DNA of 64,000 bases from NCBI RefSeq assembly GCF_023347255.1, contig NZ_CP094466.1, forward strand, positions 930,001-994,000, given 5' to 3'. This DNA comes from Faecalibacterium sp. I4-3-84 (lineage in GTDB: Bacteria > Bacillota > Clostridia > Oscillospirales > Ruminococcaceae). The notes beneath the pieces are model-generated. The model was not told the origin of the DNA, made no database searches, and saw nothing but the letters and a program-made list of their open reading frames with translations. This document shows, piece by piece, positions 1 to 64,000 of this stretch. The translations under genes were made by a program, and so were the position numbers. Positions within the stretch are counted from its first letter, which is position 1; the number at the start of each line of letters is the position of its first letter.

Positions 1-1
1 C

Positions 2-1093
2 ACTGTGGAGTATCTGGACTACACCAACGGCGACGATCAGGTGAACACCGCCATCGAGGGCGGCAGCGCACCCGATCTGATCATGGAAGGTCCCGAGCGT
101 CTGGTTGCAAACTGGGGCGCAAAGGGCGTTATGGCTCCGCTGAACGACCTGTGGACCGACGATGCCAAGAAGGACATTTACGAGTCCGTTGAGTCCGCCT
201 GCAAGGACACTGCCGGCAACTACTACGAGTATCCCCTGTGCATGACCGCACACTGCATGGCCGTGAACATGACCAAGGTCAAGGAAGTGGGCGCTGACCA
301 GTACATTGATACCGACAAGCATACCTGGAGCACTGACGGCTTCCTGAAGACCGTTGATGCCCTGTACAACGGCGGTTACGAGAACGTTGCAGCCATCTAC
401 TGCGCAGGTCAGGGCGGCGACCAGGGCACCCGCGCCATCATCAACAACATGTACGGCGGCACCTTTACCGATGCAGCCCACACCAAGTACACTGCTGACT
501 CCGCCGAGAACATCAAGGCGATCCAGACCCTGCACGACACCAAGGGCATCAACTTTGACGCTTCCATCGCAGGCGGCGACGAGATCACCCTGTTCCGCAA
601 CGGCACCCTGCAGATGGCATTCTGCTGGAACATTGCACAGCAGGCCAACAGCGACAACAACGCCGCCGGTCTGACCAACGATGGCGACGAGATCTTCCCC
701 ATGGCCTTCCCCACCGAAAGCGGCGACCCGAAGCTGTGTGGCGGCATCTGGGGCTTCGGCATCTTTGATAACGGCGACGAGGCCAAGATCGAAGCAGCCA
801 AGACCTTCATCGACTTCATCGCTGCCGACCCCGATCAGGTCAAGGACAGTGTGCTGGCTTCCACCTACTTCCCGGTCCGCACCAGCGTGGGCGATATCTA
901 CGCCGACAACGAGATCATGAGCGAGTACAGCAAGTTCATGGCTTATCTGGGCGACTACTACCAGATCACTCCGGGCTGGGCAACCGCACGTACCGAGTGG
1001 TGGAACATGCTGCAGCGCGTCGGCTCCGGTGAGGATGTCGAGACTGCCGTCAAGACCTTTGTGGACAACGCAAACGCTGCCGCACAGGCATAA
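2..1093 (+). CDS. Carbohydrate (probable sialic acid) ABC transporter substrate-binding protein, 5'-truncated
   Basis: This is the C-terminal 363 residues of a family 1 extracellular solute-binding protein. The frame is open to the window edge, so the signal peptide, lipobox and true start lie upstream; the first GTG in the window (position 5) is inside the protein. The sequence has the usual cluster-1 sugar-binding layout, with a late GGIWGFGIF segment and Trp/Tyr-rich C-terminal third. Two sugar permeases and a full N-acetylneuraminate catabolic set follow, so sialic acid (Neu5Ac or a derivative) is the inferred ligand. No ATPase is encoded nearby; such systems usually share an MsmK-type ATPase encoded elsewhere. 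A hairpin follows the stop, which would favour binding-protein mRNA over the permeases. Confidence 0.85.
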   Translation, partial: TVEYLDYTNGDDQVNTAIEGGSAPDLIMEGPERLVANWGAKGVMAPLNDLWTDDAKKDIYESVESACKDTAGNYYEYPLCMTAHCMAVNMTKVKEVGADQYIDTDKHTWSTDGFLKTVDALYNGGYENVAAIYCAGQGGDQGTRAIINNMYGGTFTDAAHTKYTADSAENIKAIQTLHDTKGINFDASIAGGDEITLFRNGTLQMAFCWNIAQQANSDNNAAGLTNDGDEIFPMAFPTESGDPKLCGGIWGFGIFDNGDEAKIEAAKTFIDFIAADPDQVKDSVLASTYFPVRTSVGDIYADNEIMSEYSKFMAYLGDYYQITPGWATARTEWWNMLQRVGSGEDVETAVKTFVDNANAAAQA

Positions 1094-1134
1094 GCCCATC
1101 CACTCTGCCGGGGGCAGATAATTATTGACGCTTC

Positions 1135-1176
1135 GCCCCTTCCTCGAAGATCCCGACGAGGGAGGGGCTTTATTTG
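1135..1176 (+). terminator. Hairpin plus T tract after the binding-protein gene
   Basis: A 12-bp stem (one G-T wobble) closes at 1135-1146 and 1157-1168 and is followed by TTTATTT. It sits inside the transporter operon, so partial termination or 3'-end protection of the upstream mRNA is the likely role. Confidence 0.7.
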
Positions 1177-1215
1177 TAAAAAAAAAAATCATAACCGAAA
1201 GGAACGGTGATTCTC

Positions 1216-2130
1216 TTGGCTGCAAAAACGGCGATCAAAGAGCCTAAGCGCAGCAGTGCGCTGGTACGGCGCGAGACCTTCGCTTCCTATTGCTTCCTGC
1301 TGCCCAGCCTGATCTTCTTTCTGGGCTTTGTCATCTATCCCATGGTGCTGTGCGTGGTGACCAGCTTCTTCGATTCCACCATGAACCGTGCCGATATCTT
1401 TGTGGGCCTTGCAAACTATAAGGAACTGTTCACAGACCCCATCTTTCTGGGTGCCTTAAAGAACACCTTCATCATCGTGGTGGTGTCCGTGCCCGTGACC
1501 TGCGCCTTCTCGCTGTGGGTCTCCTCTGCCATCGTAGACCTGCCCGAGTGGGCTACCAGCCTTTTCCGTTGCGTGTTCTACCTGCCCGTGGTCACCGGCT
1601 CTGTGGCTGTTACCGTGGTGTGGAAGTGGATGTACAACAACTACTATGGCATCTTCAACTATCTGGGCAAGACTCTGGGCCTCATTGACAAGAACATCAA
1701 CTGGCTGGGCGATGAGCGCTTTGCTCTGGGCTGCATCATCCTGATCCTGCTCACCACCTCTGTGGGCCAGCCCATCGTGCTGTACGTTTCCGCTCTGGGC
1801 AATGTGGACCAGTCCATCGTGGAAGCTGCAGAAGTGGACGGTGCCACCGATTTCCAGTGCTTCTGGAAGATCAAGTGGCCCGCCATCATGCCCACCACCC
1901 TGTACATTCTGGTCATTACCACCATCAACTCCTTCCAGTGCTTTGCGCTGATCCAGCTGCTGACTTCCGGCGGCCCCAACCACAGCACCGATACCATCAT
2001 GTACTACATCTACTACACCGCCTTCAAGCTGTACCGCTACGGCTACGGCAACGCAATGGGTGTTGTGCTGGCAATCATCATCGCCATTCTGTCGGCTGTC
2101 CAGTTCAAGCTGGGCAACCAGGATAATTAA
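1216..2130 (+). CDS. Carbohydrate ABC transporter permease, first subunit
   Basis: This is a 304-residue inner-membrane permease of the MalF/UgpA type with about six hydrophobic segments and the EAA loop (EAAEVDGATDFQCFWKIKWP) that contacts the ATPase. A GTG at 1207 is in frame, but it is only three bases from the AAAGGA Shine-Dalgarno at 1198-1203. The TTG at 1216 has workable spacing (12 bases) and is preferred. It follows the binding-protein gene behind an intercistronic hairpin and precedes the second permease by 15 bases, so the pair should form the heterodimeric channel of the sialic acid importer. Confidence 0.88.
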   Translation: MAAKTAIKEPKRSSALVRRETFASYCFLLPSLIFFLGFVIYPMVLCVVTSFFDSTMNRADIFVGLANYKELFTDPIFLGALKNTFIIVVVSVPVTCAFSLWVSSAIVDLPEWATSLFRCVFYLPVVTGSVAVTVVWKWMYNNYYGIFNYLGKTLGLIDKNINWLGDERFALGCIILILLTTSVGQPIVLYVSALGNVDQSIVEAAEVDGATDFQCFWKIKWPAIMPTTLYILVITTINSFQCFALIQLLTSGGPNHSTDTIMYYIYYTAFKLYRYGYGNAMGVVLAIIIAILSAVQFKLGNQDN

Positions 2131-2145
2131 AGGAGGTGCCGGACA

Positions 2146-3120
2146 ATGAGTGCAAATGCCGCTGCAAAAAAGCAAAAACCGTTGAAGCGTCACCCCAGCA
2201 AGCTCAAGAGAATGAGCGCCTACATGATCCTGACGCTGATCCTCATCAGCATCGTCGCGGTGCTGTTCGCCTTCCCGCTGTACTGGATCATCACCGGTTC
2301 CTTCAAGACCGGTGCCGCCATCAACGCCACCACCCCGGAATGGTGGCCCAGCCAGTGGGTGCTGACAAACTATCAGAAGCTGTTCTCCGGCAAGAGCGCC
2401 CCGCTGTGGCAGCTGGCTGTGCCCTTTGGCTCCAAGTTCAGCGCTAACGGCGAGCCCATCTACTTCTCGGTAGGCCCCACCGCTCCCGCTGCCATCCGCT
2501 GGATGATCAACACCGTGTTCATGGCCGTCATGTCCATGATCCTCACCTGCATCACAGCCGCCATGGCCGGCTATGCACTGGCAAAAAAGCGCTTTGTAGG
2601 CCGCAAGCTGCTGTTCACCCTCATCGTGTGTGCAATGGCTCTGCCCAAGCAGGTCATTCTGATCCCCCTGCTGCGCGAAATGAGCAGCCTGAACCTGTAC
2701 AACACCATCTGGGCCGTCATCTTCCCCATCGTGGGCTGGCCCTTTGGTGTGTTCCTGATGAAGCAGTTCAGTGAGGGCATCCCCACTGAGATGCTGGAAG
2801 CAGCCCGCATCGACGGTGCAAGCGAGGCCAAGACCTTTATCGACATCGTGCTGCCCATGGTCAAGCCGGGCATCGGTGCACTGGCCATTTTTACCTTCAT
2901 CAACAGCTGGAACGACTACTTCATGCAGTTGATCATGCTGTCCAGCACCAGCAACCTGACCATTTCTCTGGGCATTGCAAAGCTGCAGGCTGAGAACAGC
3001 ACCGACTTTGGCCTGATCATGGCAGGTGCCGCACTGGCTGCTGTGCCTATCATCATCATCTTCCTCATTTTCCAGAAGTACTTTACCAAAGGCATCGCAA
3101 TGGGTGCTGTTAAGGGCTAA
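2146..3120 (+). CDS. Carbohydrate ABC transporter permease, second subunit
   Basis: This is a 324-residue MalG/UgpB-partner type permease. A basic N-terminus (several Lys/Arg before residue 25) is followed by a first membrane segment, a periplasm-facing loop, and four or five more segments, with the EAA loop EAARIDGASEAKTFIDIVLP near residue 215. Translation is driven by a perfect AGGAGGTG at 2131-2138 and an ATG eight bases later. It completes the transmembrane part of the importer; nanA begins after a 200-base spacer that carries a dispersed hairpin element. Confidence 0.9.
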   Translation: MSANAAAKKQKPLKRHPSKLKRMSAYMILTLILISIVAVLFAFPLYWIITGSFKTGAAINATTPEWWPSQWVLTNYQKLFSGKSAPLWQLAVPFGSKFSANGEPIYFSVGPTAPAAIRWMINTVFMAVMSMILTCITAAMAGYALAKKRFVGRKLLFTLIVCAMALPKQVILIPLLREMSSLNLYNTIWAVIFPIVGWPFGVFLMKQFSEGIPTEMLEAARIDGASEAKTFIDIVLPMVKPGIGALAIFTFINSWNDYFMQLIMLSSTSNLTISLGIAKLQAENSTDFGLIMAGAALAAVPIIIIFLIFQKYFTKGIAMGAVKG

Positions 3121-3126
3121 AATCCC

Positions 3127-3224
3127 GACCGCCGCCTGCGGCGGAAACAGGGAGGGATTTTTGGCGCAGCGGTCTGCAAGACGCAAGGCCCGCCCAAGGG
3201 CCGAAGCGGATGCAGGGCACCGCA
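3127..3224 (+). repeat. Dispersed intergenic element, family 2, copy 1
   Basis: The segment opens with GACCGCCGCCTGCGGCGG, a near-perfect hairpin, followed by AAACAGGGA, GCAGCGG, GCAAGA, CGAAGC and GATGC blocks. The same ordered blocks recur at 42819-42910 with a different middle. It fills the spacer between the second permease and nanA. Confidence 0.7.
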
Positions 3225-3324
3225 AGAGGGCGCTGATGCCGCTGCCCGGAACAGAAAGCGTACGAGCTTGATGCAAAACCATTTCATCTGTATTTATTAC
3301 TATTTTTAAAGAAGGGTTTGGAAC

Positions 3325-4254
3325 ATGAAAGATATCAAAAAATATCAGGGTGTCATCCCCGCCTTTTACGCCTGCTACGACGCAGAGGGCAACATTTCCA
3401 CCGAGGGTGTCAAGGCCCTTACCCGCCATCTGATCGCCAAAGGCGTCAAGGGCGTGTATGTAGGCGGTTCCTCCGGCGAGTGCATCTACCAGCACGTAGA
3501 TGAGCGCAAGGCCGTTCTGGAAGCCGTGATGAGCGAAGCCAAGGGCAAGCTGACCGTCATTGCGCATGTCGGCTGCAACAATACCGCCGACAGCGTGGAG
3601 CTGGCCCGCCATGCCGAGAGCGTGGGCGTGGATGCCATTGCATCCATTCCTCCTATCTACTTCCACCTGCCGGAGTACGCCATTGCAAAGTACTGGAACG
3701 ATATGTCCGCTGCTGCTCCCAACACCGAGTTCGTCATCTACAACATCCCGCAGCTGGCAGGCACCGGCCTGACCATGAGCCTGCTGAAGGAAATGCTCAA
3801 GAACCCCAATGTAGTGGCTGTGAAGAACAGCTCCATGCCCACCCAGGACATCCAGATGTTCAAGGATGCCGGTATCGCCGCCCGCGGCGAGGGGAACTTT
3901 GTGGTGTTCAACGGCCCCGATGAGCAGTTTGTTTCCGGCCGTGTGATCGGCGCAGACGGCGGCATCGGCGGCACCTACGCCGTCATGCCCGAGCTGTATC
4001 TGGCCATGAACGACCACATCAACAAGGGCGAAATCAAGCAGGCTCAGGAGATCCAGTACGAGGCCGACCGCATCATCTACAAAATGTGCGAAGCCCACGG
4101 CAACCTGTACGCCGTACAGAAGGAGATCCTGCGCCGGATGTACGGTCTGGAGCTGGGCGGCGTGCGCGAGCCGATGCCCGGCCTGATCCCGGAAGATGAA
4201 GCCATCGTGGCCGAAGCACAGGCCATGATCGAAGCTGCCATCGCAAAACTGTAA
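3325..4254 (+). CDS. nanA: N-acetylneuraminate lyase (dihydrodipicolinate synthase/NAL family)
   Basis: This 309-residue cytosolic class I aldolase would split Neu5Ac into pyruvate and N-acetylmannosamine. The family marks are present: GGSSGE at 47-52 (carboxylate-binding loop), YNIP with Tyr139, and VVAVK with the Schiff-base lysine at 167. DapA enzymes share this fold, but the immediate neighbours (YhcH, NanE, NanK) fix the lyase assignment. The start is an ATG with an AGAAGGG ribosome site about ten bases upstream. The gene lies downstream of the importer and upstream of the rest of the pathway, all on one strand. Confidence 0.92.
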   Translation: MKDIKKYQGVIPAFYACYDAEGNISTEGVKALTRHLIAKGVKGVYVGGSSGECIYQHVDERKAVLEAVMSEAKGKLTVIAHVGCNNTADSVELARHAESVGVDAIASIPPIYFHLPEYAIAKYWNDMSAAAPNTEFVIYNIPQLAGTGLTMSLLKEMLKNPNVVAVKNSSMPTQDIQMFKDAGIAARGEGNFVVFNGPDEQFVSGRVIGADGGIGGTYAVMPELYLAMNDHINKGEIKQAQEIQYEADRIIYKMCEAHGNLYAVQKEILRRMYGLELGGVREPMPGLIPEDEAIVAEAQAMIEAAIAKL

Positions 4255-4265
4255 AATTGAAGCAG

Positions 4266-4306
4266 CGCCCCTCTCCGTCTCTTTTCAGAGGGGAGAGCGG
4301 GCGCTT
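4266..4306 (+). terminator. GC-rich hairpin between nanA and the YhcH-like gene
   Basis: An imperfect inverted repeat (CGCCCCTCTCC with GGGGAGAGCGGGCG) is followed by GTTTTT. It lies within the operon and may act as a weak terminator or mRNA-stability element. Confidence 0.5.
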
Positions 4307-4325
4307 GTTTTTGGAGGGACGTTTT

Positions 4326-4775
4326 ATGATCTGTGATACCCTGCAGCACCTGACGCGCTACAAGGGCCTTTGCAAAAATCTCGACACGGCCATTGATTAC
4401 CTGCTGACCCACGACCCTGCCAGCCTGCCTCTGGGCCGCACCGAGGTGGATGGCGAGGAAGTATTCATCAACACGATGGATGCCACGCTCCATTCGGACG
4501 ATGGCTACCACCCGGAATATCACAAAAAGTATGCTGACCTGCAGCTCGACATCACCGGCAGCGAGGGCTGGGGCTTTACCACAAATCCCGGCAGGGAGAT
4601 CGGCGATTTTACCGGCGACTGCGGTTTTCAGGACAGCGCCAGTGTCGTGACCGGCACACTGGGCGAAGGACGCTTTGTGCTGTTCTTCCCCACGGAGCTG
4701 CACAAACCCGGCCTTGTACAGCACGGCTGTGTGGGCGTGCGCAAGGCTGTTGTAAAGATTCGGATGGAGGATTGA
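4326..4775 (+). CDS. YhcH/YjgK/YiaL (DUF386) family protein of sialic acid catabolism
   Basis: This 149-residue protein belongs to the cupin-like YhcH/EbgC group that accompanies nan operons; family members are thought to act on anomers or isomers of sialic acid or its sugars, but the exact reaction is not settled. Conserved features visible are the YHPEYHKKYADLQ stretch and the late ELHKPG motif, supplying His and Glu residues for a metal site. A longer reading from 4257 would run through the upstream hairpin; the ATG at 4326 has a GGAGG eight bases before it and is chosen. It ends four bases before nanE. Confidence 0.82.
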   Translation: MICDTLQHLTRYKGLCKNLDTAIDYLLTHDPASLPLGRTEVDGEEVFINTMDATLHSDDGYHPEYHKKYADLQLDITGSEGWGFTTNPGREIGDFTGDCGFQDSASVVTGTLGEGRFVLFFPTELHKPGLVQHGCVGVRKAVVKIRMED

Positions 4776-4778
4776 ACG

Positions 4779-5483
4779 ATGGATAAGGAAAAACTGTTTG
4801 CTCAGATCAAGGGCGGTCTGATCGTCTCCTGTCAGGCACTGGAGACGGAGCCCCTGTACACGAAAGAGGGCGGCGTGATGCCGCTGATGGCGAAAGCCGC
4901 CGCCATGAGCGGTGCTGTGGGCATCCGTGCCAACACCGTGCGCGACATTACCCAGATCAAGCAGGTGGTGGATCTGCCGGTCATCGGCATCATCAAAAAG
5001 GACTACCCCGGCACGCCCATGTACATCACCGTTACCATGAAGGAAGTGGACGAGCTGGTGGAGTGCGGCGTGGACATCCTTGCCGTGCAGGGCACCGGTG
5101 CCCTGCGCCCGGACGGCTCCACCTCTGCCCAGTTCATCCGCGCCATCAAGGCAAAGTACCCCGACCAGCTGGTCATGGCCGACTGCGACAACCTTGAAAA
5201 CGCCATGGCCTGCGCCGAAGCCGGTGCCGACTTTGTGGGCACCACCATGCGCGGCTACACCCCGGAAACAAAAGGCATTGACGATATCGACTTTGATTTT
5301 GTCCATAAGCTGGCCGCAGAGTGCCCGGCAAAGGTCATTGCCGAGGGCCACATCCACTACCCGGAGCAGGCGGTCAAGGCGCTGGAAGCCGGTGCATTCG
5401 CACTGGTGGTGGGCGGTGCCATCACCCGCCCGGCAGAGATCACGGCCCGCTTTACCGGTGCCATCAACGCCGCAAAAAAGTAA
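4779..5483 (+). CDS. nanE: N-acetylmannosamine-6-phosphate 2-epimerase
   Basis: This 234-residue TIM-barrel protein would convert N-acetylmannosamine-6-phosphate to N-acetylglucosamine-6-phosphate. The NanE pattern is seen throughout: GLIVSCQALETEPL at the start, the VIGIIKKDY segment with the conserved lysine, MADCDN, FVGTTMRGYT, and the phosphate-binding EGHIHYP and VVGGAITRP ends. It starts four bases after the YhcH-like gene and is followed at fifteen bases by the kinase, indicating tight co-translation. GlcNAc-6-P would then pass to NagA and NagB, which are not in this window. Confidence 0.93.
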   Translation: MDKEKLFAQIKGGLIVSCQALETEPLYTKEGGVMPLMAKAAAMSGAVGIRANTVRDITQIKQVVDLPVIGIIKKDYPGTPMYITVTMKEVDELVECGVDILAVQGTGALRPDGSTSAQFIRAIKAKYPDQLVMADCDNLENAMACAEAGADFVGTTMRGYTPETKGIDDIDFDFVHKLAAECPAKVIAEGHIHYPEQAVKALEAGAFALVVGGAITRPAEITARFTGAINAAKK

Positions 5484-5498
5484 AATGGAGTGTGCCGG

Positions 5499-6428
5499 AT
5501 GAAACAGTATTTTGGCATTGATATCGGCGGCACTGCCGTCAAGCTGGGCATCGTGGATGAGACCGGCAGGGTGCTGCTCAAGGGCGAAGAGAGTGTCAGT
5601 TTTGACGGCTACCAGACGCCTGTTCTCACCACCGTGCGCAGGGCCGCAAAGGAGTTTTTGACTGCAAATTCCATCCCGGTGGAAAGCCTTGCGGGCATCG
5701 GCGTTTCGGCCACCGGTCAGATCGACAGCCGCAAGGGCATCGTGGCCGGTACCTGCGGCAACTTTCCCAATTACATCGGCAGCCCTATCAAGGCTGCGCT
5801 GGAAAAGGACTTCGGCCTGCCCGTCACAGTGGCCAACGACGCCAACTGCATGACACTGGGTGAAGTGTGGGTCGGCGCTGCACAGGGCTATACGGACGTG
5901 ATCGGTGTGACCCTTGGCACCGGCGTGGGCGGCGGCATCCTGACCGGAGGCCATTTGTTAGAGGGCGCGCGGGGCCTTGGCGGTGAGCTGGGCCACTACC
6001 GCACCCATGCACTGGACGGTGTGGACTGTACCTGCGGCGCAAAGGGCTGCTGGGAACGCTACGCTGCCACCACCGCGCTGGTGCGCGCCGCACAGGAAAA
6101 GAGCCCCGATTGGAAGGATGGCCGCGCCATCTTTGCCGCAGCCGAAGCAGGCAACGAGACAGTTCTTGCCCTGCTGGACCACTGGACGGACGAGATCGCA
6201 CAGGGCCTTGCAGGCATGGTGCACATCTTCAACCCGCAGCTCATTCTGATCGGCGGCGGCGTGAGCGCGCAGCAGAAACTGCTGATCGAACCCATTGCCG
6301 CAAAGGTGAAAGCATCGGTCATGCCCGCCTTTGCAGAGGGACTGGAAGTGCGCGCCGCTCAGCTGCACAACGATGCCGGTATGGTGGGCGCAGTGTACTA
6401 CTTCCGGCAGACCATGGAAAAGGAGTAA
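5499..6428 (+). CDS. nanK: ROK-family N-acetylmannosamine kinase
   Basis: This 309-residue ROK kinase would phosphorylate N-acetylmannosamine with ATP. DIGGT near residue 8 is the ATP phosphate motif, and GHYRTHALDGVDCTCGAKGC holds the ROK zinc ligands (one His and CxCGxxGC). An upstream in-frame GTG at 5490 is the last base of the GGAG ribosome site, so the ATG at 5499 is the start. ROK proteins also include glucokinases and repressors; there is no N-terminal helix-turn-helix here, and the position between nanE and the esterase supports NanK. Confidence 0.88.
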   Translation: MKQYFGIDIGGTAVKLGIVDETGRVLLKGEESVSFDGYQTPVLTTVRRAAKEFLTANSIPVESLAGIGVSATGQIDSRKGIVAGTCGNFPNYIGSPIKAALEKDFGLPVTVANDANCMTLGEVWVGAAQGYTDVIGVTLGTGVGGGILTGGHLLEGARGLGGELGHYRTHALDGVDCTCGAKGCWERYAATTALVRAAQEKSPDWKDGRAIFAAAEAGNETVLALLDHWTDEIAQGLAGMVHIFNPQLILIGGGVSAQQKLLIEPIAAKVKASVMPAFAEGLEVRAAQLHNDAGMVGAVYYFRQTMEKE

Positions 6429-6434
6429 TCATAT

Positions 6435-7073
6435 ATGAAAACACATATCCTCTGTCTGGGCGATTCCAACACCCACGGCTACTGTGCCGATCCGAACGAC
6501 TGCGCCGACCACGGCATCCGCTTCAATGAAGAGGAGCGCTGGACCTGCCGCCTGCAGAAGGCGCTGGGCGAGGAATATCTTGTGACGGAAGAGGGCCTTT
6601 CCGGCCGCACCACCGTATTTGTGGACCCCATCCACGAATCCATGGATGCCCTCAGCGTCATCTATGCCCTGCTCAAGAGCCACGAGGTCATCGACCTGCT
6701 CATCATCATGCTGGGCACGAACGATGTGAAGGAGCGCTTTGGTGCCAATGCCGCCTGCATTGCTGCAGGCATGGAGCGGCTCATCCTCAAAGCAAAGAGC
6801 GTAGACTGCTGGGGCACCAAGCAGCCCAACATTCTGGTGGTGGCACCTCCTCCCATCGGCGCAGGCTTCCACGACGCTGTGATGGGCGATGGCTGTGTGG
6901 AAAAATCTGCCGGTGTGGCAGAGCAGCTCCGCATCATCTGCGAGCGGCAGGGCGTGCACTTCCTGGACGCAAAGGACTGCGAGTTCAACAAGGTGGATTT
7001 CATGCACCTGACCCGCAAGGGCCACGCACAGCTGGCGGAGCTGCTGGCAAAAGAAGTACCGGGCCTGATCTGA
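6435..7073 (+). CDS. SGNH/GDSL hydrolase, possible sialate O-acetylesterase
   Basis: This 212-residue intracellular esterase (no signal peptide) shows block I GDSNTHG with the nucleophile Ser11, block III GTNDV, and a late DFMHLTRKGH giving the catalytic Asp and His. Spaced six bases from nanK with its own AAGGAG site, it is the last gene of the nan operon. By context it probably removes O-acetyl groups from sialic acids or acetylated sugars after import; that substrate is inference, as SGNH folds act on many esters. The dispersed hairpin element beginning at 7084 supplies the operon terminator. Confidence 0.8.
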   Translation: MKTHILCLGDSNTHGYCADPNDCADHGIRFNEEERWTCRLQKALGEEYLVTEEGLSGRTTVFVDPIHESMDALSVIYALLKSHEVIDLLIIMLGTNDVKERFGANAACIAAGMERLILKAKSVDCWGTKQPNILVVAPPPIGAGFHDAVMGDGCVEKSAGVAEQLRIICERQGVHFLDAKDCEFNKVDFMHLTRKGHAQLAELLAKEVPGLI

Positions 7074-7083
7074 GCAGAGCACG

Positions 7084-7192
7084 ATTTTAAAAGCTCCGCT
7101 CTGAGCATCTTTAGCGGAATTATTATTTTTATTGGGTTCTCAAAAAGCCTGCGGGCTTTTTGAGAACTTTTTTTCACGAAATAGGGTCATAA
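7084..7192 (+). repeat. Dispersed intergenic hairpin element, family 1, copy A (nan operon terminator)
   Basis: A short TCCGCT/AGCGGA stem is followed by a T-rich linker, a perfect 14-bp hairpin at 7136-7167 with a CTGCGGG-type centre, a run of T, then TTTTCACGAAATAGGGTCATAA. Copies with the same plan but different hairpin arms lie at 38507-38630 and 42582-42700. Here it can terminate the nan operon. Confidence 0.75.
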
Positions 7193-7255
7193 CCACAAAC
7201 GGCATCAAACTCACAAGCAGCCTATATTTTATTTTTAATTTCCGTTTTGTTCATC

Positions 7256-7284
7256 TTGTAAAACATAGCAGAATCGGCTATACT
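7256..7284 (+). promoter_or_regulatory. Sigma-A promoter upstream of the 7319 gene
   Basis: TTGTAA (7256-7261) and TATACT (7279-7284) are separated by exactly 17 bases. Confidence 0.75.
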
Positions 7285-7318
7285 TTCCGCAGAAAGAACC
7301 ATTGAAAGGAACTGTGCC

Positions 7319-7798
7319 ATGCCTGAACTTTTAAAAGCGCCTGTCACCCCTGCTCAGCAGGCAAGAGATACCCTTTTGGGTACCCTTGTAGGCCTTGCAA
7401 GGGCCACCACCAGCGAGCCCAAAACGGACGACACCGACGAGGTGCTGAACGCCGGTCTGCGCCTTGCCGCGCAGCCGGATGCACCGGAGGAAAGGCTGCA
7501 GCGGATGCTTGCCATCGTCCAGACTGAAAAGCACCGCGTTGCCCCGGGCTGCGCCACCTGTGCCATGCCCTGCGGCAACACGAACGATTACGATTTTGTC
7601 CGCCTGTGGGCTGCGCCCGAGAGTATCCGCACCCTCAAGCTGCAAATGCTTTCTGCCGCGTTTGCGCTGGCCCAAAAGCGCCCGCAGGGTCAGGCGCAGG
7701 CCGCCGTTTATCAGCTGCTATTCACCCTTGCCGAGGACTGGGACGAGGAGCTTCTTGCCCCTGTTGTGCAACGCGCCAGGGAGCTTTGCCGGGAGTAA
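7319..7798 (+). CDS. Conserved-looking protein with a CATCAMPCGNT cysteine motif, function unknown
   Basis: This 159-residue soluble protein is not assigned. The only striking feature is a three-cysteine CxxCxxxC cluster (CATCAMPC) near residue 83, followed by GNTNDYD. The spacing suits an iron-sulfur cluster or zinc site. The rest is predicted helical, with repeated Ala/Leu/Gln segments on both sides. It has its own promoter and an AAAGGAA ribosome site and stands alone, with no co-directional partner closer than 300 bases. A role in redox or metal handling is possible but only a guess. Confidence 0.7.
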   Translation: MPELLKAPVTPAQQARDTLLGTLVGLARATTSEPKTDDTDEVLNAGLRLAAQPDAPEERLQRMLAIVQTEKHRVAPGCATCAMPCGNTNDYDFVRLWAAPESIRTLKLQMLSAAFALAQKRPQGQAQAAVYQLLFTLAEDWDEELLAPVVQRARELCRE

Positions 7799-8096
7799 AT
7801 CCGGGCCGGAAAGCCGCCGCTTTTACCCGCCGGGTTTGTAGCGGGAGCGTTCCCGGCGCAAACCAGAAAGGTCCGCCTTTTTTGCGTGTTTTTGTGGCAG
7901 TTCCGTAATACTGTTGCATCAAAATGCATTCCAGTGAGTTTCACACCCGATTTCCTGCCTTTTTCCGAAAGTTTTTTGCAAAAAAGACTTTACAAACCAT
8001 TTCTAAAAACTTATTATATAAGTAATATATTTCATGGAGCCAATGCTGTGCAGCCCCCTGTGCAGCATCCAAATACGATCAAGGAGGGGTTTATCT
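7799..8096 (+). other. Gene-free spacer between two small genes
   Basis: The first 80 bases are GC-rich with short inverted repeats and the AACCAGAAAGG string also found near 36740. The rest is AT-rich and holds the promoter of the next gene. No coding signal is seen. Confidence 0.5.
7989..8017 (+). promoter_or_regulatory. Sigma-A promoter for the DUF6465-like gene
   Basis: TTTACA (7989-7994) and TATTAT (8012-8017) are 17 bases apart in an AT-rich stretch. Confidence 0.75.
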
Positions 8097-8405
8097 ATGC
8101 CCGAAAAGAAAAAGACCGCAGCGGCTGCTCCTGCTGTGGAAGCTCCTGCCGCTGAGGCCAAGGAGTCTAAGACCCGTAAATCTGCCAAGGCCCCTGCACG
8201 CCGCGGCCGTCCCCCGCTTGCACCGGAGCTGTACGTGGAGTTCAGCGGCAAACAGTACAACGTGACCGATATCATTGACCGTGCCAAGGCCGATTACCGC
8301 GCTACCCACAAGGTTGGCGTGCAGTCCTGCAAGGTATACGTCAAGCCCGAGGAAGACGCTGCCTATTACGTGATCAACAAAGTCTCCGGCAAGCTGGAGC
8401 TGTAA
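8097..8405 (+). CDS. DUF6465-like protein with Ala/Lys-rich AT-hook-like N-terminal tail
   Basis: This 102-residue protein has two parts. Residues 1-38 are a low-complexity Lys/Ala/Pro tail ending in ARRGRPPL, which resembles an AT-hook (GRP core flanked by basic residues). Residues 44-102 form a compact domain (ELYVEFSGKQYNVTDIIDRA, then VKPEEDAAYYVINKVSGK) that I recognise as the family of unknown function common in gut Clostridia. The ATG at 8097 has a strong AAGGAGGGG site; an earlier in-frame ATG at 8034 has none. DNA or RNA binding through the tail is inference. Composition suggests a small abundant cytosolic protein. Confidence 0.75.
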   Translation: MPEKKKTAAAAPAVEAPAAEAKESKTRKSAKAPARRGRPPLAPELYVEFSGKQYNVTDIIDRAKADYRATHKVGVQSCKVYVKPEEDAAYYVINKVSGKLEL

Positions 8406-8499
8406 CTTTTCCTGTATTCTTTTCTCCTGCTGCAAAGCACTCCGCACCTGTTTTGCGGCGGGTTGTCCGTTCCCACACAAGGCTCCATTTTAAACCGTA

Positions 8500-8539
8500 A
8501 AAAAAGCTGCCCTGCATCCAAAAATGCAAGGCAGCTTTT
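8500..8539. terminator. Bidirectional terminator between convergent genes
   Basis: AAAAGCTGCCCTGCAT pairs with ATGCAAGGCAGCTTTT, flanked by A on the left and T on the right, between the 8097 gene (+) and the phosphoesterase (-). Confidence 0.85.
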
Positions 8540-9195
8540 CATTTTACATCAAACCATCTTTTCCAGATCGGATGATGCTGGATCACGGGGTCCGGGTCCG
8601 GGATCTCGAACACATAGCGCTCGGTAGCGTTGATCACGGTGGTCTTGCCGCGGGTGCACACGCGCGGCAGCTTTGCATCATAGTTCAGGTGCACATGGCC
8701 GTGCACGAACCACTGCGGCTCGTATTCATCCATCAGATCATTGAAGCACGCAAAACCCTTGTGAGCATGATCCGTGCTGTCGTTCAGGCCAGCCGCCGGG
8801 GAGTGGGTGAGCAGCAGGTCGATGCCGCCCACATGATGGGCCTTGCGCCAGAGTTTGCGCACACGGCGGCGCATTTCCCTTTCCGTATACTGGAAGCTGT
8901 CCTCCCGGTTATTGTAGCGGATGCTGCCGCCCAGTCCCATAATGCGCAGGCCCTTCCACACATACACGCTGTCGTCCACGCAAATGCATCCGCCAGGTTC
9001 ATTTTCCCTGTAACTGCCGTCGTGGTTGCCGTGGACATACAAGATGGGCGCAGCCGTAAAGTTCGTAAGATATTCCAGATACTTCTGCGGCAGATCCCCG
9101 CAGGAAAGGATCAGGTCGATGCCTTCCAGATGTTCGCGGGTACCGTAGTCCCACAGTGCTTTAGAGGGCACATCCGAAATTGCAAGAATTTTCAC
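8539..9195 (-). CDS. Calcineurin-like metallophosphoesterase
   Basis: This 218-residue cytosolic protein carries the metallophosphoesterase blocks in order: ISDVP near residue 6, GDLPQ near 33, GNHD near 57, THSP near 130 and HGHVH near 170. These supply ligands for the two-metal centre. The first block normally reads DxH; here it is DVP, so one canonical metal ligand is missing or replaced, which is worth noting. The substrate cannot be told from sequence; relatives hydrolyse phosphoesters of nucleotides or lipids. It lies downstream of the BMP-domain gene on the same strand, 37 bases away, so the two may be co-transcribed. Confidence 0.85.
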   Translation of the reverse strand: MKILAISDVPSKALWDYGTREHLEGIDLILSCGDLPQKYLEYLTNFTAAPILYVHGNHDGSYRENEPGGCICVDDSVYVWKGLRIMGLGGSIRYNNREDSFQYTEREMRRRVRKLWRKAHHVGGIDLLLTHSPAAGLNDSTDHAHKGFACFNDLMDEYEPQWFVHGHVHLNYDAKLPRVCTRGKTTVINATERYVFEIPDPDPVIQHHPIWKRWFDVK

Positions 9196-9232
9196 ATCGG
9201 TTTGCTCCGTTCTCTCTCGGCCTGAGGGCCGC

Positions 9233-11158
9233 TTATTTCACAAACCCTTTCAGGGTATTGAGGCCGTTGATCGCCATCAGCGTATGCGTTTTTACATCCA
9301 ATTCATCGTAGTGCGGCAGCGCACCTTCCACGCATTCGTCCAGCCAGTCCATCTCCATCAATTCCTTGGGACTGTAGACCACGGCCTCCGGCGAGTGCAG
9401 CACATGCCCCTGCGCGTACAGGTCTTCCGGGAAGATGCGCAGGTCGTTCTCGCTCAGCATCTTTTCCATCAGGTCCAGCAGCTGTAAAGTGCCTGCGGGC
9501 AGGTCTTTGCTGTAATCGATCTCCTCTGCGCCGCTGCGCATCCCCCACCAGTAATTCACGGCTCTGGCTCCCGCTGCATCGTTGTCCCACGCGCCGTCAA
9601 AAATGGAGCGGATGATCTCGGTATAAAAGGTATCCCACCGCCACACCGGCAGGCCCAGCGGCTGCAGGGTGCCGTCCGGCTGGCGGCGGCACAGACCGTA
9701 GTCCCGGTGGGTACCTTCCGGCTCGCGGTTATCGCGGGCATAGAAGATCTCCACATCCGGCCGGTCAGAGAAATCCAGCGGGTGTGCCGGGTCCGGCAGG
9801 CAGGCCCAGCGCAGCACCACCTTTGCGTCCGGGCGCACGGTCTTCAGGCCCTGCGCATAGGCGTTTACTGCCGCCGGGATGCCGTACACCGGGTTTGCCG
9901 CCACATAGCCTACGCGGTCGGTCTTGGTCAGTACACCGGCCAGAATGCCCAGCAGATAGGTCACTTCATACGTGCGGGGATAGTAGGTGCGCACCAGCGG
10001 GTGCGGTGCGTTGAGCGAGCAGTTCAGGATGCGGGTCTTGGGGTGCTGGGCCGCCACCTTCAGGCAGGCGGTATGCATCCGGGCACTTGAGGTGAACACC
10101 ACGTCGGCATTGTCGTGAGCCACATCCTCCAGCACCTGCTCCGCGTCCACCTCAGGCTCGATGTTCTCTTTGCGGGTGATGAATACCCGGTCCGGGAACG
10201 CCTGCTGCAGCGCTTCGATGCCCTTGTCGTGGGCGCGTACCCATGCGCTGTTTTCGGCGTTGTGCTCGTGCAGGAACACCACCTTCAGCTCGCTGGGCTT
10301 TGTAAAGATGTTCAGCTTTGCCAGCAGCGGTTCGCCGGGGCCCTGCTTCGGCTCCAGCGAAAGGGCCACGGCCTGCGGCTCGGTGAGCACCTTCACCTCA
10401 TCCCACAGCTTTTCCAGATTCTGCTTCACCTGGCTGGGCGTGCTCTCGCAGGCATCCGCGTAACGGTAGACCGACAGATACACCAGCATAGCATCGCCGG
10501 CAGTCAGATTCAGTCCGCCGCCGCCCAGAGCCAGAAACTGCTGGCGGAACATGGTATAGAAGGCGGAAAAGCTCAGCCGGTCATCATCCGTCCAGCTTTC
10601 ACCGCTGGCCTTACACACCAGCGTCTGCAATTTTGCGTAACCCCCCAGACGGGAGAAATGCACATCGTTGACCTTGGAGAGCTTGTAAAAATCCAGAAAT
10701 TCGTAGTAGATACGGTTTTCCAGACTATCGTTCCGTTCCGGGATGAGCCGCGTGACCGTGCCCGCGATCCTGACCGCATCAAAATACTTGAGCACCGATA
10801 CCCGCTTGTTGCCTTCCTGCACATAGAATTTGTTCAGAAACTCATAGGCGATGATGGGGGTGTGGATTCCTTCTTCCAAATGCGCATCGCAGAGGTTCGA
10901 CCACTTGGCTGCAAACTCGGTGTCCGGCTCCAGCAGGGGCATAAAGTTCGGTGCAAAGGCGGTGTGACGGCCGCTGGTCTTTGTTCCGACGATGCTTTCC
11001 GCCGGGAGCTCCACAAGGCCCAGCGGCTCCTGCGCCACGATGTTCACATTGACCAGAATATCGTCCAGCACTGCAAGATACGGCGACTGGCCGCGCGCCA
11101 CACAGGCACGGTAAGCGCGCTGACCGCTCTTCAGTGCGTTCTTGTAATCTTCCAGCAT
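9233..11158 (-). CDS. Cytosolic BMP/PnrA-type nucleoside-binding domain protein with ParB-like N-terminal region
   Basis: This 641-residue protein has no signal peptide or lipobox, unlike ordinary BMP lipoproteins. Residues about 45-135 resemble a ParB/sulfiredoxin-type core (IIAYEFLNKFYVQEGNKRVSV). Residues about 295-560 match the basic membrane protein (PnrA-like) periplasmic-binding fold: VVFLHEHNAENSAW, DVVFTSSA, YLLGILAGVLTKTDRVGYVA. A C-terminal helical extension follows. BMP proteins bind purine nucleosides. An intracellular version with a DNA-binding-type partner suggests a sensor rather than an importer, though that is inference. It has an extended -10 promoter. Confidence 0.8.
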   Translation of the reverse strand: MLEDYKNALKSGQRAYRACVARGQSPYLAVLDDILVNVNIVAQEPLGLVELPAESIVGTKTSGRHTAFAPNFMPLLEPDTEFAAKWSNLCDAHLEEGIHTPIIAYEFLNKFYVQEGNKRVSVLKYFDAVRIAGTVTRLIPERNDSLENRIYYEFLDFYKLSKVNDVHFSRLGGYAKLQTLVCKASGESWTDDDRLSFSAFYTMFRQQFLALGGGGLNLTAGDAMLVYLSVYRYADACESTPSQVKQNLEKLWDEVKVLTEPQAVALSLEPKQGPGEPLLAKLNIFTKPSELKVVFLHEHNAENSAWVRAHDKGIEALQQAFPDRVFITRKENIEPEVDAEQVLEDVAHDNADVVFTSSARMHTACLKVAAQHPKTRILNCSLNAPHPLVRTYYPRTYEVTYLLGILAGVLTKTDRVGYVAANPVYGIPAAVNAYAQGLKTVRPDAKVVLRWACLPDPAHPLDFSDRPDVEIFYARDNREPEGTHRDYGLCRRQPDGTLQPLGLPVWRWDTFYTEIIRSIFDGAWDNDAAGARAVNYWWGMRSGAEEIDYSKDLPAGTLQLLDLMEKMLSENDLRIFPEDLYAQGHVLHSPEAVVYSPKELMEMDWLDECVEGALPHYDELDVKTHTLMAINGLNTLKGFVK

Positions 11159-11217
11159 AGTTGCTCCTTTTTCTCAGCTGCAATGCGCTGCAGCCAGCTG
11201 CCGCAGCGTCCTTCTTT

Positions 11218-11223
11218 AGTATA
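11218..11223 (-). promoter_or_regulatory. Extended -10 promoter for the BMP-domain gene
   Basis: On the - strand the sequence reads TGGTATACT, an extended -10 (TGn) box. No good -35 box is seen at 17 bases. Confidence 0.5.
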
Positions 11224-11266
11224 CCATGAAATTTGATTTTATGGGAGGATTTTCCGCACAAAAGAG

Positions 11267-11295
11267 TTGATTTATCCTGCAGTTTCAGGTACGAT
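11267..11295 (+). promoter_or_regulatory. Promoter for the DUF1643 gene
   Basis: TTGATT (11267-11272) and TACGAT (11290-11295) are 17 bases apart, divergent from the BMP-gene promoter. Confidence 0.55.
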
Positions 11296-11330
11296 AATAG
11301 AAAGCAAACAATGATAGGAGCATTCTTTCC

Positions 11331-11894
11331 ATGCAGACCGAACAGATCCCCGTACTCAAGGCCGACGAATATCCCGGCGGCATCTGGTATTACGAGCCGC
11401 ATACATATCAGCCTTACCGTTACATACTGGGCCGCATTGGCACCCACCCGCTGGTATGCATTGGCATCAACCCCAGCACCGCCCAGCCCGGTGCGCTGGA
11501 TCCCACCTTGAAAAGTGTGGAGCGCCTTGCCGCCGCCAACGGCTTTGACAGCTGGATCATGTTCAACGTGTATCCCCAGCGCGCCACCGACCCAAACGAT
11601 ATGGACCGTGTGCCGGACCGTGCCCTGTGCGACGAAAATCTGCGCTGGCTCCGGGCAGTTCTGGCCCAGACCGAACCCACCATGTGGGCAGCGTGGGGCA
11701 CGCTGATCGAAAAGCGGGACTATCTGCCCGGCCTGATGCGGGAGATGGTGGCCCTGACGCGGGAACGGGAGATCCCGTGGGTCACCTTTGGCCGGCGCAG
11801 CAAAAAGGGCCACCCCCACCACCCGCTGTACCTGCGCAAGGATTCCACCCCCGAACCCTTTGATGTGGAAAATTATCTGGACACCTGCTTTTAA
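11331..11894 (+). CDS. DUF1643 family protein
   Basis: This 187-residue cytosolic protein matches the DUF1643 pattern: the central LVCIGINPSTA followed by LDPTLKSVERLA, then WIMFNVYPQRATDP, and the later AAWG plus GHPHHPLYL segments. These proteins occur in bacteria and phages and have no established function; the INPSTA and HPxHPL stretches recall a nucleotide- or nucleic-acid-processing pocket, but this is not proven. It is followed at 31 bases by the PAP2 phosphatase gene and likely shares its transcript. Confidence 0.82.
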   Translation: MQTEQIPVLKADEYPGGIWYYEPHTYQPYRYILGRIGTHPLVCIGINPSTAQPGALDPTLKSVERLAAANGFDSWIMFNVYPQRATDPNDMDRVPDRALCDENLRWLRAVLAQTEPTMWAAWGTLIEKRDYLPGLMREMVALTREREIPWVTFGRRSKKGHPHHPLYLRKDSTPEPFDVENYLDTCF

Positions 11895-11925
11895 TTTTTC
11901 AGGTGCCCGATGCGGAGGGATCTTT

Positions 11926-12462
11926 TTGACCTCAGAACATTATCACGCCCTGCACAGCTGGATGGATGCCCACCCCACAGCCAAGCGCTGTGTGGTGGCA
12001 CTGGATCGCTGGCTGCCGCTCATCCCTTTTGTATGTTATCCGGTGCTGCTCTGCCTGCTGAACGTCCGGCTGTTTCGGCTGCTGGGCAGTCAGCGTCAAG
12101 CCGCGCTGGATCTCACCGCCGTCATTGCGCGGACGGTGTTCGTGCCGGGGCTTACCTTCTGGGGCGGCACCATCCTGCGGGACAGGCTGAACCTGCCGCG
12201 TCCCTATGAACAGCCCGGCTTTGAACCGCTGCGGCACAAGGAGACTCGGGGACACTCCTTTCCCTCCCGCCACGCACTGAGCGCTTCCGTGCTGGCCATG
12301 GTATGGATGTATTTCTACCCGAAGGCGGGCTGGGTGATGGTGGGCATCACGGTGCTCATCTGTGTTGGCCGTGTGCTGACCGGCGTGCACCATATCCGCG
12401 ATGTCGTGGGCGGAGCCGCGCTTGGCTTTGCTTTGGGCTTTGCGGGCATGTGGCTGCTGTAA
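11926..12462 (+). CDS. PAP2-superfamily membrane phosphatase
   Basis: This 178-residue integral membrane protein carries the three PAP2 phosphatase blocks: RDRLNLPRP (motif 1, with Arg in place of the usual first Lys), GHSFPSRHA (motif 2, catalytic His) and GRVLTGVHHIRD (motif 3, Arg-x5-His-x3-Asp). Four to five hydrophobic segments surround them. It would dephosphorylate a lipid phosphate such as undecaprenyl-diphosphate or phosphatidate on the outer face of the membrane. The start is a TTG at 11926 with GGAGGG six bases before it; longer readings overlap the previous gene. Confidence 0.82.
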   Translation: MTSEHYHALHSWMDAHPTAKRCVVALDRWLPLIPFVCYPVLLCLLNVRLFRLLGSQRQAALDLTAVIARTVFVPGLTFWGGTILRDRLNLPRPYEQPGFEPLRHKETRGHSFPSRHALSASVLAMVWMYFYPKAGWVMVGITVLICVGRVLTGVHHIRDVVGGAALGFALGFAGMWLL

Positions 12463-12514
12463 AGCAGTGCTTTGCGGGCTTTGAAAAAAGAAAAAAGATT
12501 TTTGCATTTTTTGC

Positions 12515-12543
12515 TTGACAGAATGGGGCCTGTATGGTATTAT
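12515..12543 (+). promoter_or_regulatory. Strong promoter of the tRNA-Arg/tRNA-His unit
   Basis: A consensus TTGACA (12515-12520) and TATTAT (12538-12543) are separated by 17 bases, 64 bases upstream of the first tRNA. Confidence 0.85.
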
Positions 12544-12606
12544 ACTTCTCGCAGCGTGTGCCGACACACAGCTGCCGCCATAATGGAACCCATGGGATTA
12601 CAACGT

Positions 12607-12680
<74 letters not shown>

Positions 12681-12687
12681 TCTATGT

Positions 12688-12765
12688 GGTGCCCATAGCG
12701 TAGTCGGTTAACGCGCCAGATTGTGGATCTGGAGACCGTGGGTTCGAGTCCCACTGGGCACCCCA
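12688..12765 (+). tRNA. tRNA-His (anticodon GTG)
   Basis: The acceptor includes the extra 5' G (G-1) expected for tRNA-His, paired opposite C73, and the anticodon loop TTGTGGA gives GTG. A 3' CCA appears to be encoded (12763-12765). It shares the tRNA-Arg promoter, seven bases downstream of that gene. Confidence 0.95.
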
Positions 12766-12767
12766 CC

Positions 12768-12807
12768 AAAAAATCCGCTGATGCTTTGCATCGGCGGATT
12801 TTTTTAT
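12768..12807 (+). terminator. Terminator of the tRNA unit
   Basis: AAATCCGCTGATGC pairs with GCATCGGCGGATTT, followed by a run of T. This hairpin is also the first piece of the tandem repeat. Confidence 0.85.
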
Positions 12808-13164
12808 TTGGCGGGGTGCCCAGTGGGGCTCGAACAAGGCGGCTCTGACGCATCAGCGGCAGAGCAACCAACAGCCCAGTGGGCTGTTGGTTAGCCTGCG
12901 GGTCCCAATCAGTAGGAATGTCTACCAAGACAAATGCTGTGCTGATGCTTTGCATCGGCGGATTTTTTTATTTGGTGGGCGTGCCCGGTGGGGCTCGAAC
13001 AAGGCGGCTTTGACGCGTCAGCGGCAGAGCAACCAACAGCCCAGTGGGCTGTTGGTTAGCCTGCGGGTCCCAATCAGTAGGAATGTCTACCAAGACAAAT
13101 GCTGTGCTGATGCTTTGCATCGGCGGATTTTTTTATTTGGCGGGGTGCCCAGTGGGACTCGAAC
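12777..13164. repeat. 164-bp tandem repeat (two full copies plus a partial third) carrying inverted tRNA-His 3' ends
   Basis: Full units run 12777-12940 and 12941-13105, and a third, partial unit runs 13106-13164. Each unit holds the terminator-like GCTGATGCTTTGCATCGGCGGA hairpin region, an inverted copy of the tRNA-His T-arm and acceptor 3' end, and in full units a 12-bp perfect hairpin with a CCCAGTGGG centre. The last inverted tRNA segment (13142-13164) is an exact reverse complement of 12742-12764. No gene is seen; the in-frame openness across units is a repeat effect. Confidence 0.85.
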
Positions 13165-13185
13165 AGCACGCCATTATTTTCTGCT

Positions 13186-13248
13186 AAAAAAGCATGTGCA
13201 GAACACCTCTGGCCGGAACGGCTCCTGTGTGCTCTGCACATGCTTTTT
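13186..13248 (-). terminator. Long-stem terminator of the virion-gene island
   Basis: A stem of about 20 bp (one mismatch) reads AAAAAGCATGTGCAGA against TCTGCACATGCTTTTT, directly downstream of the last - strand gene of the island. Confidence 0.85.
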
Positions 13249-13272
13249 ATTGTTTGATATCCACCCGCACGG

Positions 13273-14637
13273 TCAGCGCCTCATCTGCTGCAGGATCTGT
13301 GCGATCTCTGCACTGGAATAGCCATCCTGCCGCAGTGCGGTGCTGATGCTGGTATCGCTCTTGCCCTGGCTGCGCATCAGCATGGCCATGTAGGGCACCG
13401 TCACATTCCGGGAGGTGTCACTGCCCAGACGGGTGGCAGTGCCCGTGCTGCGGCTGGCCGTACCGGAGGACGTACTGCCCGTGCCAGTGCCGCCAGTCTT
13501 ACTGCCTGCCGCCGTGCTGCCAGCGCGGCTTGCTTTCTGCGCTGCATTGTACTTTTTCAGGTTCCACTCGCCCAGTGCGATGTTCAGCTTCTGGCTTGTG
13601 ACATCGTTGTTGAATTTCTGCTGGTTGAGTTTGTCCTGATACTCCCGCTCGCTCGTCTCGTTCTCGTAGCGCTGCTGGTTCAGGCTGTCCTGATACTGAC
13701 GCTCCTGCAGCTGCTGGTTCCACTGAGTGTCCGCACGGTCTGCCTCGTACTGACGGTTGCCGGAGTAGATGTTATAGCCGGTATTCAGCAGGCCGCTCAG
13801 CATGGAGCCAACGCCCGTGGTGCCGCTGAGAACGATCTGCACCGCATCGCCCAGCACACCCAGCACGGTCATCACATTGTTGAACACCTGCTGGCGGCGT
13901 GCTGCCTGCTGCTGTTCCTGCGCGGAGTAATAATCGTGCAGGGTGCCCAGCTGGCTCAGATAATCCTGATACTGCCCGTAGTCCTGCGCATAGGCGTTGT
14001 TGTATGCTTCGCCCTTCTGCTGCAGCTGGGTGTAGTAGTCCGAGAGCTTGTTGTTGTACTGCTGCTGGGCATCCTGTTCGCTGTTGTTCAGCTGATCCAG
14101 CTGGCTCACCAGCTCGTTTCCGCCGCTGGTATACGTATCCAGCGCCAGACTGTACAGCGTGGGGATGGCGCTGCTCAGCGCGCCGATCTGCTGCTGATAC
14201 GCCTGCTGGGCGGCGCTCGTGGCATAGCTGGAGCCATAACCGCCGGTCAGGGCTGCAGCCTGCGCCGCAGCATCTGCGCTGGCGTTGTGGGCATTCTGCA
14301 AATAGTTCTGCTCGTACTGGCGGTAGAGCGGGTCCTTGGTGTAGCTGTACTGGAAGCTCTCACGCTGCAGCAGCTGGTTCAAAAGCTGGTCGATCCGCTC
14401 CTGATAGCTGCTCTGATAATCGCCCGGGCGGTTTGTCTGCCACTCCTTCAGCGCATCTGCGGCATCCGTCACGGTCTGGCTGGGCTTGTAGCTGGAATTT
14501 GCCAGTGCGTTTTCCACCTCCGAGCGGCTGTCCAGTCCCGCTGCGGAATAACCGCTCTGCACGGCAGGCTGGCCGCTGCCCTCCGTCTGCGCCTGCACAG
14601 CGGCAAGCGCTTCGTCCTTTTTCTTTCTGTTTGCCAT
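13273..14637 (-). CDS. Phage virion protein, Gln/Ala-rich coiled coil with a hydrophobic segment (putative ejection protein)
   Basis: This 454-residue protein has a charged N-terminus, long Gln/Tyr/Ala-rich helical stretches likely to form coiled coils (about 90-230 and 300-350), and one hydrophobic Gly-rich segment near residues 255-290 (VLGVLGDAVQIVLSG). A Gly/Ser/Thr-rich linker leads to a short conserved-looking tail. Its place after the nozzle gene, plus the membrane-active look, resembles internal or ejection proteins of podoviruses. That role is inference; no catalytic motif is seen. It is the last gene before the island terminator. Confidence 0.6.
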   Translation of the reverse strand: MANRKKKDEALAAVQAQTEGSGQPAVQSGYSAAGLDSRSEVENALANSSYKPSQTVTDAADALKEWQTNRPGDYQSSYQERIDQLLNQLLQRESFQYSYTKDPLYRQYEQNYLQNAHNASADAAAQAAALTGGYGSSYATSAAQQAYQQQIGALSSAIPTLYSLALDTYTSGGNELVSQLDQLNNSEQDAQQQYNNKLSDYYTQLQQKGEAYNNAYAQDYGQYQDYLSQLGTLHDYYSAQEQQQAARRQQVFNNVMTVLGVLGDAVQIVLSGTTGVGSMLSGLLNTGYNIYSGNRQYEADRADTQWNQQLQERQYQDSLNQQRYENETSEREYQDKLNQQKFNNDVTSQKLNIALGEWNLKKYNAAQKASRAGSTAAGSKTGGTGTGSTSSGTASRSTGTATRLGSDTSRNVTVPYMAMLMRSQGKSDTSISTALRQDGYSSAEIAQILQQMRR

Positions 14638-14651
14638 ATATGATCCTTTCC

Positions 14652-14837
14652 TTATAAATTCTGCAGTTTCGTGCGCATCTCGTCGGACATGTTTTCAACG
14701 TCCAGATTGCTCAGTACATACTGCAGCTGTTCCTGCATCTGGTACAGGTAGCTGCGCAGGGCGCGGGCATCCTCCGGGTCCATGTTCTCGCTGAGCTTGG
14801 GCAGGCCGATCTTGTTAATGCCCATCACGCTTGCCAT
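14652..14837 (-). CDS. Small phage protein of unknown function
   Basis: This 61-residue protein lies between the nozzle-like and ejection-like genes, starts four bases after the former and has a GGGAGGTG ribosome site. It is mostly helical (residues 20-60) with heptad-like Leu/Met spacing, which would suit a small structural or chaperone role. No family is recognised. Confidence 0.6.
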   Translation of the reverse strand: MASVMGINKIGLPKLSENMDPEDARALRSYLYQMQEQLQYVLSNLDVENMSDEMRTKLQNL

Positions 14838-14840
14838 TCG

Positions 14841-16724
14841 TCACACCTCCCCGCCTGCAATGCCGCCCTTGGCAGCGGCCATTGTTTTTGCAATGCTGCG
14901 CAGGGTGATCTGTCCCCTGCCCTTCAGGCGCAGCCGCAGGGTGCCGTGCCTCCGGGGCACGAACGGCAGATCAAAGCTGCGCCGCTTGTCCTGTGCCGTC
15001 AGGCTTGCCACCGTCTCCCATGGGCCGCCGTCATAGCTGGCGGCCACCTCCACCGTACTGCTGCACTCGGCATCCAGCCGCAGCGTCAGTCGGGAAAGAT
15101 ACCGGTCCTCGGCCCCGTCCAGCCCAATGTCACCAGTGGTCAGCTCAAAGTTCAGCTTTTCCTCCACACCGTCGGTGGCCTGCCAGTCCGCTTCGCGGCT
15201 GGGATCTGCGGCCCACAGTGCCTGCCCGTCCCACAGATAAAGCTGTCCGCCGGTGCTGGTCATCTCGTAGGAGCACACGTTTTCTTCGCTCCAGAGCGCG
15301 CGCTCGGTATCGTACACCAGCAGCCTTGCCGTATTTTCGCCTGCCGCCGTGCGGGCCACATGCAGGTAATAGCGGCCATCCAGCGCACTGCCCACCGCGC
15401 TCTGCACATTGGCCAGTCGGCCCGAATCCAACGCGCCGGACACTTTTGTTGGAATGCTGCCGTCCCATGCCATCACACCGTCCGGCGAAAGATAATAGAG
15501 CGTCTCGTTCAGCACACACAGGCTGCGCGCCGCGTTTTTGGCAACGCCCCGGCAGCGCAGCGAGGTGAGCTGAAAATCCGAAGGCTTGGAGCCATAGAGC
15601 TTGTGCAGTGTGTTCTCCTTAAAGAACAGTGCATAGCCCATGCATGTGGCCGCGCCGGTAAACGCACCATCGCTGCCCACCGTCACTGCGTAGCTGTCTG
15701 CCGCAATGCCCCGGTAGGAAAACCAGTTGGTGGGGTCGCCTAAGCGGCAGGCATAGATCACGTTTTCCTTGCTGCTGCAGCCCCATACCCGGTTGTCGCA
15801 CTCGGTAACGTAGTCCAGATCCGGCACGCGGCGTTCCATCCGCACCGGCGTGCTCACCGCAAAGCTGCGTGTCTCCTTGCCGTCCAGGCTGGTCCACTGG
15901 GCGCTCTCGGCGCTCTGCACCAGCGTGCCGTAAACATGATCTCCCTCCGGGCTTACCCGCACGCGCAGCCCGTTTTCCAGCACATCGTAAACTACCAGAT
16001 CCCCGTCCAGCTTTGTCCACATGCCAGCCTGCTGTGCTGCCGTGCCCTGCACGGTCACGGTGTCCCACTGGGCAAACAGCCTCTGCGCGCCCGCCGCTGT
16101 GATGCGGCAGTATTCCAGCGGCACTGCCGTCCAGCTGCCGGAGGATGCGCTGTACTCTTCCAGTGTGCTGGTACTGGCCCATGGGTGCTCCTCGTCTTCC
16201 ACCTTCAAAAAGAGCTGTCCGTCTGCAGGCTTCTCCGGTTCCTCCTTGCCGTAACCGCTCACCTCGTAGGCCTTGCCCGCGGCATCGCAGGGTGCAAACT
16301 GCACGCTCTGTCCCTCTGCCTGCCATACAGCTCCCAGTGCCGAAACACTTCCGTCCGCTGTATCAAAGGCTACCTTGTCCGGGAAGATCAGGATTTTTGT
16401 ACCAATGCCCACCAGTGCCTTTTTGCCGTCGGTCACTGCCTCGGTGCAGGTCACCGGGTTCGCGCCGTCGGCATCCGGCGTGTAGATCAGATCCTTCCCG
16501 CAGACGGTCAGCAGCCCGTTCAGGTGATACATGCCGTTCAGCCCGGTCAACTCCCTCAGCTTGCGGCGCGGCTTGCGGGTGCTCAGCGCCGGGAAATCCC
16601 GGGCAGAAAAATTCACGCCCGCGCTGTACTCTGCTTCCGAGCAGGCATAGGTCTCGTTCAGCCCGCCGAATACCCGCACAAGACTGCGGCTGTTCTGCAG
16701 CTTTGCTCTGTTTGCCAGAACCAT
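14841..16724 (-). CDS. Beta-rich phage protein, probable tail nozzle / tubular protein
   Basis: This 627-residue protein is dominated by short beta-strand repeats, each with aromatic-Gly turns (for example MYHLNGLLTVCGKDLIY, GQLYLWDGQALWAADP), as in beta-propeller nozzle proteins (T7 gp12 / P22 gp10 type). The C-terminal 110 residues look like a separate beta-sandwich. It follows the adaptor gene by 12 bases, the order found in podoviral head-completion modules. Assignment rests on fold impression and synteny, not on a specific motif. Confidence 0.6.
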   Translation of the reverse strand: MVLANRAKLQNSRSLVRVFGGLNETYACSEAEYSAGVNFSARDFPALSTRKPRRKLRELTGLNGMYHLNGLLTVCGKDLIYTPDADGANPVTCTEAVTDGKKALVGIGTKILIFPDKVAFDTADGSVSALGAVWQAEGQSVQFAPCDAAGKAYEVSGYGKEEPEKPADGQLFLKVEDEEHPWASTSTLEEYSASSGSWTAVPLEYCRITAAGAQRLFAQWDTVTVQGTAAQQAGMWTKLDGDLVVYDVLENGLRVRVSPEGDHVYGTLVQSAESAQWTSLDGKETRSFAVSTPVRMERRVPDLDYVTECDNRVWGCSSKENVIYACRLGDPTNWFSYRGIAADSYAVTVGSDGAFTGAATCMGYALFFKENTLHKLYGSKPSDFQLTSLRCRGVAKNAARSLCVLNETLYYLSPDGVMAWDGSIPTKVSGALDSGRLANVQSAVGSALDGRYYLHVARTAAGENTARLLVYDTERALWSEENVCSYEMTSTGGQLYLWDGQALWAADPSREADWQATDGVEEKLNFELTTGDIGLDGAEDRYLSRLTLRLDAECSSTVEVAASYDGGPWETVASLTAQDKRRSFDLPFVPRRHGTLRLRLKGRGQITLRSIAKTMAAAKGGIAGGEV

Positions 16725-16736
16725 GCTCTCACCTCC

Positions 16737-17120
16737 TTACCAGCGCCACTGGGCACCCGTCAGTGTCGGATAGCTGCGCCGCAGCCACGCCGCCAGATCT
16801 GCCAGCAGACTGTTGTACTGGGCCTGCTCCCCGACGTAGCGGTCGGTCTCGCCAAGGGCCGCATCGGTCATGGCACACAGATAATGCGGATACAGCGCAT
16901 CAAAAGGTGCCGGTGCCAGCAGCACATCGTCGTCCTGCAGGCTGTCGTCCCATGCAAGGTCTGCGCCCACATCGTCGTATGCATCTGTGATGCTGTTTTT
17001 AAAAAAGCGTTCCCGCAGCATCGCGTCTGCTTCCTTCAGCCACGCCTGCCGGGTGGCCAACGCAATGCGGCTGCCCGGGCGCAGCTCTTCGGCGCGTTCC
17101 AGCGCCTGTCCTACGGTCAT
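16737..17120 (-). CDS. Phage head-tail adaptor-like protein
   Basis: This 127-residue helical protein (TVGQALERAEELRPGSRI at the start, then a long central helix and Tyr/Trp-rich C-terminus ending TGAQWRW) has the size and helical character of connector/adaptor proteins that dock under the portal. It sits between the capsid block and the nozzle-like gene. A strong AAAAAGGAG site precedes it. Function is by position and size only. Confidence 0.6.
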   Translation of the reverse strand: MTVGQALERAEELRPGSRIALATRQAWLKEADAMLRERFFKNSITDAYDDVGADLAWDDSLQDDDVLLAPAPFDALYPHYLCAMTDAALGETDRYVGEQAQYNSLLADLAAWLRRSYPTLTGAQWRW

Positions 17121-17140
17121 ATGCTCACTCTCCTTTTTAT

Positions 17141-17178
17141 AAAGGCCCGGCCGGGCAGACTCCCCAGCCGGGCTTTTT
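17141..17178 (-). terminator. Hairpin within the virion operon
   Basis: On the - strand AAAGCCCGGC pairs with GCCGGGCCTTT between the small capsid-associated gene and the adaptor gene. It could reduce downstream expression relative to the capsid gene. Confidence 0.5.
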
Positions 17179-17191
17179 GTCTGTTGCGGGT

Positions 17192-17407
17192 TTACTGGGC
17201 GGCGTTCTCTGCCGCCGCAATGCGGGCGGCGGTCAGCTCATCCTGCATCTGGCTGTGCTCCAGCACCTCGGCCACTTCGGGCGGCACTTCCACCTCCACG
17301 CCGCGGCGGATCTTATAGTTCACACCGTTCACGCTGACGAACAGATCGCCCTTGTAGCGGCTGTTATCCTTGAACAGCCGGATGCGCACATTTTTCTTTT
17401 CAGCCAT
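17192..17407 (-). CDS. Small capsid-associated phage protein
   Basis: This 71-residue protein starts with a basic strand region (KKNVRIRLFKDNSRYKGDLFVSVNGVNYKIRRG), a compact beta fold, followed by an acidic helix. It comes 13 bases after the major capsid gene, and similar short proteins commonly follow N4-gp56 capsid genes. A capsid-decoration or head-fibre role is plausible but unproven. Confidence 0.65.
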   Translation of the reverse strand: MAEKKNVRIRLFKDNSRYKGDLFVSVNGVNYKIRRGVEVEVPPEVAEVLEHSQMQDELTAARIAAAENAAQ

Positions 17408-17420
17408 GGCTCACGCCTCC

Positions 17421-18419
17421 TCAGTTTGCGGCAGCGGTAGCAGAATAGCTGGACGCACTCTCAATGCGCACCATGTACTGCTCCACCAAACGCTCTGCCG
17501 CACGCATGCCCTTCCAGCCCACGGAAGCGCGCTGGTTCAGCGGGTCGTCGCCATAGCCCAGCTGCTTGACGATGTGCTCAAGGCCGCCGTCTTCCAGCTC
17601 GGTCACGCCGTAGGCATGGGCACCCAGCACCAGCGTGCCGAATACAGCCAGACCGTCCGGGCAGGTGGAATCCTTCCAGATCTTGGCCTCGCTGGTCTCG
17701 ATGAAGCGGATGTTGCCCAGCTTGCCGATCTCGCCGCGGAACATGGTGTCCGGGTCGGCGTACTTGTGCACCTCAATGAACTCCTTGCTAGTCTTCAGGT
17801 CGTAAGCAGCGTAGGGGTGGATGATGGCAATGTAGCTGTCGCCGATGGGGTCGGCGTTCATCGCGCCCAGCTGTGCCGCCGCCTGAAAGAACAGCTTCGG
17901 GGTCAGGGTGCAGGTCTTGTCCAGTGCCTTGCGGCTGGCAACGGCAGTCTCGGTGCCGTCTGCGGCCAGCTTGGGCGCATAGATCACATTGGTGCCGCCC
18001 GCCAGCACATCGCGGGTAATGCTGTCCATGGTGCGGCCTGCCTGACTTGCCAGCACACGGGTGGCCTGCACCACATTGTTGTCAATGGCGGTCATCTGCA
18101 GCACATCGGTCAGCGGAGTCCAGCCGCCGTACTGGTGCAGATCGCTGGTGATGGTGGTCACATTCAGCGCCTGACCGTTCGGGGTCACGCCCTCGGTCAG
18201 CGGAGTGGATGCCTTGGGCAGGCTGTCGTACTTGCGGAACTCAATGGTCTTGCCGCCGTTCTGGGGCACAGGGTAGTAGTCCGCAAACTGGTCGTGCACC
18301 AGACGCGGCTCTGCCTGATCGATGAGACGCTTCTCGTAGAAGGTCTTCATCTCTTTCGACATGGTAGCGGTGGTGTTCAGGTTTTCCGCAAACAGCTGGA
18401 TGTTGAAATTCTTGTTCAT
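17421..18419 (-). CDS. N4-gp56 family major capsid protein with a Prp-type cleavage motif
   Basis: This 332-residue protein matches the N4-gp56 capsid family: MSKEMKTFYEKRLI, LVHDQFADYYPVPQNGGKTI, FRKYDSLPKASTPLTEGVTP, then the TTITSDLHQYGGWTPLTDVL segment and a C-terminal VKQLGYGDDPLNQRASVGWKG. Residues 6-11 read NIQLFA, the L27-like motif cut by Prp proteases in phage assembly, so the mature N-terminus is predicted at Glu12. Two in-frame ATGs exist; the inner one (18419) has the better spacing to GAAAGGAA. It follows the scaffold gene by 28 bases. Confidence 0.88.
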   Translation of the reverse strand: MNKNFNIQLFAENLNTTATMSKEMKTFYEKRLIDQAEPRLVHDQFADYYPVPQNGGKTIEFRKYDSLPKASTPLTEGVTPNGQALNVTTITSDLHQYGGWTPLTDVLQMTAIDNNVVQATRVLASQAGRTMDSITRDVLAGGTNVIYAPKLAADGTETAVASRKALDKTCTLTPKLFFQAAAQLGAMNADPIGDSYIAIIHPYAAYDLKTSKEFIEVHKYADPDTMFRGEIGKLGNIRFIETSEAKIWKDSTCPDGLAVFGTLVLGAHAYGVTELEDGGLEHIVKQLGYGDDPLNQRASVGWKGMRAAERLVEQYMVRIESASSYSATAAAN

Positions 18420-18447
18420 GCTCATATTCCTTTCTCTTGTAAAATAG

Positions 18448-19395
18448 TCACAATTCGATCTGTGCTCCGTGGAGCACACGGCGTTCCAGTGCTTCTCGCT
18501 GGGCGCGGGTCATGCTGGCTACATCCGGGCGGACGGTAGCCGCGCCGCCGGGCCGGATGCCGTTTTCGGTGGGCCGTGCGGCCCGCTGCTGAATGCGTTC
18601 CACCACGCCCTGCTCCACAGCCTGCGCTGCAGTGCGCAGGTTTTCGTCGTAGTGGGCCAGACGGTACGCATCCCGCACCCTCATGCCGGGCAGCTGCATC
18701 AGGCGGCGCATCTCCGGGCTGCGCAGCTCGTTCTGCAGATCAAAATCCGGCTGGCTGCGGCGCATGGCCGCTTCCTCTGCCGCCCAGCGGGCATGCAGGC
18801 TGTGCACAGCAGCCTGTGTGCTGCGGGCAAAGCTGGACAGCGGCGGCAGTTCCGGGCGCTGCACGGGCAGTTCCTGCCGGGGCTTTTCCGGCTGCAGCTC
18901 TACGGTTTTCTCTGCCGAAGTCTGCGGCACAGCGGGCGCTTTTGCTTCGTCCGGCTTCATGGTGCCGGAGGCCACTGCCTGCCGGGTCTGCGCTTCGCTC
19001 AGGGCAGGGGGAGCGGCTTCTCCCTCTGCAAAGAGCTGCAGATCCATCATGCTCTCCTTTCCTCTGCGGCTCACATCTGCAAAGCGGACATTCTCCGGGT
19101 AGCGTTCGGCCAGCAACACAAAGCAGGCTTTGGCCAGCTCAAAGGCACCGCGCACCCATTCTTCGCAGGGCGCATCCACGCTCACTGCCAGACGCGGGCC
19201 GTCCGGCTCATCAAAGGCTTCGCTGTGGGCGTTCTCTTCCCCGGCCAGCAGGTACACAAGGCCCTGCATCACGGTGCTGGCTCCTGCACAAACGATGTCC
19301 TGCCCGGCAGGCGCATAGCCCGCATGACCGGCAGCTTCCAGCCGGCAGCTCAGCCCGGCGGGAGTATCCATCTCGCTGTAACAAACTTTCATCAT
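18448..19395 (-). CDS. Prp-like cysteine protease fused to phage scaffold protein
   Basis: This 315-residue protein combines two parts. Residues 1-110 are a Prp (YsxB-like) cysteine protease with GHAGY and DIVCAGAS; the dyad His24 and Cys36 has the 12-residue spacing of Prp. Residues 116-315 look like a capsid scaffold: charged, Pro/Gln-rich, helical, with MDLQLFA at 117-123, the Prp cleavage signature. Self-release of the scaffold after Ala123 is predicted. The ATG at 19395 has AGGAGGTGA upstream; a second start at 19047 could make scaffold alone. Portal lies upstream, capsid downstream. Confidence 0.85.
   Translation of the reverse strand: MMKVCYSEMDTPAGLSCRLEAAGHAGYAPAGQDIVCAGASTVMQGLVYLLAGEENAHSEAFDEPDGPRLAVSVDAPCEEWVRGAFELAKACFVLLAERYPENVRFADVSRRGKESMMDLQLFAEGEAAPPALSEAQTRQAVASGTMKPDEAKAPAVPQTSAEKTVELQPEKPRQELPVQRPELPPLSSFARSTQAAVHSLHARWAAEEAAMRRSQPDFDLQNELRSPEMRRLMQLPGMRVRDAYRLAHYDENLRTAAQAVEQGVVERIQQRAARPTENGIRPGGAATVRPDVASMTRAQREALERRVLHGAQIEL
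19045..19060 (-). promoter_or_regulatory. Internal ribosome site and start codons for a scaffold-only product
   Basis: Within the fusion gene the - strand has AAAGGAGAGC immediately before ATGATG (19050 and 19047). The second ATG has about six bases of spacing. It would begin translation exactly at MDLQLFA, giving about 199 residues. Confidence 0.6.
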
Positions 19396-19411
19396 AAAAT
19401 TCACCTCCTTT

Positions 19412-21226
19412 TTAATGGATGTCCATGGCACGTGCAGCGGCGGCCACCGGCAGGGCATTGCCAAGGCCCGCCAGCTTTACCGCCTGCCCGTCCTTCTGCA
19501 CAGACGCACCGCCTGCACTGCGGGCCGGTTCGTCAGGCCCGGTGCCCTGCTGGGCGATCACCGCCGCCATCTGTGCCATCTGCTGCTGCATCCGGGCCAG
19601 CTGCTGGGCAAGGGTGCCGTTCTGCCGCACCCTCTGGCGCACCTTCTCAATGCCTTCAAAATCCATCATTTCCAGTGCCGCAAGGGCGGCATCGGCATTT
19701 TCCGGCTTGAAAAATCCCAGCTGATAGCACTCCTTGGCCGTCTCGTTCTGGGAAAGGCGGCTGAAGGTGCTCTTCTTGGCGGCGCTCACCACGATGTCAA
19801 AGATCGGCTCCCGGCTGCCCAGTTCCACGCCGCCCACGCTGCCGCCGGGTACCGCCCGCAGCGCCTGCGCCGAGAAGGGCACGAACCGGCTCTCGCCGCT
19901 TTCGCCCACGATGCGGAACACCCGCTGCTCGTCGTAGAACTGGCGCATCAGCTCGATGATGAGATAGCACTGCTTTGCAAAAGCACGGTAGGCGCTCTTG
20001 AGCATATCGCGGCTGAGTTTGCTGCCTGCCTCCTGCAAGGCCGCAATGGCGCTGGCTGCGGTCACACCTCCGGCAGTGCCGCCCTGCGTCATGTCCCGGT
20101 TGCCGCTGATCTCCTTCAGCTCTTCAATGCGGCTCTGGCGGTAGCTCAGGCTGTTGCCCTGCAGGCCCGCCGTCTGCAGCGGACGGAAACTGTCGTCGTT
20201 GAGCCGTCCCACCACATGCACGATGTCCCGGCTGAAATCGGCCAGCTCTTCCTCGTTGACCCCTGCCGTGTCGCTGAGCACATACCGCTGCTTTGCACTC
20301 AGCAGCACGTTCTCGTCCATGGCATGGTTCATCTTGTCAATGGCCGTCTGGCAGTCCTTCATCACATCGATGTAGCCAAAGCCCGCCGGGCTGTCCTCCT
20401 CCACGAACAGCGGGTCAAATACAAAGGGGTACTGCCCGTGGTCGTACAGGCCGCTTTCTGCCAGCGCCGAGTCGTTCTGGCTGGCGTACAGCACCACGCC
20501 GTTGCAGAACTTGCAGTAGTGCAGCACCATGCGCCCCGTTTCATCCGGGCGCTTGTAGTACCAGTCCACCACCACGCTCTTGGAGCTGGTGTCCTGCCCT
20601 TCATCGTGGATGTACCGGGGCACGTCCAGCACGCTGGCGGTGTGTCCTGCCAGCTGCGGGTACTGCGCGCACAGCCGGGCCGTGTCCTCAAGGCTCAGGC
20701 TGAAAAAGTCCGGCGATGCCTGAATATCCGCCACGCCCGGCTCCCAGTAGAGCATCAGCAGGTTCACGCTGCGCACCGCAATGTCGCCAATTCCGCCGCG
20801 CATTGCAGGGTCCCAGAAGATGCCGGTCACGCCGGTGCCCTGTTTGAGCTTGCGCCACCAGCAGTCGCTGTACACCTGCTCGTAGTCGGCCTGTTCCAGC
20901 ACCACCGGCAAAACGCTGGAAAGTGCCCGTGCGGTGTCCTCGTCATCTGCCTCTCGGGGCAGCACGTTCGGTTCCGGGTAGTTGTCCATGGCATCGGCGT
21001 GCTTGTTGGCAATGCTGTTGAACAGCCACCCGCTGGAAGGCTGAGCCTTGCCGGGCATCATGGGGTTCTGGTAGTTCTTCCAGTGGCCCATGCGGAACCA
21101 CAGCTCGTTATCCACAATGCGCTTGTCCAGCGCAGCCTTGCCCGCCTTGTACCGCTGCAAGGTCTGCATGGCCTCGGCCACCTGTGCTTCACCCACGGGC
21201 AAAGCTTCGTTCTCGTAATCGTCCAT
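19412..21226 (-). CDS. Phage portal protein
   Basis: This 604-residue protein lies directly after the terminase large subunit and before the protease-scaffold gene, the standard portal position. It shows portal-like features: an N-terminal helical wing (YKAGKAALDKRIVDNELWF), SIANKHADAMDNYPEPNVLPRE, a central WDPAMRGG and beta-rich region, and C-terminal Gln/Met-rich helices with a coiled-coil (LARMQQQMAQMAAVIAQQ). It would form the dodecameric vertex through which DNA is pumped. The large size suggests a podoviral-type (P22/N4-like) portal. The frame is intact. Confidence 0.8.
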   Translation of the reverse strand: MDDYENEALPVGEAQVAEAMQTLQRYKAGKAALDKRIVDNELWFRMGHWKNYQNPMMPGKAQPSSGWLFNSIANKHADAMDNYPEPNVLPREADDEDTARALSSVLPVVLEQADYEQVYSDCWWRKLKQGTGVTGIFWDPAMRGGIGDIAVRSVNLLMLYWEPGVADIQASPDFFSLSLEDTARLCAQYPQLAGHTASVLDVPRYIHDEGQDTSSKSVVVDWYYKRPDETGRMVLHYCKFCNGVVLYASQNDSALAESGLYDHGQYPFVFDPLFVEEDSPAGFGYIDVMKDCQTAIDKMNHAMDENVLLSAKQRYVLSDTAGVNEEELADFSRDIVHVVGRLNDDSFRPLQTAGLQGNSLSYRQSRIEELKEISGNRDMTQGGTAGGVTAASAIAALQEAGSKLSRDMLKSAYRAFAKQCYLIIELMRQFYDEQRVFRIVGESGESRFVPFSAQALRAVPGGSVGGVELGSREPIFDIVVSAAKKSTFSRLSQNETAKECYQLGFFKPENADAALAALEMMDFEGIEKVRQRVRQNGTLAQQLARMQQQMAQMAAVIAQQGTGPDEPARSAGGASVQKDGQAVKLAGLGNALPVAAAARAMDIH

Positions 21227-21238
21227 TGCGTTTCTCCT

Positions 21239-22687
21239 TTAAATTCTGTAAAATCTTGCCCGCTTGTGCAGGTTCAGCGGGTCGTCGGGCATGGGCGGCG
21301 CAGCACAGCGCACCGGCGGGCTGATAGGGTTCTCCATCAGCACATAGCGGCACTCGTCGTAAATGTGATCCTCCTGCCGGGTGTCGATGTCCTCCACGTT
21401 GCTTTCGTCGTACACAAGGTTCGGGATCGTGCGGATAAAGTGCTTGCAGGTATTGAACACCTGAAACATCGGCCTGCCGTCCGCATCAAAATTCAGCCGG
21501 TAGTGGAACTGCATCTTGCCCGCAAGCCGGGTGTTGTCGCCGGGGGACCAGCGCAGGAAGTTCGGGCTGCGCTCCATCATAGCGGCAATGCTTTCGCCGC
21601 GGCTCTCATCAAAGATGGCCGGATCGGCAATGCCGTGGATCACCCTGCCGCGCAAAAGCGGGTCGTTCTGCTCTGCCTCCCGGATGCGCCGGGCCTGTTC
21701 CACCGGGTCGATGCGCAGGCCCTCGTTCGGCCTGCCGGTGCAGCCGTACAGCTCCTTGATGCGGTACAGCCGCCCCTCCTCGTCCGCTGCGTACCACCCC
21801 ACCGAGAACGGCTTGGAAAAGCCAAAGTCGAACCCGCGGTAGATCTGCCAGTGCTTCGGGATGGTGAACGGTGCGATCACATGGGTCCAGCGCTGGTCTT
21901 CGTAGCGGGCCGGGTCGTTGCGCCATTCGGTAAACACCTGCCCGGAAAAGCTGTCCCAGCTGCCGTAGAGCAGCGCCTGCTTTTCTGCTTCCGGCATACT
22001 GGCAAGGCTTGCAAGGTAGCCGGGGTCGTTTGCCAGCAGGGCGGGGTTATCAAAAATGCTGGAAGGGATGAACACCCGCGCCCGCTGCAGCTTCTGTTCG
22101 GTGCCGTCCGGCAGCTTTACCGTGTATTCTTCGGTGATAGGCGTTCCGGGCGGTGCGGGCGTGATGAACCGTGCCTTCACCCACCCGTGGCCGATGCCGC
22201 CGGGATTCGTGGTGGCTCGCATGTACACCCGGGTGCCCGGGCCGGTGGGACGGTTGCGGCTCATCATGTAGCTGTACTCTTCCCATTCAAAGTGGGTCAG
22301 CTCGTCAAAGCCGATAAAATCGAAGGCCTTGCCCTGATAATTGGTACGATCCTTGGTGTACTGCATGGAGCCAAAGTAAATTTTTGCCCCGCTGGGGAAG
22401 TTCCACACATGGGCCGTGGCGTTGTACTGTGCCTGCGGGAACGCCCTGTGGTAGTACACCTGGCTCTTGTCCACCAGATCGGAAAGCTGCGGGTAGGTCT
22501 TGCGCAGGATCAGCGCCCGGTAGTGTGGAATGTGCACCTGCCGCAGCGCTTCGATCACCAGCGCGTCGCTCTTGCCGCCGCCTGCTGCACCGCCGTACAG
22601 CGCTTCCGGTTCCGGGCGGCTCATAAATTCGGCCTGCCGCGGCTGGGGCCGCCAGACCACCGGCACTCTTGCTTGTACAATGCTCAT
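21239..22687 (-). CDS. terL: Phage terminase large subunit
   Basis: This 482-residue packaging motor has Walker A GGAAGGGKS near residue 32, Walker B FDFIGFDE near 120, coupling TNPGG, and the RNase H-like nuclease with GFDFGFSKPF near 290 and a second acidic site at GIADPA. All key residues are present, so an active ATPase-nuclease is expected. Start at ATG 22687 (GGTGGAGGAAG upstream) overlaps the previous gene by ATGA, so the two are translationally coupled. It packages DNA into the capsid encoded downstream. Confidence 0.92.
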   Translation of the reverse strand: MSIVQARVPVVWRPQPRQAEFMSRPEPEALYGGAAGGGKSDALVIEALRQVHIPHYRALILRKTYPQLSDLVDKSQVYYHRAFPQAQYNATAHVWNFPSGAKIYFGSMQYTKDRTNYQGKAFDFIGFDELTHFEWEEYSYMMSRNRPTGPGTRVYMRATTNPGGIGHGWVKARFITPAPPGTPITEEYTVKLPDGTEQKLQRARVFIPSSIFDNPALLANDPGYLASLASMPEAEKQALLYGSWDSFSGQVFTEWRNDPARYEDQRWTHVIAPFTIPKHWQIYRGFDFGFSKPFSVGWYAADEEGRLYRIKELYGCTGRPNEGLRIDPVEQARRIREAEQNDPLLRGRVIHGIADPAIFDESRGESIAAMMERSPNFLRWSPGDNTRLAGKMQFHYRLNFDADGRPMFQVFNTCKHFIRTIPNLVYDESNVEDIDTRQEDHIYDECRYVLMENPISPPVRCAAPPMPDDPLNLHKRARFYRI

Positions 22688-22965
22688 GGTTCTTCCTCCA
22701 CCGTCGGCAGCAGCACCACGCCGCACTCCGCTCCTTCTGCCTGTGCCCCCTGATCGTTCAGGATCTTGGCTACACCGGCCAGATCCTTGAGCACCGCCGT
22801 GGCCTCCTTGAGGTCTTTCATGGTGCCTGCTCCCGATGCGCCTTCCTTTTTTGCCGCCTTCTGCCGGGCATTCAGTTCCCGCACCTGCTGTGCCAGCAGG
22901 GTGCTCAGGGTGTCCGTGGCTCGGCTCAGGCTGGCCAGCCCTCTGGCCTGTTTTGTCTGCCCCAT
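22684..22965 (-). CDS. Small phage protein in the terminase small-subunit position
   Basis: This 93-residue helical protein (MGQTKQARGLASLSRATD, then a long helix with VRELNARQKAAKKEG) overlaps terL by four bases. Its position, size and basic N-terminal half fit a terminase small subunit or packaging chaperone, but no helix-turn-helix is clear. The AAAGGAG ribosome site is rather far (about 14 bases) from the ATG, so a different or non-ATG start upstream is possible. Confidence 0.55.
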   Translation of the reverse strand: MGQTKQARGLASLSRATDTLSTLLAQQVRELNARQKAAKKEGASGAGTMKDLKEATAVLKDLAGVAKILNDQGAQAEGAECGVVLLPTVEEEP

Positions 22966-23253
22966 GGTGTTGGGTATCAGCTCCTTTCCGCCCTGGTGTG
23001 CTGGGCTATGGCAAAAGGATACCACTGGTGCTGCTTTCCCAACAGTGTGCACTTTTACAGGGCCATAACGTATATTTTGAATTTAAAAATCCGATTCGTA
23101 TACTTTTATTCCTTGTAATTCATCGCTGTTTCGTATCTTTTCAAAAGCAGTGTTTTTTCTCCATCAAAATTTGTGGCAGACCCGCAGAAAACCTTCAAAG
23201 TCATACTCATTTGCGATTTTTGGACAGAAAATGAAAAAAGTGTGTTTATTCTG
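22966..23253. other. Gene-free spacer upstream of the virion island
   Basis: About 290 bases of AT-richer sequence without a convincing ORF. It must carry the leftward promoter of the island; TATACG boxes appear on the - strand near 23065 and 23100 but without good -35 partners. No copy of the tRNA-His 3' end is found here, so no attachment-site pair with 12742-12764. Confidence 0.5.
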
Positions 23254-23283
23254 TGGACAAATGCTTTTGTAAAATGTTACAAT
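23254..23283 (+). promoter_or_regulatory. Promoter of the AzgA-type permease
   Basis: TGGACA (23254-23259) and TACAAT (23278-23283), 18-base spacer. Confidence 0.6.
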
Positions 23284-23346
23284 AGGTTCTGTTCTTTCTC
23301 GTCCCACGCACGGACGGGATGTTTTATCTGAATCAGGAGGTTCCTC

Positions 23347-24717
23347 ATGTTAGAAAACATCTTTCATCTGAAGGAGAACCACACCGATGTCAAGACCGAG
23401 ATCATGGCAGGTATCACCACCTTCATGACCATGGCTTACATCCTTGCGGTCAATCCCAACATCCTTTCTGCTTCCGGCATGGATTCGGAAGCCGTTCTGA
23501 TCGCCACCGCGCTGGCATCCTTTGTTGGCACTGCGCTTATGGCTCTGCTTGCCAACTATCCGTTTGCACTGGCACCCGGCATGGGCCTGAACGCCTACTT
23601 CTCCTACACGGTCGTTCTCACCATGGGCTACAGCTGGCAGTTGGCCCTGATGGCCGTCTTTGTGGAGGGCATCATCTTCATCGTGCTGTCCCTCACCAAT
23701 GTCCGTGAGGGCATCTTCAATGCCATCCCCATGACCCTGAAGAGCGCCGTCAGCGTGGGCATCGGCCTGTTCGTTGCTTTCGTTGGCCTGCAGAACGCAA
23801 AGCTGATCGTCAACAGCGATTCCACCCTCGTCACCTACCAGCACTTCAAGGGCGAGACCTTCTCCAGCGTGGGCATGGGCGCGATCCTTGCCCTGTTGGG
23901 TATCGTGATCACCGCCATCCTGCTGGTAAAGAAGGTCAAGGGCGGCATCCTGTACGGCATTCTTATCACCTGGGTGCTGGGCATCCTCTGCGAGATCGCC
24001 GGCATCTATGTTCCCAACCCCGATGCAGGCATGTACTCCGTCATTCCCACCGCTTTTGTCAGCTTCGACTTCTCCGCGCTGGGCAAGACCTTTGGTCAGG
24101 TGTTCAAGACCGATTTCTCCGGCGTTGGCATCCTGAACTTCTTTGCCGTCATGTTCTCCTTCCTGTTCGTTGACCTGTTCGATACTCTGGGCACCCTGAT
24201 CGGTGTTGCCTCCAAGGCCGACATGCTGGACGAGGACGGCAAGCTGCCCCACATCAAGGGCGCACTGATGGCCGACTCCATCGCCACCTGCGCAGGCGCT
24301 GTGCTGGGCACTTCCACCACCACCACCTTCGTCGAGAGTGCTTCCGGCGTTACCGAGGGCGGCCGCACCGGTCTGACCGCTATGACCACCGGCATCCTGT
24401 TCCTGCTGGCCACCATCTTCAGCCCTCTGTTCCTCACCATCCCGTCCTTTGCAACGGCTCCGGCCCTGATCATCGTGGGCTTCTACATGATGGGTTCCGC
24501 CGTCAAGATCGACTTCAACGACCCCAGCGAGGGCATCCCCGCCTTCCTGACCATTCTGGCCATGCCCACTGCTTACAGCATTTCCGAGGGCATCGCCATC
24601 GGCGTCATCTCCTGGACCCTGATCAATCTGGTCACCGGCAAGGCCAAGGAAAAGAAGATCAGCCCTCTGATGTATGTGCTGACCGTGCTGTTTATCCTCA
24701 AGTACGTGTTCCTCTAA
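23347..24717 (+). CDS. AzgA-type NCS2 purine (adenine/guanine/hypoxanthine) permease
   Basis: This 456-residue membrane protein has about 13 hydrophobic segments and AzgA/PbuG/PbuO hallmarks: TEIMAGITTFMTMAYILAVNP at the start, PFALAPGMGLNAYF, then DLFDTLGTLIGV and the TTTFVESASGVTEGGRTG stretch that lines the substrate site. It imports purine bases with protons. A perfect CAGGAGG ribosome site lies six bases before the ATG. The gene is alone between the phage island and a terminator; no purine riboswitch is seen in its leader. Confidence 0.92.
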   Translation: MLENIFHLKENHTDVKTEIMAGITTFMTMAYILAVNPNILSASGMDSEAVLIATALASFVGTALMALLANYPFALAPGMGLNAYFSYTVVLTMGYSWQLALMAVFVEGIIFIVLSLTNVREGIFNAIPMTLKSAVSVGIGLFVAFVGLQNAKLIVNSDSTLVTYQHFKGETFSSVGMGAILALLGIVITAILLVKKVKGGILYGILITWVLGILCEIAGIYVPNPDAGMYSVIPTAFVSFDFSALGKTFGQVFKTDFSGVGILNFFAVMFSFLFVDLFDTLGTLIGVASKADMLDEDGKLPHIKGALMADSIATCAGAVLGTSTTTTFVESASGVTEGGRTGLTAMTTGILFLLATIFSPLFLTIPSFATAPALIIVGFYMMGSAVKIDFNDPSEGIPAFLTILAMPTAYSISEGIAIGVISWTLINLVTGKAKEKKISPLMYVLTVLFILKYVFL

Positions 24718-24740
24718 GCCGCTGATCTTACCGCAAGCAA

Positions 24741-24775
24741 AAAAGCTCCCGTCCTGATGATGGACGGGAGCTTTT
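24741..24775. terminator. Terminator after the purine permease
   Basis: A perfect 14-bp stem AAAAGCTCCCGTCC/GGACGGGAGCTTTT with T tract on the + strand and A tract on the left, so it can act in both directions. Confidence 0.9.
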
Positions 24776-24855
24776 CTGTTTCCTGTGATTCAGAACAGCC
24801 TGTGCATTCGCTCCGGGCTGTCCGGCGTGGAACTATTCTTTTTTAGCGATCGGGG

Positions 24856-25059
24856 TTATTTGCGCCGCGGGTGGATATGCACTTCCGGGATAGCCACGTT
24901 ATCATAGTGGATCGGCTTATCAGCCGCCGGAGTGCCGTCCGCATCCATATGATGTGCCACCTTGCCGGTATGGATCTCCGGCACGGCCACGGTTTCTTCC
25001 TCATGGGGATGCTCCCGCTTTTTTCCGAGCCACGTTTTCAGATGGTGATAAAGCGACAT
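24856..25059 (-). CDS. Small His-rich protein, function unknown
   Basis: This 67-residue protein begins MSLYHHLKTWLGKKREHPHEEE and contains about ten His plus two similar motifs, VAVPEIHTG and VAIPEVHIHP, that look like an internal duplication. Metal binding is possible but unproven. The AAAGGAG ribosome site nine bases upstream and its place 52 bases after the GltS symporter gene support a real gene at the end of that operon. No family is recognised. Confidence 0.6.
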   Translation of the reverse strand: MSLYHHLKTWLGKKREHPHEEETVAVPEIHTGKVAHHMDADGTPAADKPIHYDNVAIPEVHIHPRRK

Positions 25060-25111
25060 TGCACGTCTCCTTTCCCGGTGCGGAAGCCCGCCCGAACTGT
25101 AAAGATCAGCT

Positions 25112-26299
25112 TCAGATAAAATTGATGAACACCGTAATGACCAGACTGTTCAGAAAGTCCGCAAACAGACTGCCCACCAGCGGGATCAGCAGATACGCCT
25201 TGACCGAGGGCGAATATTTATCGCAGATGGCCTGCATGTTGGCCATGGCGTTGGGCGTTGCACCCATGCCAAAGCCGCAGGTGCCGGATACGATCACCGC
25301 CGCGTCGTAATCGCGGCCCATGATGTTGAACACCACCAGTACCACATACAGGATCATGAACAGGGTCTGCCCGGCCAGCAGCACGATCAGCGGCAGGGCC
25401 AGCTCTGCCAGCTGCCACAGCTTCAGGGTGATCATGGCCATGCCCAGGAACAGCGAAAGGCAGATGCCGCCAATGTCATTGATCTCGCCCATATACACGG
25501 TGTAGCCGCCGCCATACTCACCCACATTGCGGATGATGGCCGCCGCGATCATGGCACCGATATAAATGGGGAAGGTCATGCCCGTCAGGCTCAGAAGTCT
25601 GGACAGCACCGTGCCGATGCCCATTGCGACGATCAGCTGGAAGCTTGCCGCCGGGTACATGGTGGTGTGGCGCTCGTGCTTCATTTCTTCTTCCACCAGT
25701 AGGCTGTCATCCTCCGGTACCACCGTGGCCAGCAGGTTGTGCCGCTCAATGAGCATCTTACCGATGGGGCCGCCCATCATGCTGCCCGCGATCAGGCCAT
25801 AGGTGGCCGCTGCCGTACACAGGGTGGTGGCCCCCTGAATGCCAAAGTCCTCCAGCACCGGGCCAAAGGCACCGGCGGTGCCGTGACCGCCCACCATGGG
25901 GATGGAGCCGGTGCAAAGGCCCACCAGCGCATCCACGCCCAGCAGCTTTGCCAGCCCCACGGCTACAAAGTTCTGGCTGACGATCAGCACGATGACCACG
26001 CCCAGAAACACGATCATCGCTCTTCCACCGCTTTTCAGCACCTTGAGGTTTGCCTGGAAGCCCACCGAGGTGAAAAACATCACCATGCAGACTTCCTTTA
26101 GAATATCATCAAATGCAAACTCGGCAACGCCGGTCACATAGCACACACAGGTAAAAATGGCGAACAGCACGCCGCCAATGACCGGAGCCGGAATGCAGAA
26201 ACGTTCCAGCACCTGCACCCTTGCCCGCAAAAATTTGCCCAGCATCAGCACCAGCACCGCAACGGCCAGTGTCTGATACATATCCAATTCGATCTTCAT
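25112..26299 (-). CDS. gltS: GltS-family sodium/glutamate symporter
   Basis: This 395-residue transporter has about ten membrane segments and the two inverted-repeat reentrant signatures of GltS: IPMVGGHGTAGAFGP (first half) and CGFGMGATPNAMANM (second half). It would import glutamate or a related anion with sodium by an elevator mechanism. Unusually it begins 14 bases after a TAXI-type solute-binding lipoprotein gene, with its ribosome site inside the short gap, so the two are translationally linked. GltS normally works without a binding protein; the pairing suggests one here, or a dual use. Confidence 0.9.
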   Translation of the reverse strand: MKIELDMYQTLAVAVLVLMLGKFLRARVQVLERFCIPAPVIGGVLFAIFTCVCYVTGVAEFAFDDILKEVCMVMFFTSVGFQANLKVLKSGGRAMIVFLGVVIVLIVSQNFVAVGLAKLLGVDALVGLCTGSIPMVGGHGTAGAFGPVLEDFGIQGATTLCTAAATYGLIAGSMMGGPIGKMLIERHNLLATVVPEDDSLLVEEEMKHERHTTMYPAASFQLIVAMGIGTVLSRLLSLTGMTFPIYIGAMIAAAIIRNVGEYGGGYTVYMGEINDIGGICLSLFLGMAMITLKLWQLAELALPLIVLLAGQTLFMILYVVLVVFNIMGRDYDAAVIVSGTCGFGMGATPNAMANMQAICDKYSPSVKAYLLIPLVGSLFADFLNSLVITVFINFI

Positions 26300-26313
26300 T
26301 GTTCTACTTTCCC

Positions 26314-27294
26314 TCAGTTCCCAGCCGCTTCATCGACCGTAATTCCTGCCGCCTTATAATATGCGGCCGCACCCGCATGGAACGGGATGCCAACGCCCTC
26401 TACTGCGTTTTCCTCCGGGTCCAGCGGGATGCCCAGCTGCTCTTCCAGCCCTTCCCGGCTGGAGAACAGAAGCTGTGTCAGCTGCTGCACCTGCTTTGCA
26501 GGCAGCGCGTCACTGGCCAGCAGAACGGCTTTCACGCCCACCGTCTGCACCTTCTCCGTCTGTCCGGGATAGGTGCCTGCCGGCAGCGTAACGCTGCTGT
26601 AGGCTCTGTAAGCGCTCTGCAGGCGCTGTGCTGCCGCACCGTCCACGTTCAGCAGCCGGATGCCGCACTCGCCTGCCAGAGCGGTCAGCACCGGGCTGGG
26701 CGCGCCCACTGTCATAAAGATGGCATCCACCCTGCCCGCCTTCAGCTGGGCAGCGGCATCCTCATAGTTCAGGTTTACCATGCTCACCATCTTGTCGTTC
26801 AAGCCATAGGCAGATAAGATCTGCCGCGCGTTCTGCTCCGAACCGGATTCCTCCGCGCCAATGCTCACCGTCCTGCCATGCAGGTCCTCAATGGACTGGA
26901 TGTCGGAATCCGCCCGCACCACCACCTGACAGGTCTCGGTGTACAGCGCCGCCACGGCACCAAAGCCCCGGCTTTCCTCCTCGTCGGCAAAGATGCCGGT
27001 CTGGTCATAGGCATCCTGCACAAGGTCTGCCTGTGCAATGGCCAGCTGCAGGTATTCGCCGGCCAACAGACGCAGGTTCGCTGCGGAACCGGCGGTAGCC
27101 TTCAACTCCACCTGCCCGTTGTCCATCTCATTTTCCAATGCTGCGAACCGCTCACCGAACTCTCGGTAGATGCCGCCCTCGCCAGCCACGCCGAAGCGCA
27201 GCCGTTTAACGATCTCCACCGACGAGCATCCGCTCAGCAGTGCTGCTGCCAGCAAAGCTCCGGCCAGCACCGCCGCGAGCCATTTCTTTTTCAA
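26314..27294 (-). CDS. TAXI-family TRAP-type solute-binding lipoprotein
   Basis: This 326-residue protein has a lipoprotein signal (MKKKWLAAVLAGALLAAALLSG with the lipobox Cys next) and the TAXI binding fold: FGVAGEGGIYREFGERFA, TAGSAANLRLLAGEYLQLA, and a GRVDAIFMTVGAP segment. Two GTG codons upstream overlap the GAGGAG ribosome site; the TTG at 27294 has eight-base spacing and gives a typical signal peptide, so it is chosen. TAXI proteins normally feed TRAP DctQM permeases; none is here and a GltS symporter follows instead. Some characterised TAXI proteins bind glutamate or 2-oxoglutarate, which fits GltS. Confidence 0.88.
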   Translation of the reverse strand: MKKKWLAAVLAGALLAAALLSGCSSVEIVKRLRFGVAGEGGIYREFGERFAALENEMDNGQVELKATAGSAANLRLLAGEYLQLAIAQADLVQDAYDQTGIFADEEESRGFGAVAALYTETCQVVVRADSDIQSIEDLHGRTVSIGAEESGSEQNARQILSAYGLNDKMVSMVNLNYEDAAAQLKAGRVDAIFMTVGAPSPVLTALAGECGIRLLNVDGAAAQRLQSAYRAYSSVTLPAGTYPGQTEKVQTVGVKAVLLASDALPAKQVQQLTQLLFSSREGLEEQLGIPLDPEENAVEGVGIPFHAGAAAYYKAAGITVDEAAGN

Positions 27295-27345
27295 GATCAC
27301 CACTCCTCTTCCTGCCGCCGCAGTGCGGCAGAGCTTTTATCCTAA

Positions 27346-27374
27346 ATTATACGCATATTGCGGATGAAATGCAA
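27346..27374 (-). promoter_or_regulatory. Promoter of the TAXI-gltS operon
   Basis: On the - strand TTGCAT (27374-27369) and TATAAT (27351-27346) are 17 bases apart. Confidence 0.8.
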
Positions 27375-27400
27375 TCACCTGCTGCAGAAAAGGAATGCAC

Positions 27401-27721
27401 TTACCCTCCGAACAGCCCGAAGAAGCTGGTATGGGTCACTCCCAGCACAAGGAACAGTGCGATCAGTGCAAACAGCACTCCGATGATAATATCCATCTGG
27501 TGCACGGTCAGCGGAAAATGATCGTACATCTTTTCTTTCGCATTCACAAAGTTTTTGTCGCCGTTGTTGAGCAGGCTCTTTTTTCCTTCCTCAAAATCCA
27601 CCTTCTGCGCGGCCAACTCTGCCTGCTCCTGTGCAAGCTGTGCTTCCCGGGCCGCAAGAGCAGCTTCCCGCCGGGCAAGCTCAGCCTCGCGCTCTTCGGG
27701 CGTCTGTTTTTCCTGTGCCAT
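27401..27721 (-). CDS. Small coiled-coil protein with one C-terminal membrane segment
   Basis: This 106-residue protein has a charged coiled coil (residues 5-45, repeats of EAELARREAALAAREAQLA type), a short linker with FVNAKEKMYDHFP, and a single hydrophobic span (IIIGVLFALIALFLVLGV) near the C-terminus. It would be anchored in the membrane with the coiled coil in the cytosol. The ATG at 27721 has AGGAGG nine bases upstream; upstream in-frame codons lack a site. A TGG-TATTAT extended -10 lies just before it. Function unknown. Confidence 0.7.
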   Translation of the reverse strand: MAQEKQTPEEREAELARREAALAAREAQLAQEQAELAAQKVDFEEGKKSLLNNGDKNFVNAKEKMYDHFPLTVHQMDIIIGVLFALIALFLVLGVTHTSFFGLFGG

Positions 27722-27771
27722 AACGTACCTCCTGATGGTGTTTTTATTATAATACCACACAAATGCAGATA

Positions 27772-27807
27772 AAAAAAGCGGGCCGCCTGCCCAAAAGCAG
27801 ACGACCC
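27772..27807 (-). terminator. Terminator of the mgl operon
   Basis: On the - strand GGGTCGTCTGC pairs with GCAGGCGGCCC (G-U wobbles) followed by GCTTTTTTT. Confidence 0.8.
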
Positions 27808-27820
27808 ACAGAAAAAGCTC

Positions 27821-28819
27821 TTACTTCTTTGCCAGATACTTGCGGATATCGATGGCCACAGCCACGATAATGACAAGACCCTGAACGATGTAGGTGTAAG
27901 AAGAGTTGACATTCATGAACTGCAGAGCCACCTTCATCAGCTCAAAGACCAGAACGCCGACCAGAACGCCGGGAACAGTACCAACGCCGCCGGTGGTGGA
28001 AACACCGCCGATGGTGCAGGCTGCGATGGCATCCAGCTCATAGCCCTGTGCGGTGTTGACGGATGCGCCGCCGGACTTTGCAGCCAGCAGGCAGCCTGCC
28101 AGACCGAACATGCAGGAAGCCAGGATGTAGATGCGGATCTTGGTGGCGTTGACGTTGACACCGGCCACCTCAGCAGCAGCCTCGTTGCCGCCGATGGCAT
28201 ACATGTACTTGCCGTGACGGGTCTTGTTGTACAGGAACCAGAAGCACCCGGCCACGATCAGAGCGATCCAGATCAGCACAGGCACACCGATGATGGTGTT
28301 GGAGGCCAGAGAGGTGAAGTTTTTGTTCAAAGAGCCGATGGGGGTACCGCCGGTGTACACCAGGCAGATACCGTAGACCACCTGCTGCATACCCAAGGTA
28401 GCAATGAAGGGCTGCACCTTCAGGTAGCTGACCACCAGACCATTGCACAGACCCACGATGGCGCAGATGGCAATGACCAGAATGAACACCACCGGGGTGG
28501 ACAGGGTAGGCATGTTTGCATAGAATTTACCGGCAGCGCCTTCGGTCTGTGCAAAGATGCAGGCCAGACATGCTGCAAAACCAGCCAGACGGCCTGCGGA
28601 CAGGTCGTTGCCGGTGGTGATCAGGCAGCCGGAAATGCCCAGCGCGATGATGTAGCGGATGGACACGTTCTTGAACAGGTTGATCATGTTGGTGCCGGAG
28701 AAGAAGTTGGGGTGAATGATGCCAACGATCAGAGTGATGGCCAGCATCATCATGATAATGGCGTTGTTGCTGAGCCACTTGCCCACAGCCTTGCCATTCA
28801 ATTTTTTGGTAGCTTCCAC
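27821..28819 (-). CDS. mglC: Galactose/methylgalactoside ABC transporter permease
   Basis: This 332-residue permease of the ribose/galactose (RbsC/MglC) family has eight to ten membrane segments and family stretches such as ALGISGCLITTGNDLSAGRL, PFIATLGMQQVVYGICLVYTGG and GGNEAAAEVAGVNV. It forms the channel of an importer whose ATPase gene ends 18 bases upstream and whose binding protein is first in the operon. MglC is favoured over RbsC because of the length and the closeness of the partners to MglA/MglB. Confidence 0.9.
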   Translation of the reverse strand: MEATKKLNGKAVGKWLSNNAIIMMMLAITLIVGIIHPNFFSGTNMINLFKNVSIRYIIALGISGCLITTGNDLSAGRLAGFAACLACIFAQTEGAAGKFYANMPTLSTPVVFILVIAICAIVGLCNGLVVSYLKVQPFIATLGMQQVVYGICLVYTGGTPIGSLNKNFTSLASNTIIGVPVLIWIALIVAGCFWFLYNKTRHGKYMYAIGGNEAAAEVAGVNVNATKIRIYILASCMFGLAGCLLAAKSGGASVNTAQGYELDAIAACTIGGVSTTGGVGTVPGVLVGVLVFELMKVALQFMNVNSSYTYIVQGLVIIVAVAIDIRKYLAKK

Positions 28820-28837
28820 GATAGACAGCCTCCTTAA

Positions 28838-30379
28838 TTACTGATTTGCCGCAGCTGCGTCAGGTGCGGTCTCGAACTGGGTAGCCAGCGCCATGATGTT
28901 CTCCTGCGTGGCGTCCTTGCCGTCGATAAAGCCGGTGATACGGCCATCGCACATGACCATGACACGGTTGGACATACCGATGATCTCGCTCATTTCAGAG
29001 GAAATCATGATAATGCTCTTGCCCTGCTTGGCCAGATCGGCGATGATGCAGTAAATTTCATACTTTGCACCGACGTCGATGCCACGGGTAGGCTCGTCCA
29101 GAATGAGAACATCGGGGTTGTTGGCCAGCCAGCGGGCGATCAGCACCTTCTGCTGGTTGCCGCCGGAAAGACTCTTGATCTGGGTCTTGGGGCTGGGCAC
29201 CTTGATGGCCATCTTTTCCTTGTTGGTAGCCACCAGATCCAGGATCTTCTTGTCGTCCAGCATGATGGGGCCCTTGCGCAGGGCATCCAGCGATGCAATG
29301 GAGATGTTATCCGCAACACTCAGCACACCCATGATGCCGGTGGCACGGCGGTCCTCGGTCAGCAGAGCCACGCTCTTCTGGATGGCGTCGCGGGGCTGCT
29401 TGATGTTCACCTCTTCGCCCTTGATCCACACCTTACCGGAGGTATGGGCACGCAGGCCGAAGATGCCTTCCATCAGCTCGGTGCGCTGTGCGCCCACCAG
29501 ACCGGCCACGCCCAGAATCTCGCCTTTTTTGATCTCGAAGCTGCAGTGGCGGAAGGAACGCCGATGGATGGATGTAAAGTCCTCCACCTTCATCATCACC
29601 TCGTCCGAGGGATGGTTCTCCAGCGGGGGATACAGGTTCGACAGCTCACGGCCGACCATCTTTGCAATGATCTCTTCCTTGGTCATGTTGGCAACGTCCC
29701 ACTTACCGATGTACTGGCCATCGCGCATGATGGTGACTTCGTCCGCGATCACCTTGATCTCGTCCATCTTGTGGCTGATATAGACCAGTGCCACGCCCAG
29801 AGCCTTCAGCTCGCGCATGATGCGGAACAGCGACTCAACTTCGTTTGCGGTCAGTGAGGAAGTGGGTTCGTCCAGGATCAGCACCTTGCAGTTTGCGGAA
29901 ACAGCCTTTGCAATTTCCACCATCTGCATCTGTGCGATGCTCAGAGAGCCAAGCTTTGCACGGGGATTGATCTCCAGCTTCAGCTTTTTCAGCAGCTCCT
30001 CCGTATCCTTGTACATTTTGGCGTGATCCACCACCGTAACAGGACCGTACTTTTTGGTGGGGTAGCGGCCCAGCCAGATGTTCTCGGCCACAGTACGTGC
30101 CGGAATCGGCTGCAGTTCCTGATGCACCATGGCAATGCCGCGGTTCAGTGCATCCAGAGGGGTGGTGATGGTAACTTTTTCGCCCTCGTATTCAATTTCG
30201 CCCTCGTCCATCTTGTAAATGCCGAACATGCATTTCATCAGTGTGGACTTACCGGCGCCGTTTTCACCCATCAGCGCCATGACCTTACCGGGGCGAAGCT
30301 CCAACTGGGCGTGATCCAGCGCTTTGACGCCGGGGAAGGTCTTGACCACGCCTTTCATTACCAGACGGTATTCTGACAT
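28838..30379 (-). CDS. mglA: Galactose/methylgalactoside ABC transporter, double ATP-binding subunit
   Basis: This 513-residue protein has two fused ABC domains. The first has Walker A GENGAGKST near residue 38, signature LGSLSIAQMQ and Walker B VLILDEPTSS. The second has a degenerate Walker A (GLVGAQRTE), signature LSGGNQQKV and Walker B VLILDEPTRG. This asymmetry is typical of RbsA/MglA, where only one site hydrolyses ATP efficiently. It lies between mglB and mglC, preceded by an intercistronic hairpin that would lower its level relative to the binding protein. Confidence 0.93.
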   Translation of the reverse strand: MSEYRLVMKGVVKTFPGVKALDHAQLELRPGKVMALMGENGAGKSTLMKCMFGIYKMDEGEIEYEGEKVTITTPLDALNRGIAMVHQELQPIPARTVAENIWLGRYPTKKYGPVTVVDHAKMYKDTEELLKKLKLEINPRAKLGSLSIAQMQMVEIAKAVSANCKVLILDEPTSSLTANEVESLFRIMRELKALGVALVYISHKMDEIKVIADEVTIMRDGQYIGKWDVANMTKEEIIAKMVGRELSNLYPPLENHPSDEVMMKVEDFTSIHRRSFRHCSFEIKKGEILGVAGLVGAQRTELMEGIFGLRAHTSGKVWIKGEEVNIKQPRDAIQKSVALLTEDRRATGIMGVLSVADNISIASLDALRKGPIMLDDKKILDLVATNKEKMAIKVPSPKTQIKSLSGGNQQKVLIARWLANNPDVLILDEPTRGIDVGAKYEIYCIIADLAKQGKSIIMISSEMSEIIGMSNRVMVMCDGRITGFIDGKDATQENIMALATQFETAPDAAAANQ

Positions 30380-30439
30380 TCCGCAGAGCCTCCTTGTCGT
30401 TTATCATCGGGCCGCAGAAAAACCTTTTTTCAAAACAAG

Positions 30440-30474
30440 GCGCGTGCGCGGAGAATATTTCTCGCACGCACGCG
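30440..30474 (-). terminator. Intercistronic hairpin between mglB and mglA
   Basis: GCGCGTGCG and CGCACGCGC arms close a stable stem with a GAGAA/TTCTC extension. It probably protects mglB mRNA and limits read-through to mglA. Confidence 0.6.
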
Positions 30475-30542
30475 CTTTATAGCTTTGCTCAAGCCGTCAA
30501 GGTCCACTGCGCACCTTGCATTGTTTCAGGAAAACTTTGGTC

Positions 30543-31589
30543 TTACTTCGCGTACTCGGAAGCGTTGTCCTTGGTCACCTTCACATAGTCGACCCAGTAG
30601 TACTGCTCGACCTTGGAGCCTTCGACGTACAGCTTGGTAGCCTCAGCAGCTGCAGTAGCCTGACCCACGTCGTCGTTCAGCACGGTACCGGTCATGTTGC
30701 CATCCAGAACGTCCTGAACAGCCTCAGCCAGTGCATCGACACCAACCAGATAGATGTCCTTGCCGACGGTGCGGTTAGCCTGCTGGATGGACTGCAGAGC
30801 GCCCAGTGCCATTGCGTCGTTGTTGCAGAAGACAACTTCGATCTTGTCGCCGTACTGAGACAGAGCGTTTGCAACGTCCTGCTGAGCGGTGGTCTGATCC
30901 CAGTTGTCCAGGTACTCGTACAGGCACTCAACTTCCTTGCCTGCATCGGTCAGGGCCTTGATGGAGTACTCGGTGCGGTACTGAGCATCGATGTTCTCGG
31001 GGTCGCCCTTGCACATAATGTAGGTGATCTTGCCGTCGCCGTTGATATCGCCCTGAGTCTCGGTCTCCAGGATCAGCTCGCCCTGATAAGTACCGGACTG
31101 ACGTGCGTCAGCACCAACGTAGCAGCACTTGTCTGCGTAGGAGTCCAGAACGCTCTTGTCGGGCTCACGGTTGATGAAGACGATAGGAGTCTCAGAGGGC
31201 TTGACGGTATCAACGATGGTCTGTGCGGAAGTGGTCTGGACAGGGTTGATGACCAGCACGTCCACGCCCTGCTGCAGGAAGGTGTTGATCTGCTCGGTCT
31301 GGGTGTTCTGGTCGTTCTTGCCGTCCATGATGGTGACGGCGTAGCCCATATCCTTCAGGTACTCTTCCAGATCGGAGCGGTACAGGGTCATGAAGTTATC
31401 AGCAAACTGATAGATGCAAACGCCGATGTTGGCAGAGCCGTTGGTAGCAGCGGCAGAAGCAGCGGTGGAAGAAGCAACGCTGGAAGCAGCGGTGCTGGTG
31501 GAGGAAGAGCCGCCGCAGGCGGTCATGGCAGCAGTTGCGCCAACAACAGCAGATGCCTTCAGGAAGTCACGACGCGAAATCATTTTCAT
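30543..31589 (-). CDS. mglB: Galactose-type ABC transporter substrate-binding lipoprotein
   Basis: This 348-residue protein starts MKMISRRDFLKASAVVGATA, combining a twin-arginine-like start with a lipobox (MTACGG), then a Ser/Thr/Ala-rich linker. The mature part follows the periplasmic-binding family 1 pattern of galactose/ribose proteins: IGVCIYQFADNFMTLYR, DVLVINPVQTTSAQTI, PIVFINREPD, CNNDAMALGAL and GVDALAEAVQDVLDGNMTGTV. The INREPD and NNDAMALG segments carry sugar contacts known from MglB. It has its own strong promoter. The RRDF start could route it through Tat; this is uncertain as the motif is partial. Confidence 0.9.
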   Translation of the reverse strand: MKMISRRDFLKASAVVGATAAMTACGGSSSTSTAASSVASSTAASAAATNGSANIGVCIYQFADNFMTLYRSDLEEYLKDMGYAVTIMDGKNDQNTQTEQINTFLQQGVDVLVINPVQTTSAQTIVDTVKPSETPIVFINREPDKSVLDSYADKCCYVGADARQSGTYQGELILETETQGDINGDGKITYIMCKGDPENIDAQYRTEYSIKALTDAGKEVECLYEYLDNWDQTTAQQDVANALSQYGDKIEVVFCNNDAMALGALQSIQQANRTVGKDIYLVGVDALAEAVQDVLDGNMTGTVLNDDVGQATAAAEATKLYVEGSKVEQYYWVDYVKVTKDNASEYAK

Positions 31590-31665
31590 AATAATGTTCT
31601 CCTTCAATTCGTATCTCAGCATTTTCACAGGAGCAATCTTGCATGCACCTGTAATTCCTGTTCGT

Positions 31666-31695
31666 ATTATACCCTTGCAGCACCCCACTGTTCAA
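31666..31695 (-). promoter_or_regulatory. Promoter of the mgl operon
   Basis: On the - strand TTGAAC (31695-31690) and TATAAT (31671-31666) are 18 bases apart. Confidence 0.8.
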
Positions 31696-31709
31696 GAGAA
31701 CAAGTTCAC
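31690..31709. promoter_or_regulatory. Overlapping palindromes at the mgl -35 box (possible operator)
   Basis: GTTCAAGAGAAC and GAACAAGTTC overlap, sharing the GAAC half, directly on the -35 element. A repressor or activator site is inferred from position only. Confidence 0.4.
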
Positions 31710-32024
31710 AAGATTGAAGGAGTTCTTTTGTGCTATTTCAACAAATGCTTTTTGGGCCCGCCAATTTCTTTTCTCGAAACATCACAATTTTTCATACATT
31801 TGCAACCTCCCTACAAAAGCAAAAAAATTATGTCATTTTTCTCTCAAAAAGATTACAAAATGTTGCATCGTCCGGTTTTTGCAGCTTTTTCATTTCTTGT
31901 ATATCTTGAAAAATATTTTCAGGAATAGTTCGTCCCTGTTCTTCCGCATTTTTTCGCTTCATTTCTGCAATTTTCTGAAAATCGCCTGTCATTCCCGGTT
32001 CTTGCCGCCCGCCTTTTGCAAAGA
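31710..32024. other. AT-rich spacer between mgl promoter and mgtE terminator
   Basis: No coding or RNA signal is recognised in this stretch, apart from a T-rich composition. Confidence 0.5.
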
Positions 32025-32060
32025 AAATGCCCGGAAGCTTTCCTGAGCCTCCGGGCATCC
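32025..32060 (-). terminator. Terminator of mgtE
   Basis: ATGCCCGGAGGCT pairs with AGCTTCCGGGCAT on the - strand, followed by TTTTCTTT. Confidence 0.8.
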
Positions 32061-32075
32061 CGATCCGAGTATCTT

Positions 32076-33437
32076 TTACAGATGCAGCAGCATCTTTGCA
32101 ATGTTGAAGTAGATCAGCAGCGTGGTGGTATCCACAATAGTGGTGATCAGGGGTGAAGCCATCACGGCCGGATCCACATGCAGCTTTTCTGCCGCCACGG
32201 GCAGAATGCCGCCGATGATCTGCGAGAGCAGGATGGTGCAGATCAAAGTCAGGCACACCACCAGCGCCACCGGAGCCGCGATGCGGTCAAACACCAGCAG
32301 CTTTACAAAGTTGCATACGGCCAGCGTGCCGCCGCACAGCAGGGCTACGCGGCTCTCGCGCCAGAGGATGCGGGGCAGATCGTGGGGCTGGATATCGCCC
32401 ACCGCCATGCCGCGGATGATGGTGGAGGTGCTCTGGCTACCCGCGTTGCCGCCTGCATCGGTCAGCATGGGGATGTAGGCGGTCAGCACGGTCACAGCGG
32501 CCAGTGCATCCTCGTATCCGCGGATGACCATGCTGGAGAAGGTGGCGCTGATCATTAAAAACAGCAGCCACGGTGCGCGGCTCTTGTACAGATCCCACAT
32601 GCTCTGCTTGAAGTAGGGCTTGTCGGAGGGGCCGATTGCGTTCATCTTTGCAATATCTTCGCTGGCCTCGTCCTGCAGGATGCTGATAGCATCATCAATG
32701 GTCACGATGCCCACCAGCCGGTTTTCCGCGTCCACGACTGGAATGGCCAGAAAGCCGTATTTCTCGAACAGGTTGGAAACATCCTCCTGATCGGTGGTGG
32801 TGCTCACGCTGACCACATTGAAATCCATCAGGTCCTTGATCGGCTCTTCTGTGTTCTTTGCCAGCACCAGCGCCCGCAGGGACACCACGCCGATCAGCCT
32901 GCGGCTGTCATCGGTCACATAGCAGTTGTTGATGGTCTCCTTGTCAAAGCCATTCCTGCGGATGGCCTCCATGGCCTGTGCCACGGTCATGTCCGGCCGC
33001 AGCTCCATCAGCTCGGTGGTCATCACGCCGCCGGCTGAGTCCTCCGGGTACTTGAGCAGCTCATTGATCATGCGGCGGGTGGCGGGGTCGGCCTGACCCA
33101 GAATGCGCTTGACCACGTTGGCAGGCATTTCCTCCACAAGGTCGGTGGCATCGTCCACGAACAGTTCGTCCACCACAGCCTTCAGCTCGGTATCGGTCAG
33201 GCCGTCGATCAGCTTCTGCTGGGTCTCAGGGGTCAGTTCGGTGAACACATCTGCGGCCAGATCCTTCGGGCACAGACGGAACAGCACCGGGAGCTTTTCT
33301 GCGGGCAGATCCTCAAACACCGCCGCAAGGTCGGGCGCGGGCAGAGTTTCCATCACATCCCGCAGGCTCTGGTATTTCTTGGCATCGTCCAGATTTGCCA
33401 GCATGGTCTTGAGGGTATCGATCGAGATTTCAGACAT
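32076..33437 (-). CDS. mgtE: MgtE magnesium transporter
   Basis: This 453-residue protein has the full MgtE layout: an N-terminal helical superhelix (residues 20-125), a pair of CBS domains (about 130-255, with NNCYVTDDSRRLIGVVSLR and ENRLVGIVTIDDAISIL), a linker, and a five-helix membrane domain (285-450) containing the pore stretch PMLTDAGGNAGSQSTSTIIRG. The acidic N and CBS domains sense cytosolic magnesium and close the pore. Its 5' leader carries an attenuator-like hairpin overlapping the ribosome site (see 33438-33610). Confidence 0.95.
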   Translation of the reverse strand: MSEISIDTLKTMLANLDDAKKYQSLRDVMETLPAPDLAAVFEDLPAEKLPVLFRLCPKDLAADVFTELTPETQQKLIDGLTDTELKAVVDELFVDDATDLVEEMPANVVKRILGQADPATRRMINELLKYPEDSAGGVMTTELMELRPDMTVAQAMEAIRRNGFDKETINNCYVTDDSRRLIGVVSLRALVLAKNTEEPIKDLMDFNVVSVSTTTDQEDVSNLFEKYGFLAIPVVDAENRLVGIVTIDDAISILQDEASEDIAKMNAIGPSDKPYFKQSMWDLYKSRAPWLLFLMISATFSSMVIRGYEDALAAVTVLTAYIPMLTDAGGNAGSQSTSTIIRGMAVGDIQPHDLPRILWRESRVALLCGGTLAVCNFVKLLVFDRIAAPVALVVCLTLICTILLSQIIGGILPVAAEKLHVDPAVMASPLITTIVDTTTLLIYFNIAKMLLHL

Positions 33438-33468
33438 AAAAAAGCTGCCTCCTTTTCAGTGGCAGCTC
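33438..33468 (-). terminator. Attenuator-like hairpin enclosing the mgtE ribosome site
   Basis: AGCTGCC and GGCAGCT form a stem directly followed by TTTTTT and the ATG; the AAAAGGAGG ribosome site fills the loop and enters the 3' arm. The structure could end transcription or hide the ribosome site. Confidence 0.65.
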
Positions 33469-33620
33469 TCGTTTCTTCTTTTCAGGGAACGCAAACACGC
33501 ACCGTGTGCATTTACACACAGCAGGGTCTGCGCAAAGCAGAAACGGCGGCTGCCATCATATAAAATAATCGGGGAGAAAGACTGCTGCTACTGCCAGCAG
33601 GTTCCATGACAACCACCTCG
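33469..33620 (-). ncRNA. Structured 5' leader of mgtE, unclassified cis-regulatory RNA candidate
   Basis: Between the promoter and the attenuator lie several nested stems, for example GGAGAA closing with TTTCTCC and GCTG/CAGC hairpins inside. The arrangement suggests a magnesium-responsive switch, but the conserved M-box core is not recognised. Confidence 0.4.
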
Positions 33621-33663
33621 TTCTCCTGTTGTAAAAAGACACTTTTTGCCTTTTCCGCCCATT

Positions 33664-33692
33664 ACTTTACCACTGCTTTTTTGCCGCGTCAA
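33664..33692 (-). promoter_or_regulatory. Promoter of mgtE
   Basis: TTGACG (33692-33687) and TAAAGT (33669-33664) on the - strand, 17-base spacer. It implies a leader of about 220 bases. Confidence 0.65.
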
Positions 33693-33732
33693 CCCTGCTT
33701 TTTAAATTTTTCCGTTTCTTTACAAAAAGTAA

Positions 33733-33776
33733 AAATGCCCGATGACATTTTTCGTATCATCAGGCACTTTTTAAAA
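33733..33776. terminator. Terminator of the M16 peptidase gene
   Basis: AAAGTGCCTGATGA pairs with TCATCGGGCATTTTT on the - strand, ending in T. It also has A/T flanks suited to both directions. Confidence 0.75.
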
Positions 33777-33781
33777 TTCAT

Positions 33782-36532
33782 TTACAATGTTTCCACCGTA
33801 TCAAACAATTCTTTTGCGGCTTCCACAGCATCCTTGCTGCCAAACACCACCCGCACGCCGTTTGCCATGGCGGCACCCAGCTCTGCGGCCTGCTCCTTCA
33901 GCAGTGCGGCATCCACCGCACACAGGGCCTTGCGGTCTGCCGCCATCATTTCATCCGTGATGCCGCAGAAATACCGGCGGTCCGTCTCGCGGGCCTCAGC
34001 ACGCGGCTTGCGGGGGGTGTCCAGCTTGGCCACAGTACCCACAATAAAATCGTTCAGGTCTTTTTCGGTGTACTCCCGTGCTGCCAGCTCTGCCGGGCCT
34101 TTTGCAAAGGCGTCGTAGCTTTCCTTTACATGGGGGTCGCGGTAGGTGTACAGGTATTCCACGCCGTCCGAGGAGAGCATTCCGGTGCCGTAAGCGCCGC
34201 CCACCTCGCGGATGTTGTGCCACAGGTATTCGTAGCTCATCACGCGGGCCAGCGCCTTGCGGTCGCTGCGGCGCTCCATGGGCCATGCCTGTACATCGTA
34301 GTTCACACCGCCGTCAATGATAAACGCTTCGTTCACCGGCGGTGTCAGCGGCTCCACATAGGGCTTTGCCGCAGCGCGGCCCTCGGCAGCAAAGCGGCTG
34401 TCCGGCAGCAGAGTGCGCAGCTTTGCAAGGGCATCCTCGCTGCCGTACAGGCTGACCGTCAGCTCCGCGTGCTGCAGCACCTCTGTGCGCAGAGCATCCA
34501 GCTTTTCGCCCAGTGCTGCCCAATTGCCGCGCTCCTGCACGCCGCACAGGAACTTGTAATAGCTCACACCGCTGCAGCGTTCACTCACCGCACCGTCCAC
34601 CGTGTAGTGGGCACTGGCGCGGGTGGCTGCGTATACGTTGCCCTGCTGGATGAACTGCTGTTCCATGTTCAACTTCTGCTGGCTCAGCACCCGTGCAAAA
34701 GCAGCTTCTGCCGCCGGGCCGGTAAGGATGGTATCATACAGCCATTCGCCGCCCAGCTCCACAGCCTTTTCCAGACTGCGTTCCAGCAGGCTCAGGCACA
34801 GGCTCAGCTTGGCGTGGCAGGGTGCACCCTCCTGCCGCCCAGTCCAGATGTCCAGCTGGGTGCGGCTGTCGCCCAGCCATGTGCTGCGCAGAGTGTTCAG
34901 CTGCTGAGCGGTGTGTTCGGTGCTGTCCAGCTCGTCCAGCACATCGGTCAGCAGGTCCAGATACGGCATGTCCTCGGGCTTCACATTGCCAAGGTCATAG
35001 TAGAAGTTCAGGTACAGGCTGCCTGCCGAAGGGTGATGCACCAGCTGCGCACCGGCCAGAAGTTCCCGCTCGCCTGGGGCTGTCCTTGCTCCGTCGCCAA
35101 GGTCGGCAACGGTCAGCGGGTGCTCCAGCACAAGCTTGCCGTCGGTGCGGATGGGTTCGCCCTCCTCCTTTTCAGGCAGGGTGGGCACCTGCACCACCTG
35201 CACCGGAGCCGGTGCAAACAGCTCACGCAGCAGCTCATTGAACCAGCCATCGGCCATCTTTTCCCGCAGGGAAGCAAACAGCCTGTCCGTGTGCAGCAGC
35301 AGGGCAGGGTCGCCGGTGTGCAGCCAACCGGTGGAAGCGTTGATGGCATCCAGCACGCCGTCTGGCAGGGTGCCCGGGCGCTCCAGCGATGCAAACTCTG
35401 CTGCGTTCAGCGAAGCCAACAGCAGTTCCTGCGGGATGCCCTCGGCCAGAATGCCGTCCACCGCCTTGCGCACAGCGGCAGCGAACTTGCGGGCGCTCTC
35501 CTCGGTGGCACCGCGCAGCACCAGTTCCAGCACCGGCTGCAGGGTGCTGTCGTCAAAGCCAATGTCAATATCTGCGCCCAGCTTTTCGGCCAGCAGCGCC
35601 GCCTTCAGCGGGGAGTTATTGGTGCCAAGCAGGGCATCCAGCAGGATCTCCACGCCCAGCTGCCGCTCCCGGTCTGCAAAGGCACCGGTGTACCATGCCA
35701 GAGCACACTGCACCTCGTCCGGCTCCGGGTTTTCGGTATAGTAGGGCAGTTCCACGCAGGCACCCGCCTGCTCGTGCTGCACGGTCAGCTGCGGACGGCT
35801 GGTGCCCTTAGGCATTTTTGAAAGATAATCCCTGTCCAGCAGTTCCAGCTTTTCAGCCATATCCATTTTGCCATAGAGGGTAATGCAGCAGTTGTCGGCG
35901 CTGTAGTGGCGGTGATATACCCGCTTATACTTTTCATAGGTCAGCGCCGGGATGCTGGCCGGGTCGCCGCCGGAAACAAAGCCGTAGGCCGTATCCGGGA
36001 ACATGGCCCGTTCCAGTGCATTTTCCAACTGAGCATCCGGTGCAGCCAGAGCGCCCTGCATCTCGTTGTACACCACTCCGCTCACGGTGCCGTCGGCACT
36101 GCGGTGCCAGCCCTCCTGCTCAAACACGCTCTTGTCCACCATGGCCAGCGGGCAGAACACCGCGTTCAGGTAGACATCCATCAGGTTTTTGAAGTCGGTC
36201 TCATTGGGCGTAGCGAACGGGTAGACCGTCTTATCCGGGAAGGTCATCGCATTCAGGAAAGATGCCATACTGCTTTTGAGCAGCTGCAAGAACGGCGAGG
36301 TCACCGGGTATTTTTCGCTGCCTGCCAGCACCGAGTGCTCCAGAATGTGGAACACGCCGGTGTCATCGGACGGGAAGGTGCCAAAGCCGATGCCAAACGC
36401 CTTGTTACTATCTTCATTTTCCACCAGCAGCACCGTGGCACCGCTCACATCGTGGGTAAGCACGGTCAGGGTTCCGTGCTGTTCAGGGCAGTCCTCGGTA
36501 CGCACGAGGGTATAACCGGGAAATCGTTCCAT
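33782..36532 (-). CDS. M16C-type (presequence protease-like) zinc metallopeptidase
   Basis: This 916-residue single-chain peptidase has the inverted zinc motif HILEH at residues 62-66 and the following SEKYPVTSPFLQLLKSSMASFLNAMT stretch typical of the PreP/Cym1 branch. The four-domain M16 layout is filled, with the second half lacking the motif as expected, and late landmarks such as GGAYGTGM. It has no signal peptide, so it should degrade peptides in the cytosol inside its closed chamber. Alone in its transcription unit, it has its own promoter at 36572-36600 and a terminator at its 3' end. Confidence 0.93.
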   Translation of the reverse strand: MERFPGYTLVRTEDCPEQHGTLTVLTHDVSGATVLLVENEDSNKAFGIGFGTFPSDDTGVFHILEHSVLAGSEKYPVTSPFLQLLKSSMASFLNAMTFPDKTVYPFATPNETDFKNLMDVYLNAVFCPLAMVDKSVFEQEGWHRSADGTVSGVVYNEMQGALAAPDAQLENALERAMFPDTAYGFVSGGDPASIPALTYEKYKRVYHRHYSADNCCITLYGKMDMAEKLELLDRDYLSKMPKGTSRPQLTVQHEQAGACVELPYYTENPEPDEVQCALAWYTGAFADRERQLGVEILLDALLGTNNSPLKAALLAEKLGADIDIGFDDSTLQPVLELVLRGATEESARKFAAAVRKAVDGILAEGIPQELLLASLNAAEFASLERPGTLPDGVLDAINASTGWLHTGDPALLLHTDRLFASLREKMADGWFNELLRELFAPAPVQVVQVPTLPEKEEGEPIRTDGKLVLEHPLTVADLGDGARTAPGERELLAGAQLVHHPSAGSLYLNFYYDLGNVKPEDMPYLDLLTDVLDELDSTEHTAQQLNTLRSTWLGDSRTQLDIWTGRQEGAPCHAKLSLCLSLLERSLEKAVELGGEWLYDTILTGPAAEAAFARVLSQQKLNMEQQFIQQGNVYAATRASAHYTVDGAVSERCSGVSYYKFLCGVQERGNWAALGEKLDALRTEVLQHAELTVSLYGSEDALAKLRTLLPDSRFAAEGRAAAKPYVEPLTPPVNEAFIIDGGVNYDVQAWPMERRSDRKALARVMSYEYLWHNIREVGGAYGTGMLSSDGVEYLYTYRDPHVKESYDAFAKGPAELAAREYTEKDLNDFIVGTVAKLDTPRKPRAEARETDRRYFCGITDEMMAADRKALCAVDAALLKEQAAELGAAMANGVRVVFGSKDAVEAAKELFDTVETL

Positions 36533-36571
36533 TTCGTTTTCTCCTTTGTGGTTTTGAAATCGTTTGACACT

Positions 36572-36600
36572 ATTGTATCATTCGCCGCTCAAAAAGACAA
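36572..36600 (-). promoter_or_regulatory. Promoter of the M16 peptidase gene
   Basis: TTGTCT (36600-36595) and TACAAT (36577-36572) on the - strand, 17-base spacer. Confidence 0.75.
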
Positions 36601-37201
36601 TTACCGGTTTGTTAATAATAACCAGAAGAACGGTTTTTGATGATTTGCTTCCCGTTCAGAGCGTTTTCGCGTAGATTGAGTTTAATGCCTTTTGTAAAAA
36701 GCATTACCGCTAGGTATGTTCTCTTTTGCGTGCCAAAAGAGAACCAGAAAGGACGGCGGTGCCCGCAGGGCATGAAAGCCCCAGTGGGGCTTTTAAGCCG
36801 CAGACCGGTTTGCGCAGCAAATGCTGTGTGTTCAGCACAGCAAGGTCACAGCGATTTCAACGCGCTGGATCCATGAAAAAGGGGCTGCTCGCCCCTTTTA
36901 GACCCCAAAGCAGTTAGGCTCCATACAAAAAATCCAAGTCGCTGCGCTAAAGGATTTTTTGTGTTCCGCCGATTTCGAGTCGCTTACGCGACGAGCTGTA
37001 CGGGTAAGCTTGTGCGCTATCTGCTGACGCGAATGTTCCCGCAGGGAGCCAGTGCAGGCAAAATGTCGTTTGCCGTTACGCTCTTCCCGTGAAAAAGGAA
37101 ACAAGCCGGCCCCGCAGGGCTGGCTTGTTTGCAAAATTATAAAATAATATTTCCTCTGATATTGCCAAAGCGAAAGCGTCGGCAATTTTAAATCGTATTT
37201 T
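36601..37201. other. 600-bp gene-free stretch of successive hairpins
   Basis: At least seven inverted repeats follow one another: GTTCTCTTTTG/CAAAAGAGAAC near 36717-36743, AAAGCCCC/GGGGCTTT near 36775-36795, AAAGGGGC/GCCCCTTT near 36877-36899, AAAAAATCC/GGATTTTTT near 36926-36962, GTCGC/GCGAC near 36977-36993, AAACAAGCC/GGCTTGTTT near 37099-37131, and ATTGCC/GGCAAT near 37161-37188. Short open frames cross it but lack ribosome sites and conserved look. The last hairpins can end transcription from the MFS gene. Confidence 0.6.
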
Positions 37202-38458
37202 TTACACCTGTTTTGCGCCCTCAGTCCGGCAGGACACCCGGAACAGCACAAAGCCCACTGCAAACAGCAGCGCCAGCATCCCAATGCCCACATTGGCGCT
37301 GCCGGTCAGCTGGCTGCCCACGCTCACGATCATGGTACCAAGGAAGGACGCGCCCTTGCCGCAGATGTCGAACAGGCCAAAGTATTCGCCGGATTTTTCA
37401 GCCGGGATGATCTTGGCAAAGTGGCTGCGGCTCAGTGCCTGCACGCCGCCCTGGAACATGCCCACCAGCACGGCCAGTACCCAGAACTGCCACTGGCTGG
37501 TCAGGAAGAAGGCGAACACCACAATGCCGGTGTAGGCCGCGATGCAGACCGGGATAAGCTGGCTGGACGGGTATTTTGCACTCAGCCGACCAAAGATCAG
37601 CGCCGAAGGGAAGGCCACGATCTGCGTTACCAGCAGGGCCAGCAAAAGGCCGGTGGTCTCCAGCCCCAGTGCCGTGCCGTAGGCGGTGGCCATATCGATG
37701 ATGGTATACACGCCGTCGATGTAGCAGAAGAAGGCCAGCAGGAACCAGAACACCTGCTTATCCTCGCGCAGATGCTTGAGGGTGTGGCCGATGCGCACAA
37801 AGCTCTGCCGGATGGCGTGCTGCTCTACCTCCACATAGTTGATCTGCTTATAGTTCCGCAGCAGCGGCAAGGTGGTGCCCAGCCACCACACAGCGGTGAT
37901 GAGCAGCGCCACGGAAAGGGCGGTCATCTGGCTCAGACCGATAGCCCCGCTGCCCAGCACCAGTGCCAGACACACCACAAAGGGCACGCAGCTGCCAATG
38001 TAGCCCCATGCATAGCCCTGCGAAGACACAACATCCATGCGTTCCGGGGTGGTCACATCGCCCAGCATGGAATCGTAGAACACCAGACTGCCCGAAAAGC
38101 CGATCTTTGCAAGGATGAAGATGATCAGGAACGGAAGCCATGTAGTGGCAAGGCCCATGGCACAGCAGCCTGCCACGCCCACGAACAGGCAGAGCATGAA
38201 GATGGGCTTTTTAAAGCCTCTGGTATCGGCCAGCGTGCCCAAAATCGGTCCCAGCACTGCCGTGATCACCGTGACCACCGAGCTTGCATAGCCCCAGTAG
38301 GCCAGATAGTTCACCGAACTCAATCCCCCGGCTTCGGCCAGCGCATTAAAGAAAATGGGCACCAGTGTGGCGATCATCAGCACAAAGGCCGAGTTGCCCA
38401 CATCGTACAGGATCCACGCGCGTTCCAGCGGTGTCATCTTGAATTTTTCATGTTTCAT
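37202..38458 (-). CDS. UMF1/Atg22-type major facilitator transporter
   Basis: This 418-residue protein has about twelve membrane segments and the start ERAWILYDVGNSAFVLMI, a hallmark of the UMF1 (Atg22-like) branch of the major facilitator superfamily. The MFS loop GTLADTRGFKKP is seen between segments 2 and 3, and SQGYAWGYIGSCVPF in segment 5. Atg22 exports amino acids from the yeast vacuole, but bacterial substrates are unknown. A short perfect hairpin (GCACCGC/GCGGTGC) precedes its ribosome site. Confidence 0.85.
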   Translation of the reverse strand: MKHEKFKMTPLERAWILYDVGNSAFVLMIATLVPIFFNALAEAGGLSSVNYLAYWGYASSVVTVITAVLGPILGTLADTRGFKKPIFMLCLFVGVAGCCAMGLATTWLPFLIIFILAKIGFSGSLVFYDSMLGDVTTPERMDVVSSQGYAWGYIGSCVPFVVCLALVLGSGAIGLSQMTALSVALLITAVWWLGTTLPLLRNYKQINYVEVEQHAIRQSFVRIGHTLKHLREDKQVFWFLLAFFCYIDGVYTIIDMATAYGTALGLETTGLLLALLVTQIVAFPSALIFGRLSAKYPSSQLIPVCIAAYTGIVVFAFFLTSQWQFWVLAVLVGMFQGGVQALSRSHFAKIIPAEKSGEYFGLFDICGKGASFLGTMIVSVGSQLTGSANVGIGMLALLFAVGFVLFRVSCRTEGAKQV

Positions 38459-38506
38459 CTTGTTTCCTCTCGCACCGCCGGGCGGTGCCCCCTCTTTTTG
38501 GATTTC

Positions 38507-38630
38507 ACCATTTAAAATGGCCGCCGCATTCGCTTTGGCTATCTTCAGCGGAAATTTTATTTTGATATACCGATCTGGAAAATCCGCGGATTTTCCAGAT
38601 CGGCTTTTTCACGGGAAAGGTCGTAAATAC
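38507..38630 (+). repeat. Dispersed intergenic hairpin element, family 1, copy B
   Basis: It opens ACCATTTAAAATGGCC, keeps the CCGC/GCGG stem, then has a perfect 16-bp hairpin at 38570-38603 whose arms differ wholly from the other copies, TTTTTCAC and AAAGGTCGTAA. It lies between two - strand genes while its own T tract is on the + strand, so it is not simply their terminator. Confidence 0.75.
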
Positions 38631-38657
38631 TGCCTGCATCTCACCCTATCGGCCCAC

Positions 38658-39455
38658 TTAAAATTCCCCAAAGGTATGATCGTAGGCCTTATCCAGTGGT
38701 TCCTTGGTGTCCAGCTTTGCCACAAATTCCAGGATCAGCGTTTCTGCCAGCGGAAGCGCCTGCGCATACAGTTCTTCCAGCCGCTTGCCGCTCTCCACGC
38801 ACTTCGGGTTCGGCTGCGGATCTGCCACAAGGCCGTGCAGCATGTCGTATTTGCCCACCACCTTCATGCCTGTCAGCACCATCCAGCGCTTGACAGGATT
38901 GGATGCCTGCAGCAGCCTGTGCACTGAGATCATGCCCTTGAGCGAGTCCAGCGCCACCTGCTCCGAGATGCCCTCGTAAAAGGGCGCGATCGCCTTTGCA
39001 TTCTGTTCCGACGGGTGGATATGGCTGGCTGTGAAAAACTTCAGCGGGTCCAGCCCGTCGCGGCGCATGAGCATGTTGTCAAACTCGGTCTCGATCTCGC
39101 AGTGGGTCACGCCGCTTTCCCGGGTGAACTGCTCCACATACGGGTGGCAGGTGCTGTCCAGCGCAAAGTGGCATACAAAGCCCAGCGCATATGCCAGCGC
39201 AGCATCCCGGTCTGCCTCGCAGTGCACCACCCTGCGCGCCCGGTCAAAAAAGACCCGCCCCGGCTCCTCGTGCATGGCGTTGCCCAATGCACCCACCGGG
39301 TTGGACTTGGCAGCATGGTAATAAAACAGCAGGTCCGGCCCATGCAGGCCGATATCGTAAAGCTCACGGTTCTGTTCCAGCTGAGCACGCAGTTCATCCG
39401 GCAGATGTTCCAGCACATTGGCACCGAAGCGGCGGTGCGCATAAGTTGACGGCAT
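38658..39455 (-). CDS. Zinc-dependent phospholipase C-like protein
   Basis: This 265-residue helical protein shows the phospholipase C/S1-P1 nuclease-like ligand pattern: MPSTYAHRRFG at the start, DIGLHGPDLLFYY, and FVCHFALDSTCHPYVE with paired His/Asp. No signal peptide is present, so unlike secreted phospholipase C it appears cytosolic. Such bacterial proteins are annotated by fold, and their substrate is unknown. Its ribosome site is weak-looking but the ATG at 39455 begins the conserved MPSTYAHR block, which fixes the start. Confidence 0.82.
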   Translation of the reverse strand: MPSTYAHRRFGANVLEHLPDELRAQLEQNRELYDIGLHGPDLLFYYHAAKSNPVGALGNAMHEEPGRVFFDRARRVVHCEADRDAALAYALGFVCHFALDSTCHPYVEQFTRESGVTHCEIETEFDNMLMRRDGLDPLKFFTASHIHPSEQNAKAIAPFYEGISEQVALDSLKGMISVHRLLQASNPVKRWMVLTGMKVVGKYDMLHGLVADPQPNPKCVESGKRLEELYAQALPLAETLILEFVAKLDTKEPLDKAYDHTFGEF

Positions 39456-39626
39456 GGCAGATTCCTCTCTTTCTCTCCGACAGGGTGCACAAAACGTCCC
39501 CCGGTTTTTGCGTTCTGTTTCAGTATAGCAGAAAGTTTCCCGACCTTCTACCCTTTTACGTCTGATTTTGGTAAAAAATTTGAATTATTTTGTGTTTTCG
39601 GCCAGTGGGCAGGCCGCGCAGCAAAA

Positions 39627-39658
39627 AAGGCACAGCCATCTGCAGACAGCTGTGCCTT
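39627..39658 (-). terminator. Terminator of gpsA
   Basis: GGCACAGC and GCTGTGCC arms followed by TTTTTT on the - strand. Confidence 0.88.
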
Positions 39659-39670
39659 CTCCCTTAAAAT

Positions 39671-40705
39671 TCAGACTTTTTCGTAGCCCTGCGGCATCTC
39701 GTTCTTCCGGTTGCGGTCCATCAGGGTGCGCAGCGCGTCGCTGGCGCTCATGCCCTCCTTCACGATGGCGTTCACCGTCTGCACAATGGGCATTTCCACA
39801 TTGTACTTTGCTGCCAGCTCCATAGCGGCAGGCAGTGCATTGATGCCCTCCACCACCATGCCGACCTCCTTCACGGCCTGCTCCGGGCTTTTGCCCTTGC
39901 CGATCAGAATGCCCGCACGATTGTTGCGGCTGTGCATACTGGTCGCCGTCACGATCAGGTCGCCGATACCGGCCAGACCCGCAAAGGTGTGGATGTTGCA
40001 GCCCATGGCCACGCCCAGCCGGGCGATCTCGGCAATGCCGCGGGTGATGAGGGCTGCGCGGGCGTTGTCGCCGTAGCCAAGGCCGGTGGAGATGCCAACA
40101 CCCAGTGCAATCACATTCTTCAGCGCGCCGCTCAGCTCCACGCCCTTGATGTCGGCGTTGGTGTACACACGCATACAGGTGTTGCTGAACACATCCTGCA
40201 CATACTCGGCAGCGGCTTCATCCGGGCAGGCCGAAACGATGGTGGTGGGCATGTCCAGCGCCACCTCTTCCGCATGGGTCGGGCCGGAAAGGGCCACCAG
40301 CTTTGCGTTTTGGGGGCCACCCTCTTTGTTCAGCTCGTCGGCGATGACCTCGGTCATGGTATATAAGGTGTCCGGCTCCATGCCCTTGGCAACGTCCACA
40401 AGGATCTGGCCGTCCGGGATGTAAGGCCGGGCCTTGGCCGTGGTGGAGCGCACAAATACCGACGGCACTGCAAACAGCAGCACATCCTTGCCAGTGCACA
40501 CTTCCTCAATGCTCTTGGTAAACTGCAGCTCTTCCGGGATCTTCATGCCCGGCAGATTGGGGTGCACCCGCGTAGCGGAAAGGTTCTCCACCTCAGCCGG
40601 AAGCGCCGACCACACCTGCACATCATTGCCGCTGACACACAGCATCCGTGCCAGAGCCATGCCCCAGGTACCTGCACCCAGAACGCCAATTTTTTTCTTC
40701 GTCAC
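39671..40705 (-). CDS. gpsA: NAD(P)-dependent glycerol-3-phosphate dehydrogenase
   Basis: This 344-residue enzyme would reduce dihydroxyacetone phosphate to sn-glycerol-3-phosphate for phospholipid synthesis. It opens with the Rossmann GAGTWG loop, followed by the LFAVPSVFVR and LVDVAKGME segments, SGPTHAEEVA, the LSGALKNVIALG block with the catalytic Lys, and GLAGIGDLIVT. The start is a GTG at 40705 with GGAGG eight bases before it; upstream readings to 40930 cross the promoter area and are rejected. It forms a single-gene unit. Confidence 0.94.
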   Translation of the reverse strand: MTKKKIGVLGAGTWGMALARMLCVSGNDVQVWSALPAEVENLSATRVHPNLPGMKIPEELQFTKSIEEVCTGKDVLLFAVPSVFVRSTTAKARPYIPDGQILVDVAKGMEPDTLYTMTEVIADELNKEGGPQNAKLVALSGPTHAEEVALDMPTTIVSACPDEAAAEYVQDVFSNTCMRVYTNADIKGVELSGALKNVIALGVGISTGLGYGDNARAALITRGIAEIARLGVAMGCNIHTFAGLAGIGDLIVTATSMHSRNNRAGILIGKGKSPEQAVKEVGMVVEGINALPAAMELAAKYNVEMPIVQTVNAIVKEGMSASDALRTLMDRNRKNEMPQGYEKV

Positions 40706-40909
40706 GTTCGTGTCCTCCGTGTCTGCACCGCGCAAAGGGCACTGCACCCTCTGCGGTGAATTTGCGCCTGTGCCGGGCCAAGCCCGGTGCGCGTTGTTAT
40801 GTTCATTGTACACGAAAGCCGGTGCGCCGTCAACCGCTTGCCGCATTGCACAAAGTTTTCCAGATGAGTCGTCCGTTTTTGTACACATCACGCGTTTTGA
40901 GCAAACCAT

Positions 40910-40938
40910 TTGCACTCCATCCGGATTCATGCTATAGT
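40910..40938 (+). promoter_or_regulatory. Upstream promoter of the amino acid ABC operon
   Basis: TTGCAC (40910-40915) and TATAGT (40933-40938), 17-base spacer. Confidence 0.65.
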
Positions 40939-40975
40939 ATTCTGGTAGGTTTTGTAGGAATTTTAGAAAAAGCCC

Positions 40976-41006
40976 TTGACTTCAAGCGCACTCCAAGCCT
41001 TATAAT
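40976..41006 (+). promoter_or_regulatory. Second promoter of the amino acid ABC operon
   Basis: TTGACT (40976-40981) and TATAAT (41001-41006). The 19-base spacer is long, so strength may depend on an activator. Confidence 0.55.
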
Positions 41007-41063
41007 ACCTTTGTTCTTACGATTTACAAAGTATTTGAACACCGTTCTGAGGGAACATTTTTC

Positions 41064-41747
41064 ATGTTAGAAGCATTTTTTTCCAACCGCACGGTCAGTG
41101 TGCTGGCGGAGGCCCTGCCCCGTATCCTTACGGCAGGCCTTACCATGACCATCCCGCTCACGCTGGTCTCCTTCTTTTTTGCCATGATCATTGCCGTGGC
41201 CGTTGCGCTGGTGCAGTACGCCAATGTGCCGTTGCTGCGGCAGATCGCGCGGTTCTACATCTGGGTCATCCGCGGCACGCCGCTGCTGGTGCAGCTGTTC
41301 ATCATCTTTTATGGTCTGCCCAGCGTGGGCATCATGCTGGACGCTTTCCCTGCTGCGGTCATCGCCTTTGCCTTCAACGAGGGTGCCTACTGTGCCGAGA
41401 CCATGCGCGGCGCACTGGAAAGCGTGCCGCAGGGCCAGCTGGAAGCCGGTTATTGCGTGGGCATGAGCTGGTGGCAGATCATGCGCCGCATCGTGCTGCC
41501 GCAGGCCCTGCGCACCGCAGTGCCTGCCCTCTCCAACTCGCTCATCGGCATGATCAAGGACACCTCGCTGGCCTCCAACATCACGGTGGCCGAGCTGTTC
41601 ATGGCCGGTCAGCGCGTGGCCGCCCGCACCTACATCTTCCTGCCCATCTACTGTGAGGTGGCCGTGGTGTATCTGCTGTTCTGCACGGTCATCACCAAGC
41701 TGCAGTCACTGCTGGAGCGTCGGCTCAACGCCCACGGCTTCCAGTAA
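41064..41747 (+). CDS. Polar amino acid ABC transporter permease
   Basis: This 227-residue permease of the HisM/GlnP family has five membrane segments and the family EAA-type loop ESVPQGQLEAGYCVGMSWWQ followed by RRIVLPQALRTAVPALSN. IWVIRGTPLLVQLF in the middle is the usual landmark. It forms a homodimeric channel. The ATPase gene begins 18 bases later; the binding protein comes after a 0.4-kb spacer. Substrate within the family (cystine, glutamine, histidine, etc.) cannot be fixed from the sequence. Confidence 0.92.
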   Translation: MLEAFFSNRTVSVLAEALPRILTAGLTMTIPLTLVSFFFAMIIAVAVALVQYANVPLLRQIARFYIWVIRGTPLLVQLFIIFYGLPSVGIMLDAFPAAVIAFAFNEGAYCAETMRGALESVPQGQLEAGYCVGMSWWQIMRRIVLPQALRTAVPALSNSLIGMIKDTSLASNITVAELFMAGQRVAARTYIFLPIYCEVAVVYLLFCTVITKLQSLLERRLNAHGFQ

Positions 41748-41765
41748 GAAAGGAGTGTGGCAGCC

Positions 41766-42578
41766 ATGTCCATGTTAGAGATCAAAAACGTCCACAAATC
41801 CTTTTTCACCTACACAAAGCCCCGCCTGCAGGCAGGCATCTTCCACCGGCCCGGTGCACGCAAAGTGACCAGTGAGCTGCAGGTGCTGCGCGGCGTGGAC
41901 CTGACCGTGGAAAAGGGCGATGTAGTGGCCATCCTCGGCCCCTCCGGCTCCGGCAAGACCACCCTGCTGCGCTGTCTGAACTTTCTGGAGACTGCCGACG
42001 CAGGCCAGCTCACCTTTGACGGCGAGACGTTCGACCTTGCCCAGGCCAGTCGTGCCGACATTGCCCGGCTGCGCAAAAAGACGGCCTTTGTGTTCCAGAA
42101 CTACAATCTGTTCCGCAACAAGACTGCCCTGCAGAACGTGACCGAGGGCCTCATCATTGCCCGCAAAATGCCCAAAGAGCAGGCGGATGCCGTTGGCATG
42201 AGGATGCTGGAAAAGGTGGGCCTTGCCGACCGAGCCGACTACTATCCGCGCCAGCTTTCCGGCGGCCAGCAGCAGCGCGTGGCCATTGCCCGTGCGCTGG
42301 CATCTGACCCGGAGATCATCTATTTTGACGAGCCGACTTCGGCCCTTGACCCGGAGCTGACTGGCGAAGTGCTGGCCGTGATGCGGCAGCTGGCCGAAGA
42401 GGGCATGACCATGCTGGTGGTCACCCACGAGATGGGCTTTGCCCGCAATGTTTCCTCCAAGACCGTTTTCATGGAGAACGGCGTGGTAGTGGAGCAGGCT
42501 CCCTCGCATGAGTTTTTCGCCAACCCCAAAGAGGAGCGCACCCGCGAATTTTTGCGCAAGATCGCTCACACCGAGTGA
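41766..42578 (+). CDS. Polar amino acid ABC transporter ATP-binding protein
   Basis: This 270-residue ATPase of the GlnQ type shows Walker A GPSGSGKTT near residue 60, Q-loop FVFQNYNLF, signature LSGGQQQRV, Walker B IIYFDEPTSALD and the switch His in VTHEM. A 20-residue insertion after KNVHKSF (FFTYTKPRLQAGIFHRPG) is longer than usual for GlnQ. A GTG at 41757 is in frame but too near the AAAGGAG site; the ATG at 41766 is used. Confidence 0.93.
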   Translation: MSMLEIKNVHKSFFTYTKPRLQAGIFHRPGARKVTSELQVLRGVDLTVEKGDVVAILGPSGSGKTTLLRCLNFLETADAGQLTFDGETFDLAQASRADIARLRKKTAFVFQNYNLFRNKTALQNVTEGLIIARKMPKEQADAVGMRMLEKVGLADRADYYPRQLSGGQQQRVAIARALASDPEIIYFDEPTSALDPELTGEVLAVMRQLAEEGMTMLVVTHEMGFARNVSSKTVFMENGVVVEQAPSHEFFANPKEERTREFLRKIAHTE

Positions 42579-42581
42579 GGT

Positions 42582-42700
42582 TACCATTTAGAATGGCCTC
42601 CGCTTCGCTCTGGCCATAATCAGCGGGATTTTGTTTTTATTTCGTGTTTGTCGCGGCCTGCGGGCCGCTCCAAACACATTTTCACCAAAAGGGTCGTAAT
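42582..42700 (+). repeat. Dispersed intergenic hairpin element, family 1, copy C
   Basis: It starts ACCATTTAGAATGGCC, pairs ATGGCC with GGCCAT, keeps TCCGCT/AGCGG, then has a hairpin with GTGTTTG/CAAACAC and GCGGCC/GGCCGC arms (42644-42677), TTTTCACC and AAAGGGTCGTAA. Positions of the parts match copies A and B. Confidence 0.75.
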
Positions 42701-42714
42701 GGACAGCTGCATCT

Positions 42715-42767
42715 GTCCCAGCAGGACGGCGGGAAGTTTCTCTGAGGACCGTCCGCTGGGGTGGGAC
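42715..42767 (+). ncRNA. Long hairpin in the spacer before the binding-protein gene
   Basis: GTCCCAGC pairs with GCTGG..GGGAC outside and GGACGG with CCGTCC inside, with a 19-base loop. It lies between repeat copy C and repeat family 2 copy 2 and forms part of a 400-base structured intercistronic region. Confidence 0.45.
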
Positions 42768-42818
42768 CCTGTTGCCGAAGGCAATAGGGCGGGCGATGGA
42801 ATGGCCTGCAACAGCAGT

Positions 42819-42910
42819 GACCGCCGCCTGCGGCGGAAACAGGGAACCGCTGTTGGGGCAGCGGCCAGCAAGATGCGAGCGGCAGCGAAGCAGATGCTGG
42901 GTGCCGCAAC
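42819..42910 (+). repeat. Dispersed intergenic element, family 2, copy 2
   Basis: The same opening 18 bases as at 3127 (GACCGCCGCCTGCGGCGG) are followed by AAACAGGGA, GCAGCGG, GCAAGA, GCGAAGC and GATGC blocks in the same order, with a shorter middle. Confidence 0.7.
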
Positions 42911-42985
42911 CCGTATCTCGCGTCCGAGGAGAAAGCTTCCCGATGACCTGCCAACTTATAGTATCTACTGAAAGGACTTATCATT

Positions 42986-43834
42986 ATGAAACGCAGAACC
43001 TTTATTTCTCTTATGAGCGTTATGGCCGCTGCCGGCGTGCTGACTCTGTCCGGCTGCTCCAATTCTTCCGGCAGCACCGCTGCTTCCGGTACTGCTGCAT
43101 CTGTGGCTCCTGCTGCCGGCGACCAGCTGTCCAACATCCAGTCCAGCGGCAAGCTGATCGTTGCACTGGAAGGCGCATGGCAGCCCTGGAGCTACCACGA
43201 CGAATCCGATACTCTGGTGGGCTACGATGTGGAAGTCTCCCGTGCCCTTGCAGAAAAGCTGGGCGTGGAGCCGGAATACGTGGAAAGCGACTGGGACAGC
43301 CTGTTTGCCGGTCTGGACGCAGGCCGCTACGACATCGTGTGCAACGGCGTGGAAGTGACCGATGAGCGCGCCAAGACCTATGATTTCACCGAGCCCTACG
43401 GCTACATCCACACTGCCCTTGCCGTCCGCAAGGATAACGACGAGATCACCAGCTTTGAAGACCTGAAGGGCAAGACCACCGCCAACAGCCTTGCTTCCAC
43501 CTACATGGAACTGGCCGAGAGCTACGGTGCCACCGTACAGGGCATCGACACACTGGAAGAGACCATCCAGCTGCTCACCGCCGGCCGCATCGACGCCACC
43601 CTGAACGCTGATGTCTCCTTCTACGATTACCTGAACGTCCACCCGGACGCAGATTTCAAGCTGGTGGCCCAGACCGAGGATGCATCCCACGTTGCCATTC
43701 CTCTGCGCAAGGGCGATGCCAGCGCCACCCTGCTGGATGCCATCAACACCGCCATCGACGAGCTGCGTGCCGACGGCACCCTGAAGGAGCTGAGCGAAAA
43801 GTATTTCGGTCAGGATATTTCTGCGGAGAACTAA
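42986..43834 (+). CDS. Polar amino acid ABC transporter substrate-binding lipoprotein
   Basis: This 282-residue protein has a lipoprotein signal (MKRRTFISLMSVMAAAGVLT, lipobox LSGC) and a Ser/Thr/Ala linker. The mature part is the SBP_bac_3 fold: GKLIVALEGAWQPWSYHDE, LVGYDVEVSRALAEKLG, WDSLFAGLDAGRYDIVCNGV and the late KKYFGQDI-type tail. GDVSFYDYL-like hinge residues and Asp/Arg contacts suit a zwitterionic amino acid. It is third in its operon, separated by a spacer full of repeats, so it may have separate expression. A terminator follows directly. Confidence 0.92.
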   Translation: MKRRTFISLMSVMAAAGVLTLSGCSNSSGSTAASGTAASVAPAAGDQLSNIQSSGKLIVALEGAWQPWSYHDESDTLVGYDVEVSRALAEKLGVEPEYVESDWDSLFAGLDAGRYDIVCNGVEVTDERAKTYDFTEPYGYIHTALAVRKDNDEITSFEDLKGKTTANSLASTYMELAESYGATVQGIDTLEETIQLLTAGRIDATLNADVSFYDYLNVHPDADFKLVAQTEDASHVAIPLRKGDASATLLDAINTAIDELRADGTLKELSEKYFGQDISAEN

Positions 43835-43851
43835 AGCTTTTCTCAAATCGT

Positions 43852-43897
43852 AAAAGACCCTCAGTCCTTTGAAAGCTAAGGATCGAGGGTCTTTTTA
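43852..43897. terminator. Terminator between the binding-protein gene and the acyltransferase gene
   Basis: AAAAGACCCTC and GAGGGTCTTTT arms with T on the + strand side and A on the left, serving both convergent genes. Confidence 0.88.
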
Positions 43898-43900
43898 TTA

Positions 43901-44902
43901 TTATACTAACTGCTTTTTATGTGTTTTTACTTTTGTCCGGTATAACAGTTCTGCAAGAAGCATCGATAATCCCAGCACCAGAAACGTTCTGCACACTCCC
44001 CATACATCACCATCTATATGGATCTGAAAAATCAAGGTGGTATAAATCATCAGATGGTAGCAGTAAACTTCAGCAGACAGCTCCCTGCCAATATGAACCA
44101 ATACCTTTTTCAGTCGTTCCGACATCCATGCAAAACTTGTAAAATGTCCCCTGTTCAGAATTGAAAGCACTGCCAGCACCGTGCTGAAATAAATTTCTTT
44201 CTTTCCAAAAGCATGAGCCTCCAGAACGCTCATCACAAGCCAAAAAGCTGTCGGCAGTTTAAACATCGCGGGCAGCCTATTCTTTTGGGCATATATTCCA
44301 ATCAGAATAAACGGCATTCCTTCAAAAAGCCAGTTCCGATACCATGCCAACTTTTGTGGAACAACTGCCTGCAAGATAAGCATCACCGCCAAAAGCACTA
44401 TGCCAATTTTATTGCCATATTTTTCCAAGTTAAAATCTTTGCACAGTTTTTTCCAGCAGTAAAGCACTACGTAGCAGTTCAGCATGGCAAACAGCCACCA
44501 TAAATGCCATGCGTAGCTGTCTACCAGACTATTACTGTTATACACCAGCAGCTTTAAAATTTCAGAAATGCTGAATTTTTCTGAAAGCCATTCAGGAATA
44601 AATGTTCCCACAGACAGTTCCACTATCACTGCAAACAGGGTGTACGCTGCACCAACTCGGAGCAGCATATGTGCCGTCTTTTTTATTTTGCCTTTCAGCT
44701 GTTCCACCTGCTGTTCGGAGTCATCGGTTCGGAACAGATACCAGCCGGACACCGAAAAGAAAAACGGTACACCGATCCGCGCTGCCGCCGTTAAAATCCA
44801 TCTGGCAGCACCAGGAAATGGGCAGTGAATAAATACCACAAGGGTGCATGCTAAAGCTTTCCAGATATAAAAATAATCACTTTCCTGTTTTGTTTTGTCC
44901 AT
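43901..44902 (-). CDS. Acyltransferase 3 family membrane protein
   Basis: This 333-residue protein has about ten membrane segments and the acyltransferase-3 start YIWKALACTLVVFIHCPFPG, with the His of the VFIH motif thought to take part in O-acyl transfer, and a second landmark RIGVPFFFSVSGWYLF. It would transfer acyl groups across the membrane onto cell-envelope or exopolysaccharide sugars. Its base composition is distinctly AT-richer than all neighbours and codon use differs, suggesting recent acquisition. It starts 13 bases after uvrC on the same strand. Confidence 0.85.
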   Translation of the reverse strand: MDKTKQESDYFYIWKALACTLVVFIHCPFPGAARWILTAAARIGVPFFFSVSGWYLFRTDDSEQQVEQLKGKIKKTAHMLLRVGAAYTLFAVIVELSVGTFIPEWLSEKFSISEILKLLVYNSNSLVDSYAWHLWWLFAMLNCYVVLYCWKKLCKDFNLEKYGNKIGIVLLAVMLILQAVVPQKLAWYRNWLFEGMPFILIGIYAQKNRLPAMFKLPTAFWLVMSVLEAHAFGKKEIYFSTVLAVLSILNRGHFTSFAWMSERLKKVLVHIGRELSAEVYCYHLMIYTTLIFQIHIDGDVWGVCRTFLVLGLSMLLAELLYRTKVKTHKKQLV

Positions 44903-44914
44903 AGTCTTCTTTCA

Positions 44915-46762
44915 TTATGCATGAAAATAATCGTAGATGATCTGTGCTGTCTGTTTGCCCACGCCGGGGGTGTTTTCCAGCTGGTCAGGCGTGGCTTCCT
45001 TCACCGCACCCACGCTTTTGAACTGGGCCATCAGCGCCTTGGCCGTTTTGGGGCCGATGCCGGGGATCTCGGTCAGGGTGGAGGAATAACTCTTCTGCTT
45101 CATCTGCTGCTTGCGGTAGGCATTGGCAAAGCGGTGGGTCTCGTCCTGAATGGCCGTGATAAAGGTAAAGGTGCCCCGGTTCATATTGATGGCAATTTCC
45201 CGGCCGTCGCTGTCCACAATGGCGCGGGTGCGGTGGTGGTCGTCCTTCACCATGCCGTAGAGCGGCACATCCGCAAGGGCAGTCCCGGCCAGTGCTTCTT
45301 TTGCCGCGCTCACCTGCCCCCTGCCGCCGTCCATCAAAAGCAGATCCGGCTTCTGCCCGAACCAGTTGCTGCAGGGTTCTCCCTTTTTTGCAAACTCTGC
45401 GTACTTTTCGTACTCTGCCGCCCGCCGGGAGACAGTCTCTGCCAGTGATGCATAGTCGTCAGTGCCCGCAACGGTCTTCATTTTGAATCTGCGGTAGCCC
45501 GCCTTATAGGGTTTGCCGTCCCTGAAGGTGACCATGCCGCAGACGCTGGAGCCATCGCCCCAGTTGGAGATATCGTAACTCTCAATAGCCCGGGGCGGCT
45601 TTGCAAGGCCCAGCACCTGCGCCAGCTCGTCCAGCAGTTTTTCCTCCCGGGCATAGCGGCCGCTCTCCCGGGCAAGACGCTCCACCGCGTTGGTGTGGGC
45701 CATCTCCACCAGATGGGCCTTATCGCCCCGCTGGGGCACATACAGCTGCACCTCACTGCCGCGCTTTTCGTTCAGCGCCTGCTGCAAAGCGTCGCTGTCC
45801 GGCGGCAGCTCGTCCACCGCAATGATCTTGGGGATCTGTTCGTCATCCAGATAATACCGGGGCAGAAATTCCTCCCGCACGGCGGCAATGTCCGAGGTAT
45901 CGTGGAACAAAAACTCCCGCTTATCGGTCAGCCGTCCGTCCCGGAAGCGCAGCACCGCCGCACACACGCTGTCCGGCGTGCCTGCCAGCGCCACCACGTC
46001 CATCTCCACATCCGGGTCCACAATGACCTTCTGCCCAGCGCTCACCTTGGTGATGGCCGCGATCTGGTCCCGCAGCAGGGCCGCCGTCTCAAATTCCAGC
46101 CGGTCCGAGGCCTCCTGCATCCGCTCATTAAGGATCTTCAGGATGTCCTTTTTGCCATAGCGGATCAGGTGCACGGCGCTCTTGACGGCCTGATTGTAGT
46201 TTTCGCAGCTGATTCTGCCGCTGCACACTGCCATGCACTTGCCGATGTGTGCATTCAGGCAGGGCCGTCCTTTGCCGATCTCCTGCGGGAAGCGCTTATT
46301 GCAGCGCGGCAGCAGAAAGGCATCCATGGCCGTTTCCGCCATCTGCCGGGCCGCAAAGCTGGAGGTATAGGGGCCGATATACTCGGCATCGTCCTCCTCC
46401 TTTTGCAGCACGAAGGAGAGCCTGGGCCATGGCTCCTTTGTCACCTTGATATAGCTGTAGCCTTTATCATCCTTGAGCAGGATGTTATACTTCGGCGTGT
46501 GGGCCTTGATCTGGCTGGCTTCCAGCACCAGCGCTTCAAACTCGCTCTGGCAGACGATCACATCAAAGGCATAGGCATGGGCGATCATCTGGCTGACCTT
46601 GTTGTCGTGGGGCACGCCCTCGCGGAAGTACTGGCTCACCCGGATGCGCAGCCGCTTTGCCTTGCCGATATAAATGATGGTGTCCGTCTTATCCCGGATG
46701 ATATACACGCCGGGCAGCAGCGGCAGCATACAGGCTTTCTGATACAGTTCAGCTTTGGTCAT
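44915..46762 (-). CDS. uvrC: UvrABC excinuclease subunit C
   Basis: This 615-residue nuclease of nucleotide excision repair has all parts: GIY-YIG domain at the N-terminus (PGVYIIRDKTDTIIYIGKAK), a Cys cluster region with CNKRFPQEIGKGRPCLN, the UvrB-binding UVR motif (AAVLRFR preceded by LEFETAALLRDQ), the RNase H-like nuclease with DLLLMDGGRGQVSAAKE, and tandem helix-hairpin-helix motifs at the C-terminus (IPGIGPKTAKALM). The start is an ATG with AAGGAG; the in-frame extension upstream crosses the HPr terminator and is rejected. Confidence 0.95.
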   Translation of the reverse strand: MTKAELYQKACMLPLLPGVYIIRDKTDTIIYIGKAKRLRIRVSQYFREGVPHDNKVSQMIAHAYAFDVIVCQSEFEALVLEASQIKAHTPKYNILLKDDKGYSYIKVTKEPWPRLSFVLQKEEDDAEYIGPYTSSFAARQMAETAMDAFLLPRCNKRFPQEIGKGRPCLNAHIGKCMAVCSGRISCENYNQAVKSAVHLIRYGKKDILKILNERMQEASDRLEFETAALLRDQIAAITKVSAGQKVIVDPDVEMDVVALAGTPDSVCAAVLRFRDGRLTDKREFLFHDTSDIAAVREEFLPRYYLDDEQIPKIIAVDELPPDSDALQQALNEKRGSEVQLYVPQRGDKAHLVEMAHTNAVERLARESGRYAREEKLLDELAQVLGLAKPPRAIESYDISNWGDGSSVCGMVTFRDGKPYKAGYRRFKMKTVAGTDDYASLAETVSRRAAEYEKYAEFAKKGEPCSNWFGQKPDLLLMDGGRGQVSAAKEALAGTALADVPLYGMVKDDHHRTRAIVDSDGREIAINMNRGTFTFITAIQDETHRFANAYRKQQMKQKSYSSTLTEIPGIGPKTAKALMAQFKSVGAVKEATPDQLENTPGVGKQTAQIIYDYFHA

Positions 46763-46775
46763 GGATTCTCCTTGA

Positions 46776-46805
46776 AAAACAAAAAGCGGCAGGTTCCCCC
46801 GCCGC
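46776..46805 (-). terminator. Terminator of ptsH
   Basis: GCGGC and GCCGC arms with a short loop followed by TTTTTGTTTTT on the - strand, just before the uvrC ribosome site. Confidence 0.8.
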
Positions 46806-46823
46806 TCCATTTATAGACACAAA

Positions 46824-47087
46824 TTACTCAGCAAAGCCGGACTCCACCAGCTTGATCAGGCCGTCCACTGCAGCCTGCTCATCAGCGCCGTCAGCGATGA
46901 TGCGGATGGTGGTGCCGCCCACGATGCCCAGAGACAGAACGCCCAGCAGGCTCTTTGCGTTCACGCGGCGTTCTTCCTTTTCGACCCAGATGGAAGACTT
47001 GAACTCGTTAGCCTTCTGGATGAAGAAGGTAGCCGGACGAGCGTGCAGACCAACCTGATTTTCAACGGTAACTTCTTTCACGTACAT
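46824..47087 (-). CDS. ptsH: HPr phosphocarrier protein
   Basis: This 87-residue cytosolic protein has GLHARPA with His15, the site phosphorylated by enzyme I, and KSLLGVLSLGI with Ser46, the site of HPr kinase in Firmicutes. Both residues are therefore kept and the protein can serve sugar transport and carbon catabolite control (as corepressor of CcpA). It stands as a one-gene unit ahead of uvrC with its own terminator. A PTS enzyme is not seen in the window, which otherwise uses ABC importers, so a regulatory use may dominate. Confidence 0.94.
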   Translation of the reverse strand: MYVKEVTVENQVGLHARPATFFIQKANEFKSSIWVEKEERRVNAKSLLGVLSLGIVGGTTIRIIADGADEQAAVDGLIKLVESGFAE

Positions 47088-47428
47088 AGTAAAGCGCTCC
47101 TATCTAATATCGTTTTGGGTATAGAATCTGTATAGTGTGCCTGTTGCGTTACGATTATTTTAGCGCAAGTCGAAACGGTTGTACAGCCCCCCGGCGCATT
47201 TTTGGCGGTTTCTCCAATGAAAAGCGGCCCATTTTTCATTATTTATACAAAGATAATAAAATTATTCCCCGAAGGTTAGAGGGTAAATACAAAAGTTTTC
47301 AACATTTTTTCGACCATCGGGCAATATCTCGGCCGTTTTTGTGCGTTTCCAGCACCATACCATCCGGTCCGAGCATCCATTTTCGTGCCTTTTTCGCTGT
47401 CCGATGCACCTGCAGCTGCCGCCCGGAG
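47088..47428. other. Gene-free spacer upstream of ptsH
   Basis: This 340-base stretch holds no convincing ORF. TATACA and TATACC -10-like boxes are seen on the - strand near 47120-47135, the probable ptsH promoter area, but no good -35 box accompanies them. Confidence 0.5.
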
Positions 47429-48676
47429 TTACTTCTGTGCGCTGCCCTTGTACCGCATCCAGACCAGCGCGCACTTTTTCACCACAGCCGGATATTGCTC
47501 CGGTGTGAACTCCAGCTCGGTGCCTCTGGTCAGCTCCCAGCCCATGCGGGTATAAAGTGCAATGGCGCGGGTGTTGGTGTTCAGCACGCTCAGCACCGGG
47601 TGCGGGTGCTCCGGCAGCTTCCTGCGGGCAAAGTCCAGCATCTTCATGCCAATGCCCCTGCCGCGGGCTTTTTCAGTGACGAACAGATGTTCGATGTGCC
47701 CCACCTTGTGGTTGATGCTCACGATGCCGTCCGGCACATCCTTGGTGGTGTGCAGGTAGCACACCCAGCCTGCGGCCTTTTCCTGCCGCAGCTGCAAAAG
47801 ATATTCTTCCCCGTTGAGGCTGGCACAGTATTCCGGGGTCCAGTTCTCGGCACAGGTCGCACGCCGTCCCTCCACAAAGATGCGGGCGGCAGCAGCAAAC
47901 TGCTCGTCGGTCTTGACAAGGCGCATGTTCTCGCCGCGCTTCCACTTGGGCAGCTCGGTCACAGGGTGGGTCTCACACCACTTCTCGTACAGCTCCGGGC
48001 GGCGCAGGCGGGTGCGCTCCCGGCTCTGTTCCCCGCGCCATGCATCGATCTTCTGGTGGTCGCCGCCCAGCAGCACCTGCGGCACGGCGCGGCCTTCCCA
48101 CACCTCGGGGCGGGTGTACTGGGGATACTCCAGCAGGCCGTCCCAGTAGCTTTCTTCCTCGTAGCCCTTCTGCTCAGCCAGCACGCCGGGCTTCAGGCGC
48201 AGCACACTGTCCGCCACCACAAGGCTGGCCAGCTCGCCGCCGGTGAGGATGTAATCACCGATGGAGATCTCTTCATCCGCAAAAGCATCGATCACACGCT
48301 CGTCGATGCCCTCATAGTGGCCGCATACCAGTGTCAGGTTATCGTACTGGGCCAGCCGCTTTGCGTGTTCCTCGGTGTAGCGCTGGCCGCCTGCCGTCAG
48401 GAACACGATATGCGGGGCCGGACGGCCCTGTGAAGCCACTTCCTGCTGCACAGCACGCAGGCAGTCTGCGATGGGCTGAGCGTACAGCACCATGCCGCAG
48501 CCGCCGCCGTAGGGGTAATCGTCGGTCTGCTTCTGTTTGTTCAGGGTGTAGTCCCGGATCTGGTGGCAGTGGGTCTCAATAAAGCCCTTCTTTGCCGCGC
48601 GCCCGATGATGCTGGCATCCAGCACCTGCTGGCACATTTCCGGGAACAGGGTCACGATGTCCACACGCATTCCCAT
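47429..48676 (-). CDS. trmD: TrmD tRNA (m1G37) methyltransferase fused to a GNAT acetyltransferase
   Basis: This 415-residue protein joins two domains. Residues 1-240 are TrmD, with the trefoil-knot SAM site (YGGGCGMV, LVCGHYEGIDERVI, EISIGDYILTGGE) that methylates G37 of tRNAs. Residues 249-415 are a GNAT N-acetyltransferase: MRLVKTDEQFAAAARIFVEG, HIEHLFVTEKARGRGIGMKM with the R/QxxGxG/A acetyl-CoA loop, and NTRAIALYTRMGW. No ribosome site precedes the Met at the junction, so it is one protein. It is last in the ffh-rimM operon, starting three bases after rimM. Confidence 0.9.
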   Translation of the reverse strand: MGMRVDIVTLFPEMCQQVLDASIIGRAAKKGFIETHCHQIRDYTLNKQKQTDDYPYGGGCGMVLYAQPIADCLRAVQQEVASQGRPAPHIVFLTAGGQRYTEEHAKRLAQYDNLTLVCGHYEGIDERVIDAFADEEISIGDYILTGGELASLVVADSVLRLKPGVLAEQKGYEEESYWDGLLEYPQYTRPEVWEGRAVPQVLLGGDHQKIDAWRGEQSRERTRLRRPELYEKWCETHPVTELPKWKRGENMRLVKTDEQFAAAARIFVEGRRATCAENWTPEYCASLNGEEYLLQLRQEKAAGWVCYLHTTKDVPDGIVSINHKVGHIEHLFVTEKARGRGIGMKMLDFARRKLPEHPHPVLSVLNTNTRAIALYTRMGWELTRGTELEFTPEQYPAVVKKCALVWMRYKGSAQK

Positions 48677-48679
48677 GGC

Positions 48680-49216
48680 TCACTCTTCCTCCCGTTCGCT
48701 GTCAAAGTCATCGTCCAGCAGGCCCGGAATGGGGGTGACGAGGAGATAGCCCTCCGGCGGGTTGCGCTCTTTCAGAAAAGCATCCACGCCCGGGAACATG
48801 TATTCCTTGCCGTTCGGTGCTTTGACGGTGTAGATATCCTGTGCACCGGGGTGATCCACGCTGGTCACAACGCCGTACACCCTGCCGGTGTCGGCATCCC
48901 GCACTTCGCACCCGATCAGGTCGGCCACATACCAGCGGCCTGCGGGCAGGGTGGCATCATTACGGTCAAAGTAGAACACCTGCCCCCGCAGCGCACGGGC
49001 AGCATCCATATCGTCCACGCCTTCCAGCTGCAGCAGAGCCATCTGGCCCTGTGCGCGGATGGACACGATCTTATAGGCCCTGCCGCCCTGTGCCGAGGGG
49101 TACAGCCTGCCCACCTTTTTGAGAAAATTCACGCCGTCGCACCAAAGCTCCAGCTTCATTTCGCCGCGCACGCCGTGGGTGGTAACAACTTTTCCCGCTT
49201 CCAGATATTGCTGCAT
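48680..49216 (-). CDS. rimM: RimM 16S rRNA processing protein
   Basis: This 178-residue maturation factor for the 30S subunit binds ribosomal protein S19 at the head. The RimM N-terminal barrel is seen (GKVVTTHGVRGEMKLE, then LEGVDDMDAARALRGQ with VYF) and the PRC-type C-terminal barrel (WYVADLIGCEVRDADTG, GKEYMFPGVDAFL, LVTPIPGLLDDDFD). It sits between the KH-domain gene and trmD, the classic order. A hairpin with T tract lies upstream. Confidence 0.93.
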   Translation of the reverse strand: MQQYLEAGKVVTTHGVRGEMKLELWCDGVNFLKKVGRLYPSAQGGRAYKIVSIRAQGQMALLQLEGVDDMDAARALRGQVFYFDRNDATLPAGRWYVADLIGCEVRDADTGRVYGVVTSVDHPGAQDIYTVKAPNGKEYMFPGVDAFLKERNPPEGYLLVTPIPGLLDDDFDSEREEE

Positions 49217-49234
49217 AATCTTGCTCCTATAATC

Positions 49235-49266
49235 AAAAAGGCCCCTTGCCGCAAGGGCAAAGGGCC
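49235..49266 (-). terminator. Hairpin with T tract between khpA and rimM
   Basis: GGCCCTTTGCCC pairs with the CAAGGGGCC side, followed by TTTTTG, inside the ribosome-maturation operon. Partial termination would lower rimM-trmD relative to rpsP. Confidence 0.6.
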
Positions 49267-49276
49267 TGTAGGGTGC

Positions 49277-49510
49277 TCAGTCGATCTCAACAAGGACCTT
49301 TTCATCGACCCGCACAGCAGCCGCGCGCATCACCACACGAATGGCTTTTGCGATCCGGCCCTGCTTGCCGATGACACGGCCCATATCTCCCTCTGCCACG
49401 CTCAGGTGGTAGACGATGGTGCCGTCCTCGCGAGGCTCGTCCACCGTGACCTTAACGGCTTCCTTATCCTCCACGAGACCGCGGGCAACTGCCAGCAACA
49501 GCTCCTGCAT
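49277..49510 (-). CDS. khpA: KhpA (YlqC) KH-domain RNA-binding protein
   Basis: This 77-residue protein is a single KH domain with the GRVIGKQGRIAKAIR loop (GxxG type, GKQG) that contacts RNA. KhpA pairs with KhpB (Jag) in Firmicutes and influences small-RNA function and cell size. The gene follows rpsP by 17 bases, the usual position. Confidence 0.92.
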   Translation of the reverse strand: MQELLLAVARGLVEDKEAVKVTVDEPREDGTIVYHLSVAEGDMGRVIGKQGRIAKAIRVVMRAAAVRVDEKVLVEID

Positions 49511-49527
49511 GAGTCAGCCCTCCCTAC

Positions 49528-49770
49528 TTACAGAACGTTGGACTTCTTCAGCAGGACGCGAACGGTATCAGTGGGCTGTGCGCCGTTGGCGATCCACTGC
49601 TTTGCCTTCTCAGCGTCGATCTTGATCTCGGAAGGCTCCTTGTTGGGATCGTAGGTGCCGATCTCTTCGATGAAACGGCCGTCACGGGGGAAGCGGCTGT
49701 CAGCAACAACAACACGATAGAAGGGAGCCTTCTTGGCGCCAACGCGGCGCAGACGAATCTTAACTGCCAT
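49528..49770 (-). CDS. rpsP: 30S ribosomal protein S16
   Basis: This 80-residue ribosomal protein reads [45 protein letters not shown], the classic S16 pattern. Upstream in-frame codons exist, but the ATG with a TTTGGAGGA ribosome site and the conserved MAVKIRL start decide it. It follows ffh and precedes khpA. Confidence 0.96.
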
Positions 49771-49861
49771 GGTAAATATCCTCCAAAAATTGTTTTGTGC
49801 GGCCCTTGCGGGCGCATGTTGATTATATTGTACAAACCCGCAAGGGGGTTGTATCACAAAG

Positions 49862-51217
49862 TTATTTCAGCCCGCGGAAGGCATTGGGGTTGCCCATCAT
49901 GCCGCCCAGACGGCGGGCAAAACCCTTGGGGCTTTTCTTGAACTGCTTCATCATCTTCTGCATCATCTCAAACTGCTTGAGCAGCTTGTTCACGTCGGCC
50001 ACGGTGGTACCGCTGCCGGCCGCAATGCGGCGCTTGCGCTTTGGGTTGATGATGGAGGGCTTCTCGCGTTCTTCCTTGGTCATGGAATAGATCATGGCCT
50101 CGATGCGGTCGAACGCCTTTTCATCGACCTGACTGGGATCGATGCCGCTGCCGCCAGGCAGCATGCTCAGCATCGCGCCTGCACCACCCATCTTGCGGAT
50201 CTGTGCGAACTGGTCCAGCATGTCGTTCATGTCGAACTTGTTCTCCATCATCCGCTTGGCGGTCTCTTCGGCTGCCTTTTCGTCGGCCGTCTCCTGCGCA
50301 CGCTCGATCAGGCTCAGCACATCGCCCATGCCAAGGATGCGGCTTGCCATGCGGTCCGGGTGGAACACATCCAGATCGTCCAGCTTTTCGCCGGTGCCCT
50401 GGAACTTGATGGGCTTGCCGGTAACGGCCAGCACCGAAAGTGCCGCACCGCCGCGGGTATCGCCATCGGTCTTGGTGAGGATGATGCCGTCGATGCCTAC
50501 CTTCTCGTTGAAGGTCTTGGCAACGTTCACGGCATCCTGACCGGCCATGGCATCCACCACCAGCAGGGTCTCGTCCACAGGAACGGCTTCCTTGATGTCC
50601 ACCAGCTCCTGCATGAGCACATCGTCGATCTGCAGACGGCCGGCGGTATCCAGGATCACGACGTCATTGCCGTAATCCTTGGCGTGTGCCAGCGCCTTCT
50701 TTGCAATTTCCGGCGGCTTTGCGCCCGGCAGGGTGAACACCGGTGCGCCCGCCTGTTTGCCCACCACCTGCAGCTGATCGATGGCCGCAGGGCGGTAAAT
50801 ATCGCAGGCCACCAGCATGGGGCGGCGGCCCTGTTTGATAAAGTACTTTGCCAGCTTTGCGGCGTGGGTGGTTTTACCGTTGCCCTGCAGGCCGCAGAGC
50901 ATGATGATCGTCTGGCCCTTGTTCTTGATGTTCAGGCGGGCCGCTTCGCTGCCGCCCATCAGGGCAACCAGCTCTTCGTTGACGATCTTGACCACCTGCT
51001 GTGCCGGGGTCAGGCTTTCCATGACCTCCTGACCCATGGCGCGCTCGGACACCTTTGCACAGAAGTCCTTGGCAACCTTGTAGTTGACATCGGCTTCCAG
51101 CAGGGCCATGCGCACTTCACGCATCGCGGCCTTGATATCTGCCTCGGTCAGCTTGCCGTGACCGCGCAGCTTTTTGAACACACCGGCAAGGCGGTCGGTA
51201 AGGGATTCAAATGCCAT
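49862..51217 (-). CDS. ffh: Signal recognition particle protein Ffh
   Basis: This 451-residue GTPase targets nascent membrane proteins. It has the N domain, G domain with [14 protein letters not shown], and [10 protein letters not shown], and the methionine-rich M domain at the C-terminus ([25 protein letters not shown] with the RNA-binding helix, and many Met). All motifs are intact. It starts 24 bases after ylxM and is second in the operon. Confidence 0.96.
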
Positions 51218-51241
51218 TGTACGGTGCTCCTTTCACAGGTT

Positions 51242-51622
51242 TCAGCTCTCGTTTGCTTCGTCGATGGAGCGGATGAGCTTTAACATTTTGGTCAGCTGGT
51301 GTTCGTACTCGGTGGTGGTCAAGCCCTGCGGGCCGGTGCACTCGAACCGTGCATCGATCACCATTTGCTCCAGCTCTTCCAGCTTCTGCTGCACGCGGCG
51401 GTAACGCGCCGCAAAGCCAACCTTTTCCTCCAGCTCCTTCAGCGCGTTCTCGCCATGCTTGATGGCATCCCGCGCACCCTGACGGGTGATGCCGAAGTTC
51501 TCGCCGATCTCGCTCAGCGAAAGGTCATCATTATAATACTGGCGCAGCATTTCGCGCTGTTTCTCGGTGAGCACCTCGCCGTAAAAGTCCAGCAGATAGC
51601 CCATTTCCAGATCTTTTGCCAT
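51242..51622 (-). CDS. ylxM: YlxM helix-turn-helix protein of the SRP operon
   Basis: This 126-residue protein has the sigma-70-region-4-like helix-turn-helix (LTEKQREMLRQYYNDDLSLSE, then IGENFGITRQGARDAIKHGE) of YlxM/p13, which stimulates or binds the SRP GTPase. Upstream in-frame ATGs exist, but the inferred transcription start near 51685 leaves almost no leader for them, so the ATG at 51622 is used. It opens the ylxM-ffh-rpsP-khpA-rimM-trmD operon. Confidence 0.9.
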   Translation of the reverse strand: MAKDLEMGYLLDFYGEVLTEKQREMLRQYYNDDLSLSEIGENFGITRQGARDAIKHGENALKELEEKVGFAARYRRVQQKLEELEQMVIDARFECTGPQGLTTTEYEHQLTKMLKLIRSIDEANES

Positions 51623-51691
51623 CCTCTGATCCCCCGGTTTTGTGCCTGTACTTTCGAGAAGTGATGTAAAGTTCATTTGCTTTACGGATGA

Positions 51692-51720
51692 AGTATAGCA
51701 GATGCACCGCATCCTGTCAA
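51692..51720 (-). promoter_or_regulatory. Promoter of the ylxM-ffh operon
   Basis: Consensus TTGACA (51720-51715) and TATACT (51697-51692) on the - strand, 17-base spacer. Confidence 0.88.
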
Positions 51721-51783
51721 GAGCCTTTCGGAGATTTTTCCAGAAAATCCGCCAAAAATTCGCTGTTTTTGCTAAAAGGCATC

Positions 51784-51813
51784 TTGACGCGCGCAGTCCT
51801 TTTGCGTTAGGAT
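51784..51813 (+). promoter_or_regulatory. Promoter of the CysK-like/MATE operon
   Basis: TTGACG (51784-51789) and TAGGAT (51808-51813), 18-base spacer. Confidence 0.6.
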
Positions 51814-51846
51814 AATATTGTTGTATCCCATGAAAGGAGGGTCTTC

Positions 51847-52761
51847 GTGCCGATCTACCCCAATTTTTACCAGACGCTCAGCGCCTGCCCCATCGTGGAG
51901 CTGCGCGGCTATGCTGCCGCCTGCGGGCTGAAGGGACGGCTGTATGCCTATCTGGACTTTGCAGGCCCCACCGGCACGGCCCGGGACGGCCTTGCCGAAG
52001 GGATGCTGGCCCTTGCCATTGAAAAAAAGAAGCTGATCTCCGGTCAGCCCATCATTGAAGCGGCCTCCGGCCCGTTTGCCGCTGCGCTCACGCTGGCGGG
52101 CCTGACCGCCGGTCACCCGGTGGTTCTGGTGATGCCGGAGGATGCCCCCGCCCTGCGGCAGGAGACCCTGCTGCGGCTGGGTGCGCAGATCCGCCACAGC
52201 CCGGCCCGCAGCGGTGTGAACGGTGCCCGCCGTCTGGCGGCACAGACCGCCGCCGCCAACGGCTGGTACTACATGGACTGGCTTGCCAACGATGATAACC
52301 CGGAGTACCACCGCCGCGTTACCGGCCCTGCCATTGTGCAGAGCATCGCGCGAGAGGGCAAAAGCGCCGTGGACGCTATCGTGATCGGCGTGGGCAGCGG
52401 CGGCACCGTGACCGGCGTGGGCGAGACCATCAAGGCATGGACGAACGATGTGCGCATCGCCGCCGTGGAGCCTTACGAATCGCAGGCGCTGGGCGGCGGC
52501 CTGACCGGCCCCCACGGCATCAGCGATCTGGGCTACGGCTTTGTGCCGGAAAACTTCAACGCCTATGTGGTGGACAACGTGGTGGCGGTGAACACCACCG
52601 ATGCGCAGCGGGCCGCGCAAAAGGTGCTGCGCACCGATGCCATCCCGGCTTCGGTGGCATCCGGTGCCGTTTTGCAGGCGGCCGCACAGCTCATCCATGT
52701 AGGTGCCAGCCGCTCTGCCCTTGCCATCCTGCCCGGACGGCAGATCGTAAATACATTATAA
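51847..52761 (+). CDS. CysK-fold protein lacking the PLP-binding lysine (probable pseudoenzyme)
   Basis: This 304-residue protein has the overall cysteine synthase (fold type II PLP) plan: an IVEL start region, the substrate loop analogue EAASGP, and the phosphate-binding GSGGTVTGVG near residue 180. The NPxGSxKDR motif reads GPTGTARDG (40-48), so the Schiff-base lysine is an alanine (Ala45). The TSGNTG loop is also changed (ASGPFA). It is therefore unlikely to do PLP chemistry, though it may still bind PLP phosphate or a partner enzyme. GTG start with AAAGGAGGG. A MATE exporter gene follows. Confidence 0.8.
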   Translation: MPIYPNFYQTLSACPIVELRGYAAACGLKGRLYAYLDFAGPTGTARDGLAEGMLALAIEKKKLISGQPIIEAASGPFAAALTLAGLTAGHPVVLVMPEDAPALRQETLLRLGAQIRHSPARSGVNGARRLAAQTAAANGWYYMDWLANDDNPEYHRRVTGPAIVQSIAREGKSAVDAIVIGVGSGGTVTGVGETIKAWTNDVRIAAVEPYESQALGGGLTGPHGISDLGYGFVPENFNAYVVDNVVAVNTTDAQRAAQKVLRTDAIPASVASGAVLQAAAQLIHVGASRSALAILPGRQIVNTL

Positions 52762-52781
52762 GGAGAAATCATAGAGTTTCC

Positions 52782-54116
52782 ATGACAAACGACATGACAA
52801 AGGGAGCCATTACACCGCTCCTGATCCGTTTTACCATTCCGCTGGTACTTGGCAACCTGTTCCAGCTCACCTACAACGCCGCCGACAGCATCATCGTGGG
52901 CAAGTTCGTGGGCGAGGAAGCTCTTGCCGCCGTCGGCACTTCCAACCCGCTCATGACCCTTGCCATCCTGTTTATCAACGGCATGTGTCTGGGTGCCGGC
53001 ATTCTGGTCAGCACTGCCTTTGGCGCAGGCGACACCCAGCTGATGGAGCGTCAGGTGTCCACCACCGCCATTGCAGGCACCGTGTTCTCGTTGGCGTTCT
53101 CGGCGCTGTGCGTCATTCTGGCCACGCCCCTGCTGCAGCTGATGCAGGTGCCCGCCGATATCCTGCCCATTGCGGTCAGCTACCTGCGCATCGTGTTTGC
53201 AGGCCTGATCTTCACCTTCTTCTATAACTTCCTTGCCGCCACCATGCGTGCACTGGGCGACAGCAAGAGTGCCCTGTATTTCCTGATGATCAGCTCTGTG
53301 CTGAACATCGGTGGCGACCTGTTCTTTGTGCAGGTGCTGAACTGGGGCAGCAACGGCTGCTCCCTTTCCACCGTGGTCAGCGAAGCACTGTGCTGCGTGC
53401 TGTGCGTACTGTACATCCGCTGGAAGGTGCCCATCCTGCAGCTGGGCCGCCGTTGGCTGGTATTCGACGGCAGTCTGCTGCGCAAAACCGTCAGCTACGG
53501 CTGGGCCAGCGCCATGCAGCAAGCCACCGTGCAGCTTGGCAAGATCGCAGTGCAGGCCATCGTGAACACCATGGGTGTCAACGCTATGGCAGCCTTTACC
53601 GCTGCTTCCCGCATTGACGACTTTGCCTACACCCCGCAGCAGAACATCGGCCACGCCATGACCACCCTCATGGCGCAGAACCGGGGTGCCGGCAAGCACG
53701 ACCGTGTGAAGCAGGGCTTCCACTGCGGTATGCGCATCGAAGCCGCTTACGGCGTGCTGATCGCCGTTGTATGCTTTGCCGGTGCGCCCTTTATCATGAA
53801 GCTGTTCGTCACCGACCCGGAGGTCGTCCATCTGGGCGTGCGCTTCCTGCGCACGGTTTCCCTGTTCTACCTGATGCCCGCAGCCACCAATGGCATTCAG
53901 GGCTTCTTCCGCGGCATTGGCGATCTGAAGGTCACGCTGGTGTCCAGCACCTTCAACATGGTGTTCCGTGTGGCGGCAGCTGCGGTGTTCGTGCTGGTGT
54001 GGAAAATGGAGATCGAAGCTCTGCCTTACAGCTATGCGGTGGGCTGGGTCGTCATGCTGCTCTACGAGCTGCCCATGCTGGTGCGGTATCTGCGCAGCCA
54101 TGGAGACGAGTTATGA
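52782..54116 (+). CDS. MATE-family multidrug/organic cation exporter
   Basis: This 444-residue transporter has about twelve membrane segments in the MATE arrangement, with MTKGAITPLLIRFTIPLV, LFQLTYNAADSIIVGKFVG (DinF/NorM-type start), and VNAMAAFTAASRIDDFAYTP in the second half. It would export organic cations or drugs using a sodium or proton gradient. The ATG at 52782 lies 16 bases after AAGGAG, a rather long spacing, but no nearer start exists. It follows the CysK-like gene by 20 bases and shares its transcript. Confidence 0.88.
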   Translation: MTNDMTKGAITPLLIRFTIPLVLGNLFQLTYNAADSIIVGKFVGEEALAAVGTSNPLMTLAILFINGMCLGAGILVSTAFGAGDTQLMERQVSTTAIAGTVFSLAFSALCVILATPLLQLMQVPADILPIAVSYLRIVFAGLIFTFFYNFLAATMRALGDSKSALYFLMISSVLNIGGDLFFVQVLNWGSNGCSLSTVVSEALCCVLCVLYIRWKVPILQLGRRWLVFDGSLLRKTVSYGWASAMQQATVQLGKIAVQAIVNTMGVNAMAAFTAASRIDDFAYTPQQNIGHAMTTLMAQNRGAGKHDRVKQGFHCGMRIEAAYGVLIAVVCFAGAPFIMKLFVTDPEVVHLGVRFLRTVSLFYLMPAATNGIQGFFRGIGDLKVTLVSSTFNMVFRVAAAAVFVLVWKMEIEALPYSYAVGWVVMLLYELPMLVRYLRSHGDEL

Positions 54117-54137
54117 TCGTTTTATTGGATTTGTGAT

Positions 54138-54180
54138 ACGAAAAAGGCTCTGCATCGCAAGGATGCAGAGCCTTTTTCGT
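54138..54180. terminator. Bidirectional terminator between MATE and prs genes
   Basis: ACGAAAAAGGCTCTGCAT pairs with ATGCAGAGCCTTTTTCGT, ending in T on the + strand and A on the left. Confidence 0.92.
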
Positions 54181-54187
54181 ATTAAAC

Positions 54188-55330
54188 TTACTTGCGGCTT
54201 GCCAGCAGATTCTCGATCTTCTTCAGCGGATCGATGATGCTGGAAACAGACATGTCGTGGTTCAGAGCCACCACAAAGTATGCAGCGTACTTGGAAACAT
54301 CCACATCCACATACCAGTCACGGGTGAGCAGCTCAGGCATACGGTAGGTCAGGTTGGTGCCCACAACATAGGTCAGCTTGCCCTCGGCCACAGCCTTGTC
54401 GAACTTCTCCAGACCGCTGGTGAACAGGGGGAAGGTAGCGTTTGCAATGATGCGGCTTGCACCGCGCTCCTTCAGGTTGCCGGCGACCTCCAGCATGCTC
54501 TCGCCGGAAGCAATGATATCGTCCGCGATGAAGACGGTCTTGCCCTCCACGCTCTCGCCCAGATACTCGTGGGCAACGATGGGGTTGCGTCCGTTCACCA
54601 CGCGGGTGTAATCGCGGCGCTTATAGAACATGCCCAGATTGCAGCCCAGCACACTGGAGAAGTACATGTTGCGGTTCATCGCGCCCTCGTCCGGGCTGAC
54701 CACGGTAAACTTGCTCTTATCAAAGGAGATGTCCGGGTCCTTCTTCAGCAGGCTCTTGAGCACCTGATAGGTGGGCATTGCGTTATCAAAGCTCATCAGG
54801 GGCACAGCGTTCTGCACGCGGGGGTCATGAGCATCAAAGGTGATGATGTTGCGCACACCCATGGTCTGCAGCTCCTGCAGGGCCACAGCACAGTCCAGAC
54901 TTTCGCGCACCACACGGCGGTGCTGACGGCCGCCGTACAGGCTGGGCATAATGACCGACACACGGTGTGCCTTGCCGGCCACTGCCTGGATCAGGCGCTT
55001 CAGGTTGGCGAAGTGATCGTCCGGAGACATGTGGTTCTCGTAGTTGAACAGCTTGTAGGTCACACTGTAGTTGCCGGGATCGACCACGATGAAGATATCG
55101 TCGCCGCGCACCGACTCCTTCACCAGACCCTTGGCATCGCCACTCTGGAAGCGGGGGCAGTCGCAGGGGATGATAAAGGTCTCCTTATCGATGCCGGCTT
55201 CTCTGGCCCAGCGGGTCAGGTGCTTATCGATCAGGCCGGTAAGTTCCTCCGCACCGGGGCAGGCGATGAGGCGCATATCCGCCACGCTGGGCTGCTCAAA
55301 GAACGACTTCGGGGAAATTTCAATGGACAT
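54188..55330 (-). CDS. prs: Divergent ribose-phosphate pyrophosphokinase
   Basis: This 380-residue protein is longer than the usual 310-residue PRPP synthetase and less similar, but keeps the family logic: SLYGGRQHRR near residue 135 (ATP loop), FDAHDPRVQ near 168 (flexible loop region), VSPDEGAMNR near 215, and the PRPP loop FIADDIIASGESM near 278 (DDxxxSGxS). An N-terminal extension of about 70 residues is present. ATG at 55330 has GGAG eight bases upstream. Such long variants occur in gut Clostridia; a second standard prs may exist elsewhere, so paralogue function is uncertain. Confidence 0.82.
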   Translation of the reverse strand: MSIEISPKSFFEQPSVADMRLIACPGAEELTGLIDKHLTRWAREAGIDKETFIIPCDCPRFQSGDAKGLVKESVRGDDIFIVVDPGNYSVTYKLFNYENHMSPDDHFANLKRLIQAVAGKAHRVSVIMPSLYGGRQHRRVVRESLDCAVALQELQTMGVRNIITFDAHDPRVQNAVPLMSFDNAMPTYQVLKSLLKKDPDISFDKSKFTVVSPDEGAMNRNMYFSSVLGCNLGMFYKRRDYTRVVNGRNPIVAHEYLGESVEGKTVFIADDIIASGESMLEVAGNLKERGASRIIANATFPLFTSGLEKFDKAVAEGKLTYVVGTNLTYRMPELLTRDWYVDVDVSKYAAYFVVALNHDMSVSSIIDPLKKIENLLASRK

Positions 55331-55693
55331 AATCACAACTCCTTATTGCTGCTGTACAATCCGAATGATCGTCACACGAAAGTGCATATCTACTTTTATT
55401 TTATCACAATTTGACATTTGCGCCATATCAATTTGTTTCACCTTCACATTTTCTGCGCCTTGCACATCTGTTTTACCTTTTTCAAACAGAGACTGTGTGT
55501 TTTCGACAAAAAGACAGCCAATTCTTTGCCATTTCGCAAATTTCGGCTGATTTTCGCGGAAAAGTAGGACTTTTCTTTGTCTGAGCAGCCTCCCGGGATC
55601 GTTCTTCCGGGAGACAAAAATGCAGTGTGTCAGGCAGCGGAGATTCTGCTGTTTTCGCCCATTTGTACCCTCTGACAAAACCGCTAAAAACAA
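55331..55693. other. Gene-free spacer upstream of prs
   Basis: AT-rich near 55380-55450 with weak -10-like boxes on the - strand (GATAAAAT), presumed to hold the prs promoter. A CTCCCGG/CCGGGAG hairpin lies near 55589-55613. No ORF is supported. Confidence 0.45.
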
Positions 55694-55754
55694 AGGCACC
55701 TGCAACAAATTCGCTGCTCTTCTGAAACTCAGAAGCGATCGTTGCAGATGCCTT
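55694..55754 (-). terminator. Terminator of metK
   Basis: AGGCATCTGCAAC pairs with GTTGCAGGTGCCT, with an inner CTTCTGA/CAGAAG hairpin, followed by TTGTTTTT on the - strand. Confidence 0.75.
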
Positions 55755-55794
55755 CTTATTTTATATGATAGTGATAGGTGCTTTTGTGTTCCGC

Positions 55795-56949
55795 TTACAA
55801 AGCAGCAACAGCAGCCTTCAGCGCATCCACGCGGTCGGTGTTCTCCCACTTCACGCCCAGATCCTCGCGGCCCATGTGGCCGTATGCAGCCAGCTTGCGG
55901 TAGATGGGCTTGCGCAGGTCGAGTTCGCGGATGATGGCGGCGGGGGTCAGGTCGAACACCTTCTCCACAGCCTGCTCGATCTTCTCATCGGAGACGGTGC
56001 CGGTGCCGAAGGTATCCACCATGATGGACACAGGCTTTGCCACGCCGATGGCATATGCCACCTGCACTTCGCACTGCTTGGCAAGACCAGCAGCCACGAT
56101 GTTCTTTGCCACCCAGCGGGTCGCATAGGCTGCGCTGCGGTCCACCTTGCTGGGGTCCTTGCCGGAGAAGGCGCCGCCGCCGTGACGGGCATAGCCGCCG
56201 TAGGTGTCCACGATGATCTTGCGTCCGGTCAGGCCGGTGTCACCCTGCGGGCCGCCCACAACGAAGCGGCCGGTGGGGTTGATATAGTACTTGGTGTTCT
56301 CGTCCAGCAGCTCAGCGGGGATGGTGGCCTTGATGACCTTTTCCATCACATCGGCGCGCAGCTGTTCCATGCTGACGCTCTCGCTGTGCTGGCTGGAGAT
56401 GACCACAGCATCCACACGCACGGGCTTGTTGTTCTCATCGTACTCCACAGTGACCTGGCTCTTGCCATCCGGACGCAGATAGTCCATCTCGCCGTTCTTG
56501 CGCACCTCGGTCAGGCGCTTTGCCAGCTTGTGAGCCAGACTGATGGGCATAGGCATCAGCTCCGGGGTCTCATCGCAGGCATAGCCGAACATCATGCCCT
56601 GATCGCCTGCACCGCCCACCTGATCGTTGGTGCCCAGTGCGATGTCGGGGCTCTGGCCGTCGATGTTGGAGATGACAGCACAGGTGTCGGCATCAAAGCC
56701 GAACTTTGCGCGGGTGTAGCCGATATCTGCCACCACCTCGCGGACGACCTTCTGGAAATCCACATAGCAGTTGGTGGTGATCTCGCCCATGATGTGCACA
56801 AGGCCGGTGGATGCACAGGTCTCGCAGGCCACACGGGCATCGGGGTCGTGGGTCAGAATTTCGTCCAGAATGGCATCCGAGATCTGGTCGCAGATCTTGT
56901 CGGGATGTCCTTCGGTGACGGACTCAGAAGTAAACAGGTGTCTTGCCAT
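55795..56949 (-). CDS. metK: S-adenosylmethionine synthetase
   Basis: This 384-residue enzyme makes SAM from methionine and ATP. It has the start [22 protein letters not shown], the [16 protein letters not shown] loop (a hexapeptide-type signature), [21 protein letters not shown], and [19 protein letters not shown]. Magnesium and potassium ligands are intact. AGGAGG lies eight bases before the ATG. Upstream is a SAM-I riboswitch and promoter, so it is feedback-controlled by its product. Confidence 0.96.
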
Positions 56950-57021
56950 TTGTTTTGCCTCCTAAAGTTTTTACAGCAGGGTGTGTATTTCTTGCTCCAA
57001 CATTCCGTTCAAGCTTTTTTG

Positions 57022-57164
57022 CGCGAAAAATAAAAGCGCCCAGAGCCCGAAAGCTCTGAGCGTTGCACTCTTATCTCTCGGTTTCCCGCAGGATTTGGCA
57101 CCTTGCGCTCACGCGCAGGTTGTCGGGCTTCACAGGGCCTGTCCCCTCAGCCGCTCTTGATAAG
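57022..57164 (-). promoter_or_regulatory. SAM-I (S-box) riboswitch with terminator, controlling metK
   Basis: On the - strand the aptamer (57164-57070) opens CTTATCAAGAGCGG, CTGAGGGGACAGGCCC, TGAAGCC, then AAGGTGCCAAATCCTGC and closes GAGATAAG, the S-box consensus. A terminator hairpin (GCTCAGAGC/GCTCTGGGC, 57064-57035) and T tract follow. SAM binding should end transcription before metK. Confidence 0.95.
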
Positions 57165-57189
57165 TCGGTATTCAGTTGGTACGTTCAGT

Positions 57190-57218
57190 ATTCTATCATT
57201 GCTTCGTCAGATTGTCAA
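57190..57218 (-). promoter_or_regulatory. Promoter of the metK riboswitch transcript
   Basis: TTGACA (57218-57213) and TAGAAT (57195-57190) on the - strand, 17-base spacer. Confidence 0.88.
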
Positions 57219-57248
57219 GAAGAGTATCACTCTTTATTACAATAAACA

Positions 57249-57500
57249 TGGAACCGGATATGGCAGCCAGCCATATTCCATTCCAACTCGTACCTAAGCT
57301 ACAATAAGAGAGTAATCGGCTAACGCATCATTCTCTGGGCTTCTACGCCCGTTCTAAAGACAGTTGACCATCTCTCTTGTTGTAGCATTCGTTTTAAGCA
57401 GGTTGAGCCACCCGCCAAGCGGAGCGTTCGTGTCACCCAATAGATTGAATCGGCAACGAGTAAAAGATGGATTCCGGTTGCAAATACAAAGTAATGGAGG
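57249..57500 (+). ncRNA. Candidate IS110 left-end noncoding RNA (bridge RNA region)
   Basis: A strong hairpin (TGGAA..GGATATGGC with GCCATATTCC..TTCCA, 57249-57285) is followed by looser stems (AGAGA/TCTCT around 57307-57335, GGGC/GCCC around 57337-57353). In the IS110 group the recombinase-guiding RNA is encoded in this position. No proof of transcription. Confidence 0.4.
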
Positions 57501-57507
57501 AACCGTT

Positions 57508-58713
57508 ATGAACGCTGTAGGCATTGACGTTTCCAAAGGAAAGAGCATGGTTTGCGTCATGCGCCCCTTTGGAGAAGTAGTACTCGAACCCTTTGAAGTT
57601 TTACACACCGCCCAAAGCCTGAACGATCTGGCTGGGAAGCTCAAAGCTTTGGACGGAGAGACCCGTGTCGTCATGGAAGCCACCGGGAATTACCACAAAC
57701 CAGTTGCTTTCGTTTTACACGATGCGGGCTTATTCGTTTCCGTAGTCAATCCTGTTCTGATTCATGACTATGACAACAACAGTTTAAGACGTGTCAAAAC
57801 GGATAGAAAAGACGCTGTTAAAATCGCCAACTATACGCTCGACAAGTGGACACGGCTACGACAGTATCTTCCCGAAGATGATACCCGGCTGGCTTTGAAG
57901 AATTGTTATCGTCAGTACCAGCAAGCCGTGGCAGTTCGTACTATGCTGAAGAATAATCTGATCTCATCTCTTGACCTGACCTTTCCAGATGCAAACAAGC
58001 TATTTTCAAGCCCCGCAAAGAGCAACGGGTGCGAAAAATGGGTCGATTTCATTGGAGACTTCTGGCACAGTGAGTGTGTTTCAAGCCTTTCCTCTGATGC
58101 CTTTGCTAAAAAGTATTTAAAGTGGTGTCAGAAGCACGGATATAATTTCACTCGCTCAAAATCGGATACGATCTATGCCTGTGCAGTCAATGCTGCTTCT
58201 CTTCCAAAATCCCCAACCTCAAAACTCCTTATTCAGCAACAGGTCGCTCAGCTGAAAGCCGTATCTCAGTCCGTGGCTGCATTCCAGCAGGAGATGCTTC
58301 GCCTTTCTCAACAGCTTCCGGAATTTGATACTGTGATGGAAATGTACGGCGTCGGCCCTTCTCTCGGTCCTCAACTGATGGCTGAGATCGGAGATGTCCG
58401 TCGTTTCTCATCCAAGAAATCACTCATTGCATTTGCAGGAATTGAACCGCAGCCAAATGATTCTGGCAAGATTGTGGGCAACGATAGCGGAATTAGTAAA
58501 GTGGGTTCGGCTGTTCTACGTAGGACGCTCTTTCTGATTATGACTGTCATCTTGAAGACACAACCTCAGGATGAGCCGGTTTTTCAATTCATGAACAAAA
58601 AGCGCTCTGAGGGAAAACCCTACAAAGTTTACATGATGGCTTCAGCCAACAAGTTCTTGCGAATCTATTATGCTAGAGTGAAAGCTGTAATGGACTCCAA
58701 ACACTCAAAATAA
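57508..58713 (+). CDS. IS110-family DEDD transposase
   Basis: This 401-residue recombinase has the RuvC-like DEDD core (Asp7 in GIDVSK, Glu57 in VMEATGNY, Asp99 and Asp102 in RVKTDRKDA), a helical linker, and the C-terminal Transposase_20 domain (MYGVGPSLGPQLMAEIGD, AFAGIEPQPNDSGK, NDSGISKVGSAVLRR with the catalytic Ser). The frame is intact, so the element may be active. ATG at 57508 has AATGGAGGAA upstream. Codon use is more AT-rich than flanking host genes. Confidence 0.93.
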   Translation: MNAVGIDVSKGKSMVCVMRPFGEVVLEPFEVLHTAQSLNDLAGKLKALDGETRVVMEATGNYHKPVAFVLHDAGLFVSVVNPVLIHDYDNNSLRRVKTDRKDAVKIANYTLDKWTRLRQYLPEDDTRLALKNCYRQYQQAVAVRTMLKNNLISSLDLTFPDANKLFSSPAKSNGCEKWVDFIGDFWHSECVSSLSSDAFAKKYLKWCQKHGYNFTRSKSDTIYACAVNAASLPKSPTSKLLIQQQVAQLKAVSQSVAAFQQEMLRLSQQLPEFDTVMEMYGVGPSLGPQLMAEIGDVRRFSSKKSLIAFAGIEPQPNDSGKIVGNDSGISKVGSAVLRRTLFLIMTVILKTQPQDEPVFQFMNKKRSEGKPYKVYMMASANKFLRIYYARVKAVMDSKHSK

Positions 58714-58792
58714 GCATGGATATTTGTTTTTGGTCGTAATTTCCTCTTGAGCCTGAGCTGAATTCAAAGAACCGCTTAGCTGGCGCAGCGAA

Positions 58793-58917
58793 CCCTTGAC
58801 AAACCGAAGCATTCAAATGCTATCCTGATTTTGCGAGGGCTGGCTGGGCTTGCTTTGCTATCCCCTCCGTCGCCCTCGCTGTGTTTTGACCAGCATTTGA
58901 ATACTGTTTGTCATGGG
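58793..58917 (+). ncRNA. Candidate structured RNA at the IS110 right end
   Basis: A rod of three nested stems: CCCTTGACAAAC (58793-58804) with GTTTGTCATGGG (58906-58917), ATTCAAATGCT (58811-58821) with AGCATTTGAAT (58892-58902), and GCGAGGGC (58833-58840) with GCCCTCGC (58872-58879), separated by internal loops. This plan resembles IS110/IS1111 guide RNAs. Confidence 0.45.
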
Positions 58918-59021
58918 CAGCGGTCGGTTAGCGAATTTTCTTGTTTTGGGACTTGACTTTTATTAGCAGGTCTTTAGACATTATTCTGAAATTGATGGAG
59001 CTTTTGCGGTCCCAAAAAAGA

Positions 59022-59047
59022 AAAAGCACAGCCTCAGCCGTGCCTTT
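59022..59047 (-). terminator. Terminator of deoC
   Basis: GCACGGC and GCTGTGC arms followed by TTTTTCTTTTTT on the - strand. Confidence 0.8.
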
Positions 59048-59061
59048 TCCATAAAATTTGC

Positions 59062-59727
59062 TCAGTAGCCCTTTGCCTGCTCGCCGTTCAGGATCTTGAC
59101 GGCACGGGAGGTGCCCAGACGGTCAGCACCCAGCGCAAGGAAGGTCTCCATATCCTCCACGGTGGAGATGCCGCCGGCAGCCTTGACCTTGCAGCGGCCA
59201 TGCACGCCCTTGACCATCAGCTCCACATCGTGGAAGTTGGCACCTGCGGTGGAAAAGCCGGTGCTGGTCTTGATGTAGTCCGCGCCTGCTTCGCAGACGA
59301 TATCGCACATCTTTTCCTTTTCTTCGTCAGTCAGCAGGCAGGTCTCGATGATGACCTTCAGGACCTTGTCGCCCACCGCCTGCTTTACGGCGCGGATGTC
59401 CTCGCGCACGGCATCGTACTCCTTATTCTTCAGGCGGCCGATGTTGATGACCATGTCCACCTCGGCGGCACCATTCTCAATGGCCGTCTTGGCTTCAAAC
59501 GCCTTGCTGGCGGTATCCATGGCACCCAGAGGGAAGCCTACCACGCAGCATACCGGGATGCGGCCCGCCATGTACTCCACAGCCTGCCTGACGTAGCAGG
59601 TGTTGATGCAGACGGATGCGGTGTGGTTGGCAATGGCTTCGTCACACAGGGTCTGGATCTGGGGCCAGGTGGCCTCCGGCTTCAGCAGGGTGTGATCGAC
59701 ATGGGAGAGAATTTCTTCACGAGTCAT
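59062..59727 (-). CDS. deoC: Deoxyribose-phosphate aldolase
   Basis: This 221-residue class I aldolase cleaves deoxyribose-5-phosphate to glyceraldehyde-3-phosphate and acetaldehyde. The Schiff-base lysine lies in DYIKTSTGFS (near residue 154), with the second lysine in CKVKAAGGI and the start SHVDHTLLKPEA. All key residues are present. It would salvage carbon from deoxynucleosides. The small membrane peptide gene lies 15 bases upstream on the same strand. Confidence 0.95.
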   Translation of the reverse strand: MTREEILSHVDHTLLKPEATWPQIQTLCDEAIANHTASVCINTCYVRQAVEYMAGRIPVCCVVGFPLGAMDTASKAFEAKTAIENGAAEVDMVINIGRLKNKEYDAVREDIRAVKQAVGDKVLKVIIETCLLTDEEKEKMCDIVCEAGADYIKTSTGFSTAGANFHDVELMVKGVHGRCKVKAAGGISTVEDMETFLALGADRLGTSRAVKILNGEQAKGY

Positions 59728-59742
59728 GTTTGTTTCTCCTTT

Positions 59743-59877
59743 TTACTTGCTGGCACGGCGCACCTTTGCCATGCCGACAGCACTCAGGGCAATTGCAGTT
59801 GCAGAGACCGTTGCACCAATGATGCCCAGCACCAGACCGGAGACCAGAAATGCAAAACCTTTCAGACCACGCTTCAT
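59743..59877 (-). CDS. 44-residue single-span membrane peptide
   Basis: The short frame reads MKRGLKGFAFLVSGLVLGII and continues with an Ala/Gly/Val-rich span, ending in the basic tail KVRRASK. One hydrophobic helix of 25-30 residues is flanked by positive charges. The ribosome site AGGAGG lies nine bases before the ATG, so it should be well translated. It sits between the GtrA-like gene (upstream, 21 bases) and deoC. No family is recognised. Confidence 0.65.
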   Translation of the reverse strand: MKRGLKGFAFLVSGLVLGIIGATVSATAIALSAVGMAKVRRASK

Positions 59878-59898
59878 AAAACCGTACCTCCTAAAAAA

Positions 59899-60519
59899 TT
59901 ATTTTTTCTTTTTAAAAATGATGAGTTTGCTGAACACATAGTTCAGCACGATCACCAGTACATTGGAAAAGACCTTCACGGCAAGGCCCCACAGTGCCTG
60001 CGCATTGTAGCGGCTGGTAACAAAGATCGCCGTGGGGCCGTCTGCACCGCCGATGACGGCAATGGCGGCAGAGCCATCCGTGACCCCCGCCGGTGTGCCT
60101 GCATAAGAGGCTGCCATCTGGATGGCCGTATCCGGGCTAAGCCAGTGGGCCACCACGCTCAGCACCCCCTGCATCAGCTCGTCCATCAGCGCTGCACCCT
60201 GCGCAGCCAGCAGATTGCCCAGCACCAGCATAATTGCGGTGTCCAGCAGCATTGTACCCAGACGACAGGTGACAAATGCACCAAATTCTCTCGCCATGGC
60301 CTTGCCCTGCGTTTTGCTGTGGAACACAAAGGCGCGGTTGGTGCAGTAGGCAAACAAGATGCAGATGATGTTATCCAGCACATTGCCCCAGCTGTTGGCG
60401 GCTGTATAGCCAAACAGCTTGTTGAACAGCGCATACAGCACAATGTTCAGCAGGGTGCACAGCACGCCGAAAACCAGATAGCTCAGCACTTCCCAGTGTT
60501 TCTTGAAAAATTTTATCAT
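59899..60519 (-). CDS. GtrA-like membrane protein with an OadB-type GGADGPT insert
   Basis: This 206-residue protein has the GtrA family plan: EVLSYLVFGVLCTLLNIVLY at the start, FAYCTNRAFVFHSK in the second segment and a last segment ending SKLIIFKKKK. GtrA proteins are usually about 130 residues; here about 70 residues (105-178) are inserted between segments 3 and 4, including VIGGADGPTAIFVTS (157-169), the sodium-binding signature of OadB/GcdB decarboxylase beta subunits. GtrA proteins flip or transfer lipid-linked sugars. The ATG at 60519 follows GGAGAGGG. The meaning of the insert is unknown. Confidence 0.78.
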   Translation of the reverse strand: MIKFFKKHWEVLSYLVFGVLCTLLNIVLYALFNKLFGYTAANSWGNVLDNIICILFAYCTNRAFVFHSKTQGKAMAREFGAFVTCRLGTMLLDTAIMLVLGNLLAAQGAALMDELMQGVLSVVAHWLSPDTAIQMAASYAGTPAGVTDGSAAIAVIGGADGPTAIFVTSRYNAQALWGLAVKVFSNVLVIVLNYVFSKLIIFKKKK

Positions 60520-60559
60520 AAAAAATAACCCTCTCCGTCCGCTCACGTTGTTCGCGTCC

Positions 60560-60767
60560 ACCTCTCCCGAAAGGGAGAGGTTTTGTCAGTTTTCCTCAAA
60601 CTTTTTTGCTCACTGTTAAAAGCTCGCCCTTCGGGAGAGCTGTCGCGGCGCAAGCCGTGACTGAGAAGGGTTTCTCCCTTAACAAAAACAGCCCCGCCGC
60701 CGTTTTCCCGGCAACGGGGCTGTTGATCGCATTGTGTCAGAAGCTTTTCTTCCGAACGAAAGGCTGA
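60560..60767 (-). terminator. Hairpin-rich spacer with the terminator of ispH-rpsA
   Basis: ACAGCCCCG/CGGGGCTGT (60688-60724) with TTTTTGTT on the - strand ends the ispH-rpsA gene. Further down, CCTCTCCC-GAAA-GGGAGAGG (60571-60590) forms a perfect tetraloop hairpin. No coding signal is seen. Confidence 0.7.
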
Positions 60768-62678
60768 TTACTCAGCGTCGTCGTTCAGCAGGGCCTTCAT
60801 GGACAGGCTGATGCGCTTCTTGTCGAAGTCGACATCCAGCAGCTTCACATCGACCATATCGCCGACCTTCAGTGCGTCAGAGACCTTCTCAACGCGGTCA
60901 TTGCTGATCTCGCTGATGTGGACCAGACCATCCACACCCGGCAGGATGCGGACGAATGCACCGAACTTGGTCAGGGAGACGACCGGAGCATGGAAGGTGC
61001 TGCCGATGGGGTAGTTGTTCTTCAGCTGCTCCCAGGGGTTGTCCTCGGCCTTCTTGTAGCCCAGAGAGACCTTGTGGTTCTCGGTGTCGATATCCTTCAC
61101 ATACACCTCGATGGTGTCGCCAACGGAGACGACCTCGGAAGGATGCTTGATGCGGTTCCAGCTCAGCTCGCTGATGTGGCACAGACCGTCCACACCGCCG
61201 ATATCGACGAATGCACCGTAAGAAGTCAGGCTCTTGACAACGCCGGTGTAGGTCTTGCCCACCTCAACGTTTGCCCAGAACTCTTCACGCTTTGCCTTGT
61301 TCTGCTCAGCGGTCACCTTGTTGATGCTGCCGACGATCTTGCGGCCGGAGCACTCGGTGACAACCAGCTGAACGTGCTGGCCAACCAGAGCGGTGTAGTC
61401 CTCATCACGGCGCATAGTAGCCTGAGAACGAGGAACGAACACCTTGACACCCTTGACGTTGACCACAACGCCGCCCTTGTTGAACTCGGTGACATCGCCC
61501 TCGACGACCTCGCCGGACTCAGCGGCCTTAGCGATCTCTTCCATGCCCTTGCGAGATGCGAGCTTCTTGCGGGAGAGCTGGATGACGCCATCCTGATCCA
61601 TAACCTTCTCGACGATGAGGTCCAGCTCATCGCCAACCTTCACCAGGTCTTCGACCTTGGCGGAGGAATCATCGGTCAGCTCGCTCAGCTTGACAAAGCC
61701 GGTCTGCTTCGCTCCGATATCCACCTGGATCTCGTTGGCAGAGATGCTGGTCACGATTCCTTTCACAATACTGCCTGCATGAACACGCTTTTCCTCGGAT
61801 GCATTCAGCATCTCCTCAAAGCTCATGCTGTCATTGATTTCTGCGCTCATACTGTTAAGTACCTCCTCAATAATAGACGATGGCGTTGAAGCCCCGGCTG
61901 TCACGCCCGCCACTTTAACATCTGCAAACCATTCCGGCCGAAGTTCGCTCGCTGTCTCGACCGTTACGGCACGCGTGTGTTTTGCGGCGACCTGTACCAG
62001 CTTTTGGGTATTGGAAGAATGATGACCGCCAATGACAACAACGATGTCGCATTTTTGGCTGAGGTCTTCCGCTTCCTGTTGCCTCGCCCACGTCGCATTA
62101 CATATTGTATCAAAAATTCGGGCGTTTGTATAGGCTTTTTTGAGAAACTCCGAACTTTCTTGCCATTTTGTAACCTGAAATGTGGTCTGTGCAACTGCAA
62201 ACAGGGGTTTTTGCGGGTCAGAGGGGCCTTTCCATGCCTTCAACTCGGCCAGATCGGCAAAAACGAACACCTCTCCGCGGGTGTGGCCCACGATCCCCTG
62301 CACCTCCGGATGGGTCTTGTCGCCTGCCACCAGCAGCACCGCCCCCGCCTTTTCGGCCTCGGCGGCAATGCGCTGGATCTTCTGCACGAAGGGGCAGGTG
62401 GCATCATGGTAAGTGATGCCGCGCGCATCCAGCTCGTCGTACACAGTGCGCGGCACACCGTGGCTGCGGATGACCGCCTCGTACCCGGCGGGCACATCGG
62501 CGATGGCATCCGCCACAAGGGCACCCTTTTTCTGCATATCCTCCACAGCCTGCGGGTTATGGATCAGCGGGCCGAGGGTGGCCACCTTGCAGCCTTCGTT
62601 CAGCAGGCCATAGGTCAGGTCCACCGCCCGCTTGACACCAAAGCAGAACCCCGCCGTTTTGGCAACTCGGATCTCCAT
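60768..62678 (-). CDS. ispH: Fused IspH (HMBPP reductase) and ribosomal protein S1
   Basis: This 636-residue protein joins IspH (residues 1-285) to four S1 RNA-binding domains (about 300-635). IspH has the three cysteines of its iron-sulfur cluster: [24 protein letters not shown] and [11 protein letters not shown], plus SHGVPR. It reduces HMBPP to IPP and DMAPP. The S1 repeats are seen at [51 protein letters not shown] and [18 protein letters not shown]. This fusion is known in Clostridia, but its purpose is unclear. It starts three bases after plsC ends. Confidence 0.95.
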
Positions 62679-62681
62679 CTT

Positions 62682-63293
62682 TTACGCCCCCATCTTTTCC
62701 CACGCATCCAGCAGGGCCTGCTTGTTGGCACGCAGCTTTTTGGTGTCGCGGCGGCTCTCCATGGCAAACTGCTCTGCAGGCATCGGCTCGCCGTAGATCA
62801 CCCGTACTTTGCAGAACAGGTGCATTTTTCCATCCGGCGTATCGTACAGGATGCGGCAGGGCACTACGTCCACCCCGGCCCCCGCCGCAATGACGAACAG
62901 TCCGCTCTTGGGCGGCAGAAGCTTCCCGTCCTTTTCGCGGGTGCCCTCCGGGAAGATGAGCAGTGTTTCGCCGTTTCTGCACTTTTCTACGGTCTGCTCA
63001 ATGGCAGCCATTTCATCCTTTGTGCCGCGCACGCACACCGCGCCGCAGCACCGGAAGAACCATGTCAGGAAGCCGTTGATCTCGAACAGTTCCTTCTTGG
63101 CGAACACGATCATCCGCCTGCCCCACCGGGTGACCACGATGAACACCGGGTCGATGGCGGAGACATGGGTGGGTGCAAGGATGCAGCCCTTTGTCTTCAC
63201 CTTTTTCAGGTTTTCGCGGCCCTCTACATGGATGCGGAAGCCGATATGCCACAAAAGCCACGCAAAGGGCACTAAGATGTAATATAATATCAT
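62682..63293 (-). CDS. plsC: 1-acyl-sn-glycerol-3-phosphate acyltransferase
   Basis: This 203-residue membrane-associated enzyme adds the second acyl chain to lysophosphatidate. The acyltransferase motif HVSAID (HX4D) lies near residue 43, the substrate-binding FPEGTREKDGKL near 117, and PCRI near 140. An N-terminal hydrophobic segment anchors it. The start overlaps the cmk stop by four bases, so translation is coupled. Confidence 0.92.
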   Translation of the reverse strand: MILYYILVPFAWLLWHIGFRIHVEGRENLKKVKTKGCILAPTHVSAIDPVFIVVTRWGRRMIVFAKKELFEINGFLTWFFRCCGAVCVRGTKDEMAAIEQTVEKCRNGETLLIFPEGTREKDGKLLPPKSGLFVIAAGAGVDVVPCRILYDTPDGKMHLFCKVRVIYGEPMPAEQFAMESRRDTKKLRANKQALLDAWEKMGA

Positions 63294-63967
63294 TTTATCG
63301 TTTTATTCACTTTCTCCGCAATGATTTTCTTCATTGCAGCAAGGCTCTGTTCAAAATCCAGCTCCGAAGTGTCCAGCAGCACGGCATCGTCCGCCTGCTT
63401 CAGGGGTGCAGCGGCACGGTGAGTGTCCTGATAGTCCCGCTGCTTCACGTCGGCCAGCACCTCTTCATAGGGAGTATCGATGCCCTTGGCCTGATACTCT
63501 TTCCACCTGCGTGTGGCGCGGGCTTCCGGCGTGGCGGTAAGGAAGATCTTCACCGTGGCATCCGGCAGCACCACCGTGCCGATATCGCGGCCGTCCATCA
63601 GCACGTCCTGCTTTTTGGCCATATCCCGCTGCAGTTCCAGCAGAAAGGCGCGCACAGTCGGGTTTGCGCCCACGGCAGAGGCAGCCATACCTGCGGCCTC
63701 GGTGCGGATGGCGGTGCTCACATCCTCTTCCTTTAAATAAATGTGCTGTTCGCCCTCAATGGAGGCCAGCCGCAGCTCGATCTGGGGAAGCAGCGCGTTG
63801 ACCGCTGCGTTGTCCTTGGGGTCCTTGCCTGCGCGCAGGGCATACAGGCCGATGGCGCGGTACATGGCACCGGTATCCACATAAATATAGCCCATTTCAG
63901 CCGCCAGACGGCGTGCCAGCGTAGATTTGCCTGCACCTGCAGGCCCGTCGATCGCAACAGATACCAT
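63290..63967 (-). CDS. cmk: Cytidylate kinase
   Basis: This 225-residue kinase phosphorylates CMP and dCMP. The P-loop reads IDGPAGAGKST near residue 6, with YVDTGAMYRAIG, MDGRDIGTVVLPDA and RATRRWKEYQAKG in order, all typical of Cmk. The ATG at 63967 has AAAAAGGAGAG ten bases upstream. It begins the cmk-plsC-ispH-rpsA cluster on the - strand; the promoter lies beyond the window edge. Confidence 0.95.
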   Translation of the reverse strand: MVSVAIDGPAGAGKSTLARRLAAEMGYIYVDTGAMYRAIGLYALRAGKDPKDNAAVNALLPQIELRLASIEGEQHIYLKEEDVSTAIRTEAAGMAASAVGANPTVRAFLLELQRDMAKKQDVLMDGRDIGTVVLPDATVKIFLTATPEARATRRWKEYQAKGIDTPYEEVLADVKQRDYQDTHRAAAPLKQADDAVLLDTSELDFEQSLAAMKKIIAEKVNKTIK

Positions 63968-64000
63968 GTTGTATCTCTCCTTTTTAAACTGAACGATTTA

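Follow-up and report, generated by a model that had tools for sequence, protein, structure and literature searches.

The gene analyzed here encodes a Prp protease domain and a scaffold-like part in a single chain, and we consider it most probably to be the self-processing protease-scaffold of the capsids of the gene transfer agent (GTA) FpGTA I, with a layout like that of herpesvirus UL26 and with cleavage predicted at the domain junction. It is located in a 64,000-nucleotide stretch of the genome of Faecalibacterium sp. I4-3-84 (contig NZ_CP094466.1, positions 930,001 to 994,000), hereafter the window. The first-pass annotation of this DNA had described an element with a phage capsid module and a Prp fused to its own substrate. 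Of that interpretation, the joining of Prp and scaffold in cis and the independence from a host enzyme stand, and the mobile phage module and the cut after Ala123 do not. The coordinates of all features are presented in Table 1.

Table 1. Features of the Prp-scaffold gene and of its operon (window coordinates; a slash in a motif marks the predicted scissile bond)
Feature	Position	Strand	Evidence and remarks
Prp-scaffold fusion gene	18448..19395	-	single open frame, 315 aa; homologous intact fusions elsewhere in the genus
Prp protease domain, residues 1-110	19066..19395	-	Pfam PF04327, Foldseek, invariant alignment columns, residue roles after PMC9405229
Catalytic codons	His24, 19324-19326; Cys36, 19288-19290	-	D33 and S40 likewise invariant
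Possible internal start ATG ATG (codons 116, 117)	19045..19064	-	Shine-Dalgarno-like GAGGAAAGGAGAGC; Met116 in 28/28; Shine-Dalgarno strength not conserved
Prp-type site LQLF/A, residues 119-123, domain junction	19027..19041	-	conservation in 28 fusions; low-confidence stretch 119-127 of the model
Scaffold-like part, residues 124-315	18451..19026	-	variable spacer rich in Pro and Glu, then a C-terminal half that is conserved and helical; PHROG 13908, alignment, model
N4-gp56 major capsid protein	17421..18425	-	TIGR04387, 316 bits; IQLF/A site at 18387-18401, motif in 32/32
Portal protein, P22 type	19412..21226	-	PF16510, 121 bits
Terminase large subunit	21239..22726	-	PF03237; present in 31/31 genus genomes
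Small ORF where the published possible TerS sits	22684..23052	-	tblastn in 20/25 genome loci; role from PMC12946183
71 aa operon protein, function unknown	17192..17407	-	PHROG 15239
127 aa operon protein, function unknown	16737..17120	-	PHROG 12105
627 aa virion protein	14841..16724	-	PHROG 511 'internal virion protein', 162.7 bits
454 aa protein, final operon gene	13273..14637	-	syntenic in relatives; Pfam RepB_primase_C below cut-off only

A Prp domain and a scaffold-like part in one frame

The fusion gene is read on the minus strand, from 19395 down to 18448, and starts with an ATG that has a good Shine-Dalgarno sequence of its own. The ORF given in the first-pass annotation, which did not name the strand, was borne out, with Prp at the N-terminus and a scaffold-like remainder. 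Residues 1-110 match the Pfam profile Peptidase_Prp (PF04327, MEROPS C108) with 41.5 bits against a cut-off of 27, and the catalytic dyad proposed for this region was found at exactly the positions proposed, His24 and Cys36. The comparison of a structure prediction with Prp, which had been suggested as a check, was performed with Foldseek: the AlphaFold model had 14 PDB matches with E <= 0.001, every one a Prp structure (TMt 0.71-0.81; names after PMC9405229), among them S. aureus Prp with a bound substrate or covalent ligand. The model, built from 28 sequences, has a mean pLDDT of 76.7 and a pTM of 0.40. Its N-terminal domain is confident and its C-terminal half helical, the low-confidence stretches cover residues 119-127, 153-180, and 278-289, and, at this pTM, the mutual placement of the two halves is not predicted by the model.

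It should be stressed that G23, H24, D33, C36, and S40 are invariant among the 28 fused proteins compared (24 from genomes of the genus, second copies from genomes G007 and G041, and the proteins of viral contigs L032 and L033). Four of these residues, H24, D33, C36, and S40, match, with an offset of two, H22, D31, C34, and S38 of S. aureus Prp, which are active or essential there (PMC9405229). The protein does not group with the ribosomal-processing Prps, as the best NCBIfam equivalog reached 27.7 bits against a cut-off of 135 and the L27 protein of the host is short.

The remainder of the chain, for which a scaffold-like character and an MDLQLFA start had been noted, begins at the double Met 116/117 (MMDLQLFA). 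It matches PHROG 13908 and, weakly, PHROG 14606, both of 'unknown function', and among its matches, limited to such PHROGs, no recognised phage scaffold family was found. Its position, its helical make-up, and the operon-level label used in the FpGTA paper point to a scaffold role. In eight pairs, dN/dS was 0.02-0.24 for the Prp part, 0.10-0.32 for the scaffold part, and 0.01-0.12 for the capsid protein, which shows purifying selection on both halves of the fusion. The claimed joining in cis of Prp to a site-bearing scaffold-like part is supported at the level of sequence and fold, and the protease looks catalytically intact.

Predicted cleavage sites and a possible nested start

At the junction site of the 28 fusions, P3 is Q and P1 is F in all proteins, and P1' is A in 27 (one A to G); the pattern that gathered the fusions itself contained the site, and none of the 28 loci was lost to it. 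In the capsid proteins, none of these three positions varies (Q at P3, F at P1, and A at P1' in 32/32), and the matching site claimed for the downstream capsid protein of the window was confirmed, as this protein begins with MSMNKNFNIQLFA. Since Prp cuts between F and A (PMC5744158), the predicted bond is F122/A123, and the previously proposed cut after Ala123 is off by one residue.

The motif [LMI]Qx[FL][AG] is present in exactly two of the nine proteins of the window operon, i.e., the fusion and the capsid protein. Moreover, a genome-wide search with a DNA pattern for [ND][LIM]QxFA, which excludes the TTR codons of Leu, gave five matches (one for the reversed control). Two of them are the fusion and the capsid protein, while the other three fall at residue 500 of a 558-codon, residue 245 of a 428-codon, and residue 45 of a 111-codon stop-to-stop frame and, on visual inspection, were not taken for gene starts.

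The double Met adjacent to the site raises an explanation to which we give somewhat less than an even chance, namely a nested gene in the UL26/UL26.5 style, in which a minor Prp-scaffold fusion would be accompanied by bulk scaffold made from Met116 and trimmed in trans by Prp. Met occupies P7 in 28/28 fusions, whereas P7 of the capsid proteins is free (11 residue types, Met in 3/32). In the window, the internal Shine-Dalgarno reaches -13.4 kcal/mol, resembling the true start (-11.7), and in 24 of the 28 fusions the anti-Shine-Dalgarno pairing of the internal ATG is above the mean of the other in-frame ATGs (weaker in three, with one tie; compared by eye). However, the internal Shine-Dalgarno is no better than in synonymous codon shuffles (mean z -0.17; 13/28 below the shuffle mean), and the relatives G022, G003, G006, and G042 have a weak one (about -3). 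Furthermore, the fused proteins of viral contigs L153, L154, L155, and L162, which lie outside the 28, are encoded without a linker ATG, with GTG in L153 and L155.

The operon, FpGTA I and the distribution of the fusion

Judged by genus, gene order, and shared strains, the window operon matches FpGTA I (Borodovich et al. 2026, PMC12946183). It shares with the latter the genus and the gene content, the order of a possible TerS, TerL, portal, scaffold, and major capsid protein (MCP), and the lack of replication and integrase genes, and our loci include those of four carrier strains listed in that paper (ATCC 27768, APC923/51-1, APC922/41-1, and APC923/61-1). FpGTA I, published in January 2026, forms capsids of ~40 nm with 8.4-8.9 kb of packaged host DNA, the capsid and portal proteins were detected by proteomics, and the operon label includes a head scaffolding protein (PMC12946183). 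The numbering of the published capsid and portal accessions (RCH50849.1 and RCH50851.1) would accommodate a single protein between the two, in agreement with one fused CDS. According to its authors, FpGTA is the first GTA from the human gut microbiome, and no earlier GTA has podovirus-like morphology; random packaging of host DNA is known from the same source, which does not show DNA delivery. The terms 'protease', 'Prp', 'peptidase', 'cleav', and 'fusion' have no occurrences in its main text, and what is added here is the Prp domain, the cleavage sites, and the observation that the host lacks both a Prp elsewhere and a long L27.

Among the operon proteins scanned, no integrase, replication, or lysis family was found above cut-off, and the small ORF at the TerS position gave no family match in profile searches. 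Just beyond the end of the operon, genes for tRNA-Arg and tRNA-His are localized (window 12606-12765). They are followed by PAP2-DUF1643, as in 7 of 25 genome loci. DUF1643, which lies near the window operon, is found at most 12 kb from TerL in 13 of the 31 genomes of the genus, and elsewhere other surroundings or contig ends are encountered.

The rpoB tree and the tree of TerL, portal, and MCP have 15 of 21 splits in common (24 genomes; 300 shuffles gave a mean of 0.27 and a maximum of 2), and the Mantel r between rpoB and operon distances is 0.85-0.88 (23 genomes). This comparison leaves out G010 (no rpoB frame found), G008 (rpoB fragment), G023 (contig without the capsid gene), and G016, G018, G024, and G002 (no rpoB match), and G012 is a bin that contains rpoB twice, one copy being used in the host tree. 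As both trees largely agree, the operon descends mainly with its host, so what had been taken for a phage capsid module is not a mobile one and matches the mainly vertically inherited FpGTA I.

In the 31 genomes of the genus, Prp and scaffold form an intact fusion in 24 (the window included), are separate neighbouring genes in five (G009, G010, G017, G018, and G044), are frame-broken in G045, and are unreadable in G023, where the contig ends. The other 23 fusions show 48-87% protein identity to the window protein, and since the fused frame is intact in 24/31 genomes, the fusion is more than chance. An artefact by frame-shift or lost stop was considered and is disfavoured by the same 24 genomes. 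In named genomes, the fusion has 20 matches that cover its whole or nearly whole length, all of them from Faecalibacterium, and no full-length match was found in 16 genomes of other genera.

In G045, a genome of the same species (L064), an insertion of 141 nt, which contains a second LQLFA, and the deletion of a single base leave the scaffold out of frame with Prp, which means either that the fusion may be dispensable or that the assembly contains an error. A related second site, LQMFA, is present in frame in viral contig L033. Second, diverged fused copies occur in G007 and G041. The one in G041 (L068, L289, and L290; contig C11 near 609 kb) is localized beside a 3375 aa ORF, an HTH gene, and a phage holin and probably sits in a prophage; among the 10 proteins scanned around it there is no integrase.

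Three of the five separate-gene genomes are present in the rpoB and operon trees and form the deepest branch in both (midpoint-rooted). In the midpoint-rooted capsid-protein tree, G018 joins these three, and G010 falls outside, among viral contigs, so the G010 locus may be something else. The fused viral contigs are placed outside both GTA groups of this tree (supports not examined), and it follows that the fusion was either ancestral and then lost, or gained more than once. The separate scaffolds of G017, G009, and G044 (L057, L058, and L067) have, unlike the fused ones, a longer N-terminus (...LPALC.AKRC...) before LQLFG or LQQFA.

This distribution bears on the view that two separate functional genes share a frame through the meaningless loss of a stop, the working form being two proteins. 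We regard it as unlikely: separate genes do occur in five genomes of the genus and in many viral contigs, and G045 breaks the frame, but the frame is kept in 24 genomes, 23 of them at the above-mentioned identity of 48-87%, and fusions without a linker ATG exist in viral contigs. It is very improbable that the Prp domain is an inactive leftover, or a chaperone that merely binds the LQLFA segment, as its catalytic and essential residues are invariant in the 28 fusions, its dN/dS is low, and the site on either partner never varies at P3 Q and P1 F and hardly at P1' A. What speaks for such inactivity is a Prp score of 44 bits, compared with 70-91 for the better chromosomal Prps, and the dispensability of Prp cleavage in phage 80alpha (PMC5744158).

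Prp apart from the ribosome and related capsid systems

PF04327 was found in 30 of the 31 genus genomes, in 32 places, every one of them within such a module; the control genome, that of laboratory E. coli, gave no match to it. A second Prp was not found elsewhere in the host genome, in which rplU and rpmA are adjacent with no prp in between. The independence from a host enzyme, claimed in the first-pass annotation, is therefore supported at the sequence level. In the genus, L27 starts with MAHKKG, without the extension removed by Prp, in 24/24 readable of 27 loci. Among other genera of the family, PF04327 was detected in 11 of 12 genomes, beside L27 in all 11 (the twelfth gave neither), and L27 carries an [LM]Q[FH]FA extension in 8/8 readable of 11 loci. 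At the level of the order, PF04327 is present in 113 of 147 sampled genomes, which indicates that the loss of Prp is not rare. The simplest interpretation is a loss of the chromosomal Prp and of its ribosomal substrate in the Faecalibacterium line, with the capsid Prp kept. That the fused enzyme has a ribosomal role, standing in for the lost chromosomal Prp on L27, is hardly credible: it is the sole Prp found in the host, but with L27 short in all the readable genus loci there is nothing for Prp to cut there.

Capture of a host Prp is disfavoured by a Prp-domain tree, rough and weak (7 of 30 fetched chromosomal Prps passed the pattern), in which the fused GTA Prps are closest to their fused phage counterparts and most distant from the chromosomal enzymes; the mean distances are 2.5 to phage fused, 3.0 to separate GTA, 3.8 to phage separate, and 5.2 to chromosomal Prps. 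Outside the GTAs, the separate GTA Prps have the separate phage Prps L158 and L189 as their closest neighbours, so an exchange of the Prp gene is possible.

For the survey of viral contigs, the best 80 of 110 confirmed Prp loci (64 distinct) were used, which were drawn by similarity to the query and come from related contigs. The 64 distinct loci comprise 16 fused forms, 25 separate Prps with a downstream gene that starts with a site, 20 separate ones without, and three contig ends. The 20 are an upper bound, as the motif is present downstream in some (e.g., L157 and L209), and the share of 16 fused forms is not a frequency. About half of these 16 are Faecalibacterium GTA-like. Within the best 80 of 110, an N-terminal motif is carried by 44/70 downstream ORFs versus 14/326 others (Fisher p = 6e-28, a guide only, given the kinship of the contigs and their selection by similarity). 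With a stricter neighbourhood filter, which drops 33 of these 80 loci, the counts are 24/48 versus 7/192. Hence, the fusion, first noticed in the window operon, is not unique to it, being present also in viral contigs and a probable prophage, and a separate phage Prp upstream of scaffold and capsid genes is common.

Among 50,697 phage records, the fusion matched only faecal 'Bacteriophage sp.' records without annotation (10 records, five at >=80% cover), the L155 fusion gave eight matches (none at 80% cover), and no named phage isolate with the fusion was found. MT836324.1, which is unannotated, MT836159.1, and the eight other faecal records match all or part of the fusion, and they may be GTA operons deposited as phage genomes. 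The seven BFVD matches with E <= 0.001 are each 93-132 aa long and are thus separate Prp proteins. A separate Prp is encoded by Enterococcus phage phiFL3A (gp45), Lactococcus phage PLgT-1 (gp27), Acutalibacter phage Fontainebleau, and Dorea phage DO134P1. As in the window, it precedes scaffold and capsid genes whose products start with LQxF-type motifs (with the variants LQLFD in Fontainebleau and LQVFT in the capsid-position gene of DO134P1), but it is a gene of its own, and in phiFL3A and PLgT-1 at least one gene lies in between. The Prps of isolated phages are annotated as 'peptidase', as 'ribosomal protein', or not at all; phiFL3A gp45 and PLgT-1 gp27 carry 'ribosomal protein' or 'peptidase' labels, and 'candidate capsid-maturation Prp' may be apt. 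A phage protease is discussed in connection with Prp in PMC10846135, the accessible part of which names no substrate for it. In the literature searched, with most subscription journals outside its scope, no Prp-scaffold fusion was found.

In phage lambda, the protease and the scaffold (gpC/Nu3) are nested in one reading frame, and the gpC protease family is unrelated to Prp. An interaction of C with Nu3 was described (PMC3224144). The protease fold and residues and the LQxF/A sites on both scaffold and capsid are shared with the system of S. aureus host Prp and phage 80alpha (PMC9405229, PMC5744158), where, in contrast, Prp is a separate host enzyme with L27 as a further substrate; the Prp described here is joined to the scaffold, and the search of the host genome yielded no other copy. 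In 80alpha, cutting of capsid or scaffold by host Prp is not needed for viability, although the scaffold N-terminus is (PMC5744158), which implies that cleavage here may tune rather than enable assembly. Herpesvirus UL26 likewise has an N-terminal protease, a junction cut site, and a C-terminal scaffold from which the protease is cut, with a scaffold-only form from an overlapping gene, UL26.5 (PMC12474303), that may have a counterpart here. The differences are that the herpesvirus enzyme is a serine protease of another family (PMC4498786) and that its overlapping scaffold gene is established, whereas ours is possible. The capsid protease of phage Cp-1 belongs to the same clan (CR) and strips an N-terminal extension from the capsid protein, but the extension has ~40 residues, and a scaffold fusion is not mentioned in the accessible part of PMC9405229.

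For the self-processing protease-scaffold, which is the reading we prefer, we infer an intact chain, its cleavage, the timing of the latter, and the scaffold role as follows. The fusion would be translated as a single chain, and its scaffold half would co-assemble with the capsid protein, carrying the tethered Prp to the growing procapsid, so that each fused scaffold delivers one protease that releases itself. Prp would cut LQLF/A, which separates its domain from the scaffold, within the same chain or in a neighbouring one, and would also cut the capsid protein N-terminus at the matching IQLF/A. These cuts would free the scaffold for exit and mature the ~40 nm shell before the terminase fills it with host DNA.

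The GTA itself, Prp, the cutting of phage proteins by host Prp, and herpesvirus protease-scaffold fusions were already known. As far as our searches reach, three things are new, namely the Prp-scaffold fusion, its occurrence in a GTA, and the fact that the genus with this fusion lacks the ribosomal Prp system. More tentatively, Prp and the LQxFA motif may have left the ribosome altogether in Faecalibacterium, the sole remaining Prp being the self-releasing protease-scaffold of a domesticated particle, with a nested scaffold start and with the chromosomal Prp and the L27 extension gone; this fuller picture is possible, and we give it somewhat less than an even chance. If true, the UL26/UL26.5 design would have arisen once more, independently and around an unrelated protease, in a gene transfer agent of Gram-positive bacteria. 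The fusion supplies a candidate maturation enzyme for FpGTA, with Cys36 as a single testable residue. Furthermore, Prp is an antibiotic target and known for its part in ribosome maturation, and the fusion suggests that capsid processing alone can be enough for its retention. A wider pattern is also indicated, in which phages encode Prp near site-bearing scaffold and capsid proteins.
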